59,837 bases of DNA from Clostridia bacterium (GTDB lineage: Bacteria > Bacillota > DAOUPZ01): positions 1 through 59,837 of the forward strand of contig DAOUPZ010000023.1 of the NCBI GenBank assembly GCA_030625885.1, in the 5' to 3' direction. Below, piece after piece: positions 1 through 59,837 of the stretch (within the stretch, counting starts at the first letter, position 1; every line of letters begins with the position of its first letter). The position numbers and the translations under genes were made by a program. The notes under the pieces were generated by a model. It did not search any database. It was not told the DNA's origin and saw only the letters and a program-made list of their open reading frames with translations.

Positions 1-3000
1 GGTGTATCTATTCCGTCACCACTGATAGTGAATACATTGTCCACTACTGGTGCTATTACACCGATGCCTATTACATTTGTACAGCGATTGTACCACGTAC
101 TCGTACCATCATCATAATTACGATAGATTCTTATTGAGGAATGGTTTCCATCATCGTCTACATCATCTATTTCCACACCTTCTACTTCATAAGTAACTAA
201 ATAGTCATCTGAACTGATTTCCGCTATCGGCACTGTCAAGCATGCTCCCATAGGTATATCTTCAAACCCATCTGTGGTGGTAATCTTTATCTCTAAATCT
301 GTTCCTGTTATGCCTGCTTCTGTTAGTAATGTACTCAGCAATACACCTGTACAACTTTCGGCTTCATCTACACTTTTATGCAGATAGGATGCTGTTGTTG
401 CTGTCATTCCTTTTAACGCATCCATTGTATATCCAATTGGTGTATCTATTCCGTCACCCGTTAATGTGAACACCGTATCTGCAGCTTCAAGTACCGGCGC
501 TTCATAATCGCCTGTTCCAACTACAATGCAATCTGTCCATTTTACCCACATGGAGTTGTTTTCTTCCACAACCAAACGTAAGGGTCCGAACTGATTGCCA
601 TCTTCGTATCCAGTGCTGTCAGTTTCTGGTACCAGCGGATACCCGTCCGTAGCATATGCTAGAATTATATCCTTGATTACCCCCTGGCTATTTTCCTTGC
701 CATACATCACTTGATCTATGTCACTGATTATTTGATTATAGTTGCTACCGCTAAATACTCGAATACTACTTGGAGTAGTTACCCCATCCTTTAACTCAAC
801 AACGTTATTAATTAAGTTCCATAATATAACACCTTCCAAATCATGCAGTCCATCTCCAGTATATGTACTGCGAATAATATGATCATTTAATGCTTCTAAT
901 TGCTTAAGGGTGAAAGTCCGCGGCTCTTTTACTTCAGAACCCGTTACACGCAGTACCGCTTGATCCTGATACTCCGAATAAAGACCATGATCATGCTTCC
1001 AACTTGTTCCTTCCTCTGCTTCGATGATTATTTCTACCACATCTTTAATACAATTTCCACTATTATCAAAATCAGTATTATCTTTTTGCCCAATAATTAA
1101 CTGCAGAGGCCCACCTTTATTATGAGCATCAGAACTGTAACCATCAGATTCACTACCAGGAACAAGCGGTAAATTGTTTTTACCATAAGCTAACATTACT
1201 TTTAAATCATTTGCATTGTTATCTGTATTTATATAATCGGCTTTTGCTATTTCTTCTAATGTAAATGTTTTGCTGAACTCATCACTAGCAACTATTGTCA
1301 CTCCACTTGCAGTAGCCTGCAACCCTACTTCTTGGCGCAAATATTCATACAAATTAATCCCGCGATATATATCACTATATCCTTCGGTGCTGCTTTTTGC
1401 TAGATAGTAATCATCTGTCATAATATAATTCTGCAGCGCTTCCACTTCATTTACGGTTAAAGTCTTAGAAGTACGAGCACCATCACCATGAATGGTTAAT
1501 GTCTGCGTGCCATATGTATTATACGGCGAAGTAAGATGTGCCCATTCATCTGTCTGAATTTTAACAGTAATTTCTTGAACGTTACTCATAATCAATCCCG
1601 GAGTAGCCGTAGTAGTTTGTCCAAAAATAACGCCTAACGGGCCACCGTCATTATGTTCAGCATATCCTGCTGCATCTCTATCCACAACCATAGGGTACCC
1701 ATTTTTGGCAAACGCCAGTACCGGCTTCATATTCTCCGCATCAGTAACTTCATTATTATAATTAGCATTTCTGATATCTTCCAAAGTAACCGTTTCCATA
1801 ACGCCTGAGCTATCTTTAAACGTTACTGTCCCCGTTGTCCCCGGTAAGCCAACTTGTTCGCTCAATAGATACCAAATGCCTACCCCTTCGTATAAATCAC
1901 AAATTTTATTACCATTGTACTCTTTAACAAAATAGGAGTCCTTAACACGAGCTTTGTCAGCTTCTGCTTCTGCTACAGCATAAACCATATCTTCGATATC
2001 CTTAACTGTCCAATCTTCCTGTTTAAGCAATGTGTCGTTATCATCTACTACTTTAACGGTAACCGGACTAGCAGCATCGGTATCATACGGTGCATAAGAA
2101 TGTATGCAATAATCAGCATCATTGCCAATAATTATTTTTTTTGCAAATTGAACCTGATTGGAGCCGTTGGTATCATTATAATCTTTTTTACCGGAAATAA
2201 TGCGCAGCGGACCGCCATCATTTCCTATTCCTGCAATGTATCCTTCATCGGCCGGACGTGATACATAAGGATAGCCATTAAACCCATATGCCAATAAAAC
2301 CGGGCACCCTGTTTTTTCAGGCTGGATATTGGAACCATCAAAAGAACCATCACCCAGATCTGCTGGATCTTTTTGATAATAACCATACTGGGAAGCATCT
2401 TTAATATCTTTAATTGTTTTTGGCTGGAATGCATAGTTGTCAGCTGCAATAAATTGTACCGTTGTATTTTCATCTATACTAGCATCCAGTCCAGCATCAA
2501 GCAGCAAATCCCATAATTTTACACCTTTATAATCATTATAGTACCAGTAATTCTCACTGTTGGAGAGACTGTAGCGATCTTCATACTGAATATCTATCAT
2601 TGCTTCAAGATCCGCTACCGAATAATTCTTTTCATGTCCCAATCCAGAGCCAGTTATAGTAACAAGATAATTCGTTAAATCAGGATTATTGTACGGCACT
2701 TGATCATGCTCATAATGACTCTCAGATTTGGTTACGTATATTTTATTAACCCGTGAAAATTCTACCGCCTGCTCATCAGCAGTTGCTTGTCCGACAACCA
2801 GTTTAAAAGGCCCATTGTCATTCCCTTTGTCAGCGTCATAACCAACATCAGTGTTGCTATATACCAAAGGCAGTTCATTAACACCGTATGCGACTATCAT
2901 CTGCAGGTTATTAGCTTCAGTTGTATTGTTCAAATAATCCGTTTTACGAACTTCATCTAATGTATATTCTCCAATATCATTTCCTGATTTATCTTTAAAA

Positions 3001-4364
3001 ATGACAGTTTGTGCATCTGATGTCAATGTTACAAAATTATCAAGCAAATAGGAAACAGTAATTCCCTCATAAGTGTTCTGCTTTGCTTCACCAGCAATGC
3101 TTTCTGCATAAGTACCCCGGAACAAACCATCATTTGCCTCTTCTATCTGAGGTACGGAAATAGCTCGGTAATTTTCCACTCCCGGTCCTTCAATTGTCAA
3201 CGTAGCAGTAGTAATATCATCAATATTATATGGGTTTCCTTCATTAGTATAGGTGATATGTTTATACGGACTAGTGGTAAAGTCTATATCTTCACTTCCA
3301 TCAATACGAATGCCAATAATGTTTTTGAATACCGTGTTAAACTCATTTTCCGTCTTAAGCTTACGGTAAATACGCAATTCTTTATTGATACCGTCATACG
3401 CTTCCCCATCAACTTCATATGCCAGTACATATTTTAAGCTTGGATTTTTAATATCTTCCTGTTTTTGCGGATCTATGGGATATGTATCTGCATCACTGTT
3501 AATAAATTGAACATCTGCGTCTTGATTTGCGATCCCTACTACATCCTGCAGGATATAACATAAATCTACGCCTTTGACATGGACTGTTTTTGAACCGCTA
3601 CTGCTGTTATATTGATAATCTTCATCTATTTGATATGCCGCTGGCATTGCTTTAAGCTGCGCGATGGTAAATCCTGTTTCAGTTGCAACACCATTACCAT
3701 CTATTGTGATAACTACGGGGCGTTCTTCGCCAACAACAATGCGAACCAAATCTCTTGCCCAACCAGATTGATTGGTATCATCAATGCTCTGTTGCCCAAA
3801 CACAGCTCGAGGTCTATGATCATCCAAATCGCTTTCCGTTAATTCCCGGTCCTGGCTCTGCCAATCCACTGGCGGATTAAAGACTTCCTGACCAAGGGAT
3901 ATCAATTCAGCTTTATAAAAATCTATCATTGGCGCAACAATCTGCCCACTTGCTTCCGTAAAGTCTGAATAATAGTACGCATTCTTTAATTCACTTACTG
4001 TTCTATGAGTTTTAAAAGTATCCAAGCATTCAAATGTTACGGTATAATCTTGATCCGTTTTTAAATTAGCTTCACCAATCAAAGAAAAAAGGTCATATCC
4101 TTTAGCTTTCGTTATCTTATGAAAACTCCAAGTATTATTGGAAGAATAATACCTCTCTACCATTTCAGTTTTATGTTCTTCCCAATATGATTCATGAATA
4201 ATGACATCTTGCTCAAGGCCTGTCCCTGTGATGGTCAGTACAACCGGATCTTCCTCCGCCCACGCCGTTTGCGGCGTAACCATTCCAAAAAATCCCGCGA
4301 TCATACTTAAAACAAGCAAACAAGCCAAAAATTTATTCCATCCTGCTTTTCTCATCATTTGCAC
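1..4364 (-). CDS. Secreted repeat protein of degenerate molybdopterin-domain-like units (partial, runs off left edge)
   Basis: An uninterrupted minus-strand frame of about 1450 codons continues past base 1. I chose the GTG at 4364 because GGGAG lies about 8 nt upstream; ATGs at 4358 and 4355 are alternatives. A signal peptide is clear: basic MRKAGWNK, a hydrophobic core, then a TAWA/EE cleavage site. The mature part holds at least eight units of 170-200 residues starting near bases 4250, 3715, 3210, 2665, 2060, 1510, 960 and 470, and a ninth starts near 40. Each unit runs: beta strand with TGxG, 'LxELxAM', 'GVxLxxLL', 'VxF', 'LAYGxNGxPLV', 'GYxxxxxNxGGPLRLVxGQ', and a closing 'VxxIxV'. This order is that of the sulfite oxidase/YedY molybdopterin domain, but I see no cysteine where the Mo ligand should be. 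I infer a structural or binding surface protein rather than an enzyme. The C-terminus, and any cell-wall anchor, is outside the window. Confidence 0.8.
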   Translation of the reverse strand, partial: MQMMRKAGWNKFLACLLVLSMIAGFFGMVTPQTAWAEEDPVVLTITGTGLEQDVIIHESYWEEHKTEMVERYYSSNNTWSFHKITKAKGYDLFSLIGEANLKTDQDYTVTFECLDTFKTHRTVSELKNAYYYSDFTEASGQIVAPMIDFYKAELISLGQEVFNPPVDWQSQDRELTESDLDDHRPRAVFGQQSIDDTNQSGWARDLVRIVVGEERPVVITIDGNGVATETGFTIAQLKAMPAAYQIDEDYQYNSSSGSKTVHVKGVDLCYILQDVVGIANQDADVQFINSDADTYPIDPQKQEDIKNPSLKYVLAYEVDGEAYDGINKELRIYRKLKTENEFNTVFKNIIGIRIDGSEDIDFTTSPYKHITYTNEGNPYNIDDITTATLTIEGPGVENYRAISVPQIEEANDGLFRGTYAESIAGEAKQNTYEGITVSYLLDNFVTLTSDAQTVIFKDKSGNDIGEYTLDEVRKTDYLNNTTEANNLQMIVAYGVNELPLVYSNTDVGYDADKGNDNGPFKLVVGQATADEQAVEFSRVNKIYVTKSESHYEHDQVPYNNPDLTNYLVTITGSGLGHEKNYSVADLEAMIDIQYEDRYSLSNSENYWYYNDYKGVKLWDLLLDAGLDASIDENTTVQFIAADNYAFQPKTIKDIKDASQYGYYQKDPADLGDGSFDGSNIQPEKTGCPVLLAYGFNGYPYVSRPADEGYIAGIGNDGGPLRIISGKKDYNDTNGSNQVQFAKKIIIGNDADYCIHSYAPYDTDAASPVTVKVVDDNDTLLKQEDWTVKDIEDMVYAVAEAEADKARVKDSYFVKEYNGNKICDLYEGVGIWYLLSEQVGLPGTTGTVTFKDSSGVMETVTLEDIRNANYNNEVTDAENMKPVLAFAKNGYPMVVDRDAAGYAEHNDGGPLGVIFGQTTTATPGLIMSNVQEITVKIQTDEWAHLTSPYNTYGTQTLTIHGDGARTSKTLTVNEVEALQNYIMTDDYYLAKSSTEGYSDIYRGINLYEYLRQEVGLQATASGVTIVASDEFSKTFTLEEIAKADYINTDNNANDLKVMLAYGKNNLPLVPGSESDGYSSDAHNKGGPLQLIIGQKDNTDFDNSGNCIKDVVEIIIEAEEGTSWKHDHGLYSEYQDQAVLRVTGSEVKEPRTFTLKQLEALNDHIIRSTYTGDGLHDLEGVILWNLINNVVELKDGVTTPSSIRVFSGSNYNQIISDIDQVMYGKENSQGVIKDIILAYATDGYPLVPETDSTGYEDGNQFGPLRLVVEENNSMWVKWTDCIVVGTGDYEAPVLEAADTVFTLTGDGIDTPIGYTMDALKGMTATTASYLHKSVDEAESCTGVLLSTLLTEAGITGTDLEIKITTTDGFEDIPMGACLTVPIAEISSDDYLVTYEVEGVEIDDVDDDGNHSSIRIYRNYDDGTSTWYNRCTNVIGIGVIAPVVDNVFTISGDGIDT

Positions 4365-4480
4365 AAATTTCTCTCCCTTCGTCGTTGGTTATTGCTTATT
4401 TGAATTTACCAAAACATTAAACGGCAAATCACCTCCCTATCTATTTAAAAATTAATAAATTAATATAAAATAAATCATAA

Positions 4481-4627
4481 AAAAATAAGCAAACCGTGTT
4501 TGGTTTGCTTGTATAAAAATGATCTCCTTTCCAAACACGGGAGGCCATGCCGTTTCCAGCACCACCTATCGCTTTACCGTCATAGGATTTCCCTTTAGAA
4601 CAGTAAAGTCGGAGAAATAGCTATTCT
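4481..4627 (-). promoter_or_regulatory. Structured leader with mutually exclusive terminator and antiterminator (candidate riboswitch)
   Basis: On the minus strand, a hairpin with a GAAA tetraloop (TGCTG/CGGCA, 4547-4560) and a CCTAT/ATAGG stem are followed by CCGTGTTTGG (4531-4540). That decamer is exactly complementary to CCAAACACGG at 4494-4503, which is part of an intrinsic terminator (arms AAGCAAACC/GGTTTGCTT, 4487-4510, then a U-run). Pairing of the decamers would disrupt the terminator. A CUUUACUG segment near 4612 can also pair with CGGUAAAG in the apical loop near 4577. The class is not identified: motifs only loosely recall c-di-GMP-I or Moco RNAs. The target is the repeat surface protein, whose start is about 120 nt downstream of the terminator. 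Confidence 0.6.
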
Positions 4628-4687
4628 TTTTTAATAATAAATTAATAAACAAATTACATTTCACAGTTATATTTTCTATGCAAAATA

Positions 4688-5437
4688 CTAATTTCCTTCT
4701 AATAATGACAATTTTTTCATCATCTTTATGCTTTCAATACCCTCTCGCAGCACATTTTCCTGCTGCGGCCTCCGCTTAATCGTTTCCTCTAACGCTTGAA
4801 TGATATAACACCAGACTCGTTCCTCTATCTTTCTACCCGTTTCTTTCTGGTAATATCTTATCAACGCCTCAACGATAGCAAACTTCCATTCCGCAAACGA
4901 GGGGTCATTATTCAAAATAAAACTACATAATTCCCCCAAATCGCGAGCCGGATCCCCCCAATGCTTGCTTTCAAAATCAATCCCGTAAAATTCATTTTCA
5001 TAATAAATAAAATTACGCAAATTCGCGTCCTGAATCAAAAGTACTTTTCCTGCTTCATTTAAGGTTAACTGATGGTAACTTGCCAACCAAACAGCCAATC
5101 TCTCAATCCACCTATTGCTATCACTCTGACGTTTTCCCAGTAGATCTACAAGTAATACCCCTGGAATATATTCCATAACAATCATCCCCGGAATATGCCA
5201 AATAACCTGCGGTACACCCATACGATGCATTAATAAACAACGCAACACATTGGCTTCTTCTCTACTTTTAACCTCATCCATAATCACTTTAACGACGACT
5301 TTTAGCGTCTGACCCGTTTTAAGCCGTACATCAACACCATACACCTCATTACGCCGACTAAAAAAATGTTCAACATTTAATATCTTCTCAATCTCCGGCC
5401 ACTGCATCAATTTTTCCTGCCATTTTTCCCCTTGCAT
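4688..5437 (-). CDS. Kinase-fold protein (APH/KdkA-like)
   Basis: This 249-residue soluble protein has protein-kinase-like fold signatures. An N-lobe 'VVVKV' lysine strand (about residue 48) is followed by a hinge 'MIVMEYIPG', a catalytic loop 'IQDANLRNFI' (about residues 135-145), and a metal site 'GIDFE'. The catalytic-loop histidine seen in aminoglycoside phosphotransferases (HGDLHPGN) is Gln here, while Asp and Asn are kept, so activity is plausible but unproven. A GGAGG Shine-Dalgarno precedes the ATG. It lies 30 bp downstream of the molybdate transporter gene in the same direction, so the two are probably co-transcribed. Its substrate cannot be told from sequence; small-molecule, lipid A/sugar or protein kinase activity are all possible. 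Confidence 0.6.
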   Translation of the reverse strand: MQGEKWQEKLMQWPEIEKILNVEHFFSRRNEVYGVDVRLKTGQTLKVVVKVIMDEVKSREEANVLRCLLMHRMGVPQVIWHIPGMIVMEYIPGVLLVDLLGKRQSDSNRWIERLAVWLASYHQLTLNEAGKVLLIQDANLRNFIYYENEFYGIDFESKHWGDPARDLGELCSFILNNDPSFAEWKFAIVEALIRYYQKETGRKIEERVWCYIIQALEETIKRRPQQENVLREGIESIKMMKKLSLLEGN

Positions 5438-5467
5438 AATATCACCTCCGCCTTTAGCCTTTAGGTC

Positions 5468-6580
5468 TTAGTTCCCCTTCTTCCTTTCAACCAAATAATA
5501 AAACGCCATCCCTGCTGCATACCCCGCTGCCATATTGAAAACAACTGCCAGAACCGTCGTAAGGAACAAACTCTTGACGCCCTCCTGATCAACCCCTTTA
5601 GTCAATTTACCCAGTTCAATACCCACAAACAGCATCATAGCGCCCACAATGCTCATAGGAAAAATAGTAAATAAATTTTTAATCGATTGGGCTAGAAACA
5701 GTCCTAACCCTACTTCAATCAGACCCTCCATAATGGCTGACCCTCCCGTACGGGCCCCAAAATAGTATTGTCCTGCCAATCCCCCTGCACCATGGCACTG
5801 GGGCATACCGCCAAACAGCGGAACAATTAAATTCATAAATCCCATATTCAGCATTAATTTCTTTTCTGAAATTTTCTGATCTGCCTGCTCCGGAAAATAT
5901 TCCCGCAGAAGTGCTGCCGTGGCAATCACCGCATTAGACAACGTTAACGGCATCTGGGCAATACCCGCTAAAACAAAACCTTCATAAATATTTTTAAGAG
6001 AGGGTAATGTAAAATGCGGAAAGCTAAAGGAAAATTGGACAATATGCTTCATATCATGTTGAAAGAACATGATCCCAATACCAAGACCCATTAACACAAT
6101 TGAAGCCGGTAATTTCTCATTTTTCCCTAATAAAATGAGAACTATAATGGCAATCAGGCCCAGAGCAACGCCCGCATCATTGATCATTTTAATCCCTGAC
6201 CACGCCAATGTAATTCCTAAAGCCAGCTGGATCCCCCGAATCACCGGTTTAGGCGTTATTTTGACCAGTTTATTGACCAAACCAGAAAAAGCAATGATCA
6301 CCCAGGTAAATCCCAGCGCAATCCCGGTTCCCTGCACCATCGCCGGATTCCATTTATCCGCAATCGCAATGGCTGCGACTACTTTTTTAGGCTGCAAGGG
6401 CATCGGTAAATTGTAGATGAATCCTAATGTTATATTCGAGAGTCCAAACATAATCAGCATGGAAGCTGGATCCATTTCCACCACTACAATATAACCAATG
6501 ACTAGCGGAAGCAGCGTACCAAAATCCCCCATCGATCCCGCCAATTCCCTAAGCGAAAATTCATAACCTCGTATCTTCAT
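5468..6580 (-). CDS. MOT1-type molybdate/sulfate transporter
   Basis: This 370-residue polytopic membrane protein has about 10-12 hydrophobic segments. It opens with 'FSLRELAGSMGDFGTLLPL' and later has 'PMPLQPKKVVAAIAIAD' and 'GGMPQCHGAGGLAGQYYFGARTGG', which are the two signature blocks of the MOT1 molybdate transporter family (SulP-related, without a STAS domain). Length fits the family. GGAGG lies just upstream of the ATG. High-affinity molybdate uptake is the family role and would feed the Moco genes at 28.6-34.6 kb. Sulfate or another oxyanion is possible, but the near-invariant Gln/Pro-rich motifs favour molybdate. About 600 bp without genes lies upstream. Confidence 0.85.
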   Translation of the reverse strand: MKIRGYEFSLRELAGSMGDFGTLLPLVIGYIVVVEMDPASMLIMFGLSNITLGFIYNLPMPLQPKKVVAAIAIADKWNPAMVQGTGIALGFTWVIIAFSGLVNKLVKITPKPVIRGIQLALGITLAWSGIKMINDAGVALGLIAIIVLILLGKNEKLPASIVLMGLGIGIMFFQHDMKHIVQFSFSFPHFTLPSLKNIYEGFVLAGIAQMPLTLSNAVIATAALLREYFPEQADQKISEKKLMLNMGFMNLIVPLFGGMPQCHGAGGLAGQYYFGARTGGSAIMEGLIEVGLGLFLAQSIKNLFTIFPMSIVGAMMLFVGIELGKLTKGVDQEGVKSLFLTTVLAVVFNMAAGYAAGMAFYYLVERKKGN

Positions 6581-6729
6581 TTTGGTATTTCCTCCAAACT
6601 TTTTTCATTACAACATAAATCATGAGCAACTAAAATCTACTGATACACCCGTTATGAGAAATAGAGCTCTATTATCTTTTAATTAACACTTGAATAGTTA
6701 ACAGTTAAAAAGGCAAAAAACTAAAACAA

Positions 6730-6879
6730 CTTAGGCATGGTTATGCTGGAAGGCATCTTATTGCGTCGATGGTCTCAACCATACTACATATCAACCACCC
6801 TACTTCAAGCGTATAATCTTTCTATATTGCAAAAAATTCTTTAGCTTAGAAGATACCTGGAAGCATAACCATGCCTAAG
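6730..6879. repeat. 150-bp hairpin repeat, family B, copy 1
   Basis: The ends are inverted repeats: CTTAGGCATGGTTATGCT at the left is matched exactly (18 of 18) by the right end read on the other strand. The match resumes as AGGCATCTT versus AGGTATCTT after a four-base symmetric interruption. The core holds GCGTCGATGGTCTCAAC. It is clearly related to 57080-57228 and more distantly to 6917-7064. There is no coding potential. Confidence 0.8.
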
Positions 6880-6916
6880 CACAAACTTCACAAATATCAT
6901 ATAAATCCAAACCCAA

Positions 6917-7064
6917 CTTGGACATAGTTATGCTGAAAGACAATTTTTGGCGTCGGTGAAATAACCCTTTACTTCTTCCTCAAATAATCTACAGTACACT
7001 AATTTACGCCTTGCACATTCTTCTTTAGCTTCAGAAATTGGCTGTAAGCATATCTATGCCCCAG
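6917..7064. repeat. 150-bp hairpin repeat, family B, diverged copy 2
   Basis: It has the same design as the neighbouring copy, starting 37 bp beyond it: CATAGTTATGCT at the left, GCATATCTATGCC at the right, and a shared 'TTCTTTAGCTT' towards the right end. The core has diverged and only the GCGTCG block is still recognisable. The rest of the 6581-7187 intergenic stretch is AT-rich, and I see no gene in it. Confidence 0.65.
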
Positions 7065-7187
7065 CACAATCTATATTTTCCCATTACATACACAAAAGGA
7101 AAGGAAGCCCCTTCCCTATATATTTACGCTTATAAATTATATTCCTTCATTTTCTATAAAAAAAGTTTTAAATAACCAGCTAAATTT

Positions 7188-7550
7188 TCACATACTCCGG
7201 GAAGCCACTACATCAATACCAGTCCCCAAAATATTTTCTACGATAATCATACCAATCTGAACAGGTCCTTCCACTTCAATCTCATTCAACACCCTCATAC
7301 ATTCCCGAATTTTATTTTTAGGAATATCCTGTGCTGTTCTTACAGGCAATCTATCTAAAGCTGCATTTTTAATTTTTACCGTCGTTGTCAATACTCGGGT
7401 AGGATTCGTTAACTCTTTAATGCCATAGCTTTCTCCTTTAGGACATTGATTCCCTGTCACAATATATTCATTCGGCGCATCCTCTTTTTGTGCTACTGAT
7501 AAATGACAACCAATAGGGCAAAGAATGCATATCATTTCTTTTGCTTCCAT
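7188..7550 (-). CDS. DUF1667 cysteine-rich protein
   Basis: This 120-residue protein starts 'MICILCPIGCHLSV' and continues with 'GNQCPKGESYG', then 'PTRVLTTTVKI'. This matches the DUF1667 family, whose four conserved cysteines (CxxCPxGC and C-P-K-G) look like a metal or Fe-S site. Family members usually sit beside FAD-dependent glycerol-3-phosphate or NAD(P)-type dehydrogenases and are thought to be their small partner. No such dehydrogenase is adjacent here, so it is an orphan copy in this window. GGAGG is placed 8 nt before the ATG. Its biochemical function is not established. Confidence 0.85.
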   Translation of the reverse strand: MEAKEMICILCPIGCHLSVAQKEDAPNEYIVTGNQCPKGESYGIKELTNPTRVLTTTVKIKNAALDRLPVRTAQDIPKNKIRECMRVLNEIEVEGPVQIGMIIVENILGTGIDVVASRSM

Positions 7551-7732
7551 ATCCTACGCCTCCTTTTCTAAAGCAATAAATCGTCAAATGGTAAAGTCGG
7601 AGTCCATTCACTTCCATTAAATTAATAATCATATAAAACACGTACCTATATGTAAGAAAACAATTCTATTATTCATGAAAAAATCCTGCCAAGAAGCAAG
7701 AATGTTTTAACAGCAAGTCACTATCGTGCTAT

Positions 7733-7755
7733 TAAAAAAACGGCTTTCGCCGTCT
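7733..7755 (-). terminator. Intrinsic terminator after the 186-residue gene
   Basis: The hairpin ACGGC/GCCGT with a four-base loop is followed on the minus strand by a run of seven to eight U. It lies just beyond the stop of the gene ending at 7789. Confidence 0.8.
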
Positions 7756-7788
7756 TTTCATAACTTATGTTTCTTCAACACATTCACA

Positions 7789-8349
7789 TCATTGAATCTC
7801 ACCATTTATCTCATAATAACAGGGCATAATGACTTCTCCAATTTTCTTTAGATTTAATTCCAGTTCATGATAAACGTTCCAATAAAGCTTAGAAAGCTCG
7901 ATGGTCAAGTGTTTATTTTTTTCTCCCAAGGCCACATCAATAATCTCCTGTTCAAGTGGAGAAATATCCACCATCCTAATAAACTCACTGCCTTCCTGAG
8001 AAATAGAATATTTCTTCACAAAATCATCTCTGATAAACAGCTTATTAAACGGCACATCAACAACTTTCAGTTTTTCATTAATAAATCCCCGGGCAACTAA
8101 TTCTTGTAAATCATCCATTATTTCCTGACTAAAAGCGCCCTGAGTACGTTTTAAAAAACAATAATTAAATCCATGGGCATAATTTTTCTTTCTCCCGTAA
8201 TATTGTGCCAAACAGATAATCCATTCCAGACGTTCTAAACTTTTTACTTCGTGTTCCTTGGGATGAGAAATATGATAAAGCAAATATAAAAGCAACCGCT
8301 GATTATTCACTTTATATTTCACATGATCCATCTGCCCCGCCATCCACAT
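7789..8349 (-). CDS. Uncharacterised 186-residue protein, possibly related to the Panacea/SocA-like (DUF4065) fold
   Basis: This is a soluble, mixed-charge protein. Residues 40-95 ('LERLEWIICLAQYYGR', 'FLKRTQGAFSQEIMDDL', 'LVARGFI') loosely resemble the layout of Panacea/DUF4065 antitoxin-like domains, where a helix with a Tyr-Gly motif is followed by 'GP/AxSxxIxxDLxxLxxxGxI'. The similarity is weak and I do not assign a function. No toxin-like partner is adjacent; it is flanked by the groEL terminator on one side and its own terminator on the other, so it is a single-gene unit. An AT-rich promoter-like region (8360-8420) precedes it. Confidence 0.6.
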   Translation of the reverse strand: MWMAGQMDHVKYKVNNQRLLLYLLYHISHPKEHEVKSLERLEWIICLAQYYGRKKNYAHGFNYCFLKRTQGAFSQEIMDDLQELVARGFINEKLKVVDVPFNKLFIRDDFVKKYSISQEGSEFIRMVDISPLEQEIIDVALGEKNKHLTIELSKLYWNVYHELELNLKKIGEVIMPCYYEINGEIQ

Positions 8350-8459
8350 CAGTCCCCTTTTTGATTTTATAATGATATTATATTATTAATCATATCATAT
8401 TATATTATTATATATGCCAAAACATATATATGTCAAAATAATAATTTTGAAAACAAAAT

Positions 8460-8492
8460 GAAAAAACTCCCCACATAAATACGTGAGGAGTT
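8460..8492 (-). terminator. Intrinsic terminator of groESL
   Basis: ACTCC(T)CAC and GTGGGGAGT arms on the minus strand are followed by a U-run, a few bases after the groEL stop. Confidence 0.8.
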
Positions 8493-8505
8493 AAATACTT
8501 AATCA

Positions 8506-10161
<1,656 letters not shown>

Positions 10162-10185
10162 TCACCTTCCTTTAATTAATTTTAA

Positions 10186-10473
10186 TTAACCAACAATCGC
10201 TAAAATATCTTTTTCAGTAACAATTAAATATTCTTCGCCATCCGTTTTAAATTCTGTACCAGAATATTTAGAGAATACCACTCGATCCCCTACTTTAACT
10301 TCTAAAGCTAGTTTTTCTCCGTTTTCCAAAGTACGCCCACTGCCTACAGCAATAATTTCTCCCTCTTGAGGTCTTTCTTTTGAGGTATCTGGTAATACAA
10401 TACCACCTTTTGTCTTTTCTTCACGAGCCACAACTTTTAATACAACACGATCACCTAAAGGTCTAAGATTCAT
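10186..10473 (-). CDS. groES: Co-chaperonin GroES
   Basis: This 95-residue protein starts '[14 protein letters not shown]' and has the mobile loop '[16 protein letters not shown]' that docks on GroEL. The ATG at 10473 is chosen over an upstream in-frame start because GGAGGG lies 8 nt before it and the length then equals the usual 94-97. It is the first gene of the groESL operon. Regulation by the repressor HrcA is indicated by the CIRCE operator upstream; hrcA itself is not in the window. Confidence 0.98.
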
Positions 10474-10519
10474 GAAAATTACCCTCCTTCTTAAAATCAT
10501 TAGTCTCTTTGCAAACTTG

Positions 10520-10546
10520 TTAGCACTCTCTTGTGTTGAGTGCTAA
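10520..10546 (-). promoter_or_regulatory. CIRCE operator (HrcA site)
   Basis: There is a perfect match to the CIRCE consensus: TTAGCACTC, 9-nt spacer, GAGTGCTAA. It is placed between the promoter and groES, so binding of HrcA would block transcription until heat stress. Confidence 0.97.
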
Positions 10547-10556
10547 TCTAGTTAAT

Positions 10557-10585
10557 ATAATAGTTAAAGGTTTTGGGAAATGCAA
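10557..10585 (-). promoter_or_regulatory. Sigma-A promoter of groESL
   Basis: On the minus strand TTGCAT, exactly 17 nt, then TATTAT. The start site would fall about 7 nt further on, immediately before the CIRCE repeat, which fits repression by HrcA. Confidence 0.75.
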
Positions 10586-10664
10586 TCTTATTATTTCCTC
10601 AAAAATAGAAAATATGTGCAGTTAAGATAATATATTGAATTATTTCAAGCATTTCCTCGATATT

Positions 10665-12008
10665 CTATATTATTTCAACCTGGCATGAGCATGCCTCTTC
10701 TATATCCCAGTAACTTCTTCCTAATAAATCCCTTCCGTTTTCATCAAAAGCAATGGCCGGAAGAAATACCACTTTGGGTTGATCACCCTGTTCTCTCACC
10801 CAGTCTTCATATGTTTTTAAAAAATCTTCTACGACCAATAACCCCGCTGCTTGGATGGACCCTCCAAAAAATTGGTTTCTGGCAATAGTTATATAAAAAT
10901 TTGCTGGTAATGTAAGTGTACGAAGTGCTTTATCAATAACACCATACGCCAATACAGAGGTCATCAGTAAGATGGATTGAGATGAATATTTAGCAATCGC
11001 CGCCTCGATCCGCTCCCAAAAGGAAGGCATGATATCATATTCAAAAACAAGGCCGCCACTTTTACCCTTCTGTTTTTTCAAAATGACGTCATAATTCTCT
11101 ATCCCCCTCTGAAGACGGACCGCGGTTTCAGTACTAGGCAGTAAAAGCTGGTAGGCTTCAACACGACAACGTGGTTGTTTCCCATTAATTGACACGACCA
11201 CATCTCCCCGCTTAATGCCTGAAGACGCTGCAGGGGAATTTCGTATAACGCCTTCTACCCGAGGTATTAAATCATCATGTGAAAAGGGTTCTAGCAAAAG
11301 AGGTGTTTCCACTTCCTGTCGTAAACCATCTATAAAAATCACTAATTGCTCCTCAAATTCAGAAGAAAATTGTAATTCAGGTGGTGCCAAACGCGTAAAA
11401 CCAGGCATAAAAATGCGAATGGTTTGAGCTCCAAATCGATCAAAATAATGAATGGTTTGTTTAATGTCTTCCCAACCCACAATCATTGGCATCGCAACGA
11501 TGCTGCCATGAAAAGGAACATCATACTTTCTAAGCCATTCTAGAGAATGAATCGCAACCTGGGCATCTCTATCTTGCATTAGTTTTTGACGCTGAGCCAT
11601 GCAGGCACTGTTAAGAGAAAGGTTCACTTCTAACGGCTTTAATGCGTGTAGAAGCTGCACAATTTCTTTAGTCAGCCTGTTACCATTTGTCGTGACCTGA
11701 ATCTCCGTATGTGGAAAACGCTGTCGCAGTCGTTGTAAAATCTCCACCATATGTGGATGAACGAAAGGCTCTCCTTCTATAATACGAGTTGCTGACTCTC
11801 CAATCGTAATTTTTTCAGACGGATCTAAAAAATCAATCATTTCTTCAAATTCATTCAATGTCAAATGGGGAATCCGATATACATCCATACCAGGTAAATT
11901 TTGTTTATGGCTACAAAATTTACACTTCACATTACAAATTGAAGTAACAGGTAAAATATTATACTTTTGCACAGAACGAAGTATTAATCCTTTTAATTTC
12001 CCATCCAA
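10665..12008 (-). CDS. Radical SAM protein with internal PDZ domain
   Basis: This 447-residue protein starts at TTG with GAGGAG upstream. The radical SAM cluster motif 'CNVKCKFC' (CX3CX2C, residues about 25-32) is followed by 'TIGESATRIIEGEPFVHP' and 'VTTNGNRL', giving a standard half-barrel to about residue 230. Residues about 250-315 form a PDZ domain: 'VEGVIRNSPAASSGIKRGD', then 'VVSINGKQ'. The last 130 residues ('QSILLMTSVLAYGVIDKAL', 'NQFFGGSIQAAGLLVVEDF') resemble the tail of DUF512-type Fe-S proteins, which carry PDZ plus radical-SAM-like parts in a different order. The substrate is unknown. It stands alone, downstream of tsaD and the DnaA-box cluster. Confidence 0.75.
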   Translation of the reverse strand: MDGKLKGLILRSVQKYNILPVTSICNVKCKFCSHKQNLPGMDVYRIPHLTLNEFEEMIDFLDPSEKITIGESATRIIEGEPFVHPHMVEILQRLRQRFPHTEIQVTTNGNRLTKEIVQLLHALKPLEVNLSLNSACMAQRQKLMQDRDAQVAIHSLEWLRKYDVPFHGSIVAMPMIVGWEDIKQTIHYFDRFGAQTIRIFMPGFTRLAPPELQFSSEFEEQLVIFIDGLRQEVETPLLLEPFSHDDLIPRVEGVIRNSPAASSGIKRGDVVVSINGKQPRCRVEAYQLLLPSTETAVRLQRGIENYDVILKKQKGKSGGLVFEYDIMPSFWERIEAAIAKYSSQSILLMTSVLAYGVIDKALRTLTLPANFYITIARNQFFGGSIQAAGLLVVEDFLKTYEDWVREQGDQPKVVFLPAIAFDENGRDLLGRSYWDIEEACSCQVEII

Positions 12009-12051
12009 TATGATATATGCTCCTCTCTACATCTTTTAATTTTTTAATCTT

Positions 12052-12090
12052 TTCCTACCTGCTACCTACTGTTTGCTACCTGCCATCCGT
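12052..12090. repeat. Short degenerate tandem repeat (CTACCTG-type)
   Basis: CTACCTG/CTACCTA heptamers are repeated, with a similar string found at several other intergenic places (53467-53496, 53665-53690, 57040-57062). Non-coding. Confidence 0.6.
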
Positions 12091-12145
12091 GTCTTTCAAT
12101 AGGACTTTTAGCCTAATTTCGTTATTATTCCCATAATTAATGGTT

Positions 12146-12329
12146 TTATCCACAATACCCACAAGTTTATCCACAGAAAAAAGCCTGATATACAGGCTTT
12201 TTCACAAAAGTATACACATTATCCACAAAAAACTATCTTTTTTTATATTTTTTTTACCCACATGGATAACCCCTCAACACTCGTACCTGTTCCAGTTATC
12301 CACATACTCCACAAAAATTTTCATCCACA
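12146..12329 (+). promoter_or_regulatory. Cluster of DnaA boxes
   Basis: Four perfect TTATCCACA boxes occur on the plus strand at 12146, 12167, 12219 and 12296. A near match (TCATCCACA) is at 12321, and a related inverted TTATCCA is at 12263-12269. The first two are spaced 21 bp, two helical turns. An AT-rich tract (12229-12257) lies between boxes. It sits between tsaD and the radical SAM gene, with no dnaA or dnaN nearby. Confidence 0.8.
12176..12205 (-). terminator. Intrinsic terminator downstream of tsaD
   Basis: AAAAAGCCTG and CAGGCTTTTT arms surround a five-base loop, with a U-run in the minus direction. It is embedded in the DnaA-box cluster. Confidence 0.75.
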
Positions 12330-12349
12330 GCACTCTCATATTATTTATG

Positions 12350-13450
12350 TTATTTTTTAGGGTTTGGTGTATTATTTTTAACCATTTTTTGTCTAAGTTT
12401 TCCTTCATAACACTTTTCCCCTAACTGTAAATTAGGTACCGCATTAAGTGACAGAGGCGCCGTTTCCCCTGTCAAATATTGATAATAAGCAACACAAGTA
12501 ATCATAGCTGCATTATCTGTACAAAGAATAGGCCGAGGATAGGAAATACCAATACCGTATTTTTCTCCTTCTTTCGTCATTGCGTCACGCAATTCACTAT
12601 TACCTGCCACCCCGCCAGCCATTAATATCTCCTTAATCCCTTTATCCTTAGCAGCTAGAAAAGCCTTTTCTACCAACGCCTTTACCACTGCTTTCTGAAA
12701 GCTTGCTGCAATATCAGCAACCACAAGTTCTTCATTTTTCTGGCGGCTATGATTGATTTCATTCAAAACAGCTGATTTAAGCCCACTGAAGCTGAAATCA
12801 TAAATACCATTTTTAAATCTTGCAATTGGAAATTCTATTGAATCTGGATTCCCTTCCTTTGCCATAGCATCAATAGCAGGCCCTCCAGGATAAGGTAATC
12901 CTAATGCTCGTGCAACTTTATCAAATGCTTCTCCTGCAGCATCGTCCCGAGTACGTCCTAATAATTCATAGCAACGATGTTCATCCATATAGACTAAATC
13001 TGTATGGCCCCCGGAAACCACCAAACAAAGAAAGGGAAACGTCAGATCTGGTTTTTCCAAGAAATTAGCATAAATATGACCTTCCATGTGATTCACCCCA
13101 ATAAGGGGCAAATCCAAAGCATAGGCCAATGCTTTAGCGGTAGAAACACCAACCAAAAGTGCCCCTACCAATCCCGGACCATAGGTAACTGCAATACCAT
13201 CTAAATCAGACCAATCAATTTTTGCTTCCTTTAAGGCTTCCTCTAATATGGGATTAATCAATTCCAAGTGCTTTCTAGAAGCAATTTCGGGAACGACACC
13301 CCCAAACTTACGATGAACATCAATCTGAGAAGTAATGACATTAGCTAAAATTTCATGCCCATCTCGAACCACCGCAACAGAAGTTTCGTCACAGGATGAC
13401 TCTATACCCATGAGCGTAATCGATTTTCCGTTTTTTATTTTGTCTTTCAT
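12350..13450 (-). CDS. tsaD: tRNA N6-adenosine threonylcarbamoyltransferase TsaD
   Basis: This ASKHA-fold enzyme transfers threonylcarbamoyl to A37 of ANN-decoding tRNAs, working with TsaB and TsaE. '[15 protein letters not shown]' opens the domain; '[11 protein letters not shown]' supplies the metal-binding His pair; 'VSGGHTDLV', 'GGPAIDAMA', '[12 protein letters not shown]' and 'CTDNAAMI' follow. Start choice is uncertain: the ATG at 13450 gives 366 residues, near the usual 335-350. A GTG at 13480 has a better AAAGGA, and an ATG at 13411 starts right at the domain. tsaB and tsaE are 5 kb away in this window, rather than adjacent. Confidence 0.95.
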
Positions 13451-13569
13451 TTTTTCTTTGATCGCCTGCTCATTATACACGCTTAACCAAATCCTTTCTA
13501 AATATATGCAACAATTCCTTATATAATGTCCATTTTTAGTATAATATCTTTTTGGTAAAATATCCATAG

Positions 13570-13597
13570 AAAATAATAAAGACGGCTTCGCCGTCCT
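13570..13597 (-). terminator. Intrinsic terminator
   Basis: GACGGC-GAA-GCCGTC on the minus strand is followed by the U-rich TTTATTATTTT, upstream of tsaD. Confidence 0.65.
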
Positions 13598-13631
13598 TCA
13601 ATCGACAATTAAAAAATCAAAAACATAGGCC

Positions 13632-13716
13632 TTGCAATAAAAATTTTACATTGCGGGTTTGGTGATGTGTCCCCATGTTGCCAGAGCAATTCTAAGTGAA
13701 AAGTTTTTATCGCAAA
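13632..13716 (+). repeat. Small inverted-end repeat, family A, copy 1 (internally deleted)
   Basis: The left end TTGCAATAAAAATTTTACATTGC and the right end, ending TTTTTATCGCAA, are imperfect inverted repeats. The middle holds GGTGATGTGTCCCCATGTTGCC, shared with the copies at 39570 and 50757. Confidence 0.7.
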
Positions 13717-13770
13717 TCATATATTAAGAAATTAAAATAGAGAATGAGTCGTTTTATACATATGGTCATT

Positions 13771-13807
13771 ACAAAAAGACCTCCAGTTTTCTTTTTCTGA
13801 AGGTTTT
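13771..13807 (-). terminator. Intrinsic terminator after the 84-residue gene
   Basis: ACCTTCAG and CTGGAGGT arms on the minus strand are followed by a U-run, 36 bp beyond the stop. Confidence 0.7.
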
Positions 13808-13842
13808 TGTAAAAATTCGTACAAAGCAATAGAATTTAATTT

Positions 13843-14097
13843 CTAATCAAACAAATTTCTGCTGCTTGGATCAAATCTAGAATTATTGTGGATGGTTTCG
13901 ATCTCGGACATATATTTCAAAGCCCTAAAACGAAGTTTCAGTCGTTCCATCCGCATCTCTTTAAGTCGATCTTCATCGCATTCTTCTTTCATCCTCATGT
14001 CAAAATCTTCCATATCTTGAATTACCTGATCCAAACATTGTTCCAGCTTCTGCAGATTCTTTATTCCCTGCCCTTCCCGCAAGAACAAGTCATTCAT
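13843..14097 (-). CDS. Small highly charged helical protein, function unknown
   Basis: This 84-residue protein is rich in Glu, Lys, Arg and Met, with heptad-like spacing over residues 10-70 ('LEQCLDQVIQDMEDFDMRM', then 'RMERLKLRFRALKYMSEIE'), so mostly alpha-helical and probably coiled-coil. GGGG precedes the ATG, and a terminator follows the stop, which supports a real gene. There are no signal peptide or membrane segments. I do not recognise the family. A second small helical protein lies 190 bp upstream in the same direction. Confidence 0.6.
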   Translation of the reverse strand: MNDLFLREGQGIKNLQKLEQCLDQVIQDMEDFDMRMKEECDEDRLKEMRMERLKLRFRALKYMSEIETIHNNSRFDPSSRNLFD

Positions 14098-14260
14098 AAA
14101 CTACATCCCCTTATATCAGATTTATCTATTACCTTTAAACTTTACACTTTAACACTCAACTGTCTTTACTACTTATTATTCCCTCTAAACACGACATAAA
14201 AACCATTTTAAAAAAAATTTTTATAACTCATCCGATTTTATTCAATGTCGTTCAAATATA

Positions 14261-14286
14261 AAAAAACCGGGAAAATTCCCAGTTTT
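14261..14286 (-). terminator. Intrinsic terminator after the 69-residue gene
   Basis: CTGGGA and TCCCGG arms with an A/U-rich loop are followed by a U-run on the minus strand, overlapping the stop codon region. Confidence 0.75.
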
Positions 14287-14494
14287 AAAGGTTCTTCATT
14301 AAATTTAAGGCATGTACCACATTCCCCAATGCGAATTCTAAATTGCTATGCGATTCTTTTAAATTTAGATATTCATATTCACTCAATTCTTTATCACCAT
14401 TTAACGCTTCTTGAATTAAACCCTGGATATCAGAAATGTTTTGTTTAATAGATTCACCCTTATTGAAAATTTGAGTCTGGGTTTCCTTTTTCAT
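14285..14494 (-). CDS. Small helical protein, function unknown
   Basis: This 69-residue protein starts at the ATG at 14494, chosen because GGAGGG lies 7 nt upstream. Sequence such as 'ISDIQGLIQEALNGDKEL' and 'HSNLEFALGNVVHALNLMK' suggests two amphipathic helices. It has its own terminator, so it is a short monocistronic unit. No family was recognised. Confidence 0.6.
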   Translation of the reverse strand: MKKETQTQIFNKGESIKQNISDIQGLIQEALNGDKELSEYEYLNLKESHSNLEFALGNVVHALNLMKNL

Positions 14495-14599
14495 AAACAC
14501 GCCCTCCCCTTTACATGGTTTTGCAAAGGTATTCGGCGCAAAAAGGAAAATCCCTGCTCCCTGTTTATTCTTTTAACTGTCAATTGTCCACTGTCAACT

Positions 14600-14622
14600 A
14601 AAAAAACCCCGAAGGGTTTTTT
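14600..14622 (-). terminator. Intrinsic terminator of trpB
   Basis: AAACCC-TTC-GGGGTTT is followed by a U-run directly after the trpB stop. Confidence 0.8.
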
Positions 14623-15800
14623 TATATCTCCATTAATCCTGCTACCTGCTGTACATCTTTATCACCACGACCAGATACATTAATAACCACTATTTCATCC
14701 TGTTTTAACTCGGCAGCCAATTTCATCCCATATGCAACAGCATGTGCACTCTCTAATGCCGGAATAATACCTTCTATGCGGCTTAAAGCTGCAAAAGCGT
14801 CCAATGCCTCTTGATCCGTTATAGACACATATTGTGCCCGCCCACTGGCCTTTAAATAGCTATGTTCAGGTCCCACACCTGGATAATCCAATCCAGCAGC
14901 CACAGAATGTGTTGCCCTGGGCTCTCCCTGTTCGTTCGCAAGTAAATAACACTTAAACCCATGTATCGTTCCCACTTCACCTTTGCACAAAGGAGCCGCA
15001 TGCTGTCTTGTTTCAATTCCATGCCCTGCTGGCTCTACCCCAATTAATTCTACATCATCTTCTAAAAATGCTGTAAAGAACCCCATGGCGTTACTGCCGC
15101 CTCCAACACAAGCAACCAAAGCATCCGGTAATTTCCCTTCTAACGTTAGGATATCCTCTTTTACTTCTTCCCCAATAATCGCCTGAAAATCCCGAACAAT
15201 CATAGGATAAGGGTGCGGACCTACAACAGAACCTAACATATAGTATGTGTCCGAAGCATTTTTTACTAAATCTTCTAAAGCCACATCAACAGCATCTTTT
15301 AAAGTAGCCGTCCCACGGGTAACGGGCACCACTTCCGCACCTAACAGTTTCATACGGAAAACATTTAATGATTGGCGTCTTGTATCTTCTTCTCCCATAT
15401 ACACAATACATTGCAAACCAAATAATGCACAAGCAGTTGCTGTTGCCACACCATGTTGCCCCGCACCTGTTTCCGCAATAATACGCTTTTTACCCATCTT
15501 CTTTGCAAGCAGAACCTGCCCGATGGTATTGTTAATCTTGTGAGAACCCGTATGATTCAAATCTTCCCGTTTCAGGTAAATTTTTCCGCCACCCATCTCT
15601 TCTGTCAAACGTTTAGCAAAGTAAAGGGGTGAAGGTCGTCCTACATAATATTTTTGCAAATCATACAATTCCTGACGAAATGAATCGTCCTCTTTCAACT
15701 TCAAATACTGCGTTTCTAATTCTTTTAAAATGGGTTGAAGTACCTCTGGTACATACGCCCCTCCAAATTGACCAAAAAATCCATTTTCATTCGGTAACAT
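14622..15800 (-). CDS. trpB: Tryptophan synthase beta chain
   Basis: This 392-residue PLP enzyme joins indole and L-serine to make tryptophan. '[15 protein letters not shown]' contains the PLP-lysine and its substrate-binding surroundings; '[15 protein letters not shown]', the phosphate cradle 'GGGSNAMG', and '[12 protein letters not shown]' are all present, and the length is that of the TrpB1 class which pairs with TrpA. It is an orphan here: neighbours are unrelated small genes and dapB, with no trpA or other trp genes within the window. The start has AGGAGG 8 nt upstream. Its leader holds a terminator and TRAP-like triplets, which indicates attenuation by tryptophan. Confidence 0.97.
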
Positions 15801-15830
15801 ATCAATACCTCCTTTTTATTTTTGAAAATA

Positions 15831-15972
15831 AAAAAAACCTTCGACGAAAAAAGGTTGAAAAAGGCATAGGTATTAATATACAGTACCTACATCACATGTT
15901 TTTTTCTCAACTCTTCTATACTCGTCTCAACTTAATCATCTATTTCTCTCAGCTCAACTTAATCGTATTCTA
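15831..15972 (-). promoter_or_regulatory. TRAP-like attenuator leader of trpB
   Basis: Read on the minus strand, GAG/UAG triplets occur at 15955, 15950, 15942, 15928, 15923, 15918, 15913 and 15908 (first base). The last five are separated by exactly two nucleotides each, and AAG triplets precede two of the runs at the same spacing. The final triplets overlap GUUGAGAAAAA, which can pair with UUUUUCAAC at the 5' edge of an intrinsic terminator (AACCTT/AAGGTT plus U-run, 15831-15858). This is the arrangement of a TRAP (MtrB) attenuator: protein bound to the triplets frees the terminator. No mtrB gene is visible here. Confidence 0.65.
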
Positions 15973-16037
15973 TCATAAATCATAAAAATATGCAATAATA
16001 AGTCATACAACTATTTTTAGTATATAAAATAACAAAA

Positions 16038-16140
16038 TTAATATTGGCTAAAGGGTGAAAGCTAAAAGCTAAAGGCTCAAAAATATAACTTATAATTTAA
16101 GCCTCAGCCCTTCAGCCTCTAGCAGCTTTTAGCTAATTTT
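16038..16140. repeat. Short degenerate repeats (GCTAAAA/GCCTCAG type) forming a hairpin
   Basis: AGCTAAAAGCTAAAGGCT on one side and AGCCTCTAGCAGCTTTTAGCT on the other can pair. It lies between dapB and the trpB leader and may serve as a dapB terminator. Confidence 0.55.
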
Positions 16141-16167
16141 TCCCCTAAAACATACCAAGCTATTTTT

Positions 16168-17025
16168 TTATTTACAATTTGTATTAATATTGAAATCTTC
16201 GAAACCTTCCGTTTCTAAGAAATGCAATAATACATTTCTTAAATCGATCACATCTTTCATTTCAAATAAGCCTACTTTCTTATTAACAAAACGAGCGGCC
16301 TTCAGCGCCCCTTCTGCAAAAACTTTCCGTGAAAAAGATTCATGAATGATCTCGATTTTATCATTTTCCCCGATGGCCAATACACGATGACGACCAATGA
16401 CACCCCCAGCACGTAAGGCATGTATTTGAATCTCCTGATGTGCCTTTTGCTTTCTCGCAGAAGACAGTTCATACAAGTTTAATCCTTTTTCAATCTCATA
16501 CGCAATTTTTTTGGCAGTTCCTGATGGCGCATCTACTTTATGACGATGATGTGTTTCCACAATCTCAAAATCATAATTATTTAAAATGCTAGATGTTAAG
16601 CGTGACAGCAGCATCATCAGATTAACCCCTAATGTAATGTTAGGCGCAATTACAATACCAATAGGATCGTTTTTCTGCATAGAAGCAATATTCTTTTCCT
16701 GGATTTCTGTAAATCCTGTGGTTCCAATCACCATATTAACTTTTGCTTTACCACAAAACTTGATATGCTGTAATGTAGCCTCAGGAACCGTAAAGTCGAT
16801 CACGACATCCGGCTTGTTTTTATGTAAACTTCTTTCCAAATGATGAGAACCCTCTATTATAATTCCCGTATCACTCGTTTCTAAAACTTTTCCCAGGTCT
16901 TTTCCCACAAATTCACTATCAGGCGAACAAATTCCCAGCACCAACTTCATATCATCCTGATCTAAAATCAATTTTGCTATTTCTTTACCAGCTCTACCAA
17001 GACCAATAACGCCTATCTTTATCAT
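16168..17025 (-). CDS. dapB: 4-hydroxy-tetrahydrodipicolinate reductase
   Basis: DapB reduces the dapA product in lysine/diaminopimelate synthesis, which also supplies dipicolinate in spore formers. The N-terminal Rossmann motif 'IGVIGLGRAGKEIA', 'VVIDFTVPEAT', 'VIGTTGF', 'IAPNITLGVNLM' and the catalytic 'ETHHRHKVDAPSGTA' are present. The ATG at 17025 is chosen for its AGGAG 7 nt upstream, giving 285 residues. 'GLGRAG' replaces the usual GxxGRMG, and the protein is slightly longer than the 265-residue norm. About 360 bp of AT-rich sequence upstream holds no gene and no riboswitch that I recognise. No lysine or other dap genes are adjacent. Confidence 0.9.
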   Translation of the reverse strand: MIKIGVIGLGRAGKEIAKLILDQDDMKLVLGICSPDSEFVGKDLGKVLETSDTGIIIEGSHHLERSLHKNKPDVVIDFTVPEATLQHIKFCGKAKVNMVIGTTGFTEIQEKNIASMQKNDPIGIVIAPNITLGVNLMMLLSRLTSSILNNYDFEIVETHHRHKVDAPSGTAKKIAYEIEKGLNLYELSSARKQKAHQEIQIHALRAGGVIGRHRVLAIGENDKIEIIHESFSRKVFAEGALKAARFVNKKVGLFEMKDVIDLRNVLLHFLETEGFEDFNINTNCK

Positions 17026-17336
17026 CTCTTCACTCCTTTTCATTTTTTTTTAAAATTACTTAGGATAATATTATTATTCGCTTATTTCCATTTTATGCGA
17101 AAATTTTTATGTTTATTCCTTAATTTACATTTTTTTAACTATTATTTAAAGTTATTTACAAGTTGATAATGATATATTTTTTACTGAATCTATGGCAGCG
17201 CTCTAGCCTGTTTCATTCCCAATCTGCACTAGGTAGAAACATGAAAATTTTTACATAAAAATACATAATATTTATACCCCTTATATTAGACCTCAAACAA
17301 AAAACAAACCACTCAAAAAAATTTATACTTTTCCAT

Positions 17337-17362
17337 AAAAAAAATTGGACATCCTGTCCAAT
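17337..17362 (-). terminator. Intrinsic terminator after tRNA-Pro
   Basis: Perfect ATTGGACA/TGTCCAAT arms with a three-base loop are followed by at least six U on the minus strand. Confidence 0.85.
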
Positions 17363-17384
17363 TGACATGTCTATCCAATCATAA

Positions 17385-17461
17385 TGGTCGGGACAACAGG
17401 ATTTGAACCTGCGACCTCTGCGTCCCGAACGCAGCGCTCTACCAAACTGAGCTATGTCCCG
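17385..17461 (-). tRNA. tRNA-Pro(CGG)
   Basis: A 77-nt cloverleaf with encoded CCA. Acceptor CGGGACA/TGTCCCG, D-arm 'GCTCAGTTTGGTAGAGC', anticodon stem CTGCG/CGCAG around the loop TTCGGGA (anticodon CGG), and the T-arm 'GGTTCAAATCC' are all clear. The discriminator is A. It has its own terminator 20 bp downstream. Confidence 0.97.
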
Positions 17462-17532
17462 ACTTTATTCATTATACTACAGGTCATATAGGTTGACAAG
17501 AGGTATGTAGGTTATCAGCAAAAACAGGCGCC

Positions 17533-17703
17533 TCAAGATGGAATTATAACAAGCACCATCACTTCTTTCAACATACCATGATGATACATATAATCCATCG
17601 ATAAATGAAGTAAGGGAATATTAAACAATTCAAAATACTCACAATGCCACAGAAGTAATTCTAACCAAAATATCTTATTGCATCCCCACTCTATTTTAAT
17701 CAT
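17533..17703 (-). CDS. 56-residue small protein, function unknown
   Basis: A short ORF between rimI and tRNA-Pro. It begins 'MIKIEWGCNKIFWLELLLWH' and is rich in aromatic and Leu residues, ending 'VLVIIPS'. A strong Shine-Dalgarno (GAGGTGGAG) sits just before the ATG, and rimI stops 77 bp upstream in the same direction, so it could be the last gene of the tsaE-tsaB-rimI operon. It has no homologue that I recognise. The translation signal is good, but length and lack of a family keep confidence low. Confidence 0.4.
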   Translation of the reverse strand: MIKIEWGCNKIFWLELLLWHCEYFELFNIPLLHLSMDYMYHHGMLKEVMVLVIIPS

Positions 17704-17779
17704 TATTCTCCACCTCGTATATAATCTCTATCTTCAACATATGAGGAAAGAATAAAAATGTGAAAAAAAAGAGGAAAAA

Positions 17780-18226
17780 TCACAAAGGATCTTTCCACAT
17801 AATAACCGCATCTTCAGCATTGTTCTGATAATACCCAGGTCTTATACCCACACTAACAAAACCTAATTTTTCGTATAATTTTTGTGCACCAACATTAGAA
17901 ACACGAACTTCTAATGTCATTTTTATCACATCACGTTTTTTCATTTCTTCAATGAGCGTCACTAAAAGCTTCTCCCCCACATGCTGTCTACGATATTCAG
18001 AATGAACAGCCACATTGGTAACATGAGCTTCATCGAGAATAATCCAGGTCCCAACGTAACCAATAATTTTATTCTCTAATTTAGCTACTAAATAAAATGC
18101 ATTGCAATTATACATCACTTCGCTTACAAAGGCCTCTCTTGACCATGGCGTAGAAAAAGAAGTGCGTTCAACATCTAAAACACCATTAACATCTCCAAGC
18201 ATCATAGGAACTATTTTAACTTCCAT
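17780..18226 (-). CDS. rimI: Ribosomal protein S18 alanine N-acetyltransferase (GNAT family)
   Basis: This 148-residue GNAT acetyltransferase has the acetyl-CoA pyrophosphate loop 'YRRQHVGEKLL', 'LEVRVSNVGAQKLYEKLGF' and 'RPGYYQNNAEDAVIM', all typical for RimI. The family acetylates the N-terminus of ribosomal protein S18. It overlaps the end of tsaB by 11 bp, the common tsaE-tsaB-rimI order in Firmicutes, so it is co-transcribed and translationally coupled. Confidence 0.93.
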   Translation of the reverse strand: MEVKIVPMMLGDVNGVLDVERTSFSTPWSREAFVSEVMYNCNAFYLVAKLENKIIGYVGTWIILDEAHVTNVAVHSEYRRQHVGEKLLVTLIEEMKKRDVIKMTLEVRVSNVGAQKLYEKLGFVSVGIRPGYYQNNAEDAVIMWKDPL

Positions 18227-18935
18227 GCTTTTCTTCCTCTATTCTTTTTTCCAAAACCAATTCTGCTTCTGATTTTTTGATATATAGGGGCCGTAAAAGA
18301 TACAGGTCATTCTGTTTACCTTGTCGCATATATTGCTCTCCTAAATAGGCAATATTACTCGCCCGCGGTAGTTGCAGATTGCTCCCCACAATAATCGCCT
18401 TCTCGCCCAACGCATATTTGATATCACTAACATACCGATTTGTTTCTGTTCCTAGGAAATAGACAGTTTCCTGTTTCAAAGCTAATTGTTCCAAAAGCGC
18501 TGAGAAGGGTATTACCATCGGATCTGTCAAAGGATTCAACTGTCGCCCTGTCCCTTGAAACAAGCGGGTATAAACCTGTCCTTTTTGTGCATCTAACAAA
18601 GGACAAACCACGCCTTCCGCATAAATCAAAGATTGTGCTAATCCATCTAATGTGGGAATACCAAACAAAGGCATGTTCCATGCTTGAGCAAGGGCTTTTG
18701 CTGTCGCCATCCCAATGCGCAATCCTGTAAAAGAACCCGGACCAATAGATACAGCGATTCCCTTTAAATCCTTATGCGTTAAGCCACTTTCTTCTAAAAG
18801 TTGATGAATAACGGGCAATAATCGCTGTGAATGTGTCTTAATAATATTTTGTACAGATTCTCCTACCAAGTTTCCATCTTTTATAATAGCCGCGCTTGCC
18901 ACCATTGTTGCGCTTTCAATACCTAAGATTCCCAT
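18216..18935 (-). CDS. tsaB: tRNA threonylcarbamoyladenosine biosynthesis protein TsaB
   Basis: This 239-residue ASKHA-fold partner of TsaD has 'LGIESATMVASAAI', 'SIGPGSFTGLRIGMATAKAL' and 'PLLDAQKGQVYTRLF'. It lacks the metal-binding His pair of TsaD, as expected for the non-catalytic subunit. It overlaps tsaE (13 bp) and rimI (11 bp). With TsaD and TsaE it makes t6A37. Confidence 0.95.
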   Translation of the reverse strand: MGILGIESATMVASAAIIKDGNLVGESVQNIIKTHSQRLLPVIHQLLEESGLTHKDLKGIAVSIGPGSFTGLRIGMATAKALAQAWNMPLFGIPTLDGLAQSLIYAEGVVCPLLDAQKGQVYTRLFQGTGRQLNPLTDPMVIPFSALLEQLALKQETVYFLGTETNRYVSDIKYALGEKAIIVGSNLQLPRASNIAYLGEQYMRQGKQNDLYLLRPLYIKKSEAELVLEKRIEEEKHGS

Positions 18936-19393
18936 TCCTCTAACAACTCCTTTATTAACACGTCATAATCTTTTCCATTTCCTGTCATATCTATCATACG
19001 TTCCTGTTTTCCAGTAGATTTAATTTCAATCCATAAATAGTGTTCGGGCAACGCATCTGGAATTAGATCTGCCCATTCGATTAATGTCACACCACATCCA
19101 TCATACACATACTCATCAAAGCCAATATCTATTAATTCTTCTTCGCTCCCTAAACGATAAACATCCATATGATAAAAAGGATATCGTCCCAAATATTCTT
19201 TAACGATGGTATAAGTAGGACTGTTTACATAATCATTTACATCCATCCCTACTGCAACGCCTTGAGCAAAAGTGGTTTTCCCACTTCCCAAGTCCCCCAC
19301 CAGACACACGATCTGTCCCTGCTTTAACCGTTGGCCCAGAACTTTTCCCAGCTTATAGGTTTTCTCAGGACATATACTATGAAACTGCACCAT
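18923..19393 (-). CDS. tsaE: tRNA threonylcarbamoyladenosine biosynthesis ATPase TsaE
   Basis: This 156-residue P-loop ATPase has the Walker A motif 'GDLGSGKTTFAQG', 'VNSPTYTIVKEYLG', and 'YHMDVYRL'. It is the first gene of tsaE-tsaB-rimI and supports turnover of the TsaB-TsaD complex. AGGAG precedes the ATG. The last 25 residues are longer than in E. coli, which is common in Firmicutes. Confidence 0.95.
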   Translation of the reverse strand: MVQFHSICPEKTYKLGKVLGQRLKQGQIVCLVGDLGSGKTTFAQGVAVGMDVNDYVNSPTYTIVKEYLGRYPFYHMDVYRLGSEEELIDIGFDEYVYDGCGVTLIEWADLIPDALPEHYLWIEIKSTGKQERMIDMTGNGKDYDVLIKELLEEWES

Positions 19394-19555
19394 TCATTTC
19401 CTCTCCTTACACATTATCATTTACCAGAATCAGCTGTTACCAAAATATCCTGAATCTGTTTTATCTTTATTCCGTTCCGCTATCTTAGCATCTCCTTTAC
19501 ACAGTACGCTTATAACAAATTATATAATAACCAAATGTTGGGGTCAACGAAAGAA

Positions 19556-19592
19556 ATATCCTTCAAAGCTTCCCTAAGCTAGAAGGATATTA
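19556..19592. repeat. Inverted repeat between tsaE and the sensor kinase
   Basis: ATATCCTTC/GAAGGATAT with an inner AAGCTT/AAGCT pair forms a two-part stem. It is in the divergent 420-bp gap and its role is unknown. The rest of the gap is AT-rich without genes. Confidence 0.5.
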
Positions 19593-19816
19593 GTTATTAA
19601 AATAGAATATTGTACTTTCATACATGTTTTTCCACATAGAACGTTATACTTTCAAACTATATTTAACCCACTAAAGAACTTACAGCGCTGAATTTGCAAG
19701 AAAATACAAGTTCAAGGACATTGCAGAAGATATCGTGGTGGGCTCCCATGTTGCATTTCCCCTATAAAATGCATATTATTTTACGGGATCGATTCACAAT
19801 AAAAAGGAGTCTTTAT

Positions 19817-21739
19817 ATGTCTAATTGGTCATACAAAAATAATCTTAAGAAATACTTATGTGCAAACTTAATCTTATTTCTTCTAATTCCTTTAATTATT
19901 TTTAATATCACACTCATTTTAATATCACATTACCATTTAAAATCATCTACGTTTAACGATATCACAGCTACTTCAAAAAAACAAACTGATTTTTTTAATG
20001 GCTGGTTAGAAGAACGATTGGTAGATGTCAAAATGATTGCCGATTCACCTGCAATCCATAATTTTGATATACCTGAAATAGAAAACTACTTTGATCGTAT
20101 TCTTGAACAAAAGCAAAATCATTTTTATAACTTGATTATTACCAACAAAGGAGGCCAACCCCTTTGTATCCGGTATCAAAGTACAGCAACACAAAATCAA
20201 GCATTCCATTACCAAACTTATGGGAATTTAAGCAAAAGATTAATGAATATAAACTTTGAAAATAGAAACTATTTTCAAGAAGCTTTGAAAGGGAACGAAT
20301 CTATATCTGATGTCCTGATGGGCAAGATTTCCCAAACCCCTCTAGTTGTTTTTTCAGTACCTATATTTGACAAAAACCAATTTCAAGGTGTCGTGATCGG
20401 TACGGTAGATCCTAAAGAGTTTTCCAATATTTTTAATCTTTTTAATCATGATTTAAGCTATCAAACCTATCTCGTTAATAAAAATGGCACTATGATTAGT
20501 GAATCACCTTATCTCTCTCAGTTAAATTTAAACGATAAAAACAGAAATACGGCTATACTTAATTTTCAAGTAAAAACCCTTGATATGCAAAAAACTTTAA
20601 AAGATCAACGGCGTGTTAATACGTACCAAAATTATATGAATCAGAAGGTAATAGGTATGTATCAACCTTTATCTTACCATGACTGGGTATTAATTACAGA
20701 AAAAAACTACAATAATAGTTTAATCAATTACCTTAAAAGGTACGCACTCATTGTGATTGGTTTTTCCTTGTTAACACTATTTATCGCCCTACCGTTCACG
20801 TTAGTGATGTCACATAATCTCGCCAAACCGTTAAATGTTCTAACAAACTTAACAACAAAAATTGCTGATGGCCAATGGGATCAGCTTATCGTGCCCACTA
20901 GAATTGAAGAAATTCAAAAACTAGCATGTCATTTCAACCAAATGACATCTAAACTTCAAGAAACTATGGTGCAATTAGAAAAGAAAAATAGCGAACTAAA
21001 TGAATTGAGCCGTTTAAAATCTGAATTTGTTGCTAATATGTCACATGAACTTCGTACACCATTGAATTCTATCATTGGTTTTACTGAAATTGTCAAGCTC
21101 AAAACATTAGATCATATCCCCGATAAACAAACCAAAAATTTGGAAACAGTCATTCGTAATGCACATAATTTATTAAACATGATTAATCAAATGTTAGATC
21201 TTTCCAAAATCGAAGCTGGAAAAATGGACTTGTTTTTAGAAGAATTTAATGTCATCTCCCTAATCGATGAAGTATCTTACCTGGCATATCCACTGGCTGA
21301 AAAAAAAGGTCTGATAATTTCCAAAATAGCACCCGCCTCTCCTGTAACCATTGTATCTGATTATGCAAAACTCAAACAAATATTAATCAATCTGCTCAGT
21401 AACGCTATTAAGTTTACTGACAAAGGCAAGATTAACATCATGATAGACACACAACACTTCAATTCTAATTCTTATCTTACAATAAAAGTAAAGGATACAG
21501 GACAAGGCATCAAAGAAGAACATTTAGAAAGAATATTTGAAGCATTCCGTCAAGCTGATGGTTCCATAGCTCGAAAAGTCGGCGGTACAGGACTTGGACT
21601 AAGCATCAGTATGGAATTGTGTAAATTATTAAGTGGAAATTTAGAAGTAGCCAGTACATATGGTGAAGGCAGTATATTCACCGTTACACTTCCTTTTAAT
21701 TCACCAAATCCTAAACAAAGGAAAGAGGACCTATCTTAG
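19817..21739 (+). CDS. Membrane sensor histidine kinase (Cache-HAMP-HisKA-HATPase)
   Basis: A 640-residue kinase starting at ATG 19817, chosen for its AAAGGAG; an upstream in-frame ATG lacks one. A first membrane helix (about 15-37) and a second (about 300-325) flank a Cache-like extracellular sensor with 'ENRNYFQEALKG'. A HAMP segment, the phospho-acceptor block 'SHELRTPLNSIIGF', then N box 'NLLSNAIKFT', G1 'VKDTGQGI' and G2 'GGTGLGLSIS' follow. There is no receiver domain and no adjacent response regulator. The stand-alone CheY-like protein at 40096-40455 is one possible partner. It is one of the few plus-strand genes and stands alone with its own terminator. Confidence 0.9.
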   Translation: MSNWSYKNNLKKYLCANLILFLLIPLIIFNITLILISHYHLKSSTFNDITATSKKQTDFFNGWLEERLVDVKMIADSPAIHNFDIPEIENYFDRILEQKQNHFYNLIITNKGGQPLCIRYQSTATQNQAFHYQTYGNLSKRLMNINFENRNYFQEALKGNESISDVLMGKISQTPLVVFSVPIFDKNQFQGVVIGTVDPKEFSNIFNLFNHDLSYQTYLVNKNGTMISESPYLSQLNLNDKNRNTAILNFQVKTLDMQKTLKDQRRVNTYQNYMNQKVIGMYQPLSYHDWVLITEKNYNNSLINYLKRYALIVIGFSLLTLFIALPFTLVMSHNLAKPLNVLTNLTTKIADGQWDQLIVPTRIEEIQKLACHFNQMTSKLQETMVQLEKKNSELNELSRLKSEFVANMSHELRTPLNSIIGFTEIVKLKTLDHIPDKQTKNLETVIRNAHNLLNMINQMLDLSKIEAGKMDLFLEEFNVISLIDEVSYLAYPLAEKKGLIISKIAPASPVTIVSDYAKLKQILINLLSNAIKFTDKGKINIMIDTQHFNSNSYLTIKVKDTGQGIKEEHLERIFEAFRQADGSIARKVGGTGLGLSISMELCKLLSGNLEVASTYGEGSIFTVTLPFNSPNPKQRKEDLS

Positions 21740-21752
21740 GTCCTCTTTCCTT
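21717..21752 (+). terminator. Terminator overlapping the kinase stop codon
   Basis: GGAAAGAGGACCTA/TAGGTCCTCTTTCC, perfect 14-bp arms around a three-base loop, followed by a short U-run. The coding sequence ends inside the right arm. Confidence 0.8.
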
Positions 21753-21902
21753 TACAAAAAGGATTGGGAGATGCTCAACTAATATTAGTATATTGTCGTC
21801 TTTTACATTTATGCACTTTTAAAGAAATTTATATTATAAAACAGGCGGAAAGCAGAAAAACCGCAGCCTACGGCTGATCATATGACTATACTATCTTAAT
21901 AT

Positions 21903-21933
21903 AAAAAAAATGACGCAGAACAATTCTACGTCA
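21903..21933 (-). terminator. Intrinsic terminator of pnp
   Basis: TGACGTAGAA/TTCTGCGTCA with a three-base loop (one G-U pair) and an eight-U run. Confidence 0.85.
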
Positions 21934-21940
21934 ACCTTTA

Positions 21941-24058
21941 TTACTCACTCTTATCTTTTTTATCTTGTTCCCGCATGGCATCGCGGCGGCTGAGATTGAC
22001 ACGCCCTTGATTGTCAATTTCTGTTACCTTTACTAATATTTCATCACCCACTGCCACGACATCTTCAACTTTATTGACGCGTTTTTCATCCAATTTAGAA
22101 ATGTGTACAAGACCTTCTTTACCAGGAAGAATTTCCACAAACGCTCCAAAATTCATAATACGGGTAACCGTACCCATATAAATGCTTCCTACTTTTACGT
22201 CAGCTGTTAACCGTTCAATCCACTGCTTCGCTTTATCGCCTGCCTCGCCATCCACGGAGGCAATAAATACGCGTCCATCATCTTCAATATCGATTTTGAC
22301 ACCAGTTTCTTCAACTATTTTTTTAATAATCTTGCCACCAGGTCCAATCACAGCACGAATCTTATCTGGATCAATATCCATTGTGATAATTCTAGGCGCA
22401 TAGGGGGATAAATTTTCCCTTGGCTGATCAATGACTTCCAGCATTTTACCTAATATAAACATGCGGCCCTCTTTTGCCTGCTTTAACGCACGCTCTAAAA
22501 TTTCACGGGATACACCGCCTACCTTGATATCCATCTGCAGCGCAGTAACACCTGCTGCTGTTCCAGCCACTTTAAAATCCATATCGCCCAAAGCATCTTC
22601 CATTCCCTGGATATCTGAAAGCACTTCAATTTCATCGTCTTCTTTAATCAGTCCCATAGCAATACCAGATACAGGTGCTTTAATGGGAACCCCGGCATGC
22701 ATCAAAGAAATTGTGCTACCACAGATACTTGCCTGTGAACTAGAACCATTAGATTCCAAGATATCGGAAACAACCCGAATGGTATAAGGAAATTCAGATT
22801 CATTGGGAATCACAGGCAGTAAGGCACGTTCTCCTAATGCACCATGGCCTATTTCCCGTCTTCCCGGGCCACGCATAAACCCTGTCTCTCCAACACTGTA
22901 TGGAGGGAAATTATAATGATGCATATAGCGTTTTGACTCTTCAACACCTAATCCATCCAGAATTTGTTCATCGCTAATCGTTCCCAGTGTGGTTACAGAT
23001 AATGCCTGCGTTTGACCCCGTGTAAAAAGACCTGAACCATGGGCACGCGGGAGGATTCCTATTTCACAACTGATGGGGCGAATTTCATCCGGCTTTCTAC
23101 CATCAGGGCGAATTTGTTCCTCAAGAATAAGCTTGCGAACTTTTTTCTTAAGTATTTTATGAAAAGCTTCGCCCACTTCGCCGCGTCTCTCTGCAAATTC
23201 ACCTTCATCCCATTGTGCTGCAAAATGCGCCATAACTTTTTCTTTTACTGCATCAATGGCTTCTTCTCTTTCCTTCTTTTCTTTTACGCGAAAAGCCGTT
23301 TCCAAATCTTCAGCAAAGGCAGCTAATATTGCTTGTTCTATTTCTTCTGAAACAGTGAATAATGGTGCTTCCATTTTAGGCTTTCCAAGTGCTTTACCAA
23401 TTTCCTCTTGCCAAGCTGTAATCTTCTTAATCGCTTCATGCCCAGCCATAATGGCATCCAACATGACATCTTCAGGCACTTCCTTCGCACCTGCTTCAAC
23501 CATCATAATAGCCTCGGATGTACCCGCTACTGTTAGTTCAATATCGGACGTTTTCATTTGCTCGCTTGTAGGATTGATCATAAACTCACCATTGATCCGC
23601 CCTACCTTAACCCCCGCAATAGGCCCACCAAAAGGAATATCCGAAATCGTCAGCGCAATAGATGCCCCGATCATTGCCGGTATTTCCGGTGTATTGTCAT
23701 GATCAACAGACATGACAGTCGCCACAATATGCACATCATTCCTAAAGCCCTTAGGGAAAAGAGGCCGAATAGGCCGATCAATCAGTCTAGCTGACAAAAT
23801 TGCTCTTTCACTGGGTCTTCCTTCTCGCTTAATAAATCCTCCCGGAATTTTCCCTGCCGAATAAAATCGTTCTTCATAATCAACTGTCAGTGGGAAAAAA
23901 CTTATACCTTGCCTTGGTTCTTTTGAAGCACATGCTGTTACTAAAACCATCGTTTCTCCATAACGAACCAGGGCAGCGCCGCTCGCTTGCTTGGCAACTT
24001 TACCAATTTCTACACTGAGTTTGCGCCCACCAAGTTGTAATTCAAAAACATCAGACAT
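21941..24058 (-). CDS. pnp: Polyribonucleotide nucleotidyltransferase
   Basis: This 705-residue phosphorolytic 3'-5' exoribonuclease is full length. It has two RNase PH domains ('[17 protein letters not shown]'; '[19 protein letters not shown]'), the helical linker, then KH ('[16 protein letters not shown]') and S1 ('[20 protein letters not shown]') domains at the C-terminus. It works in mRNA decay with RNase helicases. It lies 200 bp downstream of rpsO, the usual order, but a terminator separates them, so it may have its own promoter or rely on readthrough. Confidence 0.97.
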
Positions 24059-24225
24059 TCACTTACCTCCTTTTGTTTTTTGTTATCCTTTCTCAACAAG
24101 ATCTTTCTTAGTCCTGAGATTTAGCAAAGATAACTCGTAGTTATTCTACATAATCTATAATATTCCCTTTCCCAGCAAAAAAATTGATGATGTATATAAA
24201 AAAAATAATTTTCCAGATATTAAGA

Positions 24226-24252
24226 AAAAAAGCGGGATTATCCCGCTTTTTT
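24226..24252 (-). terminator. Intrinsic terminator of rpsO
   Basis: AAAAGCGGGATAATCCCGCTTTT with a U-run, 12 bp beyond the rpsO stop. Confidence 0.85.
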
Positions 24253-24263
24253 CAACATAATAA

Positions 24264-24533
24264 CTATTTACGTAACCCAAGACGCTTAATAAGTTCACGA
24301 TAACGCTCAATATCTTTAGCTTTAAGATAGTTTAATAACCGTCTTCTTTGACCAACCATCTTTAGCAAACCTCTTCGAGAATGAAAATCCTTTTTATGCA
24401 TTTTCAAGTGATCGGTAAGGTAGTTAATTTTTTCGGTTAAAAGTGCTACCTGTACTTCAGGAGAACCTGTATCACCTTCATGAGTTTTATACTCACCAAT
24501 AAGAGCTTGTTTTCTTTCTGCTGTTAATGCCAC
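24264..24533 (-). CDS. rpsO: 30S ribosomal protein S15
   Basis: This 89-residue protein has '[21 protein letters not shown]', '[13 protein letters not shown]', '[14 protein letters not shown]' and '[12 protein letters not shown]'-type sequence (here [13 protein letters not shown]). The GTG at 24533 is chosen: GGAGG is 8 nt upstream and the length matches the family. S15 binds 16S rRNA in the platform of the small subunit. A GC-rich stretch (24570-24600) sits upstream of it. Confidence 0.97.
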
Positions 24534-24673
24534 GCATTTCACCTCCTTATCTAATTAATCCCCATAAGCCAAGCAGACCGCCGGAGAAACGGCACCCCTA
24601 GCATATGGTTATATATATTATTAGTTCTCAATTACAGTCAGTTATTCTTTTACTGAAACAGAGAATCTATATA

Positions 24674-24895
24674 TCACTTTCCAATCACTGTAATAATTAA
24701 TCTCCCAATGCTGATGTCTCGAATCACAATATCAAAGAAACGGCCGCTAGAAGAGATAAATCCCCTAATGCGTGTTGCCCCTGGTACTTTTCCAGGTATA
24801 CCAATTGCAGCATCGACAACGTCAGGAATTGTAATGCCTTCCTGCCGAGAGTCTTTGAGCCGTTTTTTAGCATGCTCAGTAACAATAACATTCAT
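24674..24895 (-). CDS. Conserved-looking 73-residue protein, function unknown
   Basis: It starts 'MNVIVTEHAKKRLKDSRQ' at ATG 24895, chosen for its GAGGAG, and runs through 'PGATRIRGFISSSGRFFDI' to 'IRDISIGRLIITVIGK'. The pattern of an 'HAKKRL' helix followed by three or four strands recalls small RelE/DUF4258-like folds, but this is only a topology guess. It follows the 75-residue gene by about 37 bp and lies between ribF and rpsO. No antitoxin-like partner is obvious. Confidence 0.6.
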   Translation of the reverse strand: MNVIVTEHAKKRLKDSRQEGITIPDVVDAAIGIPGKVPGATRIRGFISSSGRFFDIVIRDISIGRLIITVIGK

Positions 24896-24932
24896 AGCTT
24901 TCTCCTCTAAATTATTCCTAAGCTCATATGAT

Positions 24933-25160
24933 CTAATAAGACTCAATTTTCCGATTCGGAGTACTTTCTTCTTGGGTTAACATCGTATATAACGCATCAT
25001 GGAATGCAATAAATCCGGGGTTATCTACACCTGACTGACGATACAAAGCCTCTAGTTCTTGCTTCAATCCCTGAAAATCTTTACTCAGACAAATATCAGA
25101 AACATGATTTGCAATCGTCTTTACATCTTCATCAGCAAAAACATGAGCAGACAACGACAT
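24933..25160 (-). CDS. 75-residue protein, function unknown
   Basis: It starts 'MSLSAHVFADEDVKTIANHV' at ATG 25160, chosen because GGAGGG lies 6-7 nt upstream. It is acidic and helical ('KDFQGLKQELEALYRQSG'), with no signal peptide. It is probably co-transcribed with the 73-residue gene downstream. No family was recognised. Confidence 0.55.
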   Translation of the reverse strand: MSLSAHVFADEDVKTIANHVSDICLSKDFQGLKQELEALYRQSGVDNPGFIAFHDALYTMLTQEESTPNRKIESY

Positions 25161-25285
25161 ATAGCACCCTCCCCCCAAATAACAACCCATTGCCACTAAT
25201 AACTATAACATAATCACCAAAGCATGTAAATATCAAATTATATCCTGTAGTTGCAGCCGTAAACTTTCTCCCTGCCAGCTCTAAG

Positions 25286-25332
25286 CTTCTTTTATCTTTT
25301 CCTACTTACTACTTACTACTTACTACTTACCC
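25286..25332. repeat. Tandem CTACTTA heptamer repeats
   Basis: CTACTTA is repeated five times in a row between ribF and the 75-residue gene, preceded by CTTTTCC. Similar strings occur at 33815-33865, 37655-37690 and 57036-57066. Confidence 0.7.
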
Positions 25333-25357
25333 TATTTTATCTTTATTCCTCAGGACT

Positions 25358-26308
25358 TCATTTTATGCTTTCCAGCTCATGACACACTCCCAATATTTCT
25401 CGTGCTTTTTTTACATCTTTCTCTATCTGTTTTTGAAGCGCTTGAATATTTGGAAATGCTTCTTCTTCTCTTAATTTGCTAATAAAACATAACTCTAATT
25501 TTTCGGAATATAAATTTCCGCAAAAATCTAATAGATGGACTTCTACCATTCGGATCCCATTGCCTACCGTAGGCTTATAACCAATATTAACGACACCCCC
25601 ATAGGATTTTCCCTTAAAAACAGCAACCACAACATATACCCCATTGGCAAACCAAATAGAGCGGGAATCTAATCTTAAGTTAGCAGTAGGAAATCCAATT
25701 TTCCGTGCTAACCTGGCACCAGATATAACTTCTCCATATAGCGAAGGTGCTCTCCCTAACATCTCACGCGCTATTTGAATTTCCCCTGTCTCAATAAGCT
25801 CACGAATTTTAGTGCTGCTAACCACGTACCCATGAACATAAACAGGCGGAACAACTTTTACTCTAAAGCCGTACTTTTCTCCAAAATATTCTAAATCTTT
25901 AGACGTACCCTTACCCTCTTTGCCAAAAGTATAATTAAATCCCACCACCACAACTTTAGCATAAAGTTGTTTAACCAGTATTTCCTTAACAAAATCTATT
26001 GGGCTTAAATCAGCCATCTCCTGGGCTAAATAAGATGTTACCATAACATCTACCCCAAATAATTCCATCAATTTTGCCTTTTCAACCGTTGTGGTCAGAA
26101 GGGGCGGCACTTTATGGGGCGCAATTTCTATCAAAGGATGGGGCTCAAATGTAAGGACAATACTTTTACCTTTACTACACCCTGCTTCATCCCCCATAAT
26201 TTCAAGCAAGCGTTGATGTCCACGATGGACACCATCAAAGGTCCCTAAAGCAACCACATGGTTTGTTTGATCATTTTTTAAATTTTTTAATGATTGAATA
26301 ATCTCCAT
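25358..26308 (-). CDS. ribF: Bifunctional riboflavin kinase/FAD synthetase
   Basis: This 316-residue protein makes FMN and then FAD. The N-terminal nucleotidyltransferase domain has 'VALGTFDGVHRGHQRLL' (HxGH-like) and 'VVGFNYTFGKEGKG'; the C-terminal flavokinase domain has 'GARLARKIGFPTANL' and 'GVVNIGYKPTVG'. It follows truB by 10 bp in the rbfA-nrnA-truB-ribF order. GAGGAG precedes the ATG. Confidence 0.96.
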   Translation of the reverse strand: MEIIQSLKNLKNDQTNHVVALGTFDGVHRGHQRLLEIMGDEAGCSKGKSIVLTFEPHPLIEIAPHKVPPLLTTTVEKAKLMELFGVDVMVTSYLAQEMADLSPIDFVKEILVKQLYAKVVVVGFNYTFGKEGKGTSKDLEYFGEKYGFRVKVVPPVYVHGYVVSSTKIRELIETGEIQIAREMLGRAPSLYGEVISGARLARKIGFPTANLRLDSRSIWFANGVYVVVAVFKGKSYGGVVNIGYKPTVGNGIRMVEVHLLDFCGNLYSEKLELCFISKLREEEAFPNIQALQKQIEKDVKKAREILGVCHELESIK

Positions 26309-26318
26309 AGGATCTCCT

Positions 26319-27239
26319 CTACAAAAAAACTTTGAGCGGTTTAAATTGACAGTTATGATCGTCCGGTGCTTTAGCTATCGCAATAAACACCCCTTTGGAA
26401 TCATAAACCCGCACTCGATCAGTTAATGGAACATCAGATAACCCGGTAAACCACTGGGAACCCAGCGACATACCATGGCTTATTTTCTCCCTACCTTCCA
26501 AATTAATCGTTACTTTTGATAAATATTGCAATGGATAATCGAGAGGTAATAACCGTTCTTTCAAACACCCTGCTTCACTTTGAACAGCTATTTCTTTCAA
26601 AGTCACAGCTGTATCAATTCCAAAGCAACCGGAACGCGTACGTACCAAAAAAGAAAGCATTGCACCCCAACCCAGTTGCTGTCCAATATCTGATACCAAG
26701 GTACGTACATAGGTCCCCTTAGAACAAGCAACTTCAAATAATACACGGGGAAAATCGTTATCCAATATGACTTGTAATATTTTAATGTCTTTAATATCAA
26801 TGGTACGTGAAGGCCGTTCTACCGTTTTCCCCTCACGAGCCCATTCATAAAGCTTTTTTCCCTGATAGTGCACTGCAGAAACCATAGGTGGAATCTGCTG
26901 CTGTTTCCCAACAAAATTATTTAAAGTTTCTTCTACCCGCTTAGGAGAAAATCTTTTAACCTTTTGGTAATGGGTAACATTTCCCATGGCATCCTGTGTA
27001 TCTGTCGCAAAACCAAAAGTCATTTCTCCTCGATAAACTTTCTCTGCTTCATTGATATACTCGATAATCCGTGTCGCCTTACCCACACAAATGGGCAAAA
27101 CGCCTGCTACAGCAGGATCTAGTGTACCCGTGTGGCCTATCTTTTTTGTGTGCAACACACCTCTTAAATAAGCCACCACATCATGCGAAGTCATTCCGGG
27201 CGGTTTTAAAACATTAATGATTCCGTCCACTGCCATCAC
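26319..27239 (-). CDS. truB: tRNA pseudouridine(55) synthase
   Basis: This 306-residue enzyme makes pseudouridine 55 in the tRNA T-loop. '[17 protein letters not shown]' and the catalytic 'GHTGTLDPAVAGVLPICVG' (Asp) are clear, followed by 'KVYRGEMTFGFATDTQDA' and 'CSKGTYVRTLVSDIG'. The last 70 residues form a small PUA-like end. It overlaps nrnA by 26 bp, which indicates tight coupling. Confidence 0.96.
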   Translation of the reverse strand: MMAVDGIINVLKPPGMTSHDVVAYLRGVLHTKKIGHTGTLDPAVAGVLPICVGKATRIIEYINEAEKVYRGEMTFGFATDTQDAMGNVTHYQKVKRFSPKRVEETLNNFVGKQQQIPPMVSAVHYQGKKLYEWAREGKTVERPSRTIDIKDIKILQVILDNDFPRVLFEVACSKGTYVRTLVSDIGQQLGWGAMLSFLVRTRSGCFGIDTAVTLKEIAVQSEAGCLKERLLPLDYPLQYLSKVTINLEGREKISHGMSLGSQWFTGLSDVPLTDRVRVYDSKGVFIAIAKAPDDHNCQFKPLKVFL

Positions 27240-28200
27240 CTACTTTTTCCATTACCGCTTTCAATATTTTCTCTACAACTTCGCTCATAGGGCCTTTTAT
27301 CATGCAGCCCGCTGCCCGAGCATGACCCCCGCCGCCAAATTGTTGGGCAATTTCATTGACATCAACCCATTCATGAGAACGAAATCCTACTTTAATTTTT
27401 CCATTCTCAATTTCCCGAAAAAGAACCGCTGCCTCAATGCCTTCAACAGACTTTACATGATCAATAATACCTTCCGTATCTTGGTCACTCGCTTCTACTG
27501 CATCAAAATCTTCTTGGGTCAATACGGACCATGCCATTTGCCACTTGCTATCCATTTTCAGATTATTTAATGCCTTCCCCAATAAGTGCATATGCGCCAA
27601 AGGTTTTATATCAAATAATTCACGCATAACACCCGCATGATTGATATCATATGTCATTAGTTCAGCAATAACCTGATGCGTCTGCGAAGTCGTATTGGCA
27701 TACTTAAAAGAACCCGTATCTGTCGCAATCGCTACAAAAAGACAGATTGCTATGGATGCATCCAGAGAGACACCCAGGTCCCTTATCACTTCATAAACAA
27801 TTTCCCCTGTAGCTGCGGCTTTCGCCTTCACAAGATTATAGTCACCATAATTTGTATTGCTAACATGATGATCAATATTAATAACACAGGGTGATTGCTC
27901 CAATAAACACATCGCATCTTTTGTACGTTCCATAGATGCACAGTCTAAAGAAACAACTACTTCAACATCTTCTTTTCTTACCCCATTCATATCAGCAATA
28001 GCAGAAAATCCTGGCAAAAAAGAATAGCTCTCTCCGGGTAGATCCGGCATAACCATCTGTACTTGCTTACCCATCTTTCTCAGCGCCAGTCCTAAAGCTA
28101 AAACAGAACCAAGGGCATCCCCATCCGGCATGGCATGCCCCACTAACAAAAAACTTCTTTTACATTTAAAGATATCAATCATTGTAAATTGTTTCATCAT
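27214..28200 (-). CDS. nrnA: Bifunctional oligoribonuclease/pAp phosphatase NrnA
   Basis: This 328-residue DHH/DHHA1 phosphoesterase has '[17 protein letters not shown]' (motif I), '[10 protein letters not shown]' (II), '[15 protein letters not shown]' (DHH motif) and the C-terminal '[13 protein letters not shown]' that holds substrate. It degrades 2-5-nt RNAs and pAp. It overlaps the rbfA stop by 4 bp and truB by 26 bp, the usual order in Firmicutes. Confidence 0.95.
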
Positions 28201-28562
28201 TCTTTGTTTTCCTGTGTTTCGTTTTCATGTATTGTGTGTAATAATTTGGAAATTCGTGCACCATGTTCTACGGATTCATCAAACTTAAACATGATTTCAG
28301 GAACATTCTTCAACCTAATACGATGGCCAATTTCCCTACGGATAAAACCCTTCGCTTTTTCCAATCCTAAAAGCGTCTCTTCCCTTGCTTTTTCATCCCC
28401 TAATACACTGACAAAAATTTTTGCTAACTTTAAATCCGATGTTACATCAACACCCGTAATCGTAACAAATCCGATGCGGGGATCTTTAAGTTCCTTTTGA
28501 ATAATCCCGCTGACTTCCTTTTGAATCTCTTCTGCCACGCGTACGGCTCTCTGGTATGTCAT
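28197..28562 (-). CDS. rbfA: Ribosome-binding factor A
   Basis: This 121-residue KH-type 30S maturation factor has '[18 protein letters not shown]' and '[27 protein letters not shown]'-type sequence. It normally follows infB; here the gene upstream, 32 bp away, is mog of the molybdenum-cofactor block, so the usual nusA-infB genes are absent from this site. Confidence 0.95.
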
Positions 28563-28594
28563 CTCATATCACATCCTCTTTTAATATCTTATCC

Positions 28595-29113
28595 CTAAAC
28601 TTTGCCACATTCTCCCCCGATACCTCGCAAAATTTCTATCCCATGAGGTAAAGCAGGTACAATCACTTCAAAACATTCTCGTACTGCTTTAGGACTGCCG
28701 GGCATATTAATAATCAAAGTTTGACCTCGCACCCCTGATCGTGCTCTGGAAAGCATTGCTTTTGGTGTTTTTTCCATGCTTTTTGCCCGCATCACTTCTG
28801 CAAAACCCGGTGCTTCCCGATCAATCACATCAAGTGTGGCCTCCGGTGTAAAATCACGGGGACTCAATCCTGTTCCACCTGTTGTCAAAACCAAATCTAA
28901 TTTATATTCATCTGCCATTCGTCGCAGCTCATCAGCAATTTCTACTCGTTCATCCGGAATAATCATATATCGTTCAACACGGCCTGACAATTCCTTTTCT
29001 ACCATTTCCTTAATAACCTGGCCGCTCACATCTTCCCGTAATCCCTGGGAGCCTTTATCACTTGCTGTTAAAATACCTACTCGAATCATGATGTCATCTA
29101 CTTTCTTCATCAT
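28595..29113 (-). CDS. mog: Molybdopterin adenylyltransferase (MogA/MoaB family)
   Basis: This 172-residue protein has 'GILTASDKGSQGLREDVSG', 'TTGGTGLSPRDFTPEATLDV' (the MPT-binding motif), and 'INMPGSPKAVRECFEVI'. The family adenylates molybdopterin before metal insertion by MoeA. The start overlaps the moaC stop (ATGA-type), with GGAGG before it. It is the last Moco gene before rbfA. Confidence 0.93.
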   Translation of the reverse strand: MMKKVDDIMIRVGILTASDKGSQGLREDVSGQVIKEMVEKELSGRVERYMIIPDERVEIADELRRMADEYKLDLVLTTGGTGLSPRDFTPEATLDVIDREAPGFAEVMRAKSMEKTPKAMLSRARSGVRGQTLIINMPGSPKAVRECFEVIVPALPHGIEILRGIGGECGKV

Positions 29114-29598
29114 TGATCCTCCGCGCGCTTATAAAGACCACTTTTCCCACCTGATTTTTCCATTAACCGAATATCTTTGATGATCATCCCACGATCAATG
29201 GCTTTACACATATCATAAATGGTTAAAGCAGCTGTAGAAACGCCTGTCAGTGCCTCCATTTCCACACCTGTCTTTCCTGTAGTCCGTACACGACATTCAA
29301 TCTCAATCTCTGACCTTTCTGCTATGGTGTGAAAGTAAACATCAACACCGGTCAGCATAAGTGGATGGCACATGGGTATTAAATGCGAAGTCTGCTTAGT
29401 TGCCATGATTCCCGCCACACGGGCAACCCCTAACACATTCCCTTTCGCCATATTCTGATCTATAATTTGTTCAAATGTTTCTGGTTTCATCATAATTGAA
29501 CCCTTTGCGATAGCTTGTCTTGTCGTATCCTGCTTACTTGAAACATCTACCATCCGCGCGCGTCCTTCTTTATCAAAATGGTTCATGTCTTCCATCAT
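29110..29598 (-). CDS. moaC: Cyclic pyranopterin monophosphate synthase MoaC
   Basis: This 162-residue enzyme has 'MVDVSSKQDTTRQAIAKG', 'KGNVLGVARVAGIMATKQT', 'LIPMCHPLMLTG' and 'VGMEALTGVSTAALTIYDMCKA'-like sequence (here VEMEALTGVS). It turns the MoaA product into cPMP, the first pterin of Moco synthesis. It starts on the last base of moaA, so the two are translationally coupled. Confidence 0.96.
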   Translation of the reverse strand: MMEDMNHFDKEGRARMVDVSSKQDTTRQAIAKGSIMMKPETFEQIIDQNMAKGNVLGVARVAGIMATKQTSHLIPMCHPLMLTGVDVYFHTIAERSEIEIECRVRTTGKTGVEMEALTGVSTAALTIYDMCKAIDRGMIIKDIRLMEKSGGKSGLYKRAEDQ

Positions 29599-30605
29599 TA
29601 TCCCCCTATCTTTGACATCGTCCGTTTATAATGTCTTTCTTCGTTATCTTGATCTAAATGATGCCCTTCAGGCTTATGCCTAACAACTAAACGGAAACAT
29701 TCTTCCAACTCTTCTGCTGTGGCCCCTTGTCGAATCAACTTCTTAATATCTACTTCGTAATCCGAAAGTAGACAAGGCCTAATTTTTCCATCTGCCGTCA
29801 AGCGCAACCGATTACATTCACTACAAAAGTGATTGCTGATGGGGCTAATAAATCCAATGGTCCCCAAGGCCCCCGGAATTCTATAGTAACGTGCAGGCCC
29901 ACAACCAAAGACAGAAGAAACCGGTTCTAAAGGACCAAACTGCGCCTCAATTTTTTCCTTCATTTCAGCTACCGGAATAATTTTATCATGGCTCCAGATA
30001 CTGCTATCTCCTATTGGCATAAATTCAATAAAGCGGGCATGAATAGCTTGAAAAGTAGTGATATGACCTAATATACCCAACATTTCTTCATTGAAGTCAC
30101 GAATTAATACCGTATTTAGTTTAACAGGTGTCAAACCTGCTTTTAATGCCCCTTGAATACCCTCTAACACTTGAGGCAGCCGATCACGCCTTGCAATCTT
30201 TATGAATTCCTTTCTATCCATCGTATCCAAGCTAATATTAGCACGATTAAGACCTGCTTCTTTCAAATCCTCCGCCATTTGCCCCAGTAAGACACCATTG
30301 GTCGTCATCGATATATCTTCAATAGCAGGCACCTTTTGGCGAATATCCCGAATAAAATCAACAAGGCCTTTACGCACCAGTGGTTCTCCACCGGTCAGTC
30401 GAATACGCGTAATTCCAATTGCAGCAGCCGCTTCTACCACCTCAAGTATTTCACCAAACCGTAAAATCTCTGGATGATCAATATCTTCTACACCCTCTTC
30501 GGGCATACAATAAATACAACGCAAATTGCAACGATCGGTCACTGAAATTCTGAGATAATTGATTTTGCGGTTATAGGTATCTACTAAATTATGATTTTTC
30601 TCCAT
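29598..30605 (-). CDS. moaA: GTP 3',8-cyclase MoaA
   Basis: This 335-residue radical SAM enzyme has the N-terminal cluster motif 'CNLRCIYC', 'RLTGGEPLVRKGL', 'SMTTNGVLL', and the C-terminal second cluster 'CSECNRLRLTADGKIRPC' followed later by the usual final Cys region. It starts Moco synthesis from GTP. The C-terminal GG pair that activates MoaA is present as 'SKIGG'. It overlaps the stop of the upstream moeA-PBP fusion by 17 bp. Confidence 0.96.
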   Translation of the reverse strand: MEKNHNLVDTYNRKINYLRISVTDRCNLRCIYCMPEEGVEDIDHPEILRFGEILEVVEAAAAIGITRIRLTGGEPLVRKGLVDFIRDIRQKVPAIEDISMTTNGVLLGQMAEDLKEAGLNRANISLDTMDRKEFIKIARRDRLPQVLEGIQGALKAGLTPVKLNTVLIRDFNEEMLGILGHITTFQAIHARFIEFMPIGDSSIWSHDKIIPVAEMKEKIEAQFGPLEPVSSVFGCGPARYYRIPGALGTIGFISPISNHFCSECNRLRLTADGKIRPCLLSDYEVDIKKLIRQGATAEELEECFRLVVRHKPEGHHLDQDNEERHYKRTMSKIGG

Positions 30606-32526
30606 CGATTTCTCCTCCCATTATCAACCCTGTATGACGGGTACTATATCCCCCTAAAGATTCTACCCGGGTCTTGAAAGTATTACTGTTTATCACTTGG
30701 AGTAACTTCTGAAAATGTTCACTCTTAAACGTTGTTTCTGAAACAGCTAAATCATAACGTTCCTCTTTAAGCGGAATAAAATCAAGTCCTAAGGCTTCTG
30801 CCGCACCTAATATGCCCATTCCTACATCCGCCACATTGCCTACAACAGCAGCCGCTACTGCCATATGCGTAAAATCTTCCCGCTGATAGCCCGCAATCTG
30901 TTCCGGTTCAATCCCTTGTTCTTTTAACATATAATCAAGAAGAATCCTTGTCCCTGCACCTCGCTGCCGATTAACAAACATAACATCTTCACGAATCAGA
31001 TCTTCAATTCCTCTAATGTCTTTCGGATTACCCGGTAAAACCATTAAGCCTTGCATACGATAAACCATATTAACCAATACCATTGACTGGTTGGGTAATA
31101 ACCGATTAACATAAGAATGATTATATTCTCCTATTTCTTCATCAAGAAGATGAATGCCAGCGAGATGAGCCTCCCCTTTTCTTAAAGCCATTAACCCACC
31201 CATACTACCCACATGGGCAGAAGACAAAGCCATTTCAGGAAAAGACTTCCTAAGCTCGCTCGCCAAAATATCCATGGTCATATCATGACTTCCAATCGCC
31301 ACTAATGTGTTATCAATGGCTTCTTCATTACCAAAAAGTTCGACTTCAACTTCTTCCCGCGCTTCCAATCCTTCTGAAGCCTGTCCAATACTAACTTGTC
31401 CTTCCGCTTGTACTAGAGACATAATAACGGAAGCACCTCGCCCCATAGGCGTAGCAATTAATTTATCCCCTACTTTCCCTAGTTTGACTCGCACAAACTC
31501 TTTTGAGCCTAATGTAGAAACCACTCGCCGGGAAAGTATCGCTTTTACTTTTCTACGGGGCTTCACCTGCCGACCTAATCGCTCGCTCATTAAAGACTTG
31601 AGAAATAACTCTGCTGTCAATGTCGCCGAAACAGGATAGCCCGGTAACCCAATAAACGGTTTATCATTAACAACACCTAAAATAACCGGTTTACCCGGTT
31701 TGATCCCTACCCCATGTACCAACAGATCACCTAATTCATCTACCGCTTTAGACGTAAAATCTTCTGATCCCGCTGAAGAACCTGCATTTGTAACCACAAT
31801 ATCTGCCTCTTTGGTTGCTTTGATGATGGCTTCCTTAATACTAGGGTAATGATCAACTACGATATCGTATCGCAGCGACTCGCCTCCCCATTCCTTAACA
31901 TATCCTGCTAACATATGGGAATTGAAATCTATAATATCCCCCTCTTTAAGGGCAGCCCCCACGGGTACTAATTCTGTTCCGGTAGGAATAACAGCAACGC
32001 TTGGTTTTTTCCAAACCGCTACCTCATTGACCCCTCCCGATAAGAGGGCACCTATTTCTGCAGGCCCAATACGGACATTTTCAGATAAAATTAATTCTGT
32101 TTTCACTACATTCTCACCAATAATTCGTACATGCTCCCATGGTACGACAGACGAATTAATCTCTATCGTTTCATTATCTACTTCATGTACTTTTTCAATC
32201 ATAACAACCGCATTAAATTTTGATGGCAAAGGATCCCCTGTATCCACATACTGAGCCTGATCCCCAGTTTTTAAATATCTGGAACGGGTATCAGAAGCCC
32301 CAAAAGTATCCTCTGCTTTTACAGCATAACCATCCATTGCCGAAGCATGATAATGGGGAGAAGAAATCTCGGCAAATGCACCCGCAGCCGTAATTCGCCC
32401 TAAAGCCTCACAGGTTAGTACCATTTCTTTCTTTCCTTCCATCAAACCTTTTTCCCGTAGTTTTATGAAAAATTTATCTAATGCGTCTTCTAAAGGTAAG
32501 TTGTCTAAATATATGCGTCGTCCCAT
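30589..32526 (-). CDS. MoeA-PBP fusion: molybdopterin molybdotransferase with C-terminal substrate-binding-like domain
   Basis: A 645-residue protein. Residues 1-405 form a complete MoeA: 'SSPHYHASAMDGYAV', 'TGDPLPSKFNAVVMIEKV', 'VIPTGTELVP', 'TNAGSSAGSEDFT' and 'KPGKPVILG'. The catalytic 'GGSS' of MoeA reads 'AGSS' here. Residues about 410-630 resemble the PBP-like (periplasmic-binding/LysR effector) domain: 'VAIGSHDMTMDILASEL', 'FVNRQRGAGTRILLDYML', 'VGMGILGAAEALGLDFIPL'. Such fusions are known in anaerobic Firmicutes and archaea; the PBP part is thought to bind molybdate/tungstate or a precursor. AGGAGG precedes the ATG. A separate moeA lies just upstream. Confidence 0.92.
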   Translation of the reverse strand: MGRRIYLDNLPLEDALDKFFIKLREKGLMEGKKEMVLTCEALGRITAAGAFAEISSPHYHASAMDGYAVKAEDTFGASDTRSRYLKTGDQAQYVDTGDPLPSKFNAVVMIEKVHEVDNETIEINSSVVPWEHVRIIGENVVKTELILSENVRIGPAEIGALLSGGVNEVAVWKKPSVAVIPTGTELVPVGAALKEGDIIDFNSHMLAGYVKEWGGESLRYDIVVDHYPSIKEAIIKATKEADIVVTNAGSSAGSEDFTSKAVDELGDLLVHGVGIKPGKPVILGVVNDKPFIGLPGYPVSATLTAELFLKSLMSERLGRQVKPRRKVKAILSRRVVSTLGSKEFVRVKLGKVGDKLIATPMGRGASVIMSLVQAEGQVSIGQASEGLEAREEVEVELFGNEEAIDNTLVAIGSHDMTMDILASELRKSFPEMALSSAHVGSMGGLMALRKGEAHLAGIHLLDEEIGEYNHSYVNRLLPNQSMVLVNMVYRMQGLMVLPGNPKDIRGIEDLIREDVMFVNRQRGAGTRILLDYMLKEQGIEPEQIAGYQREDFTHMAVAAAVVGNVADVGMGILGAAEALGLDFIPLKEERYDLAVSETTFKSEHFQKLLQVINSNTFKTRVESLGGYSTRHTGLIMGGEIDGEKS

Positions 32527-32538
32527 TCTTTAAACCTC

Positions 32539-33777
32539 CTAGAATAATCTGACCGTCACTTGTTCCCCTTTTTCCAACCCAGCCCGTTCAATAGGAATTT
32601 TCACTATACCTTGCGCTTTTACCATCGTAAAAATCAATCCTGATTTTCCAAGAATGGGATGAACCTGAAATGTTCCATTTTCCGCTGTAATGGCAACCCG
32701 AAGGTAATCTTCCCTCCCTGGACTGGAAGGGACATTACGCGTTAATTCACCTTTTAAACTTTTTCTTCCTAAACCTTTTTCTTGTTTACCCTGTAATTTG
32801 CAAATAATCTCTTCTACAAACAAATCAAATATGGTCATAGCCGCTACAGGATGACCTGGCAGACCAAAAACAGGCTTGTTTTGACTGATCGCCATAATGG
32901 TAGGCTTACCGGGACTGACTGAAACACCATGTACTAATACGCCTGGCTCTCCCAAAGACTCTAATACCTCCACCGTTACGTCGCGCGTCCCCACAGAGCT
33001 TCCTCCAGAAATTAACACCATATCATATTCTTGCAATGCTTCTGTCATTTTCCCTTTTAATTCTGCGAAATTATCCCTTACAATACCCATATGTACTGGC
33101 ATACCGCCAGCCTCCATGACTTGCGCATATAATGTATAGGCATTAATATCCCTAACTTGTCCCACCTTAACTTGTTTCTCTGGAGACACCAATTCATCTC
33201 CCGTAGATATAATTGCAATACGAGGTCTTTCATACACCGCCGCCTCAACAATACCAAGGCTGGCAAAAGCACCCAAATCCTGAGACCGAATGGTATGCCC
33301 TTCCGACAGAACAACCTGTCCTTTCCCAACATCATCCCCTGCTTTTACCACATTTTCACCTGGTCCTACAGATTTTACAACTTCTAATAGATCATCTCCT
33401 ACTAAAGTTGTATATTCTTTCATAACAACAGCATCAGCGTCTGGTGGCAGCATACCTCCTGTAGGGATGTAAATGGCTTGCTGGGCGTGCACTGGTTTTT
33501 GCGCTTCTTCACCCATTAGTATTTCACCCGCCGGTATCAAATAGGCTGGCAAACTTTCTGATGCTCCAAAGGTATCTTGTGCCCGCACAGCATAACCATC
33601 CATCGAAGAACGGTCAAAAGCAGGAATATTTTCCGGAGCTTGTACATCTTGTGCTAGTACTCTTCCCAATGATTGCTGTAAACAAACGATTTCCTTCTTT
33701 AATGAAGGCATACAAAATTGTTGGTAAAAAACCGTTCTAGCTTCTGATGGCGTATAAACTTTAAATAAATCACTCAT
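32539..33777 (-). CDS. moeA: Molybdopterin molybdenumtransferase MoeA
   Basis: This 412-residue protein inserts Mo (or W) into adenylated molybdopterin. 'FDRSSMDGYAVRAQDTFGA', 'PTGGMLPPDADAVVMKEY', 'ISTGDELVSP', 'ISGGSSVGTRDVTVEVL', 'SVSPGKPTIMA' and 'FGLPGHPVAAMT' give all MoeA blocks, ending in a normal domain IV. It precedes the moeA-PBP gene by 12 bp. AAGGAG lies 8 nt before the ATG. Two MoeA paralogues side by side are often read as separate Mo and W enzymes, which cannot be settled from sequence alone. Confidence 0.95.
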   Translation of the reverse strand: MSDLFKVYTPSEARTVFYQQFCMPSLKKEIVCLQQSLGRVLAQDVQAPENIPAFDRSSMDGYAVRAQDTFGASESLPAYLIPAGEILMGEEAQKPVHAQQAIYIPTGGMLPPDADAVVMKEYTTLVGDDLLEVVKSVGPGENVVKAGDDVGKGQVVLSEGHTIRSQDLGAFASLGIVEAAVYERPRIAIISTGDELVSPEKQVKVGQVRDINAYTLYAQVMEAGGMPVHMGIVRDNFAELKGKMTEALQEYDMVLISGGSSVGTRDVTVEVLESLGEPGVLVHGVSVSPGKPTIMAISQNKPVFGLPGHPVAAMTIFDLFVEEIICKLQGKQEKGLGRKSLKGELTRNVPSSPGREDYLRVAITAENGTFQVHPILGKSGLIFTMVKAQGIVKIPIERAGLEKGEQVTVRLF

Positions 33778-33814
33778 TGTCGGTACTCCTTTGTTTTGTC
33801 ATCAATTATCTAAA

Positions 33815-33868
33815 AAAACAGTAAGTGGAAAGTAGAAAAAAGAGCACTTGCTACTTACCATTTTTAAA
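33815..33868. repeat. Inverted short repeats (GTAAGTG/CACTTGC-TACTTAC)
   Basis: AGTAAGTGGAAAGTAG pairs loosely with CACTTGCTACTTACC across an A-rich loop. It lies between the mobB cluster and moeA and may terminate the 59-residue gene. Confidence 0.5.
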
Positions 33869-34043
33869 AAATACCTAACTGACACTTATTAATCTTAATT
33901 CCCATTTCATCTGCTAAACGTCCTATTTCTTTTAATCCTATGTTCGTCTCTTTAGAAATCTGATGTGCTACTGCACAAGGCAATTTACCCTCTACCAGAC
34001 TGTTTTTAATTTTTTCTTTTAACAAATCTTCATTGATGGTCAT
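33864..34043 (-). CDS. 59-residue protein of the mobB cluster (small conserved-looking helical domain)
   Basis: A short ORF that starts 'MTINEDLLKEKIKNSLVEGK' and ends 'KINKCQLGIF'. It has two cysteines ('LPCAVAHQIS' and 'NKCQLGIF') and a helix-turn-helix-like middle ('IGLKEIGRLADEMGIKI'). GGAGG sits before the ATG, and it starts 2 bp after the mobB stop, so it belongs to the same transcript. I recall similar short proteins with an 'LPC...CQLG.F' pattern near Moco genes in other anaerobes, but I cannot verify that here. It may be a metal-binding or regulatory partner. Confidence 0.7.
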   Translation of the reverse strand: MTINEDLLKEKIKNSLVEGKLPCAVAHQISKETNIGLKEIGRLADEMGIKINKCQLGIF

Positions 34044-34045
34044 TG

Positions 34046-34639
34046 TTATGCCTCCTCTAAGATATTATTCATTATCTCTTTAAGCGCCAACCATGGTTTT
34101 TCACCATCATGCATTAAGTTCATCATCATGATTGGTGCTTGCCTATTATAGTCACGCAAAACCTTTTGCCTCGCTTCAATTGCATTTCTATCTCTTTCAT
34201 CTTCACTGTGAATATTTATAATAATAACATGTGCTTTCTCCAAAGGTAAAATAGCGGAAGGCTTCATTTCTCCCTGAATGGTTGTTACAAAGACAATCAA
34301 ATCAGGTTCTACCGCCTGTAACGATCGATTCCCTTCAATGACCAGCCATGTGGCCTGATTAACCAATGAAAGGGCTTCATTAAAAGAGACGGAAAATGCC
34401 TCCGGGTTAGTATGAACCCAAACTACCGGATTCGCCCCTGCTTTCCGAAATGCCCATGTATCTGTACCAGCTTGATCAATTATTTTGCTTGAATCAGTCA
34501 CAAAGGTTTCGAACTTTTCCCCTTTACGCGGCAATGTACATTTGATCGCTGCCGGCTGTTTTAACCAGGAAATAACCTTTGCTGCAAGAGTAGATTTACC
34601 CACATGACTTTTAGCTCCAGTAATGCTGATTATCTTCAT
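34046..34639 (-). CDS. mobB: MobB-like P-loop protein of molybdenum-cofactor synthesis
   Basis: This 197-residue protein opens 'IISITGAKSHVGKSTLAAKV' (Walker A) and has 'WLVIEGNRSLQAVEPDLIVFV', typical of MobB (MGD-synthesis adaptor GTPase) and of related P-loop proteins. The usual MobB is about 165-175 residues; the extra length is in the C-terminal 'HSEDERDRNAIEARQKVLRDY' helix. It overlaps the dapA-like gene upstream by one base and precedes the 59-residue gene. mobA is not in the window. Confidence 0.75.
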   Translation of the reverse strand: MKIISITGAKSHVGKSTLAAKVISWLKQPAAIKCTLPRKGEKFETFVTDSSKIIDQAGTDTWAFRKAGANPVVWVHTNPEAFSVSFNEALSLVNQATWLVIEGNRSLQAVEPDLIVFVTTIQGEMKPSAILPLEKAHVIIINIHSEDERDRNAIEARQKVLRDYNRQAPIMMMNLMHDGEKPWLALKEIMNNILEEA

Positions 34640-35550
34640 TATAACTCCTCTATTAAAGAAAGTGCCTCAACCTGTTCTATTTTATCCATAAACACTTTTT
34701 TCTCTTCACCCGTCAAGATACGCAACGGTGACCGCATATCTTCCGGATAGCCTTCCAATCTTGTAGATAAATAATATTTATAAGAAGACATATAAGGACC
34801 TGTTTTAAGAATATCGCGAATCCGATTAATATATAATTGCAAACGCCCGGCCTCTTGTATGCTTCCGTGCTTAAATGCATCATAACATGCTACGGTCGTC
34901 TGGGGGAAAAGATTAGCTACAGCAGATATAACACCATCTCCTCCTACAGAAAGTGAAGGTAATATCAAACTATCACTACCTACTAATACATTAAAATCCT
35001 TTTTTACTTTTTTAATGCCCAACAATGTCTGAAACCGACTGAGATCTTTTGATGTATCTTTTATTCCTGCAATATTTTTTACATGCCAAGCTAATTTTTG
35101 TACCAGCCGAGGTTTAATATCATTATTGGCATGACCCGGATTATTATATAGGAAAATAGGGAAACCTTCAGCAGACTGCGCGACTGCTTGAAAATGATTA
35201 AAAAGACTTTGGTCATCATGTCCATAAAAATAGGGGCAAACAATTCCCGCACCCTGCGCACCTTTTTTTTGGGCATGCGACGTTAATGTAATGGTATCCT
35301 TTGTATTGGCTGCTCCCGTATGAATCAATACGGGCACACGTTTATTAACTTTTTCCAAAACCGTTTCCGTTAAATACATCCGCTCATCCAGAGAAAGAAC
35401 CATCCCTTCCCCTGTTGTCCCTGCAACAAAAACCCCATGCACCCCTCTATTTATGACAAAATCCAGGTGAGTATCTAAAGCCGCTTCATCAATTCCTCTT
35501 TGTTTATTAAAGGGGGTTAATAATGAACAAATAATACCTTCTAATTTCAA
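34639..35550 (-). CDS. DHDPS/N-acetylneuraminate lyase family aldolase
   Basis: This 303-residue class I aldolase starts at TTG with GGAGG 8 nt upstream. 'VAGTTGEGMVLSLDER', 'YNNPGHANNDI' (catalytic Tyr) and 'IAGIKDTSKDLSRF' (Schiff-base Lys) are present. The family joins or splits pyruvate-type adducts: lysine DapA, sialate lyase, KDG aldolase and others. Dihydrodipicolinate synthase is plausible, but its place next to mobB rather than dapB, and the HANNDI variation after YNNP, leave the substrate open. Confidence 0.8.
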   Translation of the reverse strand: MKLEGIICSLLTPFNKQRGIDEAALDTHLDFVINRGVHGVFVAGTTGEGMVLSLDERMYLTETVLEKVNKRVPVLIHTGAANTKDTITLTSHAQKKGAQGAGIVCPYFYGHDDQSLFNHFQAVAQSAEGFPIFLYNNPGHANNDIKPRLVQKLAWHVKNIAGIKDTSKDLSRFQTLLGIKKVKKDFNVLVGSDSLILPSLSVGGDGVISAVANLFPQTTVACYDAFKHGSIQEAGRLQLYINRIRDILKTGPYMSSYKYYLSTRLEGYPEDMRSPLRILTGEEKKVFMDKIEQVEALSLIEEL

Positions 35551-35606
35551 AATTGGTTCCTCCCTTCCTCATCATTATCATACAACAATCCTGTGAACAA
35601 AAGCAA

Positions 35607-36665
35607 CTATGACTGATAAGTATTGTATTGAAATACACGTATGAAAAATAAAAACAGAAAAAAGATTCCGAAATACCCCAAAGCAGGATATAAAATCGTT
35701 ATGAGCTTTGTAAAACCTAAAAAACTGAGCGGTAATGCTAAAATCACCAGCATAATAACACCATAGCGATATTGTTTTTGGTCTTTTCGGAAGAAACGTT
35801 GTGTTAATCCATAAATATTAGCAACTGCTGTCGTTAACATCGCAATCCAAAGTACAAAAGCATAAATATGACCTGCTATTAATCCCATTTCTTGTGCAAC
35901 TTTTATCATAGGCACATCGCAAGACGACACTTCCGGGAAATAGGCTGTCATGGTCATTCCCAATATCATCGCCATGATTCCTAATCCCATACCCCCAAGC
36001 ATGCCACCCCCCATCGCCATTGAAGCACTCTCAATTTCTTTTCCCATAGAAGTTAAAAAGGCCAGCACAAGAAGCAAATTGTAACCCACATAAAGGGCTG
36101 TTGACCCTGGCCAGGTCTCCTTCACGACAGAAGTCCACCCCCACCCAGCTGAAAAACAATTTGTAAACCCTTTTGTAAAAAAAACATGCTCGCCTATTAC
36201 TAAAATAATAATAAGTAGACAAGGTATTAATACGGCATTTAGTGTAAAAACCCCTCTAATTCCAAACATTAAAATAATACTTACAGAAAGTGCCATAAAC
36301 ATAATTCCCCATGCACGATGTACACCTAGATATTCGTAAGCAATTGCACCACTTCCGGCTAACATAATGGCAAAACCACTCCATAAAAACAAAGTAATAA
36401 TGACATCCAAAACACACCCTAGATGCTTCCCACAAATAAAGAATATCAATTGCTGGTAATCAAAAAGTGCTTCCTGATAAACAAGCCAGAGTAACATAGC
36501 CCCTGTAACCATAAATAATAAAGCGGCGATCAAAATCCCCCATAACCCATTTGTGCCAAACCGAATAAAAAAAACCATAATTTCTTGTCCTGATGCAAAG
36601 CCTGCACCAATAACTGCCCCTATATAACTAAAAGCAATAAGAAATATTTTCTTAACGTTTTGCAC
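35607..36665 (-). CDS. YkvI-type polytopic membrane protein
   Basis: This 352-residue protein has about ten transmembrane helices and begins 'AFSYIGAVIGAGFASGQEIMVFFIRFG', a signature of YkvI-like proteins related to amino-acid/Na+ symporters (LeuT-fold superfamily). It starts at GTG with AAGGAG 8 nt upstream. The glycine-rich 'MGGGMLGGMGLGIMAMILG' segment lies mid-protein. The transported solute is not known. It is upstream of the dapA-like gene by 56 bp and may be in the same transcript. Confidence 0.8.
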   Translation of the reverse strand: MQNVKKIFLIAFSYIGAVIGAGFASGQEIMVFFIRFGTNGLWGILIAALLFMVTGAMLLWLVYQEALFDYQQLIFFICGKHLGCVLDVIITLFLWSGFAIMLAGSGAIAYEYLGVHRAWGIMFMALSVSIILMFGIRGVFTLNAVLIPCLLIIILVIGEHVFFTKGFTNCFSAGWGWTSVVKETWPGSTALYVGYNLLLVLAFLTSMGKEIESASMAMGGGMLGGMGLGIMAMILGMTMTAYFPEVSSCDVPMIKVAQEMGLIAGHIYAFVLWIAMLTTAVANIYGLTQRFFRKDQKQYRYGVIMLVILALPLSFLGFTKLITILYPALGYFGIFFLFLFFIRVFQYNTYQS

Positions 36666-36731
36666 CCATCAAACTCCTTCCGCTTTTTAGGCATTTTCAG
36701 TAATTATTCCATTACTTAATAAACTATATAT

Positions 36732-36801
36732 CACGCAATAAAGAATTTACATTGCAGGTTTGCAAGAACATTTCTAAATGCAAAATCTTTATTGCAAAGC
36801 G
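36732..36801 (+). repeat. Family A repeat, copy 2 (short form)
   Basis: CGCAATAAAGAATTTACATTGCAGG at the left and TTCTAAATGCAAAATCTTTATTGCAAAG at the right are inverted repeats of each other with a shortened centre. The centre with GTGTGTCCCCATG is deleted in this copy. Confidence 0.7.
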
Positions 36802-37014
36802 TATAACAAATAAATAAATGACTTTCTCATATTAAGGGATAAGGTTTGTCATATTGACCCATAATAATAACACTTCTAAATATTACAACATTCTAATACA
36901 TCATATTCCTTTTCGTATCAAATTATCCCGAACTACCATTTCTAAAATACTTTTTTACAAAAGATAAAAGTAACATTCTTCCTATTTCATATAGTCAATA
37001 AGGAGGCAAAACCT

Positions 37015-37650
37015 ATGAATATCCCTTTTTTTCCACAGCAGCTTCTAAAGAGGAAACTAAATGCTGAAGATGAAAATATTATTCAAAACTTCAAACAATA
37101 TTTCAAAGAAGTACAACAGGCCAGTTTTTCCTCTCTCGATCGTCCTACCGTGATTATCTGTATCGGTACAGACCGTTGTACAGGTGATTGCTTAGGACCA
37201 TTAGTGGGTGAACAATTACAGATGGCTTATCTTCCCAATACGTTTATTTATGGTAATTTAGATTACCCGGTTCATGCTGTCAACTTAGAAGAAATAACCA
37301 CGAAAGTACATACCACCTTCCAAAACCCCAATATTATTGCTGTTGATGCGTGTTTAGGAAGCTCGGATATGGTTGGTTCAATTTTCATCAAACAAGGCCC
37401 CCTTAAACCCGGTTCAGGTGTAAAGAAAGAACTACCTCCTGTAGGCAATATGCATATCACCGGTGTCGTTAACATAAGCGGATTTCTAGAGCATATGGTT
37501 CTACAAAATACGCGTTTAAGTCTTGTACGCCAAATTTCAAATATCGTTTCGCAAGGGATTTACCATTCACTTCATCCCAAACCCACACATCTCCCTTCAC
37601 AATTGCTATGGCCTCCATCATTGCAAACAGGAACCACTAAGCAACCGTAG
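37015..37650 (+). CDS. yyaC: Spore protease-like protein YyaC
   Basis: This 211-residue protein has 'IICIGTDRCTGDCLGPLVG' and 'VHAVNLEE', then 'IAVDACLG' and 'GVKKELPPVGNMHITGVVNIS', the YyaC pattern (germination protease/HybD-like fold). It is found only in spore formers and is expressed in the forespore in Bacillus; its substrate is not known. AAGGAGG precedes the ATG. It is one of the few plus-strand genes and is separated from the chemoreceptor by a long palindromic terminator. Confidence 0.9.
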   Translation: MNIPFFPQQLLKRKLNAEDENIIQNFKQYFKEVQQASFSSLDRPTVIICIGTDRCTGDCLGPLVGEQLQMAYLPNTFIYGNLDYPVHAVNLEEITTKVHTTFQNPNIIAVDACLGSSDMVGSIFIKQGPLKPGSGVKKELPPVGNMHITGVVNISGFLEHMVLQNTRLSLVRQISNIVSQGIYHSLHPKPTHLPSQLLWPPSLQTGTTKQP

Positions 37651-37706
37651 AGCAGATATCAAACAGCAGGTAGGAAAAGATAAAGGAAGAAAAAGTTTAT
37701 AATTTC

Positions 37707-37754
37707 TTATACCATAACAAAACCGAGCGTACGCTCGGTTTTGTTATGGTATAA
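37707..37754. terminator. Perfect 48-bp palindrome between convergent genes
   Basis: The two 24-base arms are exact inverted copies with no loop: the inner part is AAAACCGAGCGT/ACGCTCGGTTTT and the outer part TTATACCATAAC/GTTATGGTATAA. It acts as a two-way terminator for yyaC and the chemoreceptor gene. Confidence 0.85.
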
Positions 37755-37768
37755 CTTTTACTTACCAC

Positions 37769-39487
37769 CTATAATTTAAATACACTTACTGTTTCGTGTA
37801 AATCTTCTGCAAGTTTTCCCAGCCTCTGTGCTCCAGAAACGATTTCTTGAACAGAAACCGATTGCTGTTGAGCTGCAGCAGATACTTCCTCAGTTCCTGC
37901 TGCAGATTCTTCCATCACACTGGATACATTTTCTACCGCAACAGCGACTTGTTTACTATTGCTTTCTAACTCCTCAATCCCTTTTTGAGCGTTTTCTATA
38001 CCGTTTACAATATCATGTACGGCTTCATTGATTTTAGTAAAATATTCACCACTCTGCTTGACCACTCGATTGCCTTCGTCTACTTCAACGGTACCATTGT
38101 AAATTGAATTAACCGCTTTCTCCGTTTCTGTTTGAATCTCCTTAATTAACTTAGAAATCTTTGCAGCAGCTGTTGCTGACTCTTCCGCAAGTTTGCGAAC
38201 TTCATCAGCGACAACGGCAAATCCTCTCCCTTGTTCTCCTGCTCGTGCCGCTTCAATGGCGGCATTAAGCGCTAATAGATTGGTCTGGTCGGCTATATCC
38301 GTAATCACATCAACAATACTGCCAATTTCATGAGAACGCTCACCCAAAACCTTTACCATAGTGGCCGAATCATCCACTGTATGTTTAATCAAATTCATTT
38401 TATCAACAACCTGCTCTACAGCTTCGTTACCCAACTTCACCCGTTCATGTGCTTCCTCCGTTGCGGTAAGAATATGTGTGCTTGCTTCTCCCACAACTTC
38501 TACAGAACGTAAGGTGTTTTCTACATTACCCACTGTTTTCTGCATATTTTCTGCTACTTCCGTAATTCCTTTTGCCATTTCATCTATTGTAATGGAAACC
38601 TGTTCTGATCCTTTTCCCGTTTCATCAGAAGTCGCTGTCATTTCCTGAGCCGAACCTGACAGCGTTTCCGATGCCTGACTAATTTTTTGAATCAGTTCCC
38701 GTAATTTTTCTCGCATGGCATTAAAATTTACTGCTAACTGCCCAATTTCATCCTGGCGTTGAACGGTCATCGCAGCTGTCAAGTCCCCTTGCGCTAGCAT
38801 TTGGGTCCCTTTCGTTAACGCCCTAATCGGTTTAATAATACTTTCCGCAAAATAATACGCCAATATACTCACGATCACCAAACAAGCAATGATAATCATC
38901 ATAGTTTGAGAAATTAAATGTTTCTTCATCGCTACAAGCTCTGAAGCCTCAATATCAATGCCTACAATCGCTTGAATCCTGCCTTGAGCATCTAAAATAG
39001 GCGCACAACCTGTCATAAATGACCCAAATTCGTCCGTATACGGTTGGTCGGTTGATGTTATCTCGCCATTCAAAGCATTCAGCATACAATCATCTGGATC
39101 CTCATATTCATCCCCAATAGCAGATAAATCTTCATCTCCTTCTTCCCCGGCATCAACAATAAAACGCAATGCATCTCCATCTTTTGTCATTGTATAGACA
39201 AACTCTGCATCTATCTCTTTTTTATAATCTGCTAAAGCTCGGTTGACTGTTTCAAAAGCATCGCCATCTCTCGTTCCTTCCATCTCCGCCTGCTTTAATA
39301 TAGAAGGTTCTATTAATACGGTAGCCCCCTTAGCCAGGCGCATCAATTCATCTTGCAATTGGTTCTTACAGCTATTATATGCGATTCGGTAGCTGCTCAT
39401 TGCCACGACCAGTACAGAAATCAGAATAACCGTTAAAAACATGCCCATCAAACGTACTCTTAATCCTCTTTTACTCCCCTTCCTCAT
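37769..39487 (-). CDS. Methyl-accepting chemotaxis protein
   Basis: This 572-residue receptor has a membrane helix at about 13-33, a Cache-like periplasmic sensor ('[20 protein letters not shown]', '[11 protein letters not shown]'), a second helix at about 193-215, a HAMP domain, and a full signalling domain. The tip '[21 protein letters not shown]' and '[18 protein letters not shown]' are intact. It would bias flagellar rotation or another CheA output. The ligand is unknown. It is monocistronic, with no che genes in the window. Confidence 0.93.
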
Positions 39488-39569
39488 CTTATGAGCCCCC
39501 TCTTTTATATTACCATCATTTCTTTATCTACCATATTTTATTAAATTCAAACAAAGTATACAAAAAACA

Positions 39570-39631
39570 TTCCACTAGGTACAAGTGGTGTGTCCCCATG
39601 CTTTCTAAATGCAAAATCTTTATTGCAAAGC
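39570..39631 (+). repeat. Family A repeat, copy 3 (left end missing)
   Basis: TTCCACTAGGTACAAGTGG, GTGTGTCCCCATG and the right end TTCTAAATGCAAAATCTTTATTGCAAAG match the other copies. The left inverted end is absent. The rest of the 39488-40095 gap is AT-rich and I see no gene in it. Confidence 0.7.
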
Positions 39632-40021
39632 ATATCATAACAGATCAGTGTTACACTACTCTAATTATAATCGATGCAATAACTATACCATTTATATCTT
39701 TGAGTATATTTTTAACGGAATTTCTAAGGTAGATAAGTCTATTTTTGGTAGGTAACATAAAAATCTAGATAAACCATTATCATTTCATATCAATACAGCC
39801 ATTCCAAATTATGTAATGTATATTATTGGTACAACCATCTATTTTTTTACATTTATGTAGCCTATTTCGATACGACATATATCAGCGTCCTTATATTCTT
39901 GATACATTTTTTGTGTCACTTTAAATCTTTGCCTTATGTATATGATAATATGATACATTGACCAGAAGAATTCTTCCTTTTTCAGTTGACAATCGTTACT
40001 TTAAGACACATTTAAAGAAAT

Positions 40022-40060
40022 AAAAAAGCTATACCCTAAACAATTTTTTGGGATATAGCC
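40022..40060 (-). terminator. Intrinsic terminator of the response regulator gene
   Basis: GGCTATATCCC/GGGTATAGC arms (one A/G bulge) are followed by a U-run on the minus strand. Confidence 0.8.
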
Positions 40061-40095
40061 AATTATCATATGGTTCTTAAAACAACCACATTATT

Positions 40096-40455
40096 TTAAA
40101 CATACTGTTCAATTGTTTTCAAAAGTTCCATAAAATCTAAAGGTTTCGTAAGATATCCATTACAACCCGCCTCATAGGCTCTCTTCTTATCTTCCATCAT
40201 CGCATATGCTGTTAAAGCAATAACAGGTATATGCTTTAGCTGCTTATCATTTTTAATAATAGCTGTTGCTTCCAATCCACTCATCCCTGGCAAAGAAATA
40301 TCCATAAATACCAAATCAATCGACTGTTCCATTAATAAATCGATTCCTTTTTTGGCATTCATAGCACCCAATACCTTATATCCTTCATCCTCTAAAATCT
40401 CTACCATTAAATCCAAATTATCTTCATTATCCTCTATAACCAAAATATTTTTCAA
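40096..40455 (-). CDS. Single-domain response regulator (CheY/DivK-like)
   Basis: A 119-residue receiver domain and nothing else. 'ILVIEDNEDNLDLM' has the acidic pair, 'LVFMDISLPGMSGLEA' the phospho-accepting Asp, 'VIALTAYAM' the Thr switch, and 'GYLTKPLDF' the conserved Lys. It starts at TTG with GGGGGG upstream. With no output domain it must act by protein contact. It has its own terminator and no neighbouring kinase; the orphan kinase at 19817-21739 is a candidate partner. Confidence 0.93.
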   Translation of the reverse strand: MKNILVIEDNEDNLDLMVEILEDEGYKVLGAMNAKKGIDLLMEQSIDLVFMDISLPGMSGLEATAIIKNDKQLKHIPVIALTAYAMMEDKKRAYEAGCNGYLTKPLDFMELLKTIEQYV

Positions 40456-40665
40456 TGCATTCCCCCCTTACCTATTTATTCACTATTTATTTCGCTCTTT
40501 TTTCCCATTTTCCTGTTATATTTACTATATTTTGTATATTTTTTTTATTATCTATCTTCAAAATAGATTATCTCTTATAAAATATACAAAAGGGAACTTA
40601 TACTTTATCGTATGATGACAAATAATAGTATCAATAATAATCATCTTACTAATGAGGTGTTAAAA

Positions 40666-41355
40666 ATGCAAGTTACATTATCGATTATATTTCGTACCAC
40701 CCTTGCCTTTGTGGCAGTCCTTTTTTTAACACACCTTCTCGGAAAAACCCAGGTTTCCCAGTTAACTTTTGAAGAGTATATCACCGGTATCACCTTTGGC
40801 TCCATTGCTGCTTCTATGGCAACCCACGATCACAATACAACCTGGCATTATCTATTAGGGATGTTTGTTTTTGCCTTTTGGTCTTTCATGGTAACTTTTT
40901 TATCTCTAAAAAGTATCAAAATGCGAGATATGCTCCAGGGGAAACCTGTTATCGTCATCAGGAATGGCGCAATTATGGAAAACCAACTGAAAAAAATGCG
41001 CTATAACATGGATGACTTGAAAGCTCAATTGCGGGAAAAAGATTGTTTTAATCTTACCGATGTCGAGATCGCTATCCTTGAAATTGACGGTGAGCTGAGT
41101 ATCATCAAAAAAAATAAAAAACAACCGGTTACCCATGAGGATCTCAATATCCTCAAACCCGAAGAAAATTTGCCTTTAGAACTGATCGTTGATGGTCAAA
41201 TCATTTATTCTAACCTGGAAAAAATAGGTTTAGACGGCAAATGGCTCATCCGTCAACTTCGTGAAAAAGGGATTCAATCTGCCAATCAGGTCATGTATGC
41301 CAGCTTCAACCAAAATAATCAAGCCCTTTATATAGATACTTATAAGGACAAATAA
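40666..41355 (+). CDS. DUF421 (YetF-like) membrane protein
   Basis: This 229-residue protein has three N-terminal membrane helices and a cytosolic tail. 'LLGKTQVSQLTFEEYITGITFG', here split around the 'QLTxxEY' motif, and 'GKPVIVIRNGAIMENQLKK' define the YetF/DUF421 family, common in spore formers and linked to spore or envelope stability. ATG 40666 is chosen for its GAGGTG; the longer in-frame start lacks one. It ends on a palindromic terminator shared with bactofilin. Confidence 0.88.
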   Translation: MQVTLSIIFRTTLAFVAVLFLTHLLGKTQVSQLTFEEYITGITFGSIAASMATHDHNTTWHYLLGMFVFAFWSFMVTFLSLKSIKMRDMLQGKPVIVIRNGAIMENQLKKMRYNMDDLKAQLREKDCFNLTDVEIAILEIDGELSIIKKNKKQPVTHEDLNILKPEENLPLELIVDGQIIYSNLEKIGLDGKWLIRQLREKGIQSANQVMYASFNQNNQALYIDTYKDK

Positions 41356-41357
41356 GA

Positions 41358-41385
41358 AAAGCAGCTAAGAATTCTTAGCTGCTTT
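41358..41385. terminator. Perfect 28-bp palindrome, two-way terminator
   Basis: AAAGCAGCTAAGAA and its exact inverse TTCTTAGCTGCTTT have no loop. The palindrome begins 3 bp after the DUF421 stop and overlaps the last codons of bactofilin. Confidence 0.8.
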
Positions 41386-41778
41386 CGCTTTTTTCGTATG
41401 TTTCTCATCTTCTTTTTTCTGTTCTTCTTCACTCATCTTACAATTCCCCTCAAAAATAGCCCCTTCATGAATAATGACATGTTTAACATCTATATTACCA
41501 TATAATTTCCCTTTAGGTTTAATCTCTACCGTACCAGACCCGCAAATATTACCTTTCAAATAACCTGCAAGTGTAACATTATTCGCATGAATATCTGCCG
41601 TAATTGTCCCATTCTCCCCTACAATGAGATTGCCCTGTGTATTTATTTCCCCTTCATACGACCCATCAATTCTCAAAGTCCCTGTTGCATCAATGGTACC
41701 CTGAAATTTTGATCCAGGCCCTATAAACGTTTCCACCTGGCCTGTGCCTAATCCTTCTTCCTGTTTTTTGCTAAACAT
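41365..41778 (-). CDS. Bactofilin family protein
   Basis: This 137-residue protein starts at ATG 41778, chosen for its GAGGAG. Its middle is a right-handed beta-helix of short strands: 'FIGPGSKFQGTIDATGTLRI', 'YEGEINTQGNLIVGENGTI', 'ADIHANNVTLAGYLKGNI', 'GSGTVEIKPKGKLYGNI'. Bactofilins polymerise without nucleotide and shape the cell envelope. The tail is Lys/Glu-rich. The M23 peptidase gene lies directly upstream, a common pairing that links bactofilin scaffolds to wall remodelling. Confidence 0.93.
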   Translation of the reverse strand: MFSKKQEEGLGTGQVETFIGPGSKFQGTIDATGTLRIDGSYEGEINTQGNLIVGENGTITADIHANNVTLAGYLKGNICGSGTVEIKPKGKLYGNIDVKHVIIHEGAIFEGNCKMSEEEQKKEDEKHTKKAKAAKNS

Positions 41779-41816
41779 TCGCTCTCTCCTCTCATGACGA
41801 CTCCAAATGAAAATCA

Positions 41817-42773
41817 TTAGAAATATTTTGTAGGGTTAACCAACTTACCATTTTTATGTACTTCATAATGCACATGCGGTCCAGTACTACGGCCTGTATT
41901 GCCTAGCTTGGCAACAGACTCCCCTTTCTGTACTCGGTCTCCGACCTTTGCTATAAGTTTTGAATTATGTGCATAAAGCGTTTCGAATCCATTCTCATGA
42001 TTAATAATAACCGTTTTCCCATAACCATTTTTATATCCAGAAAAAACAACTTTACCTGCTGCCGCTGCATGAATCGGCGCACCATAATAAGAAACCATAT
42101 CAATTCCGTCATGGAAAATACGTTTATGATAAATGGGATGAACACGATATCCAAAAGCAGACGTAATCCGGCCAGAAACAGGTGCAATAGAAGGCACTTT
42201 AGCTAATCGCTCTTCTCTAGCTAATATTTTCTCTTTTAATTCAGCAAAGTTATCCTTCTTTGACTCAATTTCTTGTGCAATCTCCAGCAATTGTTGTCCC
42301 ATTTCCTCAACATCAATATCCTCTTGCCCGGCAAATGCCACAGAGCCACCAATCCGCCCAATAGATTTAGCGGAACGACTAGCCAGATTACCATCCGAAA
42401 CAGCAGCCGCGACATCTTTGGACGATTGTTCAGTCTTATCTTTTATATCGAGCATTTCTCGTACCTGGTTATCTAGATCATCTAGTTCTTTTAGTTGCGA
42501 TTTTATTTCCGCCATCTTATCGGAATAATCGATTATTTTTTCCTTCTGAATCTGATTCTCTTGTTCTAATTGATTCAGTTTGATTGTGTCTCCTTTCATG
42601 CTTATATAAGAATAAACAAAAAAGGCACTCATCATCATCAATACAATGCCAGCATATTTAGCCCGTTTTAAAAGAATGATAGGGATCTGTAATTTGCTGA
42701 CCCGATCTCCGGAGTGAGGAATAACCATAAAAGTTAAGCATGTGTGCGATTTTTTAGCATGTTTCTCAGTCAT
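41817..42773 (-). CDS. M23 family zinc peptidase (LytM), membrane-anchored
   Basis: This 318-residue protein has an N-terminal membrane helix ('YAGIVLMMMSAFFVYSYI'), a coiled-coil of about residues 55-90, and a C-terminal LytM domain. Zinc-binding residues are in 'FHDGIDMVSYYGAPIHAAA' (HxxxD) and 'GPHVHYEVHKNG' (HxH). It cuts peptidoglycan cross-bridges or activates amidases. ATG 42773 has AGGAG upstream. It is operonic with bactofilin, so it is probably a shape or division enzyme. Confidence 0.93.
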   Translation of the reverse strand: MTEKHAKKSHTCLTFMVIPHSGDRVSKLQIPIILLKRAKYAGIVLMMMSAFFVYSYISMKGDTIKLNQLEQENQIQKEKIIDYSDKMAEIKSQLKELDDLDNQVREMLDIKDKTEQSSKDVAAAVSDGNLASRSAKSIGRIGGSVAFAGQEDIDVEEMGQQLLEIAQEIESKKDNFAELKEKILAREERLAKVPSIAPVSGRITSAFGYRVHPIYHKRIFHDGIDMVSYYGAPIHAAAAGKVVFSGYKNGYGKTVIINHENGFETLYAHNSKLIAKVGDRVQKGESVAKLGNTGRSTGPHVHYEVHKNGKLVNPTKYF

Positions 42774-43040
42774 TTTACTTCTCCTATGCAAAAAGTTTGT
42801 CTACAGATAATTCGTCATGATATGGCAAATTCCTGCTTATTTAATGATTTTTTGAGTTAATTTTATCAAGAAAAGAAACATATATTTTAATTCTACACAA
42901 AGCCTATCTTCGTATAAAAAATCAAATAATAAAGAGGATTTTACAAACCATTTAAAGAATATATAGTTTTAGCAAATAATAAGATCGTATTCTCAATCAT
43001 ATTTATTATTCCTTATATTACCAGAAAGGAGTATTATGTT

Positions 43041-43865
43041 ATGAGTGATATGGAACAAAAACTAGAAAAATTGAAATGTATTATTAAGGATATGCAAAGT
43101 GTTTTAGTGGCCTATTCAGGAGGGATTTTTAGTACTTTGTTACTATCTGTGGCAAAAGAAATGCTTCCCGTTAATAAAGTCATTGCGATCACTGTAAAAT
43201 CAGAAATACATTCTCTACGAACCTTAAAAACAGCCTGTGCCAATGCGCACCAATTAGGTGTTAAGCATCTTTCTTTACGTACGACTGTCTTAAACCAAGA
43301 AAAATTTTTAAAAAATGACGAAAAGAAATGTTATTATTGCAAAAGCCTGCTTTTTTCCCGTCTAATGCAAATTGCTCAAGAACAAGAACTGAGATACGTC
43401 ATTGATGGCATTTCTATTGAAGATTTGCAAAATCCGCATGCGGGTATAAAAGCTTCACAGGAATTGGGAATACGCCACCCCTTAGCAGAAGCTGGATTAA
43501 TAGAAGATGAGATTCGAAAAATAGCTAAACAACGCGGCTTAGCAAATTGGGATGAACCTGTTCCAGAATGCCTTGCCTCACGCGTACCTCAAGGATTCTA
43601 TATTACCCCTGATACCCTTAAAAAAATTGAAGAAGCAGAAGAAGTTCTTAAAAATCTAGGGTTTAATTTACCTCAAGTACAAGCTCATAATGACCTCGCA
43701 CGTATTATTCTAACTTCAAAAGATACGATTAAAATATTTAAAAAGGGAAACCCTGCCATGATCACAGAAATATTTAAAAAGATTGGTTTTGATTACATAA
43801 CTATCGATATCTTGGGAATTCAGCCGGAGGATAACAAATCAAATACACTGATTAATAATGAATAA
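43041..43865 (+). CDS. LarE-like ATP-dependent sulfur transferase with altered PP-loop
   Basis: This 274-residue protein has the LarE layout: an N-terminal PP-loop, 'KKCYYCKSLLFSRL' with two Cys, 'DGISIEDLQNPHAGIKAS', and 'PECLASRVPQG' with the third Cys. LarE supplies sulfur to the nickel-pincer cofactor, by sacrificing a Cys or through a [4Fe-4S] cluster held by three Cys; the three Cys here fit the cluster type. The PP-loop reads 'SGGIFST' where the family has SGGxDS, so the Asp is replaced by Phe. No larA, larB or larC is near. GAAAGGAG precedes the start. Confidence 0.85.
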   Translation: MSDMEQKLEKLKCIIKDMQSVLVAYSGGIFSTLLLSVAKEMLPVNKVIAITVKSEIHSLRTLKTACANAHQLGVKHLSLRTTVLNQEKFLKNDEKKCYYCKSLLFSRLMQIAQEQELRYVIDGISIEDLQNPHAGIKASQELGIRHPLAEAGLIEDEIRKIAKQRGLANWDEPVPECLASRVPQGFYITPDTLKKIEEAEEVLKNLGFNLPQVQAHNDLARIILTSKDTIKIFKKGNPAMITEIFKKIGFDYITIDILGIQPEDNKSNTLINNE

Positions 43866-43911
43866 GGTTATAGGGAGTATACTTCTCACAGTCCCCATAA
43901 CCTTATTCATT
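43857..43911. terminator. Long inverted repeat between convergent genes
   Basis: AATGAATAAGGTTATAGGGA and its inverse have one mismatch over 20 bases, around a 15-base loop. The left arm overlaps the larE-like stop codon. Confidence 0.75.
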
Positions 43912-43920
43912 ATCTCATTA

Positions 43921-44184
43921 CTAGTCTTCCGGTTCTAACTCTTCCTCTATTTCTTCTTCAATCTCCTGCTCTATACCCTCTTCAATTTCTTGTGTTATTT
44001 CCGGTCCTCCTTCTTCCGGCCCTGGTTCGGCTGGTTGTATTTCTTCTCCAATCTCCGTTCCCAGTTCCTCACTAATTTCCCCTTGTGTATTTTGTGAATC
44101 ATCGCTTGATCTTTTTAACCATCTCCCGATAGGGCATTGTCGTACATCAATCACCCATAAAATACCTTGTTTTTTACTTTCCAT
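43921..44184 (-). CDS. Small protein with Glu-rich tail, function unknown
   Basis: An 87-residue protein starting at ATG 44184, which has GAAAGGAGAG just upstream. The N-terminal 30 residues ('ILWVIDVRQCPIGRWL') are ordinary. The rest is acidic, ending in a run of Ile-Glu-Glu-type repeats ('IEQEIEEEIEEELEPED'), so it is probably disordered or helical and charged. It could bind metal or basic partners. No family was recognised. Confidence 0.55.
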   Translation of the reverse strand: MESKKQGILWVIDVRQCPIGRWLKRSSDDSQNTQGEISEELGTEIGEEIQPAEPGPEEGGPEITQEIEEGIEQEIEEEIEEELEPED

Positions 44185-44263
44185 CTCTCTCCTTTCTATC
44201 TTCAATAGTCATACTTTTTAATACATTTTATTCATTCGAAATCCAGTTTAAAACCCCATGTAG

Positions 44264-44303
44264 AAATAAAAACAGCGATAGAAAGGTATACCCTTCTATC
44301 GCT
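44264..44303 (-). terminator. Intrinsic terminator of the HD-GYP gene
   Basis: AGCGATAGAA-GG/CC-TTTCTATCGCT arms around a short loop, then GUUUUUAUUU on the minus strand. Confidence 0.8.
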
Positions 44304-44320
44304 ACAAATATCGGTATGGA

Positions 44321-46426
44321 TTAAGACGTTTTATCTGCTTTATTCTCTTCTTTTATAATATACTTTAATGTTTCAACAACATCCCTCTCATATTTTGTAG
44401 GCGTATTTCGTTCAATCTCTTCCAGCGCGTAGCTATAAGATTGAGCACCACGATAAGGCCGATTGGACGTAATGGCATCAAATGTATCCGCAACACTGAT
44501 AATTTTAGCTTCCAGTGGAATTTCGTCTCCACTTAATCCTAAGGGATATCCACTCCCGTCATTACGTTCGTGATGGGCATGAATCATAGGAATAATACTT
44601 TTAAATTGGCTGATGGGAGAAATAATATCAATCCCCAAAGCAGGATGATGTTTAATAACCGTATACTCCTCGGCTGTTAAAAAACCTTTCTTGTTAAGAA
44701 TACGATCTTCAATACCAATTTTGCCAATGTCATGTAATAGGGCCCCATGGTAGAGATTCTCGACCTGCTTATCCTCAAACCCTAATTGTAACGCTATTTT
44801 TCGCGATAAATCCGCAACACGCTGAGAATGACCTTGCGTATAGGAAGACTTTGATTCAATCGCTCGCGCAAAAGCCACCAATGTATTCATATTGGTCGTT
44901 TGAATGTTTCGATATAAGTATGCATTATCAATAGCAATCGCCAGTGAACGCACCAGCGTTAACATTAATCTTAAATCCTCAAAACTAAATTTTCGCGTTC
45001 CTTCCCAATTGTACAGAATCAAAACACCTATCAGCTGTTTTTCAACCAACAAGGGAAGCCCTAGATACCCAGATAGAGGGATATTAAAAGGATTTTCAAA
45101 ATAAGCATGCAAAGCAGGTTCATTGGTCATGATAGGACGCTTTAATTCCCCTACTTTACCTGTAAGCCCTGAACCCAAAGCAACGCAGGGCAGTTCTGGA
45201 AAAAAATATCTTGCCGAACTAGAAACCGCTTTGCATTCTATTACATTCTCTTTCTGATTATATAAACCAATCCAGCATCCATCACAAACGTCCAATTTTT
45301 GAACTTGCTGGATACTCATTTTCAATAATTGATTTAAATCTAGAGTATTCGAAAAATCATTACTGATATCATCAATCCACTGCAAACGCTGAATTTGCTT
45401 ATGGAGGCTTTTAGAGGAATCCTCTACACGTTTAACCATTTGCTCATGTTCTTTGATCATTAAAACCTGTCGCATTCCTACTAATACCACCAGTAAAGCA
45501 CTACAAATTGAAACCCCCATTACTGAAATATGATTACCTGGCTGATAATAATTTATAGTAAATAAAACAGGAATAAATAAAATACCCATATAAGGTAAAA
45601 TATCTAATAATACCTTCATGTTAAAATAACCCCGCTGTTTTCTCTCTCGCAAAACATGCTGGGTATCCTCCGAAATCGCTGCTAAACTCAGAAATACAAA
45701 TGCCAATGGCCAGAGGGCATCAAGAATAACACCCGTTTGATAAACACCTCTCCCAATATCATAAATGAATTTTGCATTTACAACCACTAAACAGATTAAT
45801 CCTAGCAACGTATACATAAAAACAGCCCTATTCCCTTGCCTTTCATAGACATAGAGGAAAAGTAACATAGCCGCTATCAATCCCACTTGCAATACCGGTT
45901 CAACAAAAACAAGGATAAACCAAAAAAGAGATATCTCCCGTTGGGTAATAAATGGTCCAATCTGGAAATACCATAAAAACGCAACAACAATGGTCATAAG
46001 AATACTTACATTAAGTAAAATTTCATAATCTTGGCCTTTTACTTTCTTAAATGAGAGCCGCTTGAAAATCCCAATACTTAGCAGCAATGAACTCATTGTA
46101 AATCCAGCGTGAGCTAAACTAGGAAAAGGAGAAACCCGCCCCAAAACCAGTTCATTATAAATCCATATCATCTGGCCTGCTGCCCAAAGAAAACTGGCTA
46201 AGCCAATCAACCTAAATGAAATCTTTATAGAGGATTCCATACGCCTGCTGACACAAAAATACACCAAGCCACATATCAAGGACGTAATCAATTGAATGAT
46301 ATCCGAATAAATAAAACTCACCTTAGAATCAGCATTCAGTAAAATAAATAGACCAATCATGCTAATTCCTAAAAAAACCAAACATCTATCTAAGTGTTTT
46401 AGGCATAATACCTGTTCATCTTTCAT
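44321..46426 (-). CDS. Membrane GAF-HD-GYP phosphodiesterase (c-di-GMP)
   Basis: This 701-residue protein has seven to eight membrane helices in residues 10-310, a coiled-coil, a GAF domain (about 350-500, 'QKLDVCDGCWIGLYNQ', 'LGLPLLVEKQLIGVLIL'), and an HD-GYP domain (about 510-690). 'LLHDIGKIGIEDRILNKKG' holds the HD metal pair, and 'HHERNDGSGYP' the GYP motif, so the c-di-GMP hydrolase is complete. ATG 46426 is chosen for its GAGGTG. It is monocistronic. If the leader of the surface protein gene proved to be a c-di-GMP riboswitch, this would be the nearest turnover enzyme. Confidence 0.92.
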   Translation of the reverse strand: MKDEQVLCLKHLDRCLVFLGISMIGLFILLNADSKVSFIYSDIIQLITSLICGLVYFCVSRRMESSIKISFRLIGLASFLWAAGQMIWIYNELVLGRVSPFPSLAHAGFTMSSLLLSIGIFKRLSFKKVKGQDYEILLNVSILMTIVVAFLWYFQIGPFITQREISLFWFILVFVEPVLQVGLIAAMLLFLYVYERQGNRAVFMYTLLGLICLVVVNAKFIYDIGRGVYQTGVILDALWPLAFVFLSLAAISEDTQHVLRERKQRGYFNMKVLLDILPYMGILFIPVLFTINYYQPGNHISVMGVSICSALLVVLVGMRQVLMIKEHEQMVKRVEDSSKSLHKQIQRLQWIDDISNDFSNTLDLNQLLKMSIQQVQKLDVCDGCWIGLYNQKENVIECKAVSSSARYFFPELPCVALGSGLTGKVGELKRPIMTNEPALHAYFENPFNIPLSGYLGLPLLVEKQLIGVLILYNWEGTRKFSFEDLRLMLTLVRSLAIAIDNAYLYRNIQTTNMNTLVAFARAIESKSSYTQGHSQRVADLSRKIALQLGFEDKQVENLYHGALLHDIGKIGIEDRILNKKGFLTAEEYTVIKHHPALGIDIISPISQFKSIIPMIHAHHERNDGSGYPLGLSGDEIPLEAKIISVADTFDAITSNRPYRGAQSYSYALEEIERNTPTKYERDVVETLKYIIKEENKADKTS

Positions 46427-46541
46427 GTCAGGCACCTCTCTTATGCTGCACATTGCACATCCCTAGCTAAAAAGCTTCTGTATTTTTTATACCCCTTCTC
46501 CTAATAAATAAACAGAAATTAGTTAATTTACAAAAAAAGTA

Positions 46542-46595
46542 AGAATAAATAGCAGGAGGGTACCTGAATTCAGGTACCCTCCTGCTATTTATTCT
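46542..46595. terminator. Perfect 54-bp palindrome overlapping the hydF stop
   Basis: Two 27-base arms are exact inverses; the centre is GGTACCTGAA/TTCAGGTACC. On the minus strand ACUUUUUUUG follows. The stop codon of hydF (46589-46591) lies in the right arm. Confidence 0.85.
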
Positions 46596-47809
46596 TTCCA
46601 TATCTTCATAGCGCTTGGAAAAGGTTCTAACACTCGAGGTAAAATTCCTTTAAGATAGGCAATCACCACACCATAATTAACAATGGGTACTTCTCCTTGT
46701 TCCGCTGTCTCAATACGATACAACATCTCTTTGCGGGTGATCATACATCCCCCGCAATGAACCACAAGATTAAATTGATTTAAATGAGGGGGATACCCCA
46801 TGCCACTAGAAAATTCAAAATTTAATTTTCCACCTACTTTTTTCTCTAGCCAATCAGGTATTTTTACCGTACCAATATCTTCTTCCTGTCGATGATGGGT
46901 ACAAGCTTCTGCAACCAAAACCCGATCACCCGGCTTCAACTGCTTTACAGCCTTTGCACCTGCTACCAAAGACTCTAAATCTCCTTTATAACGGGCAAAA
47001 AGGATGGAAAATGAGGTTAGCGGTACATTAAAAGGCGTCATCTGTGACACTTCACTGAAAACCTGTGAATCTGTCACCACCAGTTTAGGCTGCGCTTTAA
47101 GCCCCGCCAATGTCTCTTTAAGTTCTGTTTCCTTCGTTACAATCCCAATACCATCATGATCCAAGATATCACGCAAAGTCATGACCTGGGGTAAAATGAG
47201 ACGGCCCTTTGGAGCAGATGCATCAATAGGTGTAACCAATACAACTGTATCCTTGGGTTGTAATAAATCACCAATTAATTTAGGCTCCCAAAAATCCCGT
47301 GGCGCATGATCAATGATAAGCTTTTTTAGTTCTTCCATCCCCTGTTTCGCTATAGCACTTATATTGACATAAGGTATATCCATCGATGCAAAAACCTTTT
47401 GAGCATTTCCCTCAGGAAAACCTTGATCTATTTTATTAACCACACCCACAATCGGTAATCTGCGCTCACGAATCTTTTCAATGAGCTTGCGTTCAAAATG
47501 TCCTACCCCAGTCTGAGGATCGACAACCATAAGTGCCAAATCCGTCTTAAATAATACTTCTTTGGTTCGCTGTACACGCAGTTTACCCAATTCACCTTCA
47601 TCGTCAATCCCTGCCGTATCAATAAGTACCACCGGACCAATTGGTAAAATCTCCATTGCTTTATACACCGGATCCGTCGTTGTCCCAGGGGTATTAGAAA
47701 CTAGCGCAATATCTTGATGGGTCAAAGCATTAATGAGACTGGATTTACCTGCATTACGCCGCCCGAATATCGCAATATGCAATCGGTTCGCTCTTGGTGT
47801 ATTCTGCAT
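46589..47809 (-). CDS. hydF: [FeFe]-hydrogenase H-cluster maturation GTPase HydF
   Basis: This 406-residue scaffold has a GTPase domain: 'GRRNAGKSSLINALT' (G1), 'DTAGIDDEGELG' (G3) and 'GVVNKIDQGF' (G4). The C-terminal Fe-S domain keeps the CxH...HCxxC ligands as 'EACTHHRQEEDIG' and 'VVHCGGCMITRKEM'. HydF assembles the 2Fe subcluster with HydE and HydG and hands it to the hydrogenase. It follows hydG by 14 bp. hydE and the hydrogenase gene are not in the window. Confidence 0.96.
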   Translation of the reverse strand: MQNTPRANRLHIAIFGRRNAGKSSLINALTHQDIALVSNTPGTTTDPVYKAMEILPIGPVVLIDTAGIDDEGELGKLRVQRTKEVLFKTDLALMVVDPQTGVGHFERKLIEKIRERRLPIVGVVNKIDQGFPEGNAQKVFASMDIPYVNISAIAKQGMEELKKLIIDHAPRDFWEPKLIGDLLQPKDTVVLVTPIDASAPKGRLILPQVMTLRDILDHDGIGIVTKETELKETLAGLKAQPKLVVTDSQVFSEVSQMTPFNVPLTSFSILFARYKGDLESLVAGAKAVKQLKPGDRVLVAEACTHHRQEEDIGTVKIPDWLEKKVGGKLNFEFSSGMGYPPHLNQFNLVVHCGGCMITRKEMLYRIETAEQGEVPIVNYGVVIAYLKGILPRVLEPFPSAMKIWKE

Positions 47810-47823
47810 AAATCAACCCCCTT

Positions 47824-49284
47824 TTAATGATAAATATCTCTTTTTCCTGACACCATTTCTACAAGCGCTGCTTCCATCGCCTCTCGCACCTCAGGCGCTT
47901 CAAACCCATCTATTTCGTGTTGAATGAGCTGTTCTCCTACGGCTTTAGTTTCAGGTTTGGCATAATCTAAAAGATATTCTTTTAAAGTTAAAAGTGCATT
48001 CAATTGACAAACATCTTTTATCTTTCCTGATTTAGCAAGCGGCATAAAACGTCCCCCTGTTCGTCCTTTGCGATAACATCCTGTACAAAAACTGGGAATG
48101 TAGCCGGCTTCCAGCATCCCTCTAATCACCTGATCAGGCGAACGATGGTCGCTCGTTACAAACTGAGCCGTTTCCTTTTCTTGGGTATGGTCATGCTCTC
48201 CATACTCCTTCTTATAAGAGCCTACGCCCGTACATGACCCAGCACTCATCTGTGATATTCCCATTTGAATGAGTTCATCTCTCATTTCTGGCGTTTCCCG
48301 TGTCGACAAAATCATGCCTGTATAAGGTACAGCCAAGCGAATAATTGCGGCAATTTTCTTAAACTCTTTATCTGAAATGAGATAGGGGTAGTTCTCAATA
48401 TTAACATCCGATCCAACAGCTGGACGTAAACGAGGAATAGAGATGGTATGAGGTCCAACCCCAAACTTTTCTTCCAAATGAAGAGCATGAAAAAACGTTG
48501 CTAGAACTTCAAATTTATAATCATATAAGCCATATAAAACACCAATACCTACATCATCAATACCTGCCTCTATGGCTCTGTGCATTGCCGTTAAATGGTA
48601 ATCATAATCAGATTTTGGACCTGCTGTATGCATCTTTTTATAAGTGTTTCTATGATATGTTTCCTGGAAAAGGGTATAGGTTCCAATCTTCGCAGCCTTT
48701 AATTTACGGTAATTTTCTACAGTGGTTGCTGCTATATTGACATTGACCCGGCGTATGACACCATTATCATTCGCTGTGTCATAAATGGTTTTGATTGCAT
48801 CCACTACATAATCAATATCACTATGAACAGGATCCTCACCCGTCTCAATCACAATACGTTTATGTCCCATAGCTTCAATATACTTAATTTCCTCACGGAT
48901 TTCCTCACGCATTAACCGCTTACGCTTCATCTCTTTATTATTACGATGATACCCACAGTAACGGCAGCTATTCACACAATAATTACTCAAATATAAGGGA
49001 GCAAATAATACAACCCGTTTACCATATATATTCATTTTAATTTCATGTGTTACATCATACATTTCTTCTAAGAGGCCATCCGCTTCAACCTGCAAAAGAA
49101 CCGCAACTTCTTCAGGCTCTAATCCCTTCGCTTTACGTGCTTTAGCGATAATTTCACGCACCCTTACAGAATCTTGCGCTTGAGAATCTGAATCTTCCAA
49201 AAGCTGACTGATCTTTGCTTCATCGATAAAACTCGTATCCAACGTTTGTGATTTCTCTTTTAATATTTGCATTTCCATTGCCAT
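47824..49284 (-). CDS. hydG: [FeFe]-hydrogenase H-cluster radical SAM maturase HydG
   Basis: This 486-residue tyrosine lyase makes CO and cyanide ligands from L-tyrosine. The radical SAM motif 'YCVNSCRYCGYH' and the C-terminal cluster 'FCTGCYRKGRTGGRFMPLA' separate it from the thiamine enzyme ThiH, which lacks the second. The ATG at 49284 is chosen because GGAGGG lies 7 nt upstream. It is the first gene of hydG-hydF, downstream of alr, with a 250-bp structured leader. Confidence 0.96.
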   Translation of the reverse strand: MAMEMQILKEKSQTLDTSFIDEAKISQLLEDSDSQAQDSVRVREIIAKARKAKGLEPEEVAVLLQVEADGLLEEMYDVTHEIKMNIYGKRVVLFAPLYLSNYCVNSCRYCGYHRNNKEMKRKRLMREEIREEIKYIEAMGHKRIVIETGEDPVHSDIDYVVDAIKTIYDTANDNGVIRRVNVNIAATTVENYRKLKAAKIGTYTLFQETYHRNTYKKMHTAGPKSDYDYHLTAMHRAIEAGIDDVGIGVLYGLYDYKFEVLATFFHALHLEEKFGVGPHTISIPRLRPAVGSDVNIENYPYLISDKEFKKIAAIIRLAVPYTGMILSTRETPEMRDELIQMGISQMSAGSCTGVGSYKKEYGEHDHTQEKETAQFVTSDHRSPDQVIRGMLEAGYIPSFCTGCYRKGRTGGRFMPLAKSGKIKDVCQLNALLTLKEYLLDYAKPETKAVGEQLIQHEIDGFEAPEVREAMEAALVEMVSGKRDIYH

Positions 49285-49324
49285 CAAAATACCCTCCTTT
49301 TTGTTGAAAATCGCTTCCCCTTTA

Positions 49325-49485
49325 ACACAAAAAGCCCAATCTTCGCAAAGGAAGATTGGGCACAAAACGTACACAAAAAACAGTGACTCCTATTCCTCCC
49401 TCACGATCAGGTTCCCCCTTTCGTCAGGATTACGAGAGTACTTCCCTCTAAGAAAAGCATTGCTCCGCTTATCAGGAAAAATATT
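49325..49485 (-). promoter_or_regulatory. Structured leader with terminator upstream of hydG
   Basis: Minus-strand RNA from about 49485 to 49381 has many short pairing blocks (AGAG/CUCU near 49445; UCC/GGA around CGAAAGGG near 49420) and includes 'CCUGACGAAAGGGGG' and 'GAACCUGAUCGUGAGGGA'. Then comes a strong intrinsic terminator (GCCCAATCTTC/GAAGATTGGGC, 49334-49361, with U-run) that ends about 40 bp before the hydG start. The 'GAACCUGAUC...GGGA' string recalls the thi-box of TPP riboswitches, but the P4/P5 arm between those two is missing. I cannot assign a class. Confidence 0.6.
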
Positions 49486-49543
49486 TAGTTTGTTTCATTA
49501 TATCATACTTTCAAGTAATACGAAAATATATTATGATTTTTTC

Positions 49544-50665
49544 TTATCCCACATACACTCTTGGTACCCGATTCGTAATAATACAAATCACTTCATAATT
49601 AATCGTACCCATTTTTTCTGCCACTTCATCAACCGTAATTTCACAATTCCCCTGCTGCCCAATCAGCACAACTTCATCATAGAGCTTGACACCGGGTACA
49701 TCCGTCACATCAATCATACACTGATCCATGCTAATTCTTCCGACAATAGGTACTTTCTGTCCATGAATGATGACTTCCCCTTTTCCCGAGAGAAGCCGAC
49801 TCCAGCCATCCGCATAACCAATCGGCAATGTACCGATTACAGAGGGCCTTTCCGTTTTATAAATTCGCCCATAACTAATATAGCTGCCTGCCGGCACTTG
49901 TTTAAGATAGATCACACGGGATTTAAGTGACAAAGCAGGCCTTAACCCTATGGTATGATTTACATGTTCTGAAGGATATAACCCATACATAATCATTCCT
50001 GGCCGCACCATCGTAAAATGAGCTTCCGGCATATCAATAACACCGGCGCTATTAGCCGCATGCTGAACAGGAATGAAAATATCTTCCTTTTCCAATTGGC
50101 GAATCACTTTTTGAAATTGCTCTATCTGGCGAAAGGTATAGGTTTTATCAATTTCATCAGCAGATGGGAAATGTGTAAACAACCCTTCTACTTCCACCTT
50201 GGGCAATTTAATAACACGTCTAATGAAATCAAGTGCTTCCTCCGGCAAAAGGCCAATTCGTCCCATACCTGTATCTATCTTCACATGAATCTTTGCCATC
50301 TTATTGCGAAATACCGCATACTGAGACAGCTTTTTAGCACATTCCCATGTACAAACAGTCTGTGTCAAATTATAATCCACCACTTCGGGAATTTGCTCAA
50401 TAGAAATAAGCCCTAAAATCAAAATGGGTACTTTAATACCTGCCTCACGCAAAGCAATCCCTTCAGCCGTTGTTGCCACACCCAGCCGATCCGCCCCATT
50501 TTGCAATACCACTCGACTCATATCAATCGCACCATGCCCATAAGCATTGGCCTTTACCACAGCCAATATCTCTGCCTGTGGGTGCGTAATACGTCGAATT
50601 TGCCGCATATTATGAGCGATCGTATCTAAATTCACTTCCATCCACGTAGGCCGCACATCAATCAT
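49544..50665 (-). CDS. alr: Alanine racemase
   Basis: This 373-residue PLP enzyme makes D-alanine for peptidoglycan. 'AVVKANAYGHGAIDMSRV' holds the PLP-Lys; 'KIDTGMGRIGLLPEE' and 'RPGMIMYGLYPSE' follow; the C-terminal beta domain has 'SYGRIYKTERPSVIGTLPIGY' with the catalytic Tyr region and 'GRISMDQCMIDVTD'. ATG 50665 is chosen for its GAGGTG, 6 nt upstream. It lies upstream of hydG, perhaps with its own terminator region in the hydG leader. Confidence 0.96.
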   Translation of the reverse strand: MIDVRPTWMEVNLDTIAHNMRQIRRITHPQAEILAVVKANAYGHGAIDMSRVVLQNGADRLGVATTAEGIALREAGIKVPILILGLISIEQIPEVVDYNLTQTVCTWECAKKLSQYAVFRNKMAKIHVKIDTGMGRIGLLPEEALDFIRRVIKLPKVEVEGLFTHFPSADEIDKTYTFRQIEQFQKVIRQLEKEDIFIPVQHAANSAGVIDMPEAHFTMVRPGMIMYGLYPSEHVNHTIGLRPALSLKSRVIYLKQVPAGSYISYGRIYKTERPSVIGTLPIGYADGWSRLLSGKGEVIIHGQKVPIVGRISMDQCMIDVTDVPGVKLYDEVVLIGQQGNCEITVDEVAEKMGTINYEVICIITNRVPRVYVG

Positions 50666-50756
50666 TTTCTTCACCTCTTTATTGCCTTTGGCAGAATCTG
50701 TCCCTATAGTATACTCCATGTATTATCATAAATAGAACATATATATATATACTACA

Positions 50757-50881
50757 TTAAAGTCTTTACATTTAGAATGGCTTTGGCAACATGGGGACAC
50801 ACCACTCGTACCTCGTGGAATTTCCCCATCTTTCCTTCGCTTTTCCTGCAACCCTGCAATGCAAGTTATTTATTGCATTAC
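50757..50881 (-). repeat. Family A repeat, copy 4 (full-length, opposite orientation)
   Basis: This is the longest copy: left end TGCAATAAATAACTTGCATTGC, a centre with ATGGGGA...TCCCCAT inverted around CCACGAGGTACGAGTGG, and a right end CCATTCTAAATGTAAAGACT. The shorter copies are internal deletions of this form. It lies between alr and argS. Confidence 0.7.
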
Positions 50882-51011
50882 AAATATAGCTTGAAAGCAC
50901 TAGAGATTTTTTGTCGCTCTTAAAAAACATCTCTTATCATTACCCATTTTTTAATCTCTTGAACTTTATCTTCAATTTTAAATTGTGAATTATGAATTGT
51001 AAATTCCTATA

Positions 51012-52697
51012 CTACATCCGTTCTGGTGCAGTTATGCCTAAAATATCTAAAGTATTACGCAAAACAATCTGAACAGCATGTACTAAAATCAAACGTGCAT
51101 CTCGGATGGTCTGTTCTTCGCCCAACACTCTGGAATTATTATAGAAGCTGTGGAACAATCCTGCTAAATCTTGCGCATATCGCGCCATACGATGAGGCTC
51201 GCGGTTTTTAGCTGCATCTGCTATTTCTGAAGGAAATTCCAACATCTTCTTGATTAAATCCAGTTCTACTTCGGCACTCAAACAACTTAGATCCACTGAT
51301 TCAAAAGCAGGCATACAGACCTCCTTTTGATACGCTTGCTGCAAAATACCATGCGTCCGCGCATGTGCATATTGCACATAATACACAGGGTTTTCATTGG
51401 ACTGAGATTTCGCCAATTCTAAATCAAAATCCAAATGACTATCAGTATTACGCATCACAAAAAAGAATCGTGCCGCATCCTTACCCACTTCATCTACTAA
51501 ATCATTCAGCGTTATCATTTCTCCTGAACGTTTGGACATTCTGACCTGCTCGCCATCACGAACCAGGCGTACCAGTTGCATAATAATAACTTCCAACCGA
51601 TCAGGGTCAACCCCCATTGCCTTCATCCCGCCCTTCATACGAGAAACATGCCCGTGATGATCAGCTCCCCAAATGTTGATTACCGTGTCAAAACCCCGCT
51701 CAAATTTATCATAATGATAAGCAATATCAGCAGCAAAATAGGTTGGAACACCATTACTACGAATCACAACCTCATCTTTTTCTTCACCAAATGCAGTTGC
51801 TTTAAACCAGTATGCATCTTCTTTTTCATATACATAACCTTTTTTCTTAAGACTATCCAAAGTTTGCATCACTTTCCCAGAGGTATGCAATGCTTCCTCA
51901 CTGAACCACACGTCATAGTCAACCCCAAAGCCATGTAAATCTTCTTTCATAGCTATAATTTTTTTCTCTAAAGCATAAGTAATCAATGCTTCCTGACGTT
52001 GGCTGCTATCCATTTCTAAATATGAGTTGCCTTCTTGCTGTGCAAGTATTTCCATCAAATCAATAACATCCTGTCCCTTATATCCTTGTTCAGGGAAAGG
52101 AACATCTTGTCCTAAAGCCTGAAGATAACGTGCTTCTAAAGATTGTCCAAATTTAATAATTTGATTACCTGCATCATTGATATAAAATTCCTTAGTTACT
52201 TCATAGCCTGCTTTCTGCATAACGTTAGCCAAAACACTCCCAACAGCAGCTCCCCGTGCATTACCCATGTGAAGCGGCCCCGTAGGGTTGGCACTGACAA
52301 ATTCAATCTGAACCTTTTCTCCTGCTCCCACGTGCGTTGACCCGTAATCATCACCTTTTTGACAAATATCCTGAATGACTTCATAAAGCCATCCGTTTCC
52401 CAAAAAGAAATTGATAAATCCCGGTCCAGCTACCTCCATCCCCTCAATTAATGTGCCTTCTGCCGGTAGATGATCTGCAATTATTTCAGCAATTTTACGC
52501 GGCGCCATGCGTGCTTGCTTAGATAATAGCATGGCTATATTTGTTGCATAATCCCCATGTGTTTTTTCACGAGGAACCTCTAAATTGATAACGGGCATAT
52601 TTTCAATAGATAAGTCCCCTGTCTCTTTAGCCTGCATCACAGCAGCTTCAATGACTTCTCTTAACTGTTGTTGTACCTTTTCACCTATTGTTTTCAA
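51012..52697 (-). CDS. argS: Arginine--tRNA ligase
   Basis: This 561-residue class I synthetase has the HIGH-like 'SANPTGPLHMGNARGAAVG', 'WGADHHGHVSRMKGGMKAMG', 'VRMSKRSGEMITL' (KMSKS-like) and the arginine-type C-terminal anticodon-binding domain ending 'DILGITAPERM'. The N-terminal Add-1 domain is present. There is no T-box sequence upstream. The length is normal (550-580). Confidence 0.97.
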   Translation of the reverse strand: MKTIGEKVQQQLREVIEAAVMQAKETGDLSIENMPVINLEVPREKTHGDYATNIAMLLSKQARMAPRKIAEIIADHLPAEGTLIEGMEVAGPGFINFFLGNGWLYEVIQDICQKGDDYGSTHVGAGEKVQIEFVSANPTGPLHMGNARGAAVGSVLANVMQKAGYEVTKEFYINDAGNQIIKFGQSLEARYLQALGQDVPFPEQGYKGQDVIDLMEILAQQEGNSYLEMDSSQRQEALITYALEKKIIAMKEDLHGFGVDYDVWFSEEALHTSGKVMQTLDSLKKKGYVYEKEDAYWFKATAFGEEKDEVVIRSNGVPTYFAADIAYHYDKFERGFDTVINIWGADHHGHVSRMKGGMKAMGVDPDRLEVIIMQLVRLVRDGEQVRMSKRSGEMITLNDLVDEVGKDAARFFFVMRNTDSHLDFDLELAKSQSNENPVYYVQYAHARTHGILQQAYQKEVCMPAFESVDLSCLSAEVELDLIKKMLEFPSEIADAAKNREPHRMARYAQDLAGLFHSFYNNSRVLGEEQTIRDARLILVHAVQIVLRNTLDILGITAPERM

Positions 52698-52834
52698 TTT
52701 TTTTCCTCCCCAATCAAAATCATCTTATAATTATAAACCATTTGTTCTTTTCCTTGCAAGCCTACAGACCTGTATTAGCATCTTTATTTCATACCACAAA
52801 CAATTATCTAAAATCTTTTACTTTACCCTTTCCG

Positions 52835-53407
52835 CTATGATTGATTTTTCTCAATAGCAATCAAAAAGGGCGGCGTATTGTGCTGATTAACAAAGTGATA
52901 CATCAATACGGTATACTGTTTTTGATCCAACTTTCTTAAAAAACAAAGTAAAGCTTCCTTCTCTTCTTGACCCCCAGGATGACCATAGTAAACCACAAGA
53001 ATCATCAATCCTTGAGGACATAATAATTGTAGTCCGTCCCGAACAGCCTTAAGTGTTTTTTCAGGCCGGGTTACAATCTCTTTATCTCCACCTGGAAGAT
53101 ATCCTAAATTAAACAAAATACCTCTGACGGGCACCCTAACATAAGATGTCATATGTTCATGCCCATCATGAATCACAACAACCCGCTCTGCCATTTCACA
53201 TCGTGTTATGCGTTCCCTCGTCGCTTCAACAGCCTGTTGTTGAATATCAAATGAATAGACCTTACCTGTTTGACCCACATGTTTTGCTAAAAAAACCGTA
53301 TCATGCCCGTTTCCTGCCGTAGCATCTACTGCGACATCTCCTTCTTGCAAACATTTTTGCATGAGTTCATGAGAAAAACTCAAGGCATTTTCAATGCGTT
53401 TCGACAT
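52835..53407 (-). CDS. Class I SAM methyltransferase, MnmM/YtqB-like
   Basis: This 190-residue protein has the SAM motif 'VAVDATAGNGHDTVFLAKHV', 'YSFDIQQQAVEATRERI', and 'ILFNLGYLPGGDKEIVT', then 'LMILVVYYGHPGGQEE'. This sequence set matches the YtqB/MnmM family, which methylates nm5U34 to mnm5U34 in tRNA of Gram-positive bacteria. It follows argS upstream by 140 bp in the same direction. No strong Shine-Dalgarno was seen. Confidence 0.88.
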   Translation of the reverse strand: MSKRIENALSFSHELMQKCLQEGDVAVDATAGNGHDTVFLAKHVGQTGKVYSFDIQQQAVEATRERITRCEMAERVVVIHDGHEHMTSYVRVPVRGILFNLGYLPGGDKEIVTRPEKTLKAVRDGLQLLCPQGLMILVVYYGHPGGQEEKEALLCFLRKLDQKQYTVLMYHFVNQHNTPPFLIAIEKNQS

Positions 53408-53466
53408 GTTATCTCACACTCCTAATCCCTAATCCTTTGAAACGCCCTACATAATTAGCAAATGAT

Positions 53467-53496
53467 TGACAGGTAGCAATCAGCAGGTAGCAGGTA
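53467..53496. repeat. Short repeats (AGCAGGTAGCAGGTAGG)
   Basis: Tandem CAGGTAG heptamers, with a second set on the other strand at 53665-53690 (CTACCTGCCACCTGCTAC). The 53408-53785 gap holds these and a terminator, and no gene that I can see. Confidence 0.6.
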
Positions 53497-53735
53497 GGCT
53501 TTAAATTATTTTCTTCCCTTCATCATAAGGAACTTTTGAGTAATCAACAAATAAGTTACCAAAAACTGTTTTCATAACCTATTGCTCGTATTTAAAATCT
53601 AAAAGTTTACTACCCTTTCAAGTTTTTACTATATCATATTCTATATACTCACGCTAGCTATTTTCCCTACCTGCCACCTGCTACAACCGACCGTAGGGAG
53701 CGAGCTGCCTGCCAGCAATTACATAATACATTTCA

Positions 53736-53769
53736 CAAAAAAGCCCAACCTTCAAGCAAAGGTTGAGCC
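53736..53769 (-). terminator. Intrinsic terminator of sleB-ypeB
   Basis: GCTCAACCTT/AAGGTTGGGC around a short loop, with a U-run on the minus strand just after ypeB. Confidence 0.8.
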
Positions 53770-53785
53770 TCATAAAATCAGTCAT

Positions 53786-55147
53786 TTATATCGTCAATGT
53801 TCCCTCCGGTGTTTCTACAATTCTCAAGATTCGCTCCTGTTCTCCAGTCTCTGCATTAATATAAACCAGATATTGTTCCTGTCCTAAGTCTGCTTTAAAT
53901 TCATAGCAAAGTACTTCTTTTTGGGTCTCTAGCGGAATAATCGTTAACCGTTCTCTTAAAACATCGAGCCGATCCGTTAATTTTTCTGCAGCCTGTTCGG
54001 GTGAAAGCTTGGGCTCTGGTATCGTTCGCTTATGATGCGCCATTAGATAACCCATGGCATCGAAACCAAGAATCTCGCCATTATCTAAAGCTACTTTTAC
54101 TTTTAAATGATCAGGGTAAATAATAATTCCTTCCTGCTCGTAGGCATACGAAACAAGTGCTATCTTTTCGTAAGCAATGATGGAAGTCATCACCATATTC
54201 TTATACCCTTTTTCCTCCAAAAACTCTGCTGCTCTTTTTTCAGCCGCTTTACCATCTAAAGTGACTTGATCCACATTACGTGCATCAAGCATCCAAACCA
54301 CATGACCCCCTTTTTTAGTTATATCTAACGCAATAGCTGGGCCTCTATTATCTTTTTGTACCATCTGAATACTATACGTGGAAATGATTCCATTACCTTC
54401 CCCCGCTTTTTCAACATTGTATTGCTCCGCTCTTTTCGTACCAACAAACGTACGGGCAATTTTTGCTGCGTCATTTAATGCAATTTTATCCCCCGTAATC
54501 CCCAAGGGTTTCGGTCTGATATGATCTGAAAATGGTCCGTCATACACTAATGTCGGATATTCCTCCATTTGGTGCTCAATCATCTGAAATCCATCCACCA
54601 AATATTTTGTCTTCACCTTCTTGAGTTCTGCGCTGGTTATGTTTTTCACATCGATCCATCTTAATTCATCTTCGTTGACCTTATTTTGAATACCATTCAG
54701 TGCTTCCCCTAATCGGGTTGCCTGTTTATGCAGTTCTTCCAGCATCTTGAATTCTTTTTCACTTAATACAACACCATCTAGATTGCGTTGTCCTAAAACA
54801 TAAGTAAAATCCCCTAACTGAGTCAGAAATACTTCTGTACGGGATGATTCATGCTGTGGAATAGGTAATTGGCTAAAGTTTTCTTTTGCTGAAAATGCTT
54901 GCCGCCAAATATCAGAGAAAATACGAAATACTTGCACAGGAGAACTGACTACCAGTGCTTTGGAAGTATTAGCTTCAATCTTCTCTACATCTGAAATCAA
55001 TTCATTGAAAGCACGCTTATAATTGTTTTCGGTCATGTTTTGCAAGTTTTCTTTTGCTTCAGCTTGTTTAAACCCCCAATACCCCGTTATCGCTAATGAA
55101 ACGACCCATGCACTTATAATAACAATCCACAACTTATTCTTTAACAA
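53786..55147 (-). CDS. ypeB: Spore germination protein YpeB
   Basis: This 453-residue protein is needed to place and keep SleB in the spore. A membrane helix ('LWIVIISAWVVSLAITGYWGF') opens it, then a long helical region and three PepSY-like repeats in the C-terminal half ('AAEKLTDRLDVLRERLTII', 'AKIARTFVGTKRAEQYNV'). I chose the TTG at 55147: GGAGGG is 8 nt upstream and the start then matches the short N-terminus of YpeB. It starts 20 bp after the sleB stop, a classic pair. Confidence 0.92.
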   Translation of the reverse strand: MLKNKLWIVIISAWVVSLAITGYWGFKQAEAKENLQNMTENNYKRAFNELISDVEKIEANTSKALVVSSPVQVFRIFSDIWRQAFSAKENFSQLPIPQHESSRTEVFLTQLGDFTYVLGQRNLDGVVLSEKEFKMLEELHKQATRLGEALNGIQNKVNEDELRWIDVKNITSAELKKVKTKYLVDGFQMIEHQMEEYPTLVYDGPFSDHIRPKPLGITGDKIALNDAAKIARTFVGTKRAEQYNVEKAGEGNGIISTYSIQMVQKDNRGPAIALDITKKGGHVVWMLDARNVDQVTLDGKAAEKRAAEFLEEKGYKNMVMTSIIAYEKIALVSYAYEQEGIIIYPDHLKVKVALDNGEILGFDAMGYLMAHHKRTIPEPKLSPEQAAEKLTDRLDVLRERLTIIPLETQKEVLCYEFKADLGQEQYLVYINAETGEQERILRIVETPEGTLTI

Positions 55148-55167
55148 CGCCCCGTCCCTCCTTTGTT

Positions 55168-55872
55168 TCATCGGCAAAATGCATGTTTGCCAATATATTT
55201 AATAATCGTACGCGTTCGAATCCAACCGGAAGTAGCTGTACGAGGATTATAGTAATAAGTCGCACCACCCGATGGATCCCAGCCATTCATCGCATCACGG
55301 GCTGCACGGAAGGCAGTCGCGTTAGGTGTTAAATTAATCTGACCGTCATGTACAGCTGTAAATGCCCATGGCTGATAAACAACCCCGGAAATTGTATTTG
55401 GAAAAGAGGCATGTCTTACCCTGTTTAAAACAACAGATGCAATGGCAACTTGACCAATATAGGGTTCCCCACGTCCTTCAGAATAAACAACCCGCGCCAA
55501 TAAATTAATATCGCTTTGATTCGCTCCGCCTCGACTAGTCTTAGGCGCCGCCGGTGCCCTACCCACCGCACGAAGCAACAAGTCCTTAGTTTTTGCCCCT
55601 ACAATACCATCGACAGAAATCCGATTACTCCCTTGAAAAGAACGTACACCTTTTTCTGTTGCCGGGCCAAACACGCCATCAGCACTGCCAATCGTATAGC
55701 CTAATCGTTTTAAAATATTCTGTAATTCTCTTACATCACTACCTGTACTTCCCCGCATAAGAACTCGATTACCCAATCCTTGCGCCTGTAACGGTGTATA
55801 TGTAGCAGTCACTAATAATATTCCCACCAGAACACATACGCCTAAACATTGCTTCCAATTTTTTTGTTGCAT
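55168..55872 (-). CDS. sleB: Spore cortex-lytic enzyme SleB
   Basis: This 234-residue lytic transglycosylase has a signal peptide ('CLGVCVLVGILLVTATYTPLQA'), a peptidoglycan-binding domain ('GSTGSDVRELQNILKRLGY', 'GVFGPATEKGVRSFQ'), and a catalytic hydrolase-2 domain ('LLARVVYSEGRGEPYIGQVA' with the Glu; 'WAFTAVHDGQI'; 'GATYYYNPRTATSGWIRTR'). It degrades spore cortex on germination. ATG 55872 is chosen for AGGAG upstream. Confidence 0.95.
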   Translation of the reverse strand: MQQKNWKQCLGVCVLVGILLVTATYTPLQAQGLGNRVLMRGSTGSDVRELQNILKRLGYTIGSADGVFGPATEKGVRSFQGSNRISVDGIVGAKTKDLLLRAVGRAPAAPKTSRGGANQSDINLLARVVYSEGRGEPYIGQVAIASVVLNRVRHASFPNTISGVVYQPWAFTAVHDGQINLTPNATAFRAARDAMNGWDPSGGATYYYNPRTATSGWIRTRTIIKYIGKHAFCR

Positions 55873-55918
55873 CCTTTTCCTCTCCTTTTTATAAAAAGTC
55901 CTCAAATGTAATCCTTAC

Positions 55919-55948
55919 TATTATGAGCACCCAGCCGAGACTTTATAC
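55919..55948 (-). promoter_or_regulatory. Sigma-G promoter of sleB-ypeB
   Basis: On the minus strand GTATA, exactly 18 nt, CATAATA. This fits the sigma-G consensus (GHATR-N18-CATNHTA) and the forespore expression known for sleB. It lies about 50 bp upstream of the start codon. Confidence 0.75.
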
Positions 55949-56136
55949 ATCATATTGGGAATATCTCCCCAAAATGTTCTATATCCACCATTACTTTTTT
56001 TGCCAAGTGCCATACCCCTATCCTATTTTATAACGGCCATAATTCGAAAAATATTATCATAAAAATTATTAACTAGCAGGATATAACTGCTGGTTATTGA
56101 AGTAATAAAACATTATATTTGAAAGGAGAGAAAGGA

Positions 56137-57009
56137 ATGAACCCTGCTATTCAAAGATTAGCCGCTATTCATGATCTTTCAGGATTTGGAAGTTCTTCGC
56201 TTACCGTTGTTACGCCTATCCTATCAACAATGGGGATTCAGGTATGCCCCCTACCCACTGCTGTACTTTCTACACAAACCAGTGGATTTCAAAATTATAA
56301 ATTTATTGATCTTACAGACCATCTAGAAGAATATATTGCACATTGGAAGACACTTAATATTCGATTTGATAGTATTTATAGCGGTTTTTTAGGTTCTATA
56401 AGACAAATTGACATTGTAACCAACTTTATTAATGAATTTTCTCATAACGAACAATTGGTTGTCATTGATCCCGTTCTTGGAGATGATGGTGATACCTATG
56501 GCCCCATTGAACAAGAAATGGTCGTCCATATGAGACGGTTGCTAAAATCCGCTGATATTATTACGCCTAATTTCACTGAAGCTGCTTTTCTTCTCAATGA
56601 AAAATATAAGTTAGATATTGAAAAAGAAGAATTAAAAAGCTGGCTGTTGCGTTTATCAGATAAAGGACCCAAAATCGTTATTATTACGAGTGTCCCTGAT
56701 GATAAGTCCAAAGAAAGCACTTCCGTGATTGCTTATGATCGAGAAGATCAACGTTTTTGGAAGGTAAAATGTGCGTATATCCCTGCCTGTTATCCAGGCA
56801 CGGGGGATGCTTTTACAAGTGTCGTCGTAGGCAGTATCTTACAAGGGGACAGCCTTCCCATTGCTTTGGATCGTGCCGTTCAATTTGTGTCTACCGCCAT
56901 TCGAGCGACTTACGGGTATAAACAACCTGAACGAGAAGGTATCCTATTAGAACGTGTACTCGGAAACTTACAATATCCCATTCTATCCTTTAGTTATGAA
57001 ATTTTTTAG
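56137..57009 (+). CDS. Pyridoxamine/pyridoxal kinase (PdxY/PdxK-like)
   Basis: This 290-residue ribokinase-fold enzyme has 'AAIHDLSGFGSSSLTVVTPIL', 'PTAVLSTQTSGFQNYKFID', 'YSGFLGSIRQIDIV' and 'VIDPVLGDDGDTYGPIEQEM'. The C-terminal 'YPGTGDAFTSVVVGSIL' holds the ATP/anion-hole motif GTGDxF. It makes PLP from pyridoxal or pyridoxamine. ATG 56137 has AAAGGAG upstream; a TTG further up is less likely. It is transcribed away from sleB and ends in a terminator. Confidence 0.88.
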   Translation: MNPAIQRLAAIHDLSGFGSSSLTVVTPILSTMGIQVCPLPTAVLSTQTSGFQNYKFIDLTDHLEEYIAHWKTLNIRFDSIYSGFLGSIRQIDIVTNFINEFSHNEQLVVIDPVLGDDGDTYGPIEQEMVVHMRRLLKSADIITPNFTEAAFLLNEKYKLDIEKEELKSWLLRLSDKGPKIVIITSVPDDKSKESTSVIAYDREDQRFWKVKCAYIPACYPGTGDAFTSVVVGSILQGDSLPIALDRAVQFVSTAIRATYGYKQPEREGILLERVLGNLQYPILSFSYEIF

Positions 57010-57015
57010 GGATGA

Positions 57016-57039
57016 GAAAAACGGCAATAGCCGTTTTTC
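57016..57039 (+). terminator. Intrinsic terminator of the pyridoxamine kinase gene
   Basis: AAAAACGGC-AATA-GCCGTTTTT, a few bases after the stop. Confidence 0.8.
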
Positions 57040-57079
57040 AGCAAGTAGAAGGTAGCAGGTAGGAAAAGATTAAAACCAA

Positions 57080-57228
57080 CTGGGCATAGTTATGCTGGAA
57101 GGCAACTTATCGCGTCGATGGTCTCAACAATATTTAATATCAACCACCATACTTCATGAGTAATATCTTTCTACATTGCACAAATTTTTTTAGCTTAGAA
57201 GATGACTGGAAGCATAACTATGCCTAAG
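57080..57228. repeat. 150-bp hairpin repeat, family B, copy 3
   Basis: It is close to the copy at 6730-6879, including GGAAGGCA, GCGTCGATGGTCTCAAC, ATATCAACCACC and TTTAGCTTAGAAGAT. The end arms carry a compensating change: a G-C pair in copy 1 is A-T here (GGCATAGTTATGC with GCATAACTATGCC). It lies between convergent genes. Confidence 0.8.
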
Positions 57229-57262
57229 TACAAAGCTTACATAAAAGATACTTTCTGATTCT

Positions 57263-57303
57263 ACAAGAAAAGCCTTCGCCGAATTGGCGAAGGCTTTTCT
57301 TGT
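57263..57303 (-). terminator. Long perfect-arm terminator of the glycosylase gene
   Basis: ACAAGAAAAGCCTTCGCC and its exact inverse (18 bp) are separated by five bases. Confidence 0.85.
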
Positions 57304-57309
57304 AAACTA

Positions 57310-57885
57310 TTATTTTTTTGATATATATTGATTCCCTTTAATATAATAACGCAGCGGAAGATCAGCATCTTTGGTGATCCCAATACGTGTTGTGATTACA
57401 CTATCAAAATTTTGCAGCCCATCGTACAAAACATAAAGCGTGCCTTTGGTAATAAACCAACCATCTTGTTCTTTAGTAATACCAAAGGCCTGACACAATT
57501 TCCCCGGTCCGCTACACAAGTTTTTTTCTTCATTCACATTTCTATTTTTCTTCATAATCTCTATTCCGTTAAACGGCTCCACTGCACGAATAAGAACCGC
57601 TTCGGGAGCACCTGTTATTTGAGTCACTAAATTAAGGCAGTAATGCATGCCATATATTTGATAGACATAAACCCTTCCTGCTTCTAAAAACATACTTTTA
57701 TTCCGCTGAGTCATACCCCGTGCCCCATGACAGGCTTGATCATCAAAACCTAAATAGGCCTCTGTTTCTACGATATGCCCGGAAATCAACCCATCAGGTC
57801 CCTCATATACTAAGGTTTTACCTAAAAGTTTCTGAGCCACTATTTCTGTTTTCTGCAAATAGAATTCCACTGGTAACCTATTCAT
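57310..57885 (-). CDS. DNA-3-methyladenine glycosylase (AAG/MPG type)
   Basis: This 191-residue base-excision enzyme has 'VAQKLLGKTLVY', 'IVETEAYLGFDDQACHGARG' (catalytic Glu), 'RNKSMFLEAGRVYVYQIYGM', and 'LCSGPGKLCQAFGI'. It removes alkylated purines from DNA. It stops after the final beta strand at the usual length (190-210). It lies 6 bp downstream of the lipoprotein gene, so co-transcription is likely. Confidence 0.94.
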   Translation of the reverse strand: MNRLPVEFYLQKTEIVAQKLLGKTLVYEGPDGLISGHIVETEAYLGFDDQACHGARGMTQRNKSMFLEAGRVYVYQIYGMHYCLNLVTQITGAPEAVLIRAVEPFNGIEIMKKNRNVNEEKNLCSGPGKLCQAFGITKEQDGWFITKGTLYVLYDGLQNFDSVITTRIGITKDADLPLRYYIKGNQYISKK

Positions 57886-57891
57886 TGATAT

Positions 57892-58479
57892 CTAATCCTC
57901 TGAACCCGGTGGGAAAGCAACATCTAATTTAATTTTCTTAATATCATCTCGTGTGTTTCCCGCTCCATTGGATACACTTAAATCAACAATCAGATAATGA
58001 ACCTCTTCAGGATGGCCAATCATAAAACCAGGAAAATTAAAATTTACTTCCTGTCCAGGTTTCAAATCATGATACGCCTGAACCTGTGTCATCATCTCGG
58101 GTTTTCGTTTTTCATAATGCAACATATCTCTTTCTAAAGAAGTCATCACTTTCATAGTGGGTATAGATTCTTTCCCATTATTTTTTACCGTTACAACCGC
58201 ATCAAATTCTCCATACAGTTTGCCCTTATCTGTCTTCTCTGTATTCTGCAGCATAATATCCTTAATGCCCACACCACTAATAACTGTTACTTCATCTAGC
58301 TGCTTTTGAAGGTCATTCATCTGGTCTTTCAATTCACTAATTTCTTTCTCTAAATCCTTACTTGCATTCGCCGTTTGTTGCTGAGATGGTAATTGTTCTA
58401 CCTTAGCTTGACACCCCACCACAAAGACGCCAACCAGAATCAGGAATAGAAATTTCCCAAACCTTCTTTTATTCCCCAT
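57892..58479 (-). CDS. Lipoprotein with coiled-coil, function unknown
   Basis: This 195-residue protein starts at ATG 58479 with AGGAGGGG upstream. A type II signal peptide ends in the lipobox 'VFVVGC'. Residues about 35-75 form a coiled coil ('LEKEISELKDQMNDLQKQLDE'-type), and the rest is a beta-rich domain ('EFDAVVTVKNNGKESIPTM', then 'LKPGQEVNFNFPGF') like FxLYD/DUF-type extracellular modules. It would be anchored outside the membrane. Partner unknown. Confidence 0.75.
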   Translation of the reverse strand: MGNKRRFGKFLFLILVGVFVVGCQAKVEQLPSQQQTANASKDLEKEISELKDQMNDLQKQLDEVTVISGVGIKDIMLQNTEKTDKGKLYGEFDAVVTVKNNGKESIPTMKVMTSLERDMLHYEKRKPEMMTQVQAYHDLKPGQEVNFNFPGFMIGHPEEVHYLIVDLSVSNGAGNTRDDIKKIKLDVAFPPGSED

Positions 58480-58512
58480 TTTTTCCCCTCCTGCTAACAT
58501 CATCATAAATCC

Positions 58513-58800
58513 TTAAATTTCCTTTAAAATAACTTCCTTCACATAGGGTTTAGGTATCGTCTTACAATTTTGTGGACAATTAGAACACTGGGGTGTATAG
58601 TAATGCAGATAAAATGCAAACCGTTCACCGGGAAACCCCTCTTTCTTTTCCGATGTGAATATAAGTATTCTATGGCAATCATTACCAGTAGGCTCTTTAC
58701 CAATTAACTGTATCGTTTCTAAGTTAATTTCTTGATTTAGATTTGCAACATATCTTTGAACTTTTTCCAGTGTCGGTTCGTAATCATTAATAGAATACAT
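58513..58800 (-). CDS. Small cysteine-cluster protein, function unknown
   Basis: A 95-residue protein with one Cys group, 'QCSNCPQNCKTI' (CxxCxxxC), and an isolated 'DCHRILIF'. AAAGGAGG precedes the ATG. The cluster suggests a metal or Fe-S site near the C-terminus. It sits between the anti-sigma gene and the lipoprotein gene, all in one direction with short gaps. No family was recognised. Confidence 0.6.
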   Translation of the reverse strand: MYSINDYEPTLEKVQRYVANLNQEINLETIQLIGKEPTGNDCHRILIFTSEKKEGFPGERFAFYLHYYTPQCSNCPQNCKTIPKPYVKEVILKEI

Positions 58801-58830
58801 GATAAATCCCTCCTTTTATTCCTAAACTTA

Positions 58831-59283
58831 CTAACCATTCGCCTGTTTATTAAAATGGTTTTTATCAAAATCAAGGTGCTTAATCACTTCTAGGGTTTTT
58901 CCTTCGTTCTTGAATCTCATCTCCTGAACCATTTGAGCGACGAGGTACAACCCTCTTCCACGTGATTGATATTTCGTAAGTTCATTCTCTTCATGTTTTA
59001 AAGTTGCTTGTCCGTCAAAACCATCCCCTTGATCTGTAACACGGCATATCCATTGTCCATCTTTAACAGCAGTGTAAACATAAATATATTTTGCCTCATC
59101 AAAGCAATTTCCATGCTCAATTGCATTCATTAATAACTCTGTTAAAATAAATTCCACCTCAGACAATGGCACTTCCTCTACATTCCATCGCTTAAACTTT
59201 TCAACGACGCTTTGGATAATATCTTCCACATCATGGGACGTACTTGGAATGATTCCCTGATAAACTTTTTCATTTTTCATCAT
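58831..59283 (-). CDS. Anti-sigma factor-like serine kinase (SpoIIAB/RsbW family)
   Basis: This 150-residue GHKL ATPase has the N box 'ELLMNAIEHGNCFDEAKYI', 'VTDQGDGFDGQATL' (G1) and 'GRGLYLVAQMVQEM' (G2). In the family it binds a sigma factor and phosphorylates a STAS antagonist. It starts 3 bp after the STAS gene stop. No sigma factor gene follows, so it is not the sporulation spoIIA operon; the regulated target may be something other than sigma. Confidence 0.88.
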   Translation of the reverse strand: MMKNEKVYQGIIPSTSHDVEDIIQSVVEKFKRWNVEEVPLSEVEFILTELLMNAIEHGNCFDEAKYIYVYTAVKDGQWICRVTDQGDGFDGQATLKHEENELTKYQSRGRGLYLVAQMVQEMRFKNEGKTLEVIKHLDFDKNHFNKQANG

Positions 59284-59286
59284 GTA

Positions 59287-59631
59287 TTACCCCACCTTCT
59301 GAATCAATATAATGGCCTCTTCACACGTATCAACCATGGGTAAAATAGATGGTATTTTAGCATAACCAAATATCCGTTTAATAAATTCGTTGGCACCATA
59401 AGATACCATGCCTGCATTTCCTTCATTACACCAACGTAATAAAGATAAAATAAGTGTCAGCCCGCTCGTATCAATAAATTTCAATTCTGTCAAATTTAAT
59501 ATAACAGGTTGGACCTCTTTGATATCTTGATAAAGTTCCTCTTTTAAAGGCATAAAATCATATGACTTGATACGCCCCTTTAATCTAACAACATAATACA
59601 TTTGTTCTTTAACGACATCAATCTGATTCAT
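59287..59631 (-). CDS. STAS-domain anti-anti-sigma factor
   Basis: A 114-residue SpoIIAA/RsbV-type protein. 'LTELKFIDTSGLTLILSLLR' holds the phosphorylatable Ser in the DTSG loop. ATG 59631 is chosen because GGGGGG lies upstream. When unphosphorylated, it would release whatever the kinase beside it holds. Confidence 0.9.
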   Translation of the reverse strand: MNQIDVVKEQMYYVVRLKGRIKSYDFMPLKEELYQDIKEVQPVILNLTELKFIDTSGLTLILSLLRWCNEGNAGMVSYGANEFIKRIFGYAKIPSILPMVDTCEEAIILIQKVG

Positions 59632-59711
59632 CTCAAACCCCCCTGTTTTAGTCCTAATCATATCATTCATTACCCTTTAAAATTTAATTATGACATCGTC
59701 AGAATAAACAT

Positions 59712-59837
59712 TTACTTCGTTTTCAAAGAAATAAAAGTAAAATCATCTTCTAACTGTCGTGTATTCATGATAGACAATAAATGCCAGTACAGCTTATCAC
59801 AAATCGTTTTATCTTTAGGCTCCATGCTTTTTGTAAG
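59712..59837 (-). CDS. PP2C-type phosphatase (SpoIIE/RsbU-like), C-terminal fragment
   Basis: The gene runs off the right edge; 41 codons plus stop remain. The fragment ends 'MNTRQLEDDFTFISLKTK', matching the last strand of SpoIIE/RsbU PP2C domains, which end in a DDxTxxxL motif holding the metal Asp. Upstream of the STAS and kinase genes, it would complete a partner-switching module by dephosphorylating the STAS protein. The sensor part is outside the window. Confidence 0.7.
   Translation of the reverse strand, partial: LTKSMEPKDKTICDKLYWHLLSIMNTRQLEDDFTFISLKTK

Follow-up and report, generated by a model that had tools for sequence, protein, structure and literature searches.

A riboswitch-preceded array of sulfite oxidase-fold units in a Clostridia bacterium and its possible part in acquiring a molybdenum/tungsten-cofactor-related ligand

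In this study, we analyzed a stretch of 59,837 nucleotides (the window) from a Clostridia bacterium (GenBank assembly GCA_030625885.1, contig DAOUPZ010000023.1, here C34), which opens with a gene for a giant protein built of tandem units of the sulfite oxidase (SUOX) fold (Table 1). The gene has a GTG start and is open at the contig edge, as the window begins at base 1 of C34. A second contig, C38, encodes at positions 2-208 the same 69 amino acids as the end of the giant reading frame and then reads to a stop at 976; the giant thus probably ends on C38 (208-976), with about 1709 residues in all and a C-terminal Ig-like domain in the C38 part. The overlap of the two contigs is 99.5% identical at the DNA level, not exact, and U8 and U9 are 96% identical, so that it is not certain how many copies of the last unit there are. 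The initial annotation had claimed a signal peptide, which we recognized by eye, and had called for the full gene with its C-terminus; neither an SLH domain nor a sortase motif was found on the giant (1454 residues plus the C38 part), and SLH anchoring of the giant itself was therefore rejected. If the contigs are joined in this way, a separate SLH protein follows the C38 part (locus L026, 1058-2116).

Table 1. Features of the window (C34) and the basis of their assignment.
Feature	Position	Strand	Basis or remark
Giant SUOX-array gene	3..4364	-	1454 aa in window; continues off contig C34
SUOX-fold unit U9, start	3-41	-	cut by contig end
SUOX-fold unit U8	48..473	-	profile aa 1298-1408, i-E 3.4e-13
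SUOX-fold unit U7	510..956	-	profile aa 1137-1224, i-E 1.4e-6; end by eye
SUOX-fold unit U6	1038..1502	-	profile i-E 8.9e-23; unit folded with AlphaFold
SUOX-fold unit U5	1575..2051	-	profile aa 788-921, i-E 1.8e-9; ends by eye
SUOX-fold unit U4	2133..2666	-	profile aa 567-744, i-E 6.5e-23
SUOX-fold unit U3	2751..3203	-	profile aa 388-538, i-E 1.8e-16
SUOX-fold unit U2	3249..3713	-	profile aa 218-325, i-E 1.4e-15; end by eye
SUOX-fold unit U1	3747..4241	-	profile aa 42-206, i-E 8e-25
Signal peptide, about aa 1-36	4257..4364	-	hydrophobic core ending TAWA, by eye
Intrinsic terminator	4489..4508	-	GCAAACC-AAACAC-GGUUUGC, then U tract; perfect stem in sequence
Moco/tungsten-cofactor riboswitch aptamer, P3-less	4508..4626	-	RF01055, Rfam 68.6 bits (gathering 36)
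Antiterminator arm CCGUGUUUGG in aptamer core	4531..4540	-	perfectly complementary over 10 nt to terminator bases 4494-4503
APH-family kinase gene	4688..5437	-	PF01636, 32.8 bits; immediately upstream of riboswitch
MOT1 molybdate transporter gene	5468..6580	-	PF16983, 187 bits
Moco biosynthesis genes (MogA-, MoaC-, MoaA-, two MoeA-, MobB-like)	28595..34639	-	ORFs; names other than MoaA/MoaC by eye

The MOT1 gene, previously placed 1.1 kb upstream of the giant, was confirmed. A kinase gene also occurs in the G056 cluster (L029, 18910-19632), and this neighbour family was present in 4 loci. Among the Moco biosynthesis genes, PF06463 and PF01967 exceeded their cut-offs at C34:29658-30041 and 29146-29553, respectively; since the host encodes MoaA and MoaC, it makes its own cofactor and is not a cofactor auxotroph. 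Auxotrophy through loss of moaA and moaC was accordingly rejected as a reason for scavenging, both genes being present in all 4 genomes checked. MobB as well as A/A/T and S genes of an ECF transporter lie downstream on C38, where the A, A' and T components (L026, 2156-4395; ABC ATPases and a T component, assigned by clustering and by eye) and the S component (16616-17227; PF09819) were located. The giant and the ECF genes would be linked through a contig join that falls within the repeat. DUF2149 gave no match in the window's own genome.

The initial annotation had described at least eight tandem molybdopterin-domain-like units of the sulfite oxidase/YedY type, those visible lacking the Mo-ligating Cys. 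Our results bear out the repeat, the fold and the missing Cys. The whole giant matched PF00174 with 64.6 bits (E 1.1e-17, cut-off 24), and an iterated profile placed nine units along the joined protein (aa 42-206, 218-325, 388-538, 567-744, 788-921, 955-1109, 1137-1224, 1298-1408 and 1444-1552), eight of which, U1 to U8, are within the window. Five of the nine span most of the profile; in the remaining four, the match is mostly with its N-terminal half. U6 by itself had no PF00174 match; across single units, 92 of 110 matched PF00174 alone at E<0.01, and the SUOX match is thus not due to chance. The homologue collection was scanned with a closer 6-row alignment, the first one, of 17 rows, being too diverse. 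No match was obtained in a PHROGs search or in a PDB search with the giant as single sequence, and membership in the NF041762 diheme protein family was rejected (70 bits against a cut-off of 300). For single-domain members, the best PDB sequence match was PruR (7kom, E 6.6e-5).

Comparison of a unit with PF00174 and the YedY structure gave a SUOX fold, neither Ig-like nor unrelated. The AlphaFold (AF2) model of U6 had a core pLDDT >90, and its loop 117-131, carrying part of the pocket, a pLDDT <50. Foldseek with the AF2 unit retrieved SorA (4e-6), PruR (TMt 0.60-0.67) and YedY, and the AF2 models reached a probability of 1.00 to SorA, YedY, PruR and chicken SO, which assigns them to the SUOX three-dimensional fold. 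In hhalign alignments, the MsrP Cys falls on the x of YSxINTWP. None of the giant's units has Cys at this column; it occurs there in 6% of 321 family domains, T, A, S and V being dominant, and polar N, D, Q and K residues are conserved across the family. A fold that is kept while the Mo-ligand Cys is absent suggests that the giant's units are binders rather than enzymes.

The RF01055 aptamer, in whose alignment the P3 columns are deleted, lies directly 5' of the giant on the same strand, 143 nt before the start codon. The terminator stem was calculated at -12.2 kcal/mol, and the terminator and antiterminator folds at -49.8 and -45.8 kcal/mol, respectively. Terminator and antiterminator together have the anatomy of an OFF switch, as which the element may function. 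In 35 of 61 homologous Bacillota loci, 55 RF01055 riboswitches were found, all on the SUOX coding strand, where about 3-4 would be expected; the background in the genome is about 4 per Mb. The first gene downstream was SUOX in 29 cases, ApbE in 13 and EcfS in 4; elsewhere in these genomes, W/Mo ABC transporters, FDH/AOR enzymes and moaA/moaC are led by such riboswitches. In the 2008 riboswitch study, S. wolfei RNAs preceding genes for a 'putative Moco-utilizing sulphite oxidase' were listed as exceptions (Regulski et al., 2008; PMC2408646).

The relatives link SUOX modules to transport and to the cell surface. Fusions were found with ECF transporter S-components (7 ORFs, where each of the two Pfam domains exceeds its cut-off), extracellular phosphoesterases (8), FMN_bind (4) and SLH domains (54). 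By their sequences, companion SUOX proteins have SLH domains that anchor them in the wall, or lipid or TM anchors that tie them to the membrane. A TM-anchored SUOX gene is immediately followed by ExbB in 40 of 41 cases, and DUF2149 follows ExbB in 35 of 43. FMN_bind, ApbE and 4Fe-4S genes are found near SUOX genes as well.

Taken together, we consider it reasonably probable that the giant acts as a multivalent receptor exposed at the cell surface, in a system that acquires a Mo/W-cofactor-related ligand; this ligand would most likely be of the pterin type (Moco, tungstopterin, or reduced pterins, whether derived from molybdopterin or not). At low levels of intracellular cofactor, transcription would be let past the terminator by the P3-less riboswitch and the array would be secreted; its units, with the pterin-binding fold kept and the Mo-ligating Cys gone, would bind the ligand. 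The extracellular phosphoesterase may trim a phosphate or nucleotide, and the flavinylated FMN_bind/ApbE/4Fe-4S branch may reduce the ligand; it could then be handed to the ECF importer, whose S-component is fused to SUOX in some species, while in many relatives a TM-anchored SUOX receptor would couple to an ExbB-DUF2149 proton-motive module. The narrower proposal of a system dedicated to importing the intact or partly degraded cofactor, or its pterin, from the environment, in which SUOX arrays bind, phosphoesterase trims, the S-component-SUOX ECF transporter imports and the riboswitch shuts the system off, is put forward tentatively and is open to considerable doubt. Among the roles initially suggested, the riboswitch, the fusion to ECF and the linkage to ExbB favor scavenging over scaffold or adhesion. 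The novelty then claimed holds in part: a cofactor-less extracytoplasmic SUOX domain is not new by itself, PruR being known, but the array and its Moco-riboswitch-controlled, uptake-like system are. No prior description of such a system was found in the open-access literature.

Several observations weigh against the receptor reading. The giant's units are divergent, several matching the N-terminal profile half only, the pocket loop is poorly modelled, the host has its own MoaA and MoaC, other PF09819 S-components are associated with thiamine precursors, and the connection of the giant with the ECF genes hinges on joining two contigs inside a repeat. Riboswitch control alone would fit Moco enzymes too, and PruR is reported to have a pocket too small for Moco (PMC13259868).

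The same surface system might take up the metal itself (molybdate, tungstate, a thiometalate or a metal-organic complex) by using the SUOX pocket as an oxyanion or chelate trap. MOT1 adjoins the giant, a BtuCDF-type transporter under an RF01055 riboswitch stands directly before a SUOX gene in C10, ModABC lies near the G060 cluster, and the host makes its own pterin. We nevertheless regard a metal ligand as unlikely: the SUOX/PruR fold binds pterins, the phosphoesterase fusions point to a phosphorylated organic ligand, and the S-component, its Pfam name apart, belongs to no known metal type. The usual annotation of the SUOX proteins as extracellular oxidoreductases that depend on Moco or tungstopterin, with the riboswitch matching the supply of enzyme to cofactor, accords with Moco riboswitches preceding Moco enzymes (PMC2408646), with the nearby FMN_bind, ApbE and 4Fe-4S genes and with the Cys-bearing minority of modules. 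It is highly improbable: this Cys is missing from every unit of the giant and from 94% of modules, and no SUOX enzyme resembles these proteins in having up to nine repeats, SLH anchors, ECF fusions and ExbB coupling.

That SUOX domains are fused to enzymes as well as to an ECF S-component, and that polar residues are conserved family-wide, also speaks against a structural or adhesive S-layer block, in which the fold would be a scaffold and the riboswitch would alter the cell surface in Mo/W starvation. This we think very improbable indeed, even though SLH modules are frequent in SUOX ORFs and chemoreceptors and HD-GYP proteins are under the riboswitch in the window genome, suggesting a wider behavioural response. 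Least credible is extracellular pterin sensing in the manner of PruR-DcpA, with SUOX reporting pterins to membrane partners and ExbB and ECF incidental: of the cofactor-less SUOX domains known, PruR is the nearest, but no DcpA-like partner family was present among 68 loci clustered, and transport genes dominate and are fused.

In the general view, cells synthesize the Mo/W cofactor themselves and take up nothing but molybdate or tungstate. Syntrophic anaerobes rely on Mo/W formate dehydrogenases and aldehyde oxidoreductases, and our analysis suggests that they may obtain the cofactor, its pterin or its metal by scavenging outside the cell. If this is true, many Bacillota 'molybdopterin-dependent oxidoreductase' annotations would become binding proteins, the S. 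wolfei 'sulphite oxidase' exception would be explained, and a substrate clue would be gained for a still unassigned PF09819 ECF transporter group and for ExbB-DUF2149 modules.

Among known systems, PruR (PDB 7KOS, 7KOM, 7KP2), a small periplasmic SUOX protein that binds pterins without Mo (PMC13259868), is nearest: it shares the minimal SUOX fold, the extracytoplasmic location and the missing Mo-ligating Cys, and gave the best target-normalised TM-score. PruR is one domain of ~170 aa from Proteobacteria that signals to the c-di-GMP enzyme DcpA, whereas the present system is a multi-unit array of 1454+ aa on the Bacillota surface, riboswitch-controlled and importer-linked. SorA, SorT, YedY/MsrP and chicken SO (PF00174) have the same fold and strand order as the units, and the SUOX+CHB module aligns over both SorA domains; in contrast to these enzymes, the Mo-ligand Cys is absent from the giant's units and nearly all others, and tandem arrays are formed. 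No match to the C-terminal PF03404 was reported in the SUOX proteins, which carry Fn3_assoc/CHB_HEX_C instead. The Moco/Tuco RF01055 regulon (PMC2408646) shares the P3-less aptamer, but its genes listed as sulphite oxidases are read here as cofactor-less surface receptors. The heme uptake system HmuYRSTUV (PMC12583661, PMC10434189) places an extracytoplasmic cofactor receptor gene beside an ExbB-type channel and DUF2149, an arrangement like that of the relatives, though not of the window's own genome; its receptor is the CobN-like HmuS with the TonB-dependent HmuR, in diderms, whereas here the SUOX receptor is TM-anchored and ECF genes replace the outer-membrane receptor. Finally, PF09819 (YkoE-type) ECF transporters have the same S-component and A/A/T genes, while the present one carries extracellular SUOX domains or adjoins them, and is controlled by a Moco/W-cofactor riboswitch.

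The giant repeat protein with a signal peptide described in the initial annotation was borne out: its ORF matched the sulfite-oxidase-fold (SUOX) profile PF00174 with 64.6 bits (E 1.1e-17), and the same 69 residues were encoded by the ORF's end and by positions 2-208 of contig C38, whose frame stops at 976. Once joined, the protein would be ~1709 aa long; the profile picks out nine units in it, and an Ig-like domain lies at the C-terminus. Both the join and the count of last-type units are provisional, because the end units share 96% DNA identity and the overlap is 99.5% identical, not exact. Neither an SLH nor a sortase signal was found on the giant protein (1454 aa plus the C38 part). The Ig-like domain, which gave no clear Pfam match, may be a cell-surface retention domain. 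Large RCC1-repeat-like surface proteins have it too.

Among single units or relatives, 92 of 110 matched PF00174 when taken singly. The structural check of one unit agreed: the AlphaFold model of U6 (110 family rows; core pLDDT >90, residues 117-131 a disordered loop) matched the sulfite dehydrogenase SorA (E 4e-6), PruR (target-normalised TM 0.60-0.67), YedY and sulfite oxidases in Foldseek against the PDB, all with probability 1.00. PruR 7kom was the top PDB sequence match of single-domain relatives (E 6.6e-5), and, for a sister protein, the module SUOX+CHB_HEX_C was modelled with pLDDT 95.7 and could be aligned over both SorA domains. In the profile alignment, the Mo-ligand Cys of E. coli MsrP fell on the x of the family motif YSxINTWP. 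This column holds T (31%), A (19%), S (11%), V (7%) or C (6%) across the family and, as previously noticed for the visible units, Cys in none of the giant's units; the modules therefore look like cofactor-less binding domains, for which PruR is a known precedent (PMC13259868). The ~6% of modules with Cys exactly at this column (YSCINTWP) include some that may still ligate metal.

The RF01055 (Moco/tungsten-cofactor riboswitch) aptamer ahead of the giant gene lacks the P3 stem, and Regulski et al. linked the P3-less class with tungsten cofactor (PMC2408646). Ten aptamer-core bases, CCGUGUUUGG, exactly complement CCAAACACGG of the terminator, and the antiterminator fold was computed to be less stable than the terminator fold by 4 kcal/mol. 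Anatomically this is an OFF switch, so expression of the giant gene is predicted under cofactor shortage.

Coordinates of features (window positions in the first three rows, fetched regions or contigs thereafter)
Feature	Location	Strand	Details
Giant SUOX-array ORF	3-4364	minus	1454 aa; open at end of contig C34; N-terminal signal peptide
RF01055 aptamer	4508-4626	minus	Rfam 68.6 bits; between giant gene and APH-kinase gene
Perfect intrinsic terminator	4489-4508	minus	After the aptamer
Genes downstream of giant's probable end	C38		SLH protein, two ECF ATPases, T component, MobB, purple-acid-type phosphoesterase
Genes further along	C38		SUOX lipoproteins, FMN_bind lipoprotein, two SUOX-SLH proteins, PF09819 S-component, TM-anchored SUOX protein
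RCC1-repeat-like proteins with the Ig-like domain	L027 4207-7812; L028 16342-19932		Compare L026 2-976
Cys-bearing modules, examples	L060_4231_8130 aa 637-793; L068_10001_11326 aa 41-198
Riboswitch-led chemotaxis/HD-GYP genes, window's genome	L126 500-2464; L127 475-2181; L131 469-2274; L133 576-2201; L027 15350-17206
Tandem riboswitches	L031 6509-8237; L053 1970-2259; L056 699-1165; L054 2581-2877
P3-less riboswitch, genome G015	L030 17385-17503	minus	Heads SUOX operon
c-di-GMP-I riboswitch	L028 1440-1524	minus	C10 SUOX cluster region
Phosphoesterase-SUOX fusion	L030 11443-15039	minus	1198 aa
TrmO_N+FmdE fusions	L032 16332-17156; L027 7817-8626		Pfam scan of L032 copy only

Scanning of genome contigs gave 61 homologous loci, in Syntrophomonas, Pelotomaculum, Sporotomaculum, Desulfotomaculaceae, Dethiobacter, Thermovorax and others; within a 399-genome phylum sample, 101 genomes had some match, many of them to the CHB part only, and high-scoring full members were a small minority. 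A covariance model located 55 riboswitches, each on the same strand as SUOX and spread over 35 of the 61 loci, against 3-4 expected in 0.83 Mb (genome background ~4 per Mb); the first gene 3' was SUOX (29), ApbE (13) or the ECF S-component EcfS (4). At some loci two to three Moco riboswitches stand in tandem ahead of such genes, and the five copies of L031 keep the P3 stem that other aligned copies lack. G015 is probably S. wolfei, because its locus is 97% matched by S. wolfei subsp. methylbutyratica; the gene nearest its riboswitch has the module motif YTTINTYP, with no Cys. This operon is likely one of the exceptions in the 2008 riboswitch paper, S. wolfei RNAs before 'sulphite oxidase' genes (PMC2408646).

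The window's genome has 17 RF01055-type riboswitches, 16 above the gathering score. Their other targets (gene names largely by eye) include Tup-, Wtp-, Mod- and BtuCDF-type transporters, aldehyde-oxidoreductase-like enzymes and formate-dehydrogenase-like genes; in relatives, moaA/moaC and formate dehydrogenases join the list. In the window's genome such riboswitches also head the genes of three methyl-accepting chemotaxis proteins and of two HD-GYP-type proteins, one with GGDEF (domain-scanned separately), as if Mo/W-cofactor shortage triggered a change in motility or c-di-GMP. The C10 SUOX region carries a c-di-GMP-I riboswitch.

In 7 ORFs of relatives SUOX is fused to the S-component, with both domains above the Pfam cut-off where scanned; other fusions join it to SLH (54), phosphoesterase (8), FMN_bind (4) and DUF4430-like domains (16; named by eye). 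One protein combines a purple-acid-type phosphoesterase, the Shr-like heme/haemoglobin-interacting PF07550, SUOX, CHB_HEX_C and three SLH domains. TrmO_N+FmdE fusions lie beside ECF or SUOX genes; FmdE comes from Mo-formylmethanofuran dehydrogenase operons.

The sequence, the fold, the riboswitch anatomy, the fusions and the order of genes are observed; capture, ligand and transport are inferred. The best reading is surface capture and ECF import of a Mo/W-cofactor-related ligand: multivalent SUOX arrays would bind it, it would optionally be dephosphorylated and reduced, the importer would take it in, and the riboswitch would impose product feedback. The precedent of PruR and the fusions to phosphoesterase make a pterin-type ligand likelier than a bare oxyanion. 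Since the host has Moco biosynthesis genes and makes its own cofactor, salvage would serve to spare that expense or to gain metal, not replace synthesis. The observation is confirmed and of greater interest than first described. The fold is known, and so is a cofactor-less SUOX binder (PruR); for a surface system under riboswitch control and with fused importers, no earlier description was found in the open-access literature searched, and it appears to be new to that literature.

In relatives, a SUOX protein whose hydrophobic C-terminal tail is conserved stands directly before ExbB in 40 of 41 cases, and DUF2149 comes next in 35 of 43; the window's genome lacks DUF2149, so this part is not universal. 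The ExbB-DUF2149 pair also lies beside CobN-like genes in other Bacillota, and its extracytoplasmic partners vary (L159, L161, L162, L163, L169, L174; all named by eye): elsewhere they are a repeat-type protein of another kind and a gene of substrate-binding-like type. The pair is also part of the Hmu system for heme (PMC10434189, PMC12583661).

Follow-up and report, generated by a model that had tools for sequence, protein, structure and literature searches.

A switch-like leader on the reverse strand of the window (i.e., the whole stretch of 59,837 nucleotides analyzed here) precedes a gene for a large surface protein, which raises two questions: what the RNA senses, and why a surface protein should be placed under its control.

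Class and structure of the leader RNA

An earlier note had described the leader as a transcription-attenuating riboswitch of unassigned class in front of the surface protein. The switch and its position were retained, but the class can be assigned. A cmscan search of the whole window matched positions 4626-4508 (-) to the Moco RNA family (Rfam RF01055; 68.6 bits; E = 1.9e-14), one of the candidate families named for an Infernal check. The alignment spans positions 1 to 135 of the model, with the P3 positions deleted. The other named family, the c-di-GMP riboswitch (RF01051), had no match at E ≤ 10 within positions 4300-4800 in the covariance model search. A c-di-GMP riboswitch was rejected because no family of that kind matched even at this threshold, and a new riboswitch class was rejected because the RF01055 score is almost twice the gathering cutoff of 36 bits. 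The leader belongs to an established class and the RNA itself is ordinary, as had been foreseen in the event of a confident match. Its parts are as follows, the last four being based on the Rfam alignment and an alignment of the copies from the same genome:

4508-4626 (-): Moco-family (RF01055) aptamer, P3-lacking form (cmscan and own-genome alignment of 17 copies)
4524-4614 (-): aptamer core closed by P1
4614-4611/4527-4524 (-): P1
4608-4601/4579-4572 (-): P2, CUUUACUG paired with CGGUAAAG
4566-4557/4552-4543 (-): P4, with a GAAA loop at 4556-4553

In the Rfam alignment, stem P3 is absent between P2 and P4. The GNRA-type loop on P4 is the GAAA at 4556-4553 (-), the tetraloop hairpin already noticed from the sequence, and its receptor lies in P2 (bulge CUAAAG...UAUG). 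The predicted pairing of an upstream segment with a loop segment is also borne out, corresponding to P2. A further stem that had been drawn, CCUAU/AUAGG, falls outside the RF01055 consensus: CCUAU is part of the P2 side bearing the GAAA-tetraloop receptor, and AUAGG falls within J2/4 and the 5' strand of P4 (Rfam alignment). Both segments are conserved for the aptamer, with which their pairing to each other would compete.

Regulski et al. (2008, PMC2408646) found Moco RNAs without P3 in organisms that have genes for the tungsten cofactor (Tuco) and put forward, without biochemical demonstration, that such copies sense Tuco. The ligand of the present leader is probably Tuco. The same genome carries a gene for a tungsten-type enzyme (AFOR_N/AFOR_C) behind another Moco RNA copy, as well as a TGA-containing PF00384 gene.

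Terminator, antiterminator, and direction of the switch

Three elements at the 3' side of the leader bear on how the RNA may control transcription:

4531-4540 (-): antiterminator 5' strand CCGUGUUUGG, which is the aptamer P5 region (exact 10-nucleotide complement of 4503-4494; present in the minimum free energy [MFE] fold)
4494-4503 (-): antiterminator 3' strand CCAAACACGG, overlapping the terminator stem and loop (complementarity and MFE fold)
4487-4510 (-): intrinsic terminator AAGCAAACC(AAACAC)GGUUUGCUU followed by AUUUUUUUA (stem energy, -11.4 kcal/mol)

The exact 10-nucleotide complementarity to a terminator segment, which the earlier note had taken as the hallmark of a switch, was confirmed between 4540-4531 and 4503-4494 (-). 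Of 400 dinucleotide-shuffled versions of the region, 4 contained a perfect complement of at least 10 nucleotides, and the whole leader folds better than 200 of 200 shuffles (z = -4.8). When the two states were forced, energies of -48.5 kcal/mol (aptamer plus terminator) and -49.7 kcal/mol (antiterminator) were obtained, a gap of ~1 kcal/mol that lies within the error of the energy model. The MFE structure of the unbound leader already holds P2 and P4 alongside the antiterminator. Because the aptamer's P5 segment doubles as one strand of the antiterminator, the ligand should release the terminator (i.e., an OFF switch); this direction is read from the geometry, since the two energies differ by less than the model can resolve and riboswitches make their decision while the RNA is being transcribed. 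When the cofactor is scarce, CCGUGUUUGG would quit the aptamer and pair with CCAAACACGG, so that the terminator would be blocked and the gene read; when the cofactor is bound, P1 and P5 would retain the CCGUGUUUGG strand, the terminator would form, and transcription would end. An ON switch, in which the ligand-bound aptamer promotes read-through, would suit the closeness of the two energies and an unbound fold in which P2 and P4 already stand, leaving only P1/P5 to change, but it is improbable given that the antiterminator strand sits in the very P1/P5 region needed by the aptamer, from which the ligand should free the terminator.

The controlled gene and the fold of its product

The gene behind the leader runs to the end of the contig:

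3-4364 (-): controlled gene for a secreted protein, 1,454 amino acids up to the contig end (open reading frame [ORF]; PF00174, 64.6 bits)

Its product begins with what resembles a signal peptide and contains about eight sulfite-oxidase-fold (SUOX-fold; PF00174-like) domains. A PDB sequence search with one surface protein matched its S-layer domains and gave no match for its SUOX part, and a homologue search of the genome contigs with the surface protein returned one weak unrelated match. In an alignment of 22 SUOX domains from this genome, no Cys is conserved, the metal-ligating one included, for which reason a sulfite oxidase enzyme was judged unlikely.

An AlphaFold2 model of the domain family (pLDDT, 88.6; first sequence, L050:14879-15346) had PruR (7kom) as its best Foldseek match. 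With VIA-align, SoxCD (Z = 14.0) and PruR with neopterin (Z = 12.9) came close to a tie; the PruR match (7rkb) had an rmsd of 2.5 over 120 residues, and sulfite dehydrogenases scored equally. PruR is itself without the metal-ligating Cys and binds pterins (review PMC13259868).

Neighboring genes and the likely operon

On the other side of the leader, two genes lie on the same strand:

4688-5437 (-): APH/RIO-type kinase gene (PF01636), with homologues that recur in the ECF-SUOX module elsewhere
5468-6580 (-): MOT1-type molybdate transporter gene (PF16983, 187 bits)

At its left end, the window shares ~210 bases, one of them mismatched, with the beginning of another contig of the assembly (C38); this overlap lies inside a tandem repeat, and the surface gene probably continues onto C38. 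This join of contigs C34 and C38 is supported by the arrangement in another genome (G015), whose single contig has a Moco RNA followed on the same strand by consecutive SUOX genes and finally the ECF genes. After the surface gene, C38 encodes an S-layer-homology protein, ECF ATPases and a T subunit, MobB, and a purple-acid-phosphatase-like protein; further along it encodes additional SUOX-fold proteins and one that binds FMN, together with an ECF S subunit of the YkoE type (PF09819) and a small protein resembling SUOX. The operon that is switched off would thus comprise S-layer-anchored SUOX-fold surface domains and would probably extend into the ECF importer and MobB on C38.

Other Moco RNA copies in the genome

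RF01055 matched 17 sites in the genome, 16 of which scored above the cutoff. All 17 copies lack P3, and 20 of 27 pairs in their alignment show a compensatory change. A terminator lies downstream of 16 of the 17. A significant P5-terminator duplex was detected in 9 copies and was not detected in 7 of 16, the duplex test being crude and some of the terminators probably mispicked. The large size of this set is not new, since Syntrophomonas wolfei had already been reported to carry at least 15 Moco RNA copies; D. hafniense carries 8 (PMC2408646). At one further locus (C10), a Moco RNA is found with a FecCD-type ABC transporter, recognized by sequence inspection, and with further SUOX surface proteins.

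Several copies stand before genes of other kinds. Directly behind five P3-less copies (genes at L013:5000-6964, L013:14975-16681, L019:4269-6074, L017:5351-7207, and L021:4075-5700) are three methyl-accepting chemotaxis receptors, a PAS-GGDEF-HD protein, and an HD-domain protein, which suggests that chemotaxis or signaling is under cofactor control via those copies. The weakest copy (L023:7567-7686 [-]; 35.5 bits, just below the cutoff) has no terminator within 140 nucleotides behind it and precedes ferredoxin-like and aldehyde-ferredoxin-oxidoreductase-like genes, possibly acting at the level of translation. Another copy (L010:7135-7250 [+]) has a good terminator and no same-strand ORF of at least 80 amino acids within 1.5 kb downstream, suggesting a candidate orphan or antisense-acting RNA.

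Distribution of the module across the phylum

The comparison was made at the phylum level; collections at the family, order, and class levels contained the genome of the window alone. RF01055 was detected in 71 of 119 phylum genomes and the SUOX domain in 21 of 119, and SUOX clusters repeatedly adjoin Moco RNAs on the same strand (G015, G060, G021, G064, G048, G095, G036, and G103). A search with the S subunit was positive for 60 of 348 genomes. Moco RNAs were present in 27 of 65 S-subunit regions, against ~0.6 expected by our own estimate from the densities in the 119-genome scan; more than half of the regions have no Moco RNA inside the stretch examined. Judged by eye, P3 is absent from 28 of 29 module-linked Moco RNAs (i.e., that of the window, that of G015, and 27 more). 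The sole one that apparently has P3 (L191:7392-7529) adjoins an S subunit of the divergent kind, in a genome without MoaC.

The gene content of these regions is consistent. Among the 32 regions with a strong S-subunit match, EcfA was found in 30, EcfT in 29, SUOX genes in 26, MobB in 23, a kinase related to that at 4688-5437 of the window in 14, and a nucleotide pyrophosphatase in 11. In a divergent group of 19 regions, the S subunit and the SUOX domain are fused in one open frame in 16, and a phosphatase is present in 13; one such fusion, at L124:5387-6421, combines PF09819 with PF00174. Considered jointly, the riboswitch class, the transcriptional OFF logic, and the association with this module are likely to be correct.

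Two further features of these regions were observed. MotA/ExbB-type proton channel genes occur in SUOX clusters at L113:13188-13826, L118:11869-12830 (followed by a DUF2149 gene), L117:12458-13403, and L120:1610-2263, the L117 and L120 calls being made by sequence inspection. The interval L116:6509-8237, which separates a SUOX cluster from an ABC transporter, contains a tandem array of three Moco RNAs on one strand plus two copies on the opposite strand.

MoaC-less genomes that carry the module

MoaC was not found in 19 of the 60 S-subunit genomes. In 12 of these 19, enzymes of PF00384, a molybdo/tungstoenzyme family that also covers proteins without molybdopterin (e.g., NuoG), scored above the cutoff. 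In 7 of the 12, including G094 (a single contig, 99% complete), the PF00384 enzymes include one with an in-frame TGA of the kind seen in selenocysteine formate dehydrogenase, which favors formate dehydrogenase in these seven genomes. A strong S-subunit match was obtained in 11 of the 12, 8 of which have a Moco RNA in the region. Some module-bearing MoaC-less anaerobes may therefore depend on scavenged cofactor. The genome of the window is not an auxotroph, since it has MoaC (window positions 29146-29553). MoaE, detected in 8 of the 60 S-subunit genomes, is missing from most MoaC-positive ones too and thus says nothing about auxotrophy, nor could it serve as a marker to separate import of cPMP from that of molybdopterin; its distribution hints at a divergent or different molybdopterin synthase in these anaerobes.

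Possible function of the regulon

Taking the fold, the fusion, the neighborhood, and the absence of MoaC together, our best inference is that the regulon serves the riboswitch-repressed uptake of a molybdopterin-type cofactor or precursor. We tentatively propose, with a probability of roughly 45%, an as yet undescribed system for taking up molybdopterin or Mo/W derivatives of it, which is marked by a P3-less Moco riboswitch and would operate as follows: (i) Cys-less SUOX-fold domains at the cell surface would bind the pterin; (ii) a secreted pyrophosphatase or phosphatase would trim the captured pterin; (iii) an ECF transporter whose S subunit resembles YkoE and is fused to a SUOX domain in some lineages would import it; and (iv) the kinase and MobB would rebuild the cofactor inside the cell.

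It is possible, if rather unlikely, that under the same riboswitch the module imports tungstate or molybdate, with the SUOX-fold domains binding the oxyanion and the ECF transporter carrying it. Known Moco RNAs precede molybdate transporters (PMC2408646). Other Moco RNAs of this genome precede ABC transporters that, on sequence inspection, seem to be of the oxyanion type, and the MOT1 gene adjoins the leader element; however, the domains share the fold of pterin binders, and the linked MobB, kinase, phosphatase, and pyrophosphatase genes fit an organic phosphorylated cofactor. Moreover, the module occurs in MoaC-less genomes, where the metal alone would be of no help. YkoE-type S units handle thiamin precursors, and we know of no ECF system for oxyanions.

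Less likely still, the surface proteins could be cell-surface enzymes or electron transfer proteins that use Moco or Tuco and are switched by cofactor supply. SUOX enzymes need a Cys to hold the metal, which is not conserved among the 22 domains, with an OFF switch the enzyme would be shut down just when its cofactor is abundant, and the domain is fused to a transporter subunit; these points weigh against the similarity to PF00174, the FMN_bind and ApbE genes in some clusters, and the P3-less RNAs reported near putative sulfite oxidases in Syntrophomonas wolfei (Regulski et al., PMC2408646).

If uptake of a molybdopterin-type cofactor is the correct reading, the regulon may account for those S. 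wolfei "sulfite oxidase" exceptions (PMC2408646). The RNA adds a further P3-less Moco riboswitch to those known, and the genome that carries it has an unusual number of copies. What looks new is the placement of a Moco RNA ahead of surface proteins and an importer apparently built for cofactor scavenging, in many related anaerobes. No description of a bacterial importer of molybdopterin or Moco was found in the literature searched, and the conserved riboswitch-headed set, in which a Cys-less pterin-type fold is joined to an ECF S subunit, provides a concrete candidate. This set, found in genomes that encode Mo/W enzymes yet lack MoaC, also allows the exchange of cofactor within anaerobic communities to be tested.

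Comparison with known systems

With the P3-lacking "Tuco" subgroup of Moco RNAs (PMC2408646), the leader shares the full-length model match, the GAAA tetraloop and its receptor, the absence of P3, and the downstream terminator. It differs in that a multidomain, Cys-less SUOX-fold surface protein is under control, and no connection with an ECF importer turned up in the covered sections of PMC2408646 or in the literature searched.

The SUOX fold, secretion, and the missing metal-ligating Cys are common to the surface domains and PruR (PDB 7KOS and 7RKB). PruR, however, is a single-domain signaling partner of DcpA in Proteobacteria, whereas the domains described here are repeated S-layer or lipoprotein domains that lie beside, or are fused to, an ECF S subunit. 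Their sequences are 13 to 20% identical to PruR, and the Trp residues that PruR uses have no conserved counterpart in our domain alignment.

The Isd haem-capture system of Gram-positive bacteria combines repeated surface-anchored cofactor-binding domains with an importer and is off when supply is good. The likeness is an analogy only: repeated surface domains and a supply-repressed importer are common to both, but no family is shared, and the fold, cofactor, and regulator differ.

YkoEDC-type ECF transporters (PF09819) have in common with the present importer an S subunit, two ATPases (sometimes fused), and a T subunit. In contrast to YkoEDC, thiamin genes were not seen here; instead, a SUOX domain lies beside or is fused to the S subunit, and MobB and a Moco RNA are linked to it.

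Follow-up and report, generated by a model that had tools for sequence, protein, structure and literature searches.

Most of what is known about TRAP, a textbook regulator, comes from Bacillus and from its control of the trp operon. The TRAP targets of Bacillus subtilis are the trp operon, trpG, trpP and ycbK; a stand-alone trpB is not on that list (PMC11255114). The trp attenuator of B. subtilis reportedly works poorly as an intrinsic terminator (PMC3913778). In other Firmicutes, the same kinds of genes are under tryptophan-responsive control by T-box leaders, found at trp genes and at trpXYZ, the latter in Streptococcus suis (PMC9382623).

We analyzed a stretch of DNA of 59,837 nt (referred to here as the window) from a Clostridia bacterium (GCA_030625885.1, contig DAOUPZ010000023.1, positions 1-59,837). 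An earlier note had proposed that a single trpB in the window is preceded by a leader with the TRAP attenuation logic of Bacillus. The presence of mtrB in the genome, the folding of the leader with its array blocked, and the arrays found in relatives all support that proposal, and we conclude that the leader very probably attenuates transcription of a stand-alone trpB under the control of TRAP.

The predicted attenuator resembles that of B. subtilis trpEDCFBA in having GAG/UAG triplets spaced 2 nt apart near the start of the leader, an antiterminator that overlaps the array, a weak terminator that competes with it, and mtrB in the same genome. It differs from that leader in several respects. 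The target is one stand-alone gene and not an operon, there are eight GAG/UAG and two AAG triplets with two wide gaps in place of 11 triplets, there is no space for a 5' stem-loop ahead of the array, and the 5' strand of the antiterminator is made of five triplets. The locus is also like trpG, trpP and ycbK, which are single genes away from the trp operon and include the TrpP transporter. In those genes, however, TRAP controls translation from a site over the ribosome-binding site, whereas the window leader has the form of an attenuator. Tryptophan T-boxes differ in another way: they sense uncharged tRNA-Trp and not, as proposed here, free tryptophan through a protein.

Results

The leader contains a TRAP-like array of triplets

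All of the leader features are on the minus strand (Table 1). Read from 15995 to 15800, the sequence contains a promoter-like site, the array, an A tract, a small hairpin, a terminator with eight U, AAGGAGG, and the ATG of trpB. Based on the promoter consensus, the predicted start of transcription is at the edge of the first array triplet.

Table 1. Features of the trpB leader and gene, in window coordinates.
Feature	Position	Strand	Basis
sigma-A-like promoter; -35 TTGCAT (15995-15990), 17-nt spacer, -10 TAGAAT (15972-15967)	15967..15995	-	consensus match only
candidate TRAP-binding array, 55 nt; AAG-2-GAG-2-GAG-5-UAG-6-AAG-2-GAG-2-GAG-2-UAG-2-GAG-2-GAG; spacers in order tt, ct, agaaa, atgatt, tt, ac, ta, aa, tt	15906..15960	-	sequence reading, shuffles
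first four triplets of array; AAG 15960-15958, GAG 15955-15953, GAG 15950-15948, UAG 15942-15940		-
last six triplets of array; AAG 15933-15931, GAG 15928-15926, GAG 15923-15921, UAG 15918-15916, GAG 15913-15911, GAG 15908-15906		-
antiterminator 5' strand GACGAGuauAGAAGaGUUGAGAAA, from the last five triplets	15903..15926	-	predicted fold
small hairpin GUAGGUA/UACCUAU within the antiterminator loop	15866..15890	-	predicted fold
antiterminator 3' strand UUUUUCAACCUUUUUUCGUC, overlapping the terminator 5' arm	15843..15862	-	predicted fold
intrinsic terminator AACCUU...AAGGUU; helix 15856-15836, then eight U	15830..15856	-	sequence and predicted fold
ribosome-binding site AAGGAGG, 7 nt 5' of ATG	15808..15814	-	sequence reading
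stand-alone trpB, TrpB1 type, 392 aa, no adjacent trpA	14622..15800	-	TIGR00263

The array was as the earlier note had described it, with eight GAG/UAG triplets, five of them in a row at 2-nt spacing, and AAG before that run at the same spacing. There are thus multiple GAG/UAG triplets at the 2-3 nt spacing of the B. subtilis site, though short of the 11 found there; AAG takes the place of GAG/UAG in two of the ten, and the gaps of 5 and 6 nt are both wider than that spacing. The 55 nt of the array amount to approximately 11 steps of 5 nt. Therefore, with weak triplets filling the two wide gaps, the array could circle the 11-subunit ring once.

The array is beyond chance. The longest run of GAG/UAG triplets at 2-nt spacing was five on the real minus strand, compared to never more than four in 200 dinucleotide-shuffled strands of the window, and every other such run in the window had at most two triplets. 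We considered the possibility that a GAG-rich stretch happens to lie before an ordinary terminator and that TRAP is not involved. By our own estimate, approximately six four-triplet runs are expected per genome, and several single runs of four do fall within genes. However, the run here is longer than any in the shuffles and lies directly before a tryptophan gene, mtrB is present in the genome, and arrays follow mtrB across genomes (see below), making a chance origin very improbable.

Blocking the array releases the terminator in predicted folds

In the free leader, RNA folding predicted a 20-bp duplex between the two antiterminator strands (15926-15903 with 15862-15843) that occupies the 5' arm of the terminator, with a pairing probability of 0.8-1.0 for the 5' strand. 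The earlier note had claimed that the last triplets can pair with the 5' side of the terminator; the predicted pairing is longer than it had claimed. The probability of the terminator helix was 0 in the free leader and ~0.65 with the array blocked. Blocking the last five triplets alone gave ~0.3; in that predicted fold, the earlier triplets pair with the U run. That is, the antiterminator overlaps the array and, in silico, is mutually exclusive with the terminator.

The intrinsic terminator noted near the array is present but weak by itself (-4.3 kcal/mol), and its helix goes no higher than ~0.65 even when the array is blocked. The antiterminator duplex had a predicted energy of -18.1 kcal/mol. 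Pairing this strong arose in 15 of 2000 shuffles of the array, and in 37 of 2000 arrays in which the triplets were kept and the spacers randomized. Based on these numbers, the pairing is partly, though not wholly, compositional: the terminator arm is pyrimidine-rich and pairs in part by composition with any GAG-rich array.

The genome encodes MtrB and has other arrays

The proposal had been made to depend on mtrB, and the genome has one such gene (PF02081, E 2.3e-37; NCBIfam MtrB equivalog, 132.9 bits, cut-off 117). Its product is close to solved TRAP chains (1c9s, E 5.7e-28) and contains the segments LDKGE and MKIRGK, which carry the Lys/Lys/Arg residues that bind RNA in B. subtilis TRAP.

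We also scanned the genome for further arrays, defined as four KAG triplets at 2-nt spacing. Arrays precede an operon of a TrpP-family S component (PF17099) followed by ECF ATPases and a T component. This operon has two, one in the leader before a strong terminator and one over the ribosome-binding site. Another array precedes an ABC transporter whose binding protein is TrpX-like (NF041285, 276.7 bits, below the cut-off of 390). From these positions, TRAP appears to control the TrpP-type ECF transporter and the TrpX-like ABC transporter as well.

Runs of four triplets on contigs C19 and C27 were within genes and were taken as chance. Two other occurrences may also be chance. A birA-like gene that immediately follows nadC has several GAG/UAG triplets over its ribosome-binding site and start (G000:C36:32535; L015 ~1501), and a four-triplet array ends ~10 nt before an uncharacterized methyltransferase-like ORF (G000:C12:146668; L002 ~1501).

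The trp operon of the same genome has a T-box

The earlier note had placed the single trpB apart from any trp operon, and the genome does have a second trpB, within a complete trp operon on another contig (C28: trpE, G, D, C, F, a DAHP-synthase gene, B, A). We recognized no array before this operon and rejected TRAP control of it; a T-box is found there instead (RF00230, 99.5 bits). By comparison with other Trp T-boxes, we read its specifier as UGG. This leader (L019:12630-13014, G000:C28, minus strand) has one T-box specifier domain and two successive T-box/antiterminator-terminator modules, which contain GGGTGGCACAGCGAA... and GAGTGGTACCGCGAA...; a U run comes after each module.

Could a T-box or riboswitch control the stand-alone trpB as well? 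The T-box of the trp operon would be a precedent within the genome, and in clostridia that lack mtrB a T-box precedes orphan trpB (see below). However, an Rfam scan of the window gave no family match on the trpB leader and no match to RF00230 anywhere in the window, and a T-box would not fit in so short a leader. Because there was no Rfam match, we dropped both readings; control by another leader regulator of this kind is the least probable of the alternatives that we considered. Elsewhere in the window, a molybdenum/tungsten cofactor riboswitch (RF01055, 68.6 bits) lies at 4508-4626 on the minus strand.

The stand-alone TrpB is of the TrpB1 type

The product of the stand-alone trpB scored 605.8 bits against TIGR00263 (cut-off 392.45), the level of a TrpB1 equivalog, and 187 bits against the TrpB2-like model TIGR01415, under the cut-off of 519. 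It is 62% identical to the operon TrpB of the same genome. With no trpA beside its gene, the enzyme would most likely join indole, taken up or leaked, to serine in a salvage route. Tryptophanase was not established as a source of indole, as the matches to PF01212 were weak and resembled other PLP enzymes.

Arrays before orphan trpB follow mtrB in relatives

We compared 149 genomes of the same phylum, 84 of them with mtrB. Because these relatives share only the phylum with the genome studied here, the trpB leader itself could not be aligned. A five-triplet array (KAGNN x5) was found in 68 of the 84 genomes with mtrB and in 10 of the 65 without it (p 5e-16).

We collected about 120 trpB genes from the relatives and called an array upstream of trpB when there was a chain of at least three triplets at 2-3 nt spacing, a threshold chosen by eye before counting, yet after some cases had been seen. 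Arrays preceded 13 of 17 orphan trpB genes in genomes with mtrB and none of eight in genomes without it (p 0.0005). Two of the four orphans lacking an array in mtrB-containing genomes were truncated hits. Among trpB genes internal to operons, 9 of 89 had an array. Triplet arrays therefore recur before orphan trpB and track the presence of mtrB, and by these counts TRAP control of trpB would be kept in relatives. Named examples with an array, all three with mtrB, are a Bacillota MAG (L025), a Clostridium MAG (L028) and Aneurinibacillus tyrosinisolvens (L048). Five clostridial relatives (L026, L027, L030, L034, L043) have a T-box just upstream of orphan trpB, and mtrB is absent from all five. 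With TRAP arrays where mtrB is present and a T-box where it is absent, orphan trpB seems to offer a clear example of one regulator replacing another.

In a protein tree, all of the TRAP-marked orphan TrpB sequences were in one stand-alone clade without any operon TrpB (support 0.995, and 0.90 with more sequences). Seven genomes with a TRAP-marked orphan trpB lack trpA, which fits indole salvage.

The position of the array varied. In most relatives it covers the ribosome-binding site or the start codon, at about -45 to +18 relative to where TrpB homology begins. The window array is 106-129 nt upstream of that point and leaves the ribosome-binding site uncovered; an array further upstream was also found in one family (G007, G126, G053, G092). 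The Bacillus-like attenuation proposed earlier thus fits the window leader and needs refinement beyond it: translational repression seems to be the commoner arrangement and attenuation the form here. It is conceivable that TRAP binds the window leader and acts chiefly on translation of trpB, as it would in most relatives, with the terminator, which is indeed weak, of little weight. The distance of the array from the gene, the free ribosome-binding site and the complementarity of the array to the terminator arm make this unlikely, and we favor attenuation.

Some relatives had other arrangements. In L160, L168 (G061, G134) and L048 (A. tyrosinisolvens), the array extends into the trpB coding sequence. 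TrpB there has an N-terminal extension in GAG-rich codons, for example MSKVEQSRVELS, and the RNA-binding site appears to be partly coding. In L153-L155 (G007, G126, G053), the beginning of the array upstream of trpB, which reads GAGUCAAG or a close variant, can pair with a segment of the CUUUGACUC type. That segment also folds into a hairpin at the Shine-Dalgarno sequence, which suggests that termination is combined there with sequestration of the ribosome-binding site. One relative (G020) has two mtrB genes, on C7 and C29.

Discussion

We infer that MtrB binds the trpB leader and that termination occurs there in the cell. At high tryptophan, the MtrB ring, loaded with Trp, would bind the array, which lies at the 5' end of the nascent RNA. 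This would deprive the 20-bp antiterminator of one of its strands; the terminator would then form and trpB would remain untranscribed. When tryptophan is scarce, TRAP would release the RNA, the antiterminator would form across the 5' arm of the terminator, and trpB would be made. The trp operon of the same genome would read charged tRNA-Trp through its T-box, apart from TRAP.

The stand-alone trpB and the TrpX-like transporter, both predicted from sequence as TRAP targets, are outside the list for B. subtilis, and the apparent division of labor with a T-box is unusual. In a literature search that did not cover the main comparative surveys, we found no paper that describes TRAP acting on an orphan trpB or on a TrpX-like transporter.

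Because the genome has mtrB and related bacteria appear to put a lone trpB of the same kind under TRAP, TRAP here seems to run tryptophan/indole salvage and not the main pathway. We lean toward a broader view, with some reservation, in which the stand-alone TrpB clade is a core TRAP target across the phylum. In the lineage studied here, TRAP would have ceded the trp operon to the T-box and would run only a salvage regulon of the lone trpB, the TrpP-ECF transporter and the TrpX-like ABC transporter. Free tryptophan, for uptake and salvage, and charged tRNA-Trp, for synthesis, would then be read separately. The association of TRAP with stand-alone trpB in many related genomes, several of them without trpA, points to indole salvage as a regulated route. 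A T-box for synthesis and TRAP for salvage may provide a natural setting for asking why cells use two tryptophan signals.
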